Shown piece by piece: positions 1 to 8,218 of a DNA stretch of 8,218 nucleotides. The notes below the pieces were generated by a model that saw only the letters and a list, made by a program, of their open reading frames with translations, was not told where the DNA came from and made no database searches. The translations under genes were made by a program, and so were the position numbers. The stretch covers positions 1 to 8,218 of the forward strand of contig CALGGX010000193.1 of NCBI GenBank assembly GCA_937916025.1. Direction: 5' to 3'. Origin of the DNA: an uncultured Selenomonadales bacterium (GTDB taxonomy: Bacteria; Bacillota_C; Negativicutes; Selenomonadales; Selenomonadaceae). Numbering within the stretch: the stretch's first letter is position 1; each line of letters opens with the position of its first letter.

Positions 1-29
1 TCTTTCCCTACACGACGCTCTTCCGATCT
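1..29. other. Illumina TruSeq adapter contamination
   Basis: The first 29 bases match the 3' end of the Illumina TruSeq universal/read-1 adapter, ending in the diagnostic CTTCCGATCT. Genuine sequence starts at base 30. Read on the minus strand, the adapter extends the partial gene there in frame with residues RSEERRVGK, a well-known artefact peptide. This stretch should be trimmed, and no biology should be read from it. Confidence 0.98.
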
Positions 30-227
30 GGGGCTGTTTTTCGCGGGCTTGCCGACTTTGATCTCAACCTTGTCTCCGACTTTGTCATAGAGAATGATGT
101 TCGGAGCTTCCGCGCCGCCGCCGGATTGTTTGTTGAGTTTGATGTGCGTCATTTTTTTGTTGCGCCCGGAAATTTGCGCGGCTTTGATATTGCACGCGCC
201 GAAGTCTATGCCAACGTATGTTTTCAT
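30..227 (-). CDS. Second Hsp70/actin-like ATPase, N-terminal fragment
   Basis: This is the first 66 codons of a gene cut off by the contig edge; the reading frame is open up to the adapter. The protein starts MKTYVGIDFGACNIKAAQIS. The VGIDFG segment followed by a short polar turn is the phosphate-1 loop of the actin/Hsp70/StbA ATPase superfamily, and the later APNIILYD stretch sits where Hsp70 proteins have the IPSVI strand. The usual Thr-Thr after the loop Gly (IDLGTTNT in the complete Hsp70-like gene of this operon) is replaced by Ala-Cys, so this is a divergent member or not a classical chaperone. The ATG overlaps the stop of the 493-codon gene in an ATGA, with a GGAG seven bases upstream, which implies translational coupling. 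It could be an Hsp70-like protein or a ParM/MreB-type actin homologue; the fragment is too short to decide. Confidence 0.8.
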
Positions 228-1705
228 TTCGCATCTCCGATATATTTGCACACGACCATATTGCCGTCGCAAGTAATATGTTCAATCTCGCCGTCTTCAT
301 TAAGATAGTCAATGTTGTACGGAAGCCGCTCCACTTCGTCAATGAGATTGTCTTCGGATTTGTTCGTCGTGTTTTTGGAGATGATTGCCATGTGCTCGAT
401 ATCGGAGGGCTTCATGAATTTCTTGGGTTCGATCGGAATGGTGTAGACGCGGCAAGCGGCGAGATATGCGTTGAGTCGCGCCAACAATCCGGCGTAGAAT
501 TCCGGATTGTCTTTGCGCCCGCGATAAACGGCATTCATCAGCTGTTTGAGGAACGACTTCGACAGCACTTTGAAAAACGCCTCGGTGCATTCTTGCGAAA
601 GAATGTCTTCATCGAATTTGCCGCGATTGAATTTGTCGATGACTTTATTCAGCTCGTGTTTGTAGATATTGATGATGTCGACGAGCATCGCGCGCTTTTT
701 CGGATCGTAATTCTCGCGGGCGAGGAAGTCGGTGATATCGGAGAGATTGTCGGCGATTTTGAGTTGAGCCGCAACCTGATCCCGATCATTCGGCAAAAAG
801 ATCGCATCCGATTTTTTAATGTTGAAATCACGAATGTCGAGCAAGCCGCGCGGAGTTGTCGAAGTTTGCGGCGTCGGTTTTGGCGACGTTGTCGGTCGCG
901 GCGGAGTTGCCGGTTTCTGCGGCAGAGTTGTCGTTTGCGTCGGCGGCGTTGGCGGCATCGACGGTTGCGGCGGTTTCGGAGGAGTCGGTTGGATTGGTGA
1001 TTGGATTTTTTCTTGCAGTTCGTTGACATGCGAGCGCAATTCGTTTTGTTTCGACTGCAGGAAATTGAAGCCGTTGATCATCTGATTGATCGTGTTTTGA
1101 TGTTGGTTCAACCGATTTGCCAATGTCTGAATGTCGGACGATACATCGGAAATTGCGCCGTCGACGGGGCGTTGTTCGATTGCGTCGATGCGGTTCGACA
1201 ACCGTATCAGTTCATCGCGCGTATTGTTCAACGCATCGATGATGTTTTTGATCCGCGCGGCTGTTTCCGACATTCCCTGTTGCATTGAAAGAATTTCGTT
1301 TTTCAATTGCCGGTTGATCGTATCCGAATCGGTGCGTGAAGGGTAATTTCGGAGTGCGGAACCGATTTGCGCCGTATCGTTTTCGAGCGCGGCGAGTTTT
1401 TTCTCGATTGCTTTGATCTGCCCGTCGAGCTCGCCTTTTTTACTCGAGCTCTTCTTCAGCTCCGAAATTCGCTGCTCGGCACCGGTTTTGACAATGAAGA
1501 CGAAAATGCCGACCGCGACGATCAACGCCAGCAGTATCCAAAACTCCGGCGAACTGCCGAATGAATTTTCGGCGACAGTCCGAACGGCTTCATTCATTGA
1601 GCCGTCGGCGGCGGTTTGCGCAACTTCATTCATTGAACCGTCGGCGGCAGTCTGAACCGATTCATTCACTGAACCTTCGACAGCAGTTTGTGCGGTTTCA
1701 TTCAT
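224..1705 (-). CDS. Membrane-anchored coiled-coil protein with repeats and Pro-rich linker
   Basis: This 493-residue protein belongs to no family I recognise, but its architecture is clear. Residues 1-48 are four 12-residue repeats of the type MNEVAQTAADGS. Residues 55-72 (FWILLALIVAVGIFVFIV) form one transmembrane helix. Residues about 77-233 are polar, Leu/Ile-heptad-like and probably coiled coil. Residues about 235-286 are Pro/Thr-rich. Residues about 290-493 form a mostly helical domain ending in a DGEIEH beta-type motif. The segment after the helix is basic (K, R, KK, SKK) and the one before it acidic, so the positive-inside rule places the C-terminal domain in the cytoplasm. That C-terminal domain resembles the end of the upstream 265-residue protein, so the two are paralogues there. 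A GGGAG ten bases before the ATG supports the first start. The stop overlaps the next ATPase gene. An anchor or adaptor for the neighbouring Hsp70-like ATPases is a plausible inferred role. Confidence 0.9.
   Translation of the reverse strand: MNETAQTAVEGSVNESVQTAADGSMNEVAQTAADGSMNEAVRTVAENSFGSSPEFWILLALIVAVGIFVFIVKTGAEQRISELKKSSSKKGELDGQIKAIEKKLAALENDTAQIGSALRNYPSRTDSDTINRQLKNEILSMQQGMSETAARIKNIIDALNNTRDELIRLSNRIDAIEQRPVDGAISDVSSDIQTLANRLNQHQNTINQMINGFNFLQSKQNELRSHVNELQEKIQSPIQPTPPKPPQPSMPPTPPTQTTTLPQKPATPPRPTTSPKPTPQTSTTPRGLLDIRDFNIKKSDAIFLPNDRDQVAAQLKIADNLSDITDFLARENYDPKKRAMLVDIINIYKHELNKVIDKFNRGKFDEDILSQECTEAFFKVLSKSFLKQLMNAVYRGRKDNPEFYAGLLARLNAYLAACRVYTIPIEPKKFMKPSDIEHMAIISKNTTNKSEDNLIDEVERLPYNIDYLNEDGEIEHITCDGNMVVCKYIGDAK
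1562..1705 (-). repeat. Four tandem 36-base repeats (12 residues each)
   Basis: The first 48 codons of the 493-residue protein are four in-frame repeats: MNETAQTAVEGS, VNESVQTAADGS, MNEVAQTAADGS and MNEAVRTVAENS. Asn-Glu at positions 2-3, Thr at 7 and Ser at 12 are invariant. The two middle units are the most alike. Together they form an acidic segment before the transmembrane helix, predicted to lie outside the cytoplasm. Copy number may vary between strains by slippage. Confidence 0.93.
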
Positions 1706-1715
1706 TAAACATCAA

Positions 1716-1722
1716 CTCCCTC
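1716..1722 (-). promoter_or_regulatory. Ribosome binding site of the 493-codon gene
   Basis: On the minus strand this reads GAGGGAG, ten bases before the ATG ending at 1703. It overlaps the stop codon of the 265-codon gene. It decides for the first ATG over the repeated in-frame ATG codons later in the 12-residue repeats. Confidence 0.75.
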
Positions 1723-2518
1723 ATTTTTGTTTGTACCCGATGCATTGCCCGTCAATCCAATATTTTTCAATTTCGCCGTCATTGCCGTGATACTCGATGT
1801 AATACGGCAAGACGCTAATATCCGCAATCTTGTTGTCGAGTTGTGCACTCGGCGCGGGAGAGGTTCCCATCGGTTTCATGTGATGATCCGCCTTCGCAAA
1901 ATCGTCACCGATACTCAGCGCGAACTCCTTCAAACCGATTCGCTTGAAATACTGCATCACGCACTGCTCGATCGATCGGTAATACGTTCTGATGTTTGCG
2001 TCGACAGTTTTTCTGCCCGTGCGACAACTCTTAAGAATGGTATGGAAGCGTTTTTGTATCACCGACGCGAGCCGCTCGGCAAAGTCCAATGAAGTATCGC
2101 CGTCGATCGTTTCCGGGCGCGTAAAATTGTTGCGAATATCCTTTTTGTAATTCTCTATGATCTCCGAAAAACCACGGCTTTGTCTGTCGAATCTGCCTCG
2201 GAAGAAATTTTCCAACTCACTCACGTTTTCGATTTCCGCGCGGCAACGCATCCAATCAATCGGCGCGGCAATGTTGATGGGTTTGCCTTCTTTGATCGTC
2301 GGAGGCGGTTGAAACGTCGCCCGCGAAGGACTCGGTGAAGGACTCGGTCGCGGCGATTGCCGAATCGGTTGCGTCGGCGGAATAAATTCGAGCTTCATCG
2401 GATGCGGCGTCTCAATTTCGCCTCTCATTTTGCCTACAATGCCGAGCACTTCACCGTAATCGTTGCGCAATCGCTTCAGAAATTCGCGCGTTTCCTGCAA
2501 TGTTTTCACGGCATTCAC
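1721..2518 (-). CDS. Unknown protein paralogous to the C-terminus of the membrane-anchored partner
   Basis: This 265-residue protein is of unknown function. Residues 1-35 are a charged helical segment, and residues about 36-80 are a Pro/Ser-rich linker containing SPSPSPS. Residues about 85-265 form a mixed helical domain ending PYYIEYHGNDGEIEKYWIDG. That ending parallels the end of the membrane-anchored 493-residue protein (PYNIDYLNEDGEIEHITCDG), and the preceding helical stretches also align in order, so the two share a domain. No signal peptide or membrane segment is seen, so it is probably a soluble counterpart. The start is GTG, overlapping the Hsp70 gene's stop as GTGA. There is no convincing Shine-Dalgarno sequence, so translation probably depends on re-initiation after the Hsp70-like protein. 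That coupling and the shared domain suggest a partner of the Hsp70-like ATPase (inference). Confidence 0.88.
   Translation of the reverse strand: MNAVKTLQETREFLKRLRNDYGEVLGIVGKMRGEIETPHPMKLEFIPPTQPIRQSPRPSPSPSPSRATFQPPPTIKEGKPINIAAPIDWMRCRAEIENVSELENFFRGRFDRQSRGFSEIIENYKKDIRNNFTRPETIDGDTSLDFAERLASVIQKRFHTILKSCRTGRKTVDANIRTYYRSIEQCVMQYFKRIGLKEFALSIGDDFAKADHHMKPMGTSPAPSAQLDNKIADISVLPYYIEYHGNDGEIEKYWIDGQCIGYKQK
2325..2348 (-). repeat. 12-base tandem repeat in the Ser-Pro linker
   Basis: Two exact copies of a 12-base unit (plus strand gaaggactcggt) code for the Ser-Pro repeats in the linker of the 265-residue protein. This is a small slippage-prone tract, and the length change it would allow is in frame. 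Confidence 0.85.
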
Positions 2519-4089
2519 TCCAAATCGCTTTGTTTGTTGAATTTGATCTTGTTGCTCTCTTTGATCGTTTTGCCTCTGCCGTCTTTGAGCGCAACATAAA
2601 TGTCGAGACTGCCGTCGGTCTGCGCGGTAAATTCGACTTCGACATCGGTATCGTCCGCGCGGAGCCCCTGCGGCAAATTGTCGATGATCAGCGTATCAAT
2701 CTGCTCGATGCCCGTGTCGAGAATGCTTCGCGCGTTCGGATAATTTTTGATGTCGCGCTCGTAATAATCGATCTTGACGGTCGCCTGATTGTCGTGTTCA
2801 AGGCTGAATGTTCTTTTGCGAGTGCAGGGCAACGGCTCGTCCGCATTGATGATCATCTCAAATCGGGCGAAACTCAAATCCTTGCGCGCCGCAATGCCCA
2901 TCTGAACATTCGTGATCGCCTTCGAAGTGATGTTGTCTTTTTTTGCGAGCACCGCCGCGCCGCGCGAGATCAGAGTGTCGACATCATCGCAAAAGACGAC
3001 TTCATGATCCTGCAGACATTCCTCGAGACTCTCTTTGACGAGCGGAATGTTGGAACTGCCGCCCGCCAGCACGATCTGATCGATATTGTCGATGCCTTTC
3101 GACTTTGCCTCGGCAATCGTCCGCTTCGTGATCTCAACCGTTTCGTCAATGAACTCGCGAATGAACTCTTCCAATTCCGCGCGGGTGAATTGCACTTCAA
3201 ACAGCGTCAATTGCCCGTCCGGCAATATCAAATTGCAGAACTCGGTAACATCTTCTTCTTCCGACAGCCGCTCTTTGATGTTGTTCGCCATCGTGTCGAT
3301 TTCGCTCATGTTCAGCCGATAATCCGTCAGCGAAATGTTTTGCTCGTCTTCATCAAACTCTTCCTCGTCCGTCGGCATTGCCAAGCCGTGTTCGTCTTCA
3401 ATGCGCTCGAGGATCGCTTCGATAAGCCTTTCGGTAAGCGCATTGCCGCCGAGATTTTTATCGCCGCCGGTTGCAATCTCATCGAAACTGTTGCCCTTTC
3501 GCTGAATAATCGACACATCGAAAGTGCCGCCGCCGAAGTCATAGACAAGAATGACTGAATTCGGCTCGCCGCTGCCTTGCGAGTCTTCATAAGCGATTGC
3601 CGCCGCCGTGGGTTCCGCCGCAAGTTTAATCGTGTCAAGTCCGGCTTCGCGAGCCGCGCGGCGAGTCTCGCCTTTCTGTGTCGAGCTGAATTTCGCCGGA
3701 ACGGTAATGATCGCTTTTTCGATGACGCCGTCGACACTGCCGAATTCTTTTAAGAGTTTTGCTTCCAGGCCGCCGACGAGCTTGTTGAGAAACAGTTTGG
3801 CGATATCGCGCGAGCGGAGCGAAAATTTATCGCCGTTTTCGGCTGTGATATCATATTTCTCGGTATCGCCCATGCGCGTTTTGAAATTGCGAACGCCCGC
3901 CGACGGATTTTGTTGCAAAAACTTTCGCGCCTTGCTGCCGATGAAATACTCGCTCTTGCTTACGAAGTAAATCACCGACGGAATGATTGTCTCTTGATTG
4001 TAGCGCAACTGCCGCAATTTGCCGTCTTTGTTGACATACGAAATGACGGTGTTGGTCGTGCCGAGATCAATTCCAATCTCTTTGCCCAT
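2515..4089 (-). CDS. Hsp70-like ATPase lacking the C-terminal lid
   Basis: A 524-residue Hsp70-family protein. The nucleotide-binding domain spans about residues 1-385. It has phosphate-1 IDLGTTNT (7-14), VPAKF (130-134), EPTAAAIAY (159-167), phosphate-2 DFGGGTFDVS (184-193), GGDKNLGG (208-215) and the adenosine motif LAGGSSNIPLV (341-351). Lys70 lies where DnaK has its catalytic lysine. The ATPase site therefore looks intact. An acidic insert (DEEEFDEDEQ, about 241-250) is present. After residue 385 the hydrophobic interdomain linker of DnaK is not obvious. About 140 residues of beta-type sequence follow (QGLRADDTDVEVEF is typical of SBD-beta), with no helical lid; DnaK itself is around 640 residues. 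It is therefore not the housekeeping DnaK. A GGAGGG eight bases before the ATG supports the start. It sits downstream of spike and tube genes and overlaps its putative partner gene. A role in assembly or substrate loading is inferred. Confidence 0.95.
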   Translation of the reverse strand: MGKEIGIDLGTTNTVISYVNKDGKLRQLRYNQETIIPSVIYFVSKSEYFIGSKARKFLQQNPSAGVRNFKTRMGDTEKYDITAENGDKFSLRSRDIAKLFLNKLVGGLEAKLLKEFGSVDGVIEKAIITVPAKFSSTQKGETRRAAREAGLDTIKLAAEPTAAAIAYEDSQGSGEPNSVILVYDFGGGTFDVSIIQRKGNSFDEIATGGDKNLGGNALTERLIEAILERIEDEHGLAMPTDEEEFDEDEQNISLTDYRLNMSEIDTMANNIKERLSEEEDVTEFCNLILPDGQLTLFEVQFTRAELEEFIREFIDETVEITKRTIAEAKSKGIDNIDQIVLAGGSSNIPLVKESLEECLQDHEVVFCDDVDTLISRGAAVLAKKDNITSKAITNVQMGIAARKDLSFARFEMIINADEPLPCTRKRTFSLEHDNQATVKIDYYERDIKNYPNARSILDTGIEQIDTLIIDNLPQGLRADDTDVEVEFTAQTDGSLDIYVALKDGRGKTIKESNKIKFNKQSDLE

Positions 4090-4097
4090 TCCAAAAT

Positions 4098-4103
4098 CCC
4101 TCC
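4098..4103 (-). promoter_or_regulatory. Ribosome binding site of the Hsp70-like gene
   Basis: GGAGGG on the minus strand, eight bases before the ATG at 4089-4087, within the 15-base gap after the 214-codon gene. It is one of the strongest sites in the window and suggests independent high translation of the ATPase. Confidence 0.8.
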
Positions 4104-4104
4104 T

Positions 4105-4749
4105 TCAGTAAATGACAAATTCATCGAGCCGCATCGTCTCTCGAACTCCGATCAAACCGAAGCGGCTGTTCCAAAAAATTTCTGCCGTTGCATCCATGTC
4201 GAGCAGAAGCCGCATCAGCAATTCCATCAGTCGGCAATTGTGCTCGGTCTCCGGCGCGGGAATGCACAGCAGAAATTTCTCCTCAAATTCATGATAAAAA
4301 CTCTCCGTCGACGGAAAAAATTGTTCGACGGCATCAAAAAATATCGAGCGAAGTCCTTCCGCCGCCTCGTGACGTTGCAGGAAAATCAACAACAGCCGTT
4401 GCTCGGCGTCCGATAATGTCGAATACAACTCCGCCGCGCGCTTTCCGTAATGTTCCGCGCGGAGCTCGGCGTCAAGCGCGTGCTCGGCAAATGAAACCGC
4501 ATGCAATCCGCTCTTTCGATCGAGTTTTGCGAGATAATGCAGAAGGCAATTCTCGAATGCGCCGCGCGGATTTTCGTCCGCATCGCAATCACTCTCGAAC
4601 AGCGGCGAAAAAATGTCATGAAAACGCAACAGCGGATTGATGCCGATCCTTTTGCCGTCGACGGAGCCGATCTCCAAATACGGCGAGAGCGGTTTCGTAT
4701 CGAGATAAAACTCGTTGTCTTCGGCGTAATTCTGCCAAAGATAATTCAT
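4105..4749 (-). CDS. Unknown 214-residue protein in the injection-system operon
   Basis: I do not recognise the family. The protein begins MNYLWQNYAEDNEFYLD, has a segment PYLEIGSVDGKRIGINPLLR near residues 22-41, then a largely helical body rich in Leu, Glu and aromatic residues, and ends RETMRLDEFVIY. No signal peptide, membrane segment or catalytic motif is evident. The chosen ATG overlaps the stop of the 391-codon gene as ATGA; a frame extension six codons upstream has no support. The tight coupling with the 391-codon gene, between spike and Hsp70-like genes, suggests that the two products form a complex. By position they could be baseplate-type proteins like the TssF/TssG pair, but no TssG motif is recognisable, so this is only a hypothesis. 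Confidence 0.85.
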   Translation of the reverse strand: MNYLWQNYAEDNEFYLDTKPLSPYLEIGSVDGKRIGINPLLRFHDIFSPLFESDCDADENPRGAFENCLLHYLAKLDRKSGLHAVSFAEHALDAELRAEHYGKRAAELYSTLSDAEQRLLLIFLQRHEAAEGLRSIFFDAVEQFFPSTESFYHEFEEKFLLCIPAPETEHNCRLMELLMRLLLDMDATAEIFWNSRFGLIGVRETMRLDEFVIY

Positions 4750-5921
4750 GCGTCGACACCTGCCCAATTGAACTCCGGATAATTTTTTGACATGTAATTG
4801 ATGACGAAACTCGCGTAATCGGCTTTGAATTTCGATTGCCCGCCCGCAAACTCGATGCGGCAGAGCGGTTTGCGTTTGATTGCGCCGAGAAAACGCTCCT
4901 CATCCGGCGTGAAATACTCGTCTTCCCGACGATAGAGTTTAATGACATTGCCGCCTTCGGCTTCGCGATACGCGGCGGGAAACAGCCGCCCCGCCCGAGT
5001 TTCGTTGAAACACGCGAGAACATTTTCGACATCGCCTTTCGTCCGCAATCGCAATTTCCGATTTCGGCGAGGAAAATCATTGCAGAACGCGTCGCGCAAA
5101 TCCTCGACTTCATTAAACATGACGGTTTTGTACTCCCGATCTTTCAGCAATGCATTGAAGCCAAGCACGACGGTTTTCGAGTCTTCATCGACGAGACGAT
5201 ACACGTCGTCACACGGCTGATTCGGCAGAACAAACGCCTTCGCCTCGCTGTCGAAACGAAAATCATACTCGTATCGAATGAGTTTGTCGTCGGCACCCGT
5301 CATCGGATCGCGATTGTAAGTCGCGCTCGCAATCGACAAATTCCAAGCAAGCTCGTGATCGACGATGAGTTTGTCGTTTCTGAACTCGACGGCGGCAGCG
5401 CGTTTCAATTCATCTTTGCCGAGCTCCGGCGCGATGATGTCGACGGCTTTTCGAGCATACGGCGAATAGATCACCGGACGTTTGATGTTGTAAAGCGCGG
5501 CGATGTCAAAGAGAATTTTTTCATGTCGGACGAAGCGCGAATGTCTTTGCAGACGATAAGAAAATTCCTTCCGCTCGCCGTCGCGATCGGTGATAATGCC
5601 GGTGTAAGTTTCGGCGCAGAGATTTGTGATATCGTCATACGCCGCGTCGAGGAAAAATGCCGTGCCCGTATCGATTGTCGTCAAGCCGCGCATTGCTTCA
5701 GAATTTCCGCGCGGAACGAGCTTGACGATCACATCAAAATCCCGCTCCCAATCGACGGCGCGAGTTTCCAAGTCGATTCGTTTCGACAGCTCCGACAAAA
5801 ATTCTGTTTGATGCCGCGCCAATCGGGAGAAGATTTTTTCCATCATCTGACGCTCCCCGTCGTCATTTCGATACGAACGCGCAATTATATCTTTCAATTG
5901 CCGCTCGAGATTTTGCTCCAT
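4746..5921 (-). CDS. Unknown 391-residue protein downstream of the VgrG-like spike
   Basis: The family is not recognised. The first roughly 60 residues are charged and helical (MEQNLERQLKDIIARSY), followed by a long mixed alpha/beta body. Notable segments are RGLTTIDTGTAFFLDAAYDD around residues 78-97, AALYNIKRPVIYSPYARKAV, and a C-terminal INYMSKNYPEFNWAGVDA. No membrane helix, signal peptide or nuclease/protease signature stands out. The start is supported by GGGAGG eight bases before the ATG. Its stop overlaps the next gene's ATG. Codons 26-38 (MMEKIFSRLARHQ) are duplicated exactly just upstream in a chimeric ORF. From position, a baseplate, adaptor or spike-associated structural part is possible, but nothing in the sequence proves it. 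An effector is less likely because the product is intracellular-looking and coupled to the downstream genes. Confidence 0.88.
   Translation of the reverse strand: MEQNLERQLKDIIARSYRNDDGERQMMEKIFSRLARHQTEFLSELSKRIDLETRAVDWERDFDVIVKLVPRGNSEAMRGLTTIDTGTAFFLDAAYDDITNLCAETYTGIITDRDGERKEFSYRLQRHSRFVRHEKILFDIAALYNIKRPVIYSPYARKAVDIIAPELGKDELKRAAAVEFRNDKLIVDHELAWNLSIASATYNRDPMTGADDKLIRYEYDFRFDSEAKAFVLPNQPCDDVYRLVDEDSKTVVLGFNALLKDREYKTVMFNEVEDLRDAFCNDFPRRNRKLRLRTKGDVENVLACFNETRAGRLFPAAYREAEGGNVIKLYRREDEYFTPDEERFLGAIKRKPLCRIEFAGGQSKFKADYASFVINYMSKNYPEFNWAGVDA
5807..5846 (-). repeat. Source copy of the 40-base repeat (391-codon gene, codons 26-38)
   Basis: This 40-base stretch occurs again, without mismatch, at 6028-6067. 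Here it is inside the 391-codon gene and codes for MMEKIFSRLARHQ. Identity stops abruptly on both sides, which marks recombination breakpoints. Confidence 0.97.
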
Positions 5922-6026
5922 TGCTCCGCCTCCCGTTAACTCATTTCGATCTTGCTGCCGGAGATTTTGATTTTACCGCTCGCCGACAGCTCGAGCTTGC
6001 CTTTGCTGCCGACAGTCAATTCGCCG
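5919..6026 (-). repeat. 108-base duplicated copy of the VgrG gene's 3' end and start region
   Basis: This segment matches 6065-6172 at an offset of 146 bases, with four mismatches (5925, 5945, 5971, 5995). It carries the last codons of the VgrG-like gene from GELTV to the stop, then the GGGAGG site and the ATG now used by the 391-codon gene. Two mismatches change residues (Phe to Leu, Val to Ile), one is silent and one lies between ribosome binding site and start. Confidence 0.95.
5929..5934 (-). promoter_or_regulatory. Ribosome binding site of the 391-codon gene
   Basis: GGGAGG on the minus strand, seven to eight bases before the ATG at 5921-5919. It is a duplicate of the site at 6075-6080. 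Confidence 0.8.
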
Positions 6027-6067
6027 ATTTGATGCCGCGCCAATCGGGAGAAGATTTTTTCCATCAT
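5936..6067 (-). CDS. 43-codon chimeric ORF made by local duplication
   Basis: The ORF begins ATG ATG and codes for MMEKIFSRLARHQ, identical to residues 26-38 of the 391-residue protein. It then has one junction Ile, and then GELTVGSKGKLELSASGK and onward to SKIEMS, the last 29 residues of the VgrG-like protein with two substitutions. The reading frame of both parents is kept across the junction, and a single unmatched base (6027) lies at the join. It has a copied GGGAGG site, so it may be translated. The likely origin is a tandem duplication joining codon 38 of the 391-codon gene to codon 429 of the spike gene, followed by loss of codons 1-25 between two ATG codons. It may be a non-functional remnant, a tiny spike-tip-like beta peptide, or an assembly artefact. 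Confidence 0.7.
   Translation of the reverse strand: MMEKIFSRLARHQIGELTVGSKGKLELSASGKIKISGSKIEMS
6028..6067 (-). repeat. Duplicate copy of the 40-base repeat
   Basis: An exact copy of 5807-5846, placed here directly behind a ribosome binding site so that internal codon 26 of the 391-codon gene becomes a start codon. It forms the first 13 codons of the chimeric ORF. Confidence 0.97.
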
Positions 6068-6172
6068 TGCCCCGCCTCCCGTTAACTCATCTCGATCTTG
6101 CTGCCGGAGATTTTGACTTTACCGCTCGCCGACAGCTCGAACTTGCCTTTGCTGCCGACAGTCAATTCGCCG
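6065..6172 (-). repeat. Source copy of the 108-base repeat (VgrG 3' end)
   Basis: This is the original position of the segment repeated at 5919-6026. It covers the last 29 codons of the VgrG-like gene, its stop, the following GGGAGG and an ATG. Confidence 0.95.
6075..6080 (-). promoter_or_regulatory. Ribosome binding site of the chimeric ORF
   Basis: GGGAGG on the minus strand, seven to eight bases before the ATG at 6067-6065. Probably this was the original site of the 391-codon gene before the duplication. Confidence 0.75.
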
Positions 6173-7455
6173 CCTTCGATTTTGATTTTGTTTTTGCCGT
6201 TGAGCGATATCTCGCCGCAGGATTTGATCTCGATCTTGTCTTTCGTGATCTCGAGCGAATTCTCGCCGACGATCAGTTTGATGCCGTTCTTATCCATTAC
6301 GATCTTGCTTTCATCGGAGTGCATTTCGAGCGAGTCTTTCTTCCAAAAAATTCGCCGTTTGAAATTGTTTCCGATATACTTCTCGACAACATTGCGACAT
6401 TCTTCATCGAGCGGAGTCTCTCGGAATGTCGACGCGGCATAAAGCATGCCGTTGCAAAAAAACACCTCGATCGGATCGCCCTTGTCGGGCAAAAAAACCA
6501 TGCCGCCGGATTTGCCGCTGTACGGACTGCGATACGCAATCCAAAGCGGCGCGTTTCGATCCATGTCCTCGATAAAGGCGTCGTCGAATTGCACTTGAAT
6601 TCGCCCGAGATGTTTCGGATCGTCGACATTTTTAACGATGGCATGCAGTCGGACGGTTTTTTCGAGATTCGGCGCGGGATTTTCAATCGGCGGCTTCGGT
6701 TCCGGCTCGTCCAATTCGTAAGTAAACACGCAACTCTCTTTCGACAGTTCCGCGCGGAGCTCGACAATGACGTATTGCGTCGCGTCTTTCGATTCCGTCT
6801 CGACCGTGACGACGCTTCCGAGCTCGAAATATGAGGGCGAGCTCAAAAACATTTTTGCTCGCCCTTCCGACCGAGCCCGCCGCACCGTCAATTGCCGGTT
6901 GATTTTAATTTGACGCGCCGAAGTCTCCACGCATTTCGACAAAAAAATTTCCGGCTCGGACATTGTGTCGAGTACCCAGAGTCGGCTGTTGAAATTTTTG
7001 GCGAGTCGCGCAATGAACTCGAAATTCGTCTCTTGATTTTGCAACAAAAACCGCTCGCATTTTTGCGCAGAAACTTCATTCGCGAGGCGCAAGCCGCACG
7101 ATTCCAATTTGAGTTTCGATTTATCGAGTACGTCGGCGATTGTTTTGTCGGGATTGCAAAAGATGCGCGTTTTCGGCTTTTCGTCGGTTGCAATCGACAG
7201 CGAAACGCATTTTACATGCACGCGCAAAGCACTGAAGCCGCGCTCGACTTCAACCGACTCGACGCGCCCGTGAAAAATCGTCGTCCGCTCGTCGAGCATC
7301 AGCGCAATGTTTTTGCCGACGCGGTCGAGGAATTGATCGTCACCGCCGGGCTCGGCAATCGCCGCCGTGAAATTCAATCGGCTGTGAGTTCCCTCGCGCT
7401 TGACGAGTTCAATCGCCGACAGGTACTCGATTTTGGGGAAGTTTTTAAGTTGCAT
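6082..7455 (-). CDS. VgrG-like spike protein of a contractile injection system
   Basis: A 457-residue homologue of the VgrG / phage gp27-gp5 spike family. Residues 1 to about 250 form the gp27-like ring portion, with the family-typical NFEFIARLAKNFNSRLWV segment at 144-161. After a Pro-rich hinge (251-263) comes the gp5-type OB fold at about 268-345, with LGRIQVQFDD at 283-292 and PDKGDPIEVFF at 323-333, matching the usual LGRV-V-F and P-GDEV-V-F signatures. Residues about 373-457 are short alternating-strand repeats (SLEITKDKIEIKSCGEISLN), as in the trimeric beta-helix needle. There is no appended effector domain, and the protein is shorter than many VgrGs of 600 residues or more. The start lies three bases after the tube-like gene's stop. 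In this family the trimer caps the tube and pierces the target membrane. T6SS versus phage-tail or eCIS origin cannot be fixed from this gene alone. Confidence 0.92.
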   Translation of the reverse strand: MQLKNFPKIEYLSAIELVKREGTHSRLNFTAAIAEPGGDDQFLDRVGKNIALMLDERTTIFHGRVESVEVERGFSALRVHVKCVSLSIATDEKPKTRIFCNPDKTIADVLDKSKLKLESCGLRLANEVSAQKCERFLLQNQETNFEFIARLAKNFNSRLWVLDTMSEPEIFLSKCVETSARQIKINRQLTVRRARSEGRAKMFLSSPSYFELGSVVTVETESKDATQYVIVELRAELSKESCVFTYELDEPEPKPPIENPAPNLEKTVRLHAIVKNVDDPKHLGRIQVQFDDAFIEDMDRNAPLWIAYRSPYSGKSGGMVFLPDKGDPIEVFFCNGMLYAASTFRETPLDEECRNVVEKYIGNNFKRRIFWKKDSLEMHSDESKIVMDKNGIKLIVGENSLEITKDKIEIKSCGEISLNGKNKIKIEGGELTVGSKGKFELSASGKVKISGSKIEMS

Positions 7456-7458
7456 TCT

Positions 7459-7884
7459 TCAGAAGGTCTCGATCGTCTTGAAATTGTTCTCTTTTTGCGT
7501 GAGATACAATGCAAAAGTGTCATCGGAATTGCTGCCCGTCACGCGATAATTCTCTTTGTAATCGACGACGAACATGTCCGGGAAAATGTAATTGCGTTTG
7601 ATCTCGCCGCCCTCAAAGATCGTGATCTCGAGTTGACGATACCACTTGCTGCCGTTGAGTTCCTTCGCCCAATTGAAAAGCTCCATGAGTTGCGGCTGAA
7701 TGAGATCGTCGATCTTGCCGAAGACGGCGACTTTTGCGAGCATGCCGCCCGCCTTCTGCCGTACATGGTCGTCAATCGTGTCGAGGAAAATGTCGAGTCC
7801 GGTGATGAAACTCTGACTTGCCGAGGCGTCTCCGATCTCAATCGGATCGCCTTCACTCGACGTAATTTTGATCGCATAATTCAT
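7459..7884 (-). CDS. Putative Hcp/tail-tube-like protein
   Basis: A 141-residue protein beginning MNYAIKITSSEGDPIEIGDA. It has alternating short strands, one helical stretch (QPQLMELFNWAKELNG) in the middle, then LEITIFEGGEIKRNYIFPDM and a C-terminal FALYLTQKENN. The size, mostly beta pattern with a single central helix, and position immediately before a VgrG-like gene fit a tube subunit (Hcp/TssD or phage tail tube), which would stack as hexameric rings inside a sheath. There is no diagnostic motif I can name, so the call rests on context and fold-like pattern. A small baseplate or tube-initiator protein is the alternative. The frame stays open upstream to 7962, but a GGGAGG ten bases before the ATG at 7884-7882 fixes this start and leaves a 22-base gap after the 50-codon gene. 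Confidence 0.6.
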   Translation of the reverse strand: MNYAIKITSSEGDPIEIGDASASQSFITGLDIFLDTIDDHVRQKAGGMLAKVAVFGKIDDLIQPQLMELFNWAKELNGSKWYRQLEITIFEGGEIKRNYIFPDMFVVDYKENYRVTGSNSDDTFALYLTQKENNFKTIETF

Positions 7885-7894
7885 TGTCAAAATG

Positions 7895-7900
7895 CCTCCC
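7895..7900 (-). promoter_or_regulatory. Ribosome binding site deciding the start of the tube-like gene
   Basis: GGGAGG on the minus strand, ten bases before the ATG at 7884-7882. It rules out the longer in-frame start near 7962, which would run over the preceding 50-codon gene. Confidence 0.8.
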
Positions 7901-7906
7901 GTTCGC

Positions 7907-8059
7907 TCACACGTTATTGCTGATGATGTCAAAATCATCGATGGTACTCTCGTCGTTTGCAAAGCGAATGATCACTTTCTTCTGCTCTTCGTCGATGACA
8001 ATTTCCTCGCCGGATTGCAAAATCAAATTGATGCTGTCTTTGAAACGTCTGCTTTGCAT
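7907..8059 (-). CDS. Small 50-residue protein of unknown function, downstream copy
   Basis: The product begins MQSRRFKDSINLILQSGEEI and ends DFDIISNNV, with a basic N-terminus, a central strand-like IVIDEEQKKVIIRF and an acidic C-terminus. It is identical to the upstream copy except for Asn in place of Asp at residue 48, and it stops with TGA instead of TAA. The ATG lies three bases after the stop of the other copy, with no clear Shine-Dalgarno, so re-initiation is likely. It immediately precedes the tube-like gene. I do not recognise a family; a small structural or chaperone-like accessory of the injection apparatus is possible but unproven. The near-perfect conservation of a second intact copy supports real coding. 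Confidence 0.75.
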   Translation of the reverse strand: MQSRRFKDSINLILQSGEEIVIDEEQKKVIIRFANDESTIDDFDIISNNV

Positions 8060-8062
8060 TTC
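7909..8062 (-). repeat. 154-base tandem repeat, copy nearer the tube-like gene
   Basis: It matches 8065-8218 at a 156-base period with one mismatch (T at 7918 against C at 8074). It spans nearly the whole 50-codon gene plus three upstream bases. Confidence 0.97.
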
Positions 8063-8215
8063 TTACACGTTATCGCTGATGATGTCAAAATCATCGATGG
8101 TACTCTCGTCGTTTGCAAAGCGAATGATCACTTTCTTCTGCTCTTCGTCGATGACAATTTCCTCGCCGGATTGCAAAATCAAATTGATGCTGTCTTTGAA
8201 ACGTCTGCTTTGCAT
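8063..8215 (-). CDS. Small 50-residue protein of unknown function, upstream copy
   Basis: A complete ORF from an ATG three bases inside the contig end to a TAA. It codes for the same 50-residue protein as its neighbour, with Asp instead of Asn at residue 48. Because the contig ends at the same bases (gaa before ATG) that separate the two copies, a third copy or another gene may lie directly upstream. The frame could also continue beyond the contig edge, so the start is less certain than in the other copy. Confidence 0.7.
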   Translation of the reverse strand: MQSRRFKDSINLILQSGEEIVIDEEQKKVIIRFANDESTIDDFDIISDNV

Positions 8216-8218
8216 TTC
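8065..8218 (-). repeat. 154-base tandem repeat, copy at the contig end
   Basis: This is the second copy of the repeat at 7909-8062. It runs exactly to the last base of the contig, suggesting that the assembler stopped because of the repeat and that the array could be longer in the genome. Confidence 0.95.

Follow-up and report, generated by a model that had tools for sequence, protein, structure and literature searches.

Sheath recycling in the type VI secretion system (T6SS) is the task of the AAA+ unfoldase ClpV, and we know of no case in which Hsp70 proteins form part of such a sheath-recycling machine. The locus described here shares with the T6SS a sheath (by predicted structure), a putative Hcp-like protein and a VgrG spike, but no ClpV or TssC was found over cut-off in the genomes searched, and Hsp70-type ATPases are encoded in its operon. 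From the extracellular or cytoplasmic contractile injection systems (Streptomyces CIS, AFP, PVC), the operon differs by a long helical insertion in the sheath protein S, by its VgrG and Hcp-like genes and by an Hsp70 cassette. The other close comparison is the DnaK-GrpE pair, since two of the cassette ATPases, H1 and HV, are Hsp70 proteins by Pfam and the domain common to the two partner proteins is suggestive of GrpE in predicted structure. However, the cassette has three divergent Hsp70s, among them a lidless H1 and one degenerate member; its two paralogous partners are carried on Pro-rich or coiled-coil stalks and encoded in an injection operon; and no J-domain match in Pfam was found among the block proteins scanned.

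In the T6SS of Francisella, ClpB is the ATPase, and its interaction with DnaK was reported to be dispensable for secretion (PMC7182274). The main text of the paper on Quinella genomes contains no mention of Hsp70, DnaK, VgrG or contractile (PMC9585023). No description of the present system was found in the open-access literature searched on Hsp70, GrpE, DnaK, SrfB or ClpV, or on Selenomonadaceae, Selenomonas, Quinella or Negativicutes, in connection with injection, sheath, secretion or related subjects; the sequence-only reading likewise knew of no named system with this layout, and none was found here. We propose, at about even odds (a probability of roughly 0.5), that the cassette would encode an accessory machine of Hsp70s and exchange factors in the service of the injection apparatus, docked by way of P1 and a VWA domain.

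Results

The window lies in a contractile injection operon

The window (the whole stretch of 8,218 nucleotides that was analysed) contains the following features.

1..29, no strand: adapter sequence, not genome (exact match); truncates the second ATPase gene
30..227, minus: H2, second Hsp70-family ATPase, first ~66 residues; phosphate-1 loop GIDFGACN vs GIDLGTTN
224..1705, minus: P2, with hydrophobic segment, coiled coil, Pro-rich linker and C-terminal partner domain as in P1
1721..2518, minus: P1, soluble partner, with Pro-rich linker and C-terminal domain as in P2
2515..4089, minus: H1, Hsp70-family ATPase, phosphate-loop residues intact (Pfam HSP70, E 8.4e-59)
4105..4749, minus: G, conserved injection-operon core gene; baseplate candidate
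4746..5921, minus: F, conserved core gene with 28 homologues; baseplate candidate
6082..7455, minus: VgrG-like spike protein (Pfam Phage_base_V, 3.8e-10; PDB VgrG, 3.3e-8)
7459..7884, minus: T, small Hcp/TssD-like protein, probable tube (weak profile matches)
7907..8218, minus: C-terminal end of S, contractile sheath family (BLASTP to C-termini of relatives, best 3.3e-7)

All genes are on the minus strand and are read in the order S end, T, VgrG, F, G, H1, P1, P2 and H2 start. The S end consists of two near-identical copies with a stop in each. Bases 1-29 are what we take to be an Illumina adapter, and because of it the H2 gene is cut. The order given by the sequence-only reading, an Hsp70-like ATPase (4089-2515), partner 1 (2518-1721), partner 2 (1705-224) and a second ATPase (from 227), was recovered together with its tight joints: a 4-base overlap with a GTG start between H1 and P1 (an alternative start is possible at 2509), a 15-base gap between P1 and P2, and a 4-base overlap between P2 and H2.

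The suggested link to an injection system and VgrG held. The window is part of a conserved operon of ~17 genes encoding a contractile injection system, with the sheath S, the Hcp-like protein and VgrG in this order. S is, on its predicted structure, a contractile sheath protein, and the long helical insertion is seen in this model. The VgrG spike scores 40.4 bits against Phage_base_V (cut-off 23.8). The tube likeness of T is weak: the relative in locus L002 matches TssD at E 0.0024, under the cut-off, and the T profile matches Hcp1 at E 0.075. With F as query, 28 protein homologues and 13 loci were obtained; a single locus is from Treponema, and the records of the other 12 are labelled Selenomonadaceae, Selenomonadales or Quinella. 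A ruminant host is named for seven of these 13 loci. From these relatives we take the window to be probably a Selenomonadaceae metagenome contig, from a gut bacterium.

Neither TssC (0 of 11 genomes) nor any Pfam sheath family (11 genomes) was found over cut-off; gp25 exceeded it in one genome. ClpV did not reach its cut-off in any of 12 genomes, the best score being 863 against 885 bits, away from the operon. PHROGs and NCBIfam were uninformative for F, G and P1, comparison of F, S, X and Y with PDB sequence profiles gave nothing useful, and viral contigs searched with F gave no match. From PADLOC came coiled-coil matches and, in the Hsp70 region of H2 and HV, a weak match, and nothing else. 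Foldseek found no match at E 0.001 or better for either structure model, a result that taken alone is not decisive. In five loci, assigned proteins contain two Walker-A-like strings, which were judged to be chance.

The cassette is present or absent as a block

The cassette has the order H1-P1-P2-H2-CC-HV, lies between the core genes G and X, and includes three Hsp70-family ATPases. In 13 operons the stretch read covers both G and X in this order; 11 of them have H1, two partner genes, H2 and HV. In the other two (G045 and Treponema) the block is absent and S, T, VgrG, F, G, X and Y are kept. The position between G and X is the same in 11/11 cassette operons, including G346, which was found solely by the class-level search. 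CC was detected in nine of the 11; in G003 both partners are P1-type, and in G073 both H1 and S are split and H2 is short at its 5' end. H1, P1, P2 and H2 therefore travel inside a larger all-or-none block that is accessory to the core.

The count of 13 leaves out loci cut by contig ends (G057, G060, G079, G106, G065:C173, G070:C88, G100:C125 and others), a related second operon type, where the G- and X-family genes are ordered differently, and an additional, broken copy of the operon in G006 (L012), in which a P2-type gene is the sole cassette gene. The loci read exclude the partner-module matches G003:C31, G003:C32, G100:C115, G078:C67, G057:C90, G060:C32 and G103:C92. The partner module occurs in 28 of 189 genomes of the family, G045 not being among these 28, and in 28 of 380 genomes of the class sample. 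With H2 as query, the G045 and Treponema genomes returned DnaK only (beside GrpE), plus two weak G045 matches in proteins of ~350 residues.

One alternative is that the ATPases are effector chaperones which keep the cargo unfolded until loading. At locus L002, an AHH nuclease-type protein whose N-terminus is DUF4280-like is encoded next to an Imm11-type gene, and the same families occur in other operons. But G045 and Treponema retain effector-type and Imm11-type genes without the cassette, and several cassette operons have only a short gene of the effector family (105-120 residues). We regard an effector-chaperone function as very unlikely.

H1 and HV keep the Hsp70 phosphate-loop and connect residues, while H2 is degenerate

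H1 matches the HSP70 profile with 199.8 bits (cut-off 20.6). The equivalents of D8, T11, T12, E171, D194 and T199 (phosphate-1, phosphate-2 and the connect Glu) are found in 24/24 H1 sequences, and the K70 equivalent is not conserved (K in 5/24). The match stops at position 488 of 599 in the profile, at residue 505 of the 524-residue protein, so that there is no room for the alpha-helical lid. Judged from these residues, H1 is a lidless Hsp70-type ATPase that should be in working order.

The H2 start in the window is 54-68% identical to the corresponding N-terminal part of full-length relatives in L001-L004, and its Hsp70-fold identity is taken from such relatives (L002:15590-17095, 90.4 bits; L084, 72.4 bits; cut-off 20.6). 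In place of the DxGTT of Hsp70, DxGA(C/V) is found in the window and in 25 of 26 relatives, with both phosphate-1 threonines lost; the 26th (G073) does not have the phosphate-1 region, and the H2 counts leave out one non-H2 fragment of G045 in the locating profile (weak, 21 bits in direct search). The connect Glu also varies (Glu in 18/22). We read H2 as a degenerate Hsp70 in which nucleotide would probably still be bound but poorly hydrolysed, and its role may be regulatory or structural. In HV, phosphate-loop and connect residues are kept in 20/20 rows. The operon HVs have an added VWA domain, matched by Pfam in two, with the MIDAS motif DxSGS in 11/11 examined; this count leaves out the HVs of G021 (where a different, longer HV-like protein is listed in place), G079 (open end) and G346.

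Two Hsp70/actin-type ATPases had been claimed for the locus. Both are confirmed, but two is not the full number, as H1, H2 and HV stand in the block and the core genes B and X also have Hsp70/actin-fold domains (against H1, hhalign gives E 9.1e-18 for B and 9.4e-15 for X, and 0.066 or worse for five other operon families). X in addition matches SrfB (PF07520) weakly around the phosphate-2 motif (E 0.0064, below cut-off). In trees that contained Hsp70s only, H1, H2 and HV cluster together (95/92), to the exclusion of DnaK and two HscC-type proteins. Within this cluster a sister relation between H1 and H2 is not resolved (support 51/30), and neither H1+HV (p 0.157) nor H2+HV (p 0.436) is rejected.

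It could also be supposed that H1, H2 and HV are not chaperones but form actin-like filaments of the MreB/ParM kind, the apparatus being positioned through P1 and P2 as adaptors. The secondary matches to MreB in Pfam, the coiled coil of P2 and its membrane segment in the window would fit such filaments. However, H1 and HV match HSP70 far better than MreB, and the match extends into the substrate-binding beta domain; we consider filament formation highly improbable.

P1 and P2 are paralogues with a possible GrpE-like domain

The common C-terminal domain proposed for the partners was detected by BLASTP between the two window proteins (2e-9), in a match that takes in part of the Pro-rich stretch, and by profile-profile comparison (E 5.6e-31 over 183 columns). 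After two P1-like rows had been dropped from the P2 profile, the value was E 5.1e-22 over 179 columns; as controls, five other operon families gave E 0.18 or worse. On these comparisons the paralogy of P1 and P2 extends over ~180 residues, and the common domain is ~180-190 residues long. Other traits first noted in the window are less constant. DGEIE does not define the domain, as it varies in relatives, and the Pro-rich linkers, which in the window have 13 and 18 Pro per 40 residues, also vary among relatives. In the same way, the membrane tether is strong in the window P2, with a hydrophobic segment from about residue 54 (KD 2.81), but is not a general trait: an N-terminal segment of KD >= 1.6 was found in only 7/24 P2-type proteins, one of the 24 being cut at its N-terminus.

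The AF2 model of P1 shows a helical bundle plus a beta domain. The predicted common domain most resembles GrpE, the nucleotide-exchange factor of Hsp70; this likeness is suggestive and at the sequence level is not significant, the GrpE Pfam family giving no match in 17 P1 members at E 10. The C-terminal domain of P1 and P2 would probably be a GrpE-like nucleotide-exchange module. The C-terminus of the core protein A can also be placed in register with GrpE over 91 columns (hhalign E 5.4e-6, compared with 0.53 for a reversed control). When the A profile was compared with only the divergent GrpE group it gave E 0.015, and against the GrpE Pfam family G092 reached 15.9 bits (cut-off 25.8), with no other A gene among the matches listed.

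No P1 or VWA domain was found in the readable free-standing modules

At ten further loci the block is present with no injection genes detected on the stretch read. Seven have H1-P-H2-HV, and H1-P-H2, H1-P-HV and P-H2-HV (contig end inside P) were found once each. Every free module has one P2-type partner, and no P1 was found in the nine that can be judged; in the remaining one (G066) the contig ends inside P2, and P1 and H1 were not judged. The VWA motif was found in none of eight free-module HVs examined. P1 and the VWA domain were thus found solely in operon-type loci, wherever these could be read, and for this reason we consider them parts tied to the injection context and likely to be docking parts. 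G071 has one orphan partner gene and no ATPases on its stretch.

As to whether the four genes separate in relatives, the outcome is mixed. Wherever one of them stands between G and X the others are there too (11/11 operons), but ten loci with a single P2-type partner lie away from injection genes, and one partner gene is an orphan. The idea of a duplicated ATPase-plus-adaptor unit is accordingly only half borne out: P1 and P2 are duplicates, but the sisterhood of H1 and H2 is unsettled, and the free versions run their ATPases with one partner. Nor are the twin units equivalent, because the phosphate-1 loop of H2 is degenerate.

These loci bear on the possibility that the block is autonomous, an Hsp70 module with a function in the envelope, the cytoskeleton or proteostasis, which merely sits in the injection operon without acting on the apparatus. 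The ten free loci, the existence of injection cores without a cassette, and a free module that adjoins a gene with an FtsZ_C match would agree with it. However, the cassette lies between G and X in every operon that has it, P1 and the VWA domain were found in operon-type loci alone, and the nine free H1 sequences fall into two groups, each beside different operon-linked relatives, with a single clade rejected (AU p 3.7e-54). An autonomous module is therefore unlikely. Release from the operon to a free module would be the parsimonious direction from the trees; the H1 tree is unrooted, and this direction is not proven.

Discussion

Four new facts stand out as the strongest: a cassette that is present or absent as a whole, degeneration of the second ATPase, a sheath identified by structure prediction, and free modules in which P1 and VWA were not found. 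Together with the observed gene content and the paralogy of the partners, they form the basis on which we propose service of the apparatus by the cassette. Under this proposal, the Hsp70s would bind parts of the injection apparatus, and P1 and P2 would reset ATP turnover by H1 and HV, HV being a second Hsp70 with a VWA binding domain and an intact MIDAS motif. P2 would present its GrpE-like domain on a coiled coil, membrane-anchored in the window, and P1 and the VWA domain would be the points at which the machine docks on the apparatus, whether to assemble, hold or recycle it, the counterpart in the T6SS being the AAA+ ATPase ClpV. A broader version, which we consider somewhat unlikely, is a lineage of contractile injection systems driven or recycled by its own Hsp70-type ATPases and GrpE-fold exchange factors (A and B in the core; H1, H2, HV and P1/P2 in the cassette) that would replace ClpV, with two separate releases of the machine as a free-standing chaperone module.

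Through the free modules, nature provides the same ATPases both with P1 and VWA and without them, for comparison. G045 (core without cassette) and G346 (core with cassette), each on a contig of >2 Mb, can be compared directly. If Hsp70s do service the apparatus, this would be a different chaperone answer to the problem of sheath recycling, and it hints that some injection machines may be serviced by chaperones in a manner not yet described.

Injection-type operons in related genomes

A second injection-type operon, related to the first, was found at the following loci. Genes of the S (contractile sheath), T (Hcp/TssD-like), X, F, G and Y families are present in it, the last four being other core genes of the injection operon.

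Loci of the second injection-type operon
L085-L089 and L093: genomes G144, G001 (contig C23), G005 (contig C132), G092 (contig C68) and G071 (contig C50)

When both operon kinds are taken together, X-family matches were obtained in 42 of the 189 family genomes. The scanned locus L088, of the second type, also encodes a J-domain protein, two FHA proteins, a PP2C protein and a TPR protein. On contig C36 of genome G006 (L012 and L069), a second copy of the injection operon is decayed: its S and VgrG genes are split, and a P2-type partner gene is the sole remnant of the cassette.

Hsp70-associated genes elsewhere

In one free module, that is, a cassette-type block with no injection genes detected on the stretch read, the small gene adjoining the Hsp70-family gene HV (L083, 4252-4935) gave an FtsZ_C match at 1.3e-13. 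Genes of 226-229 residues, alike to it by size, lie near HV in several other free modules. Divergent GrpE-family genes adjoining Hsp70-like genes (L112-L116; G106, G001, G002, G006 and G003) are separate Hsp70-GrpE gene pairs in several of the same genomes.

Duplications and candidate cargo

Two direct duplications were observed in the window, and both may be assembly artefacts or real.

7906-8061 / 8062-8217: copies 99% identical; the sheath C-terminus and its stop are doubled
5911-6026 / 6057-6172: copies 94% identical; around the VgrG/F junction

In L002, the operon of a relative, an AHH-type nuclease with a DUF4280-like N-terminus (match under the cut-off) lies at 3518-5793 and is followed by an Imm11-type gene; the two are likely a cargo and immunity pair.
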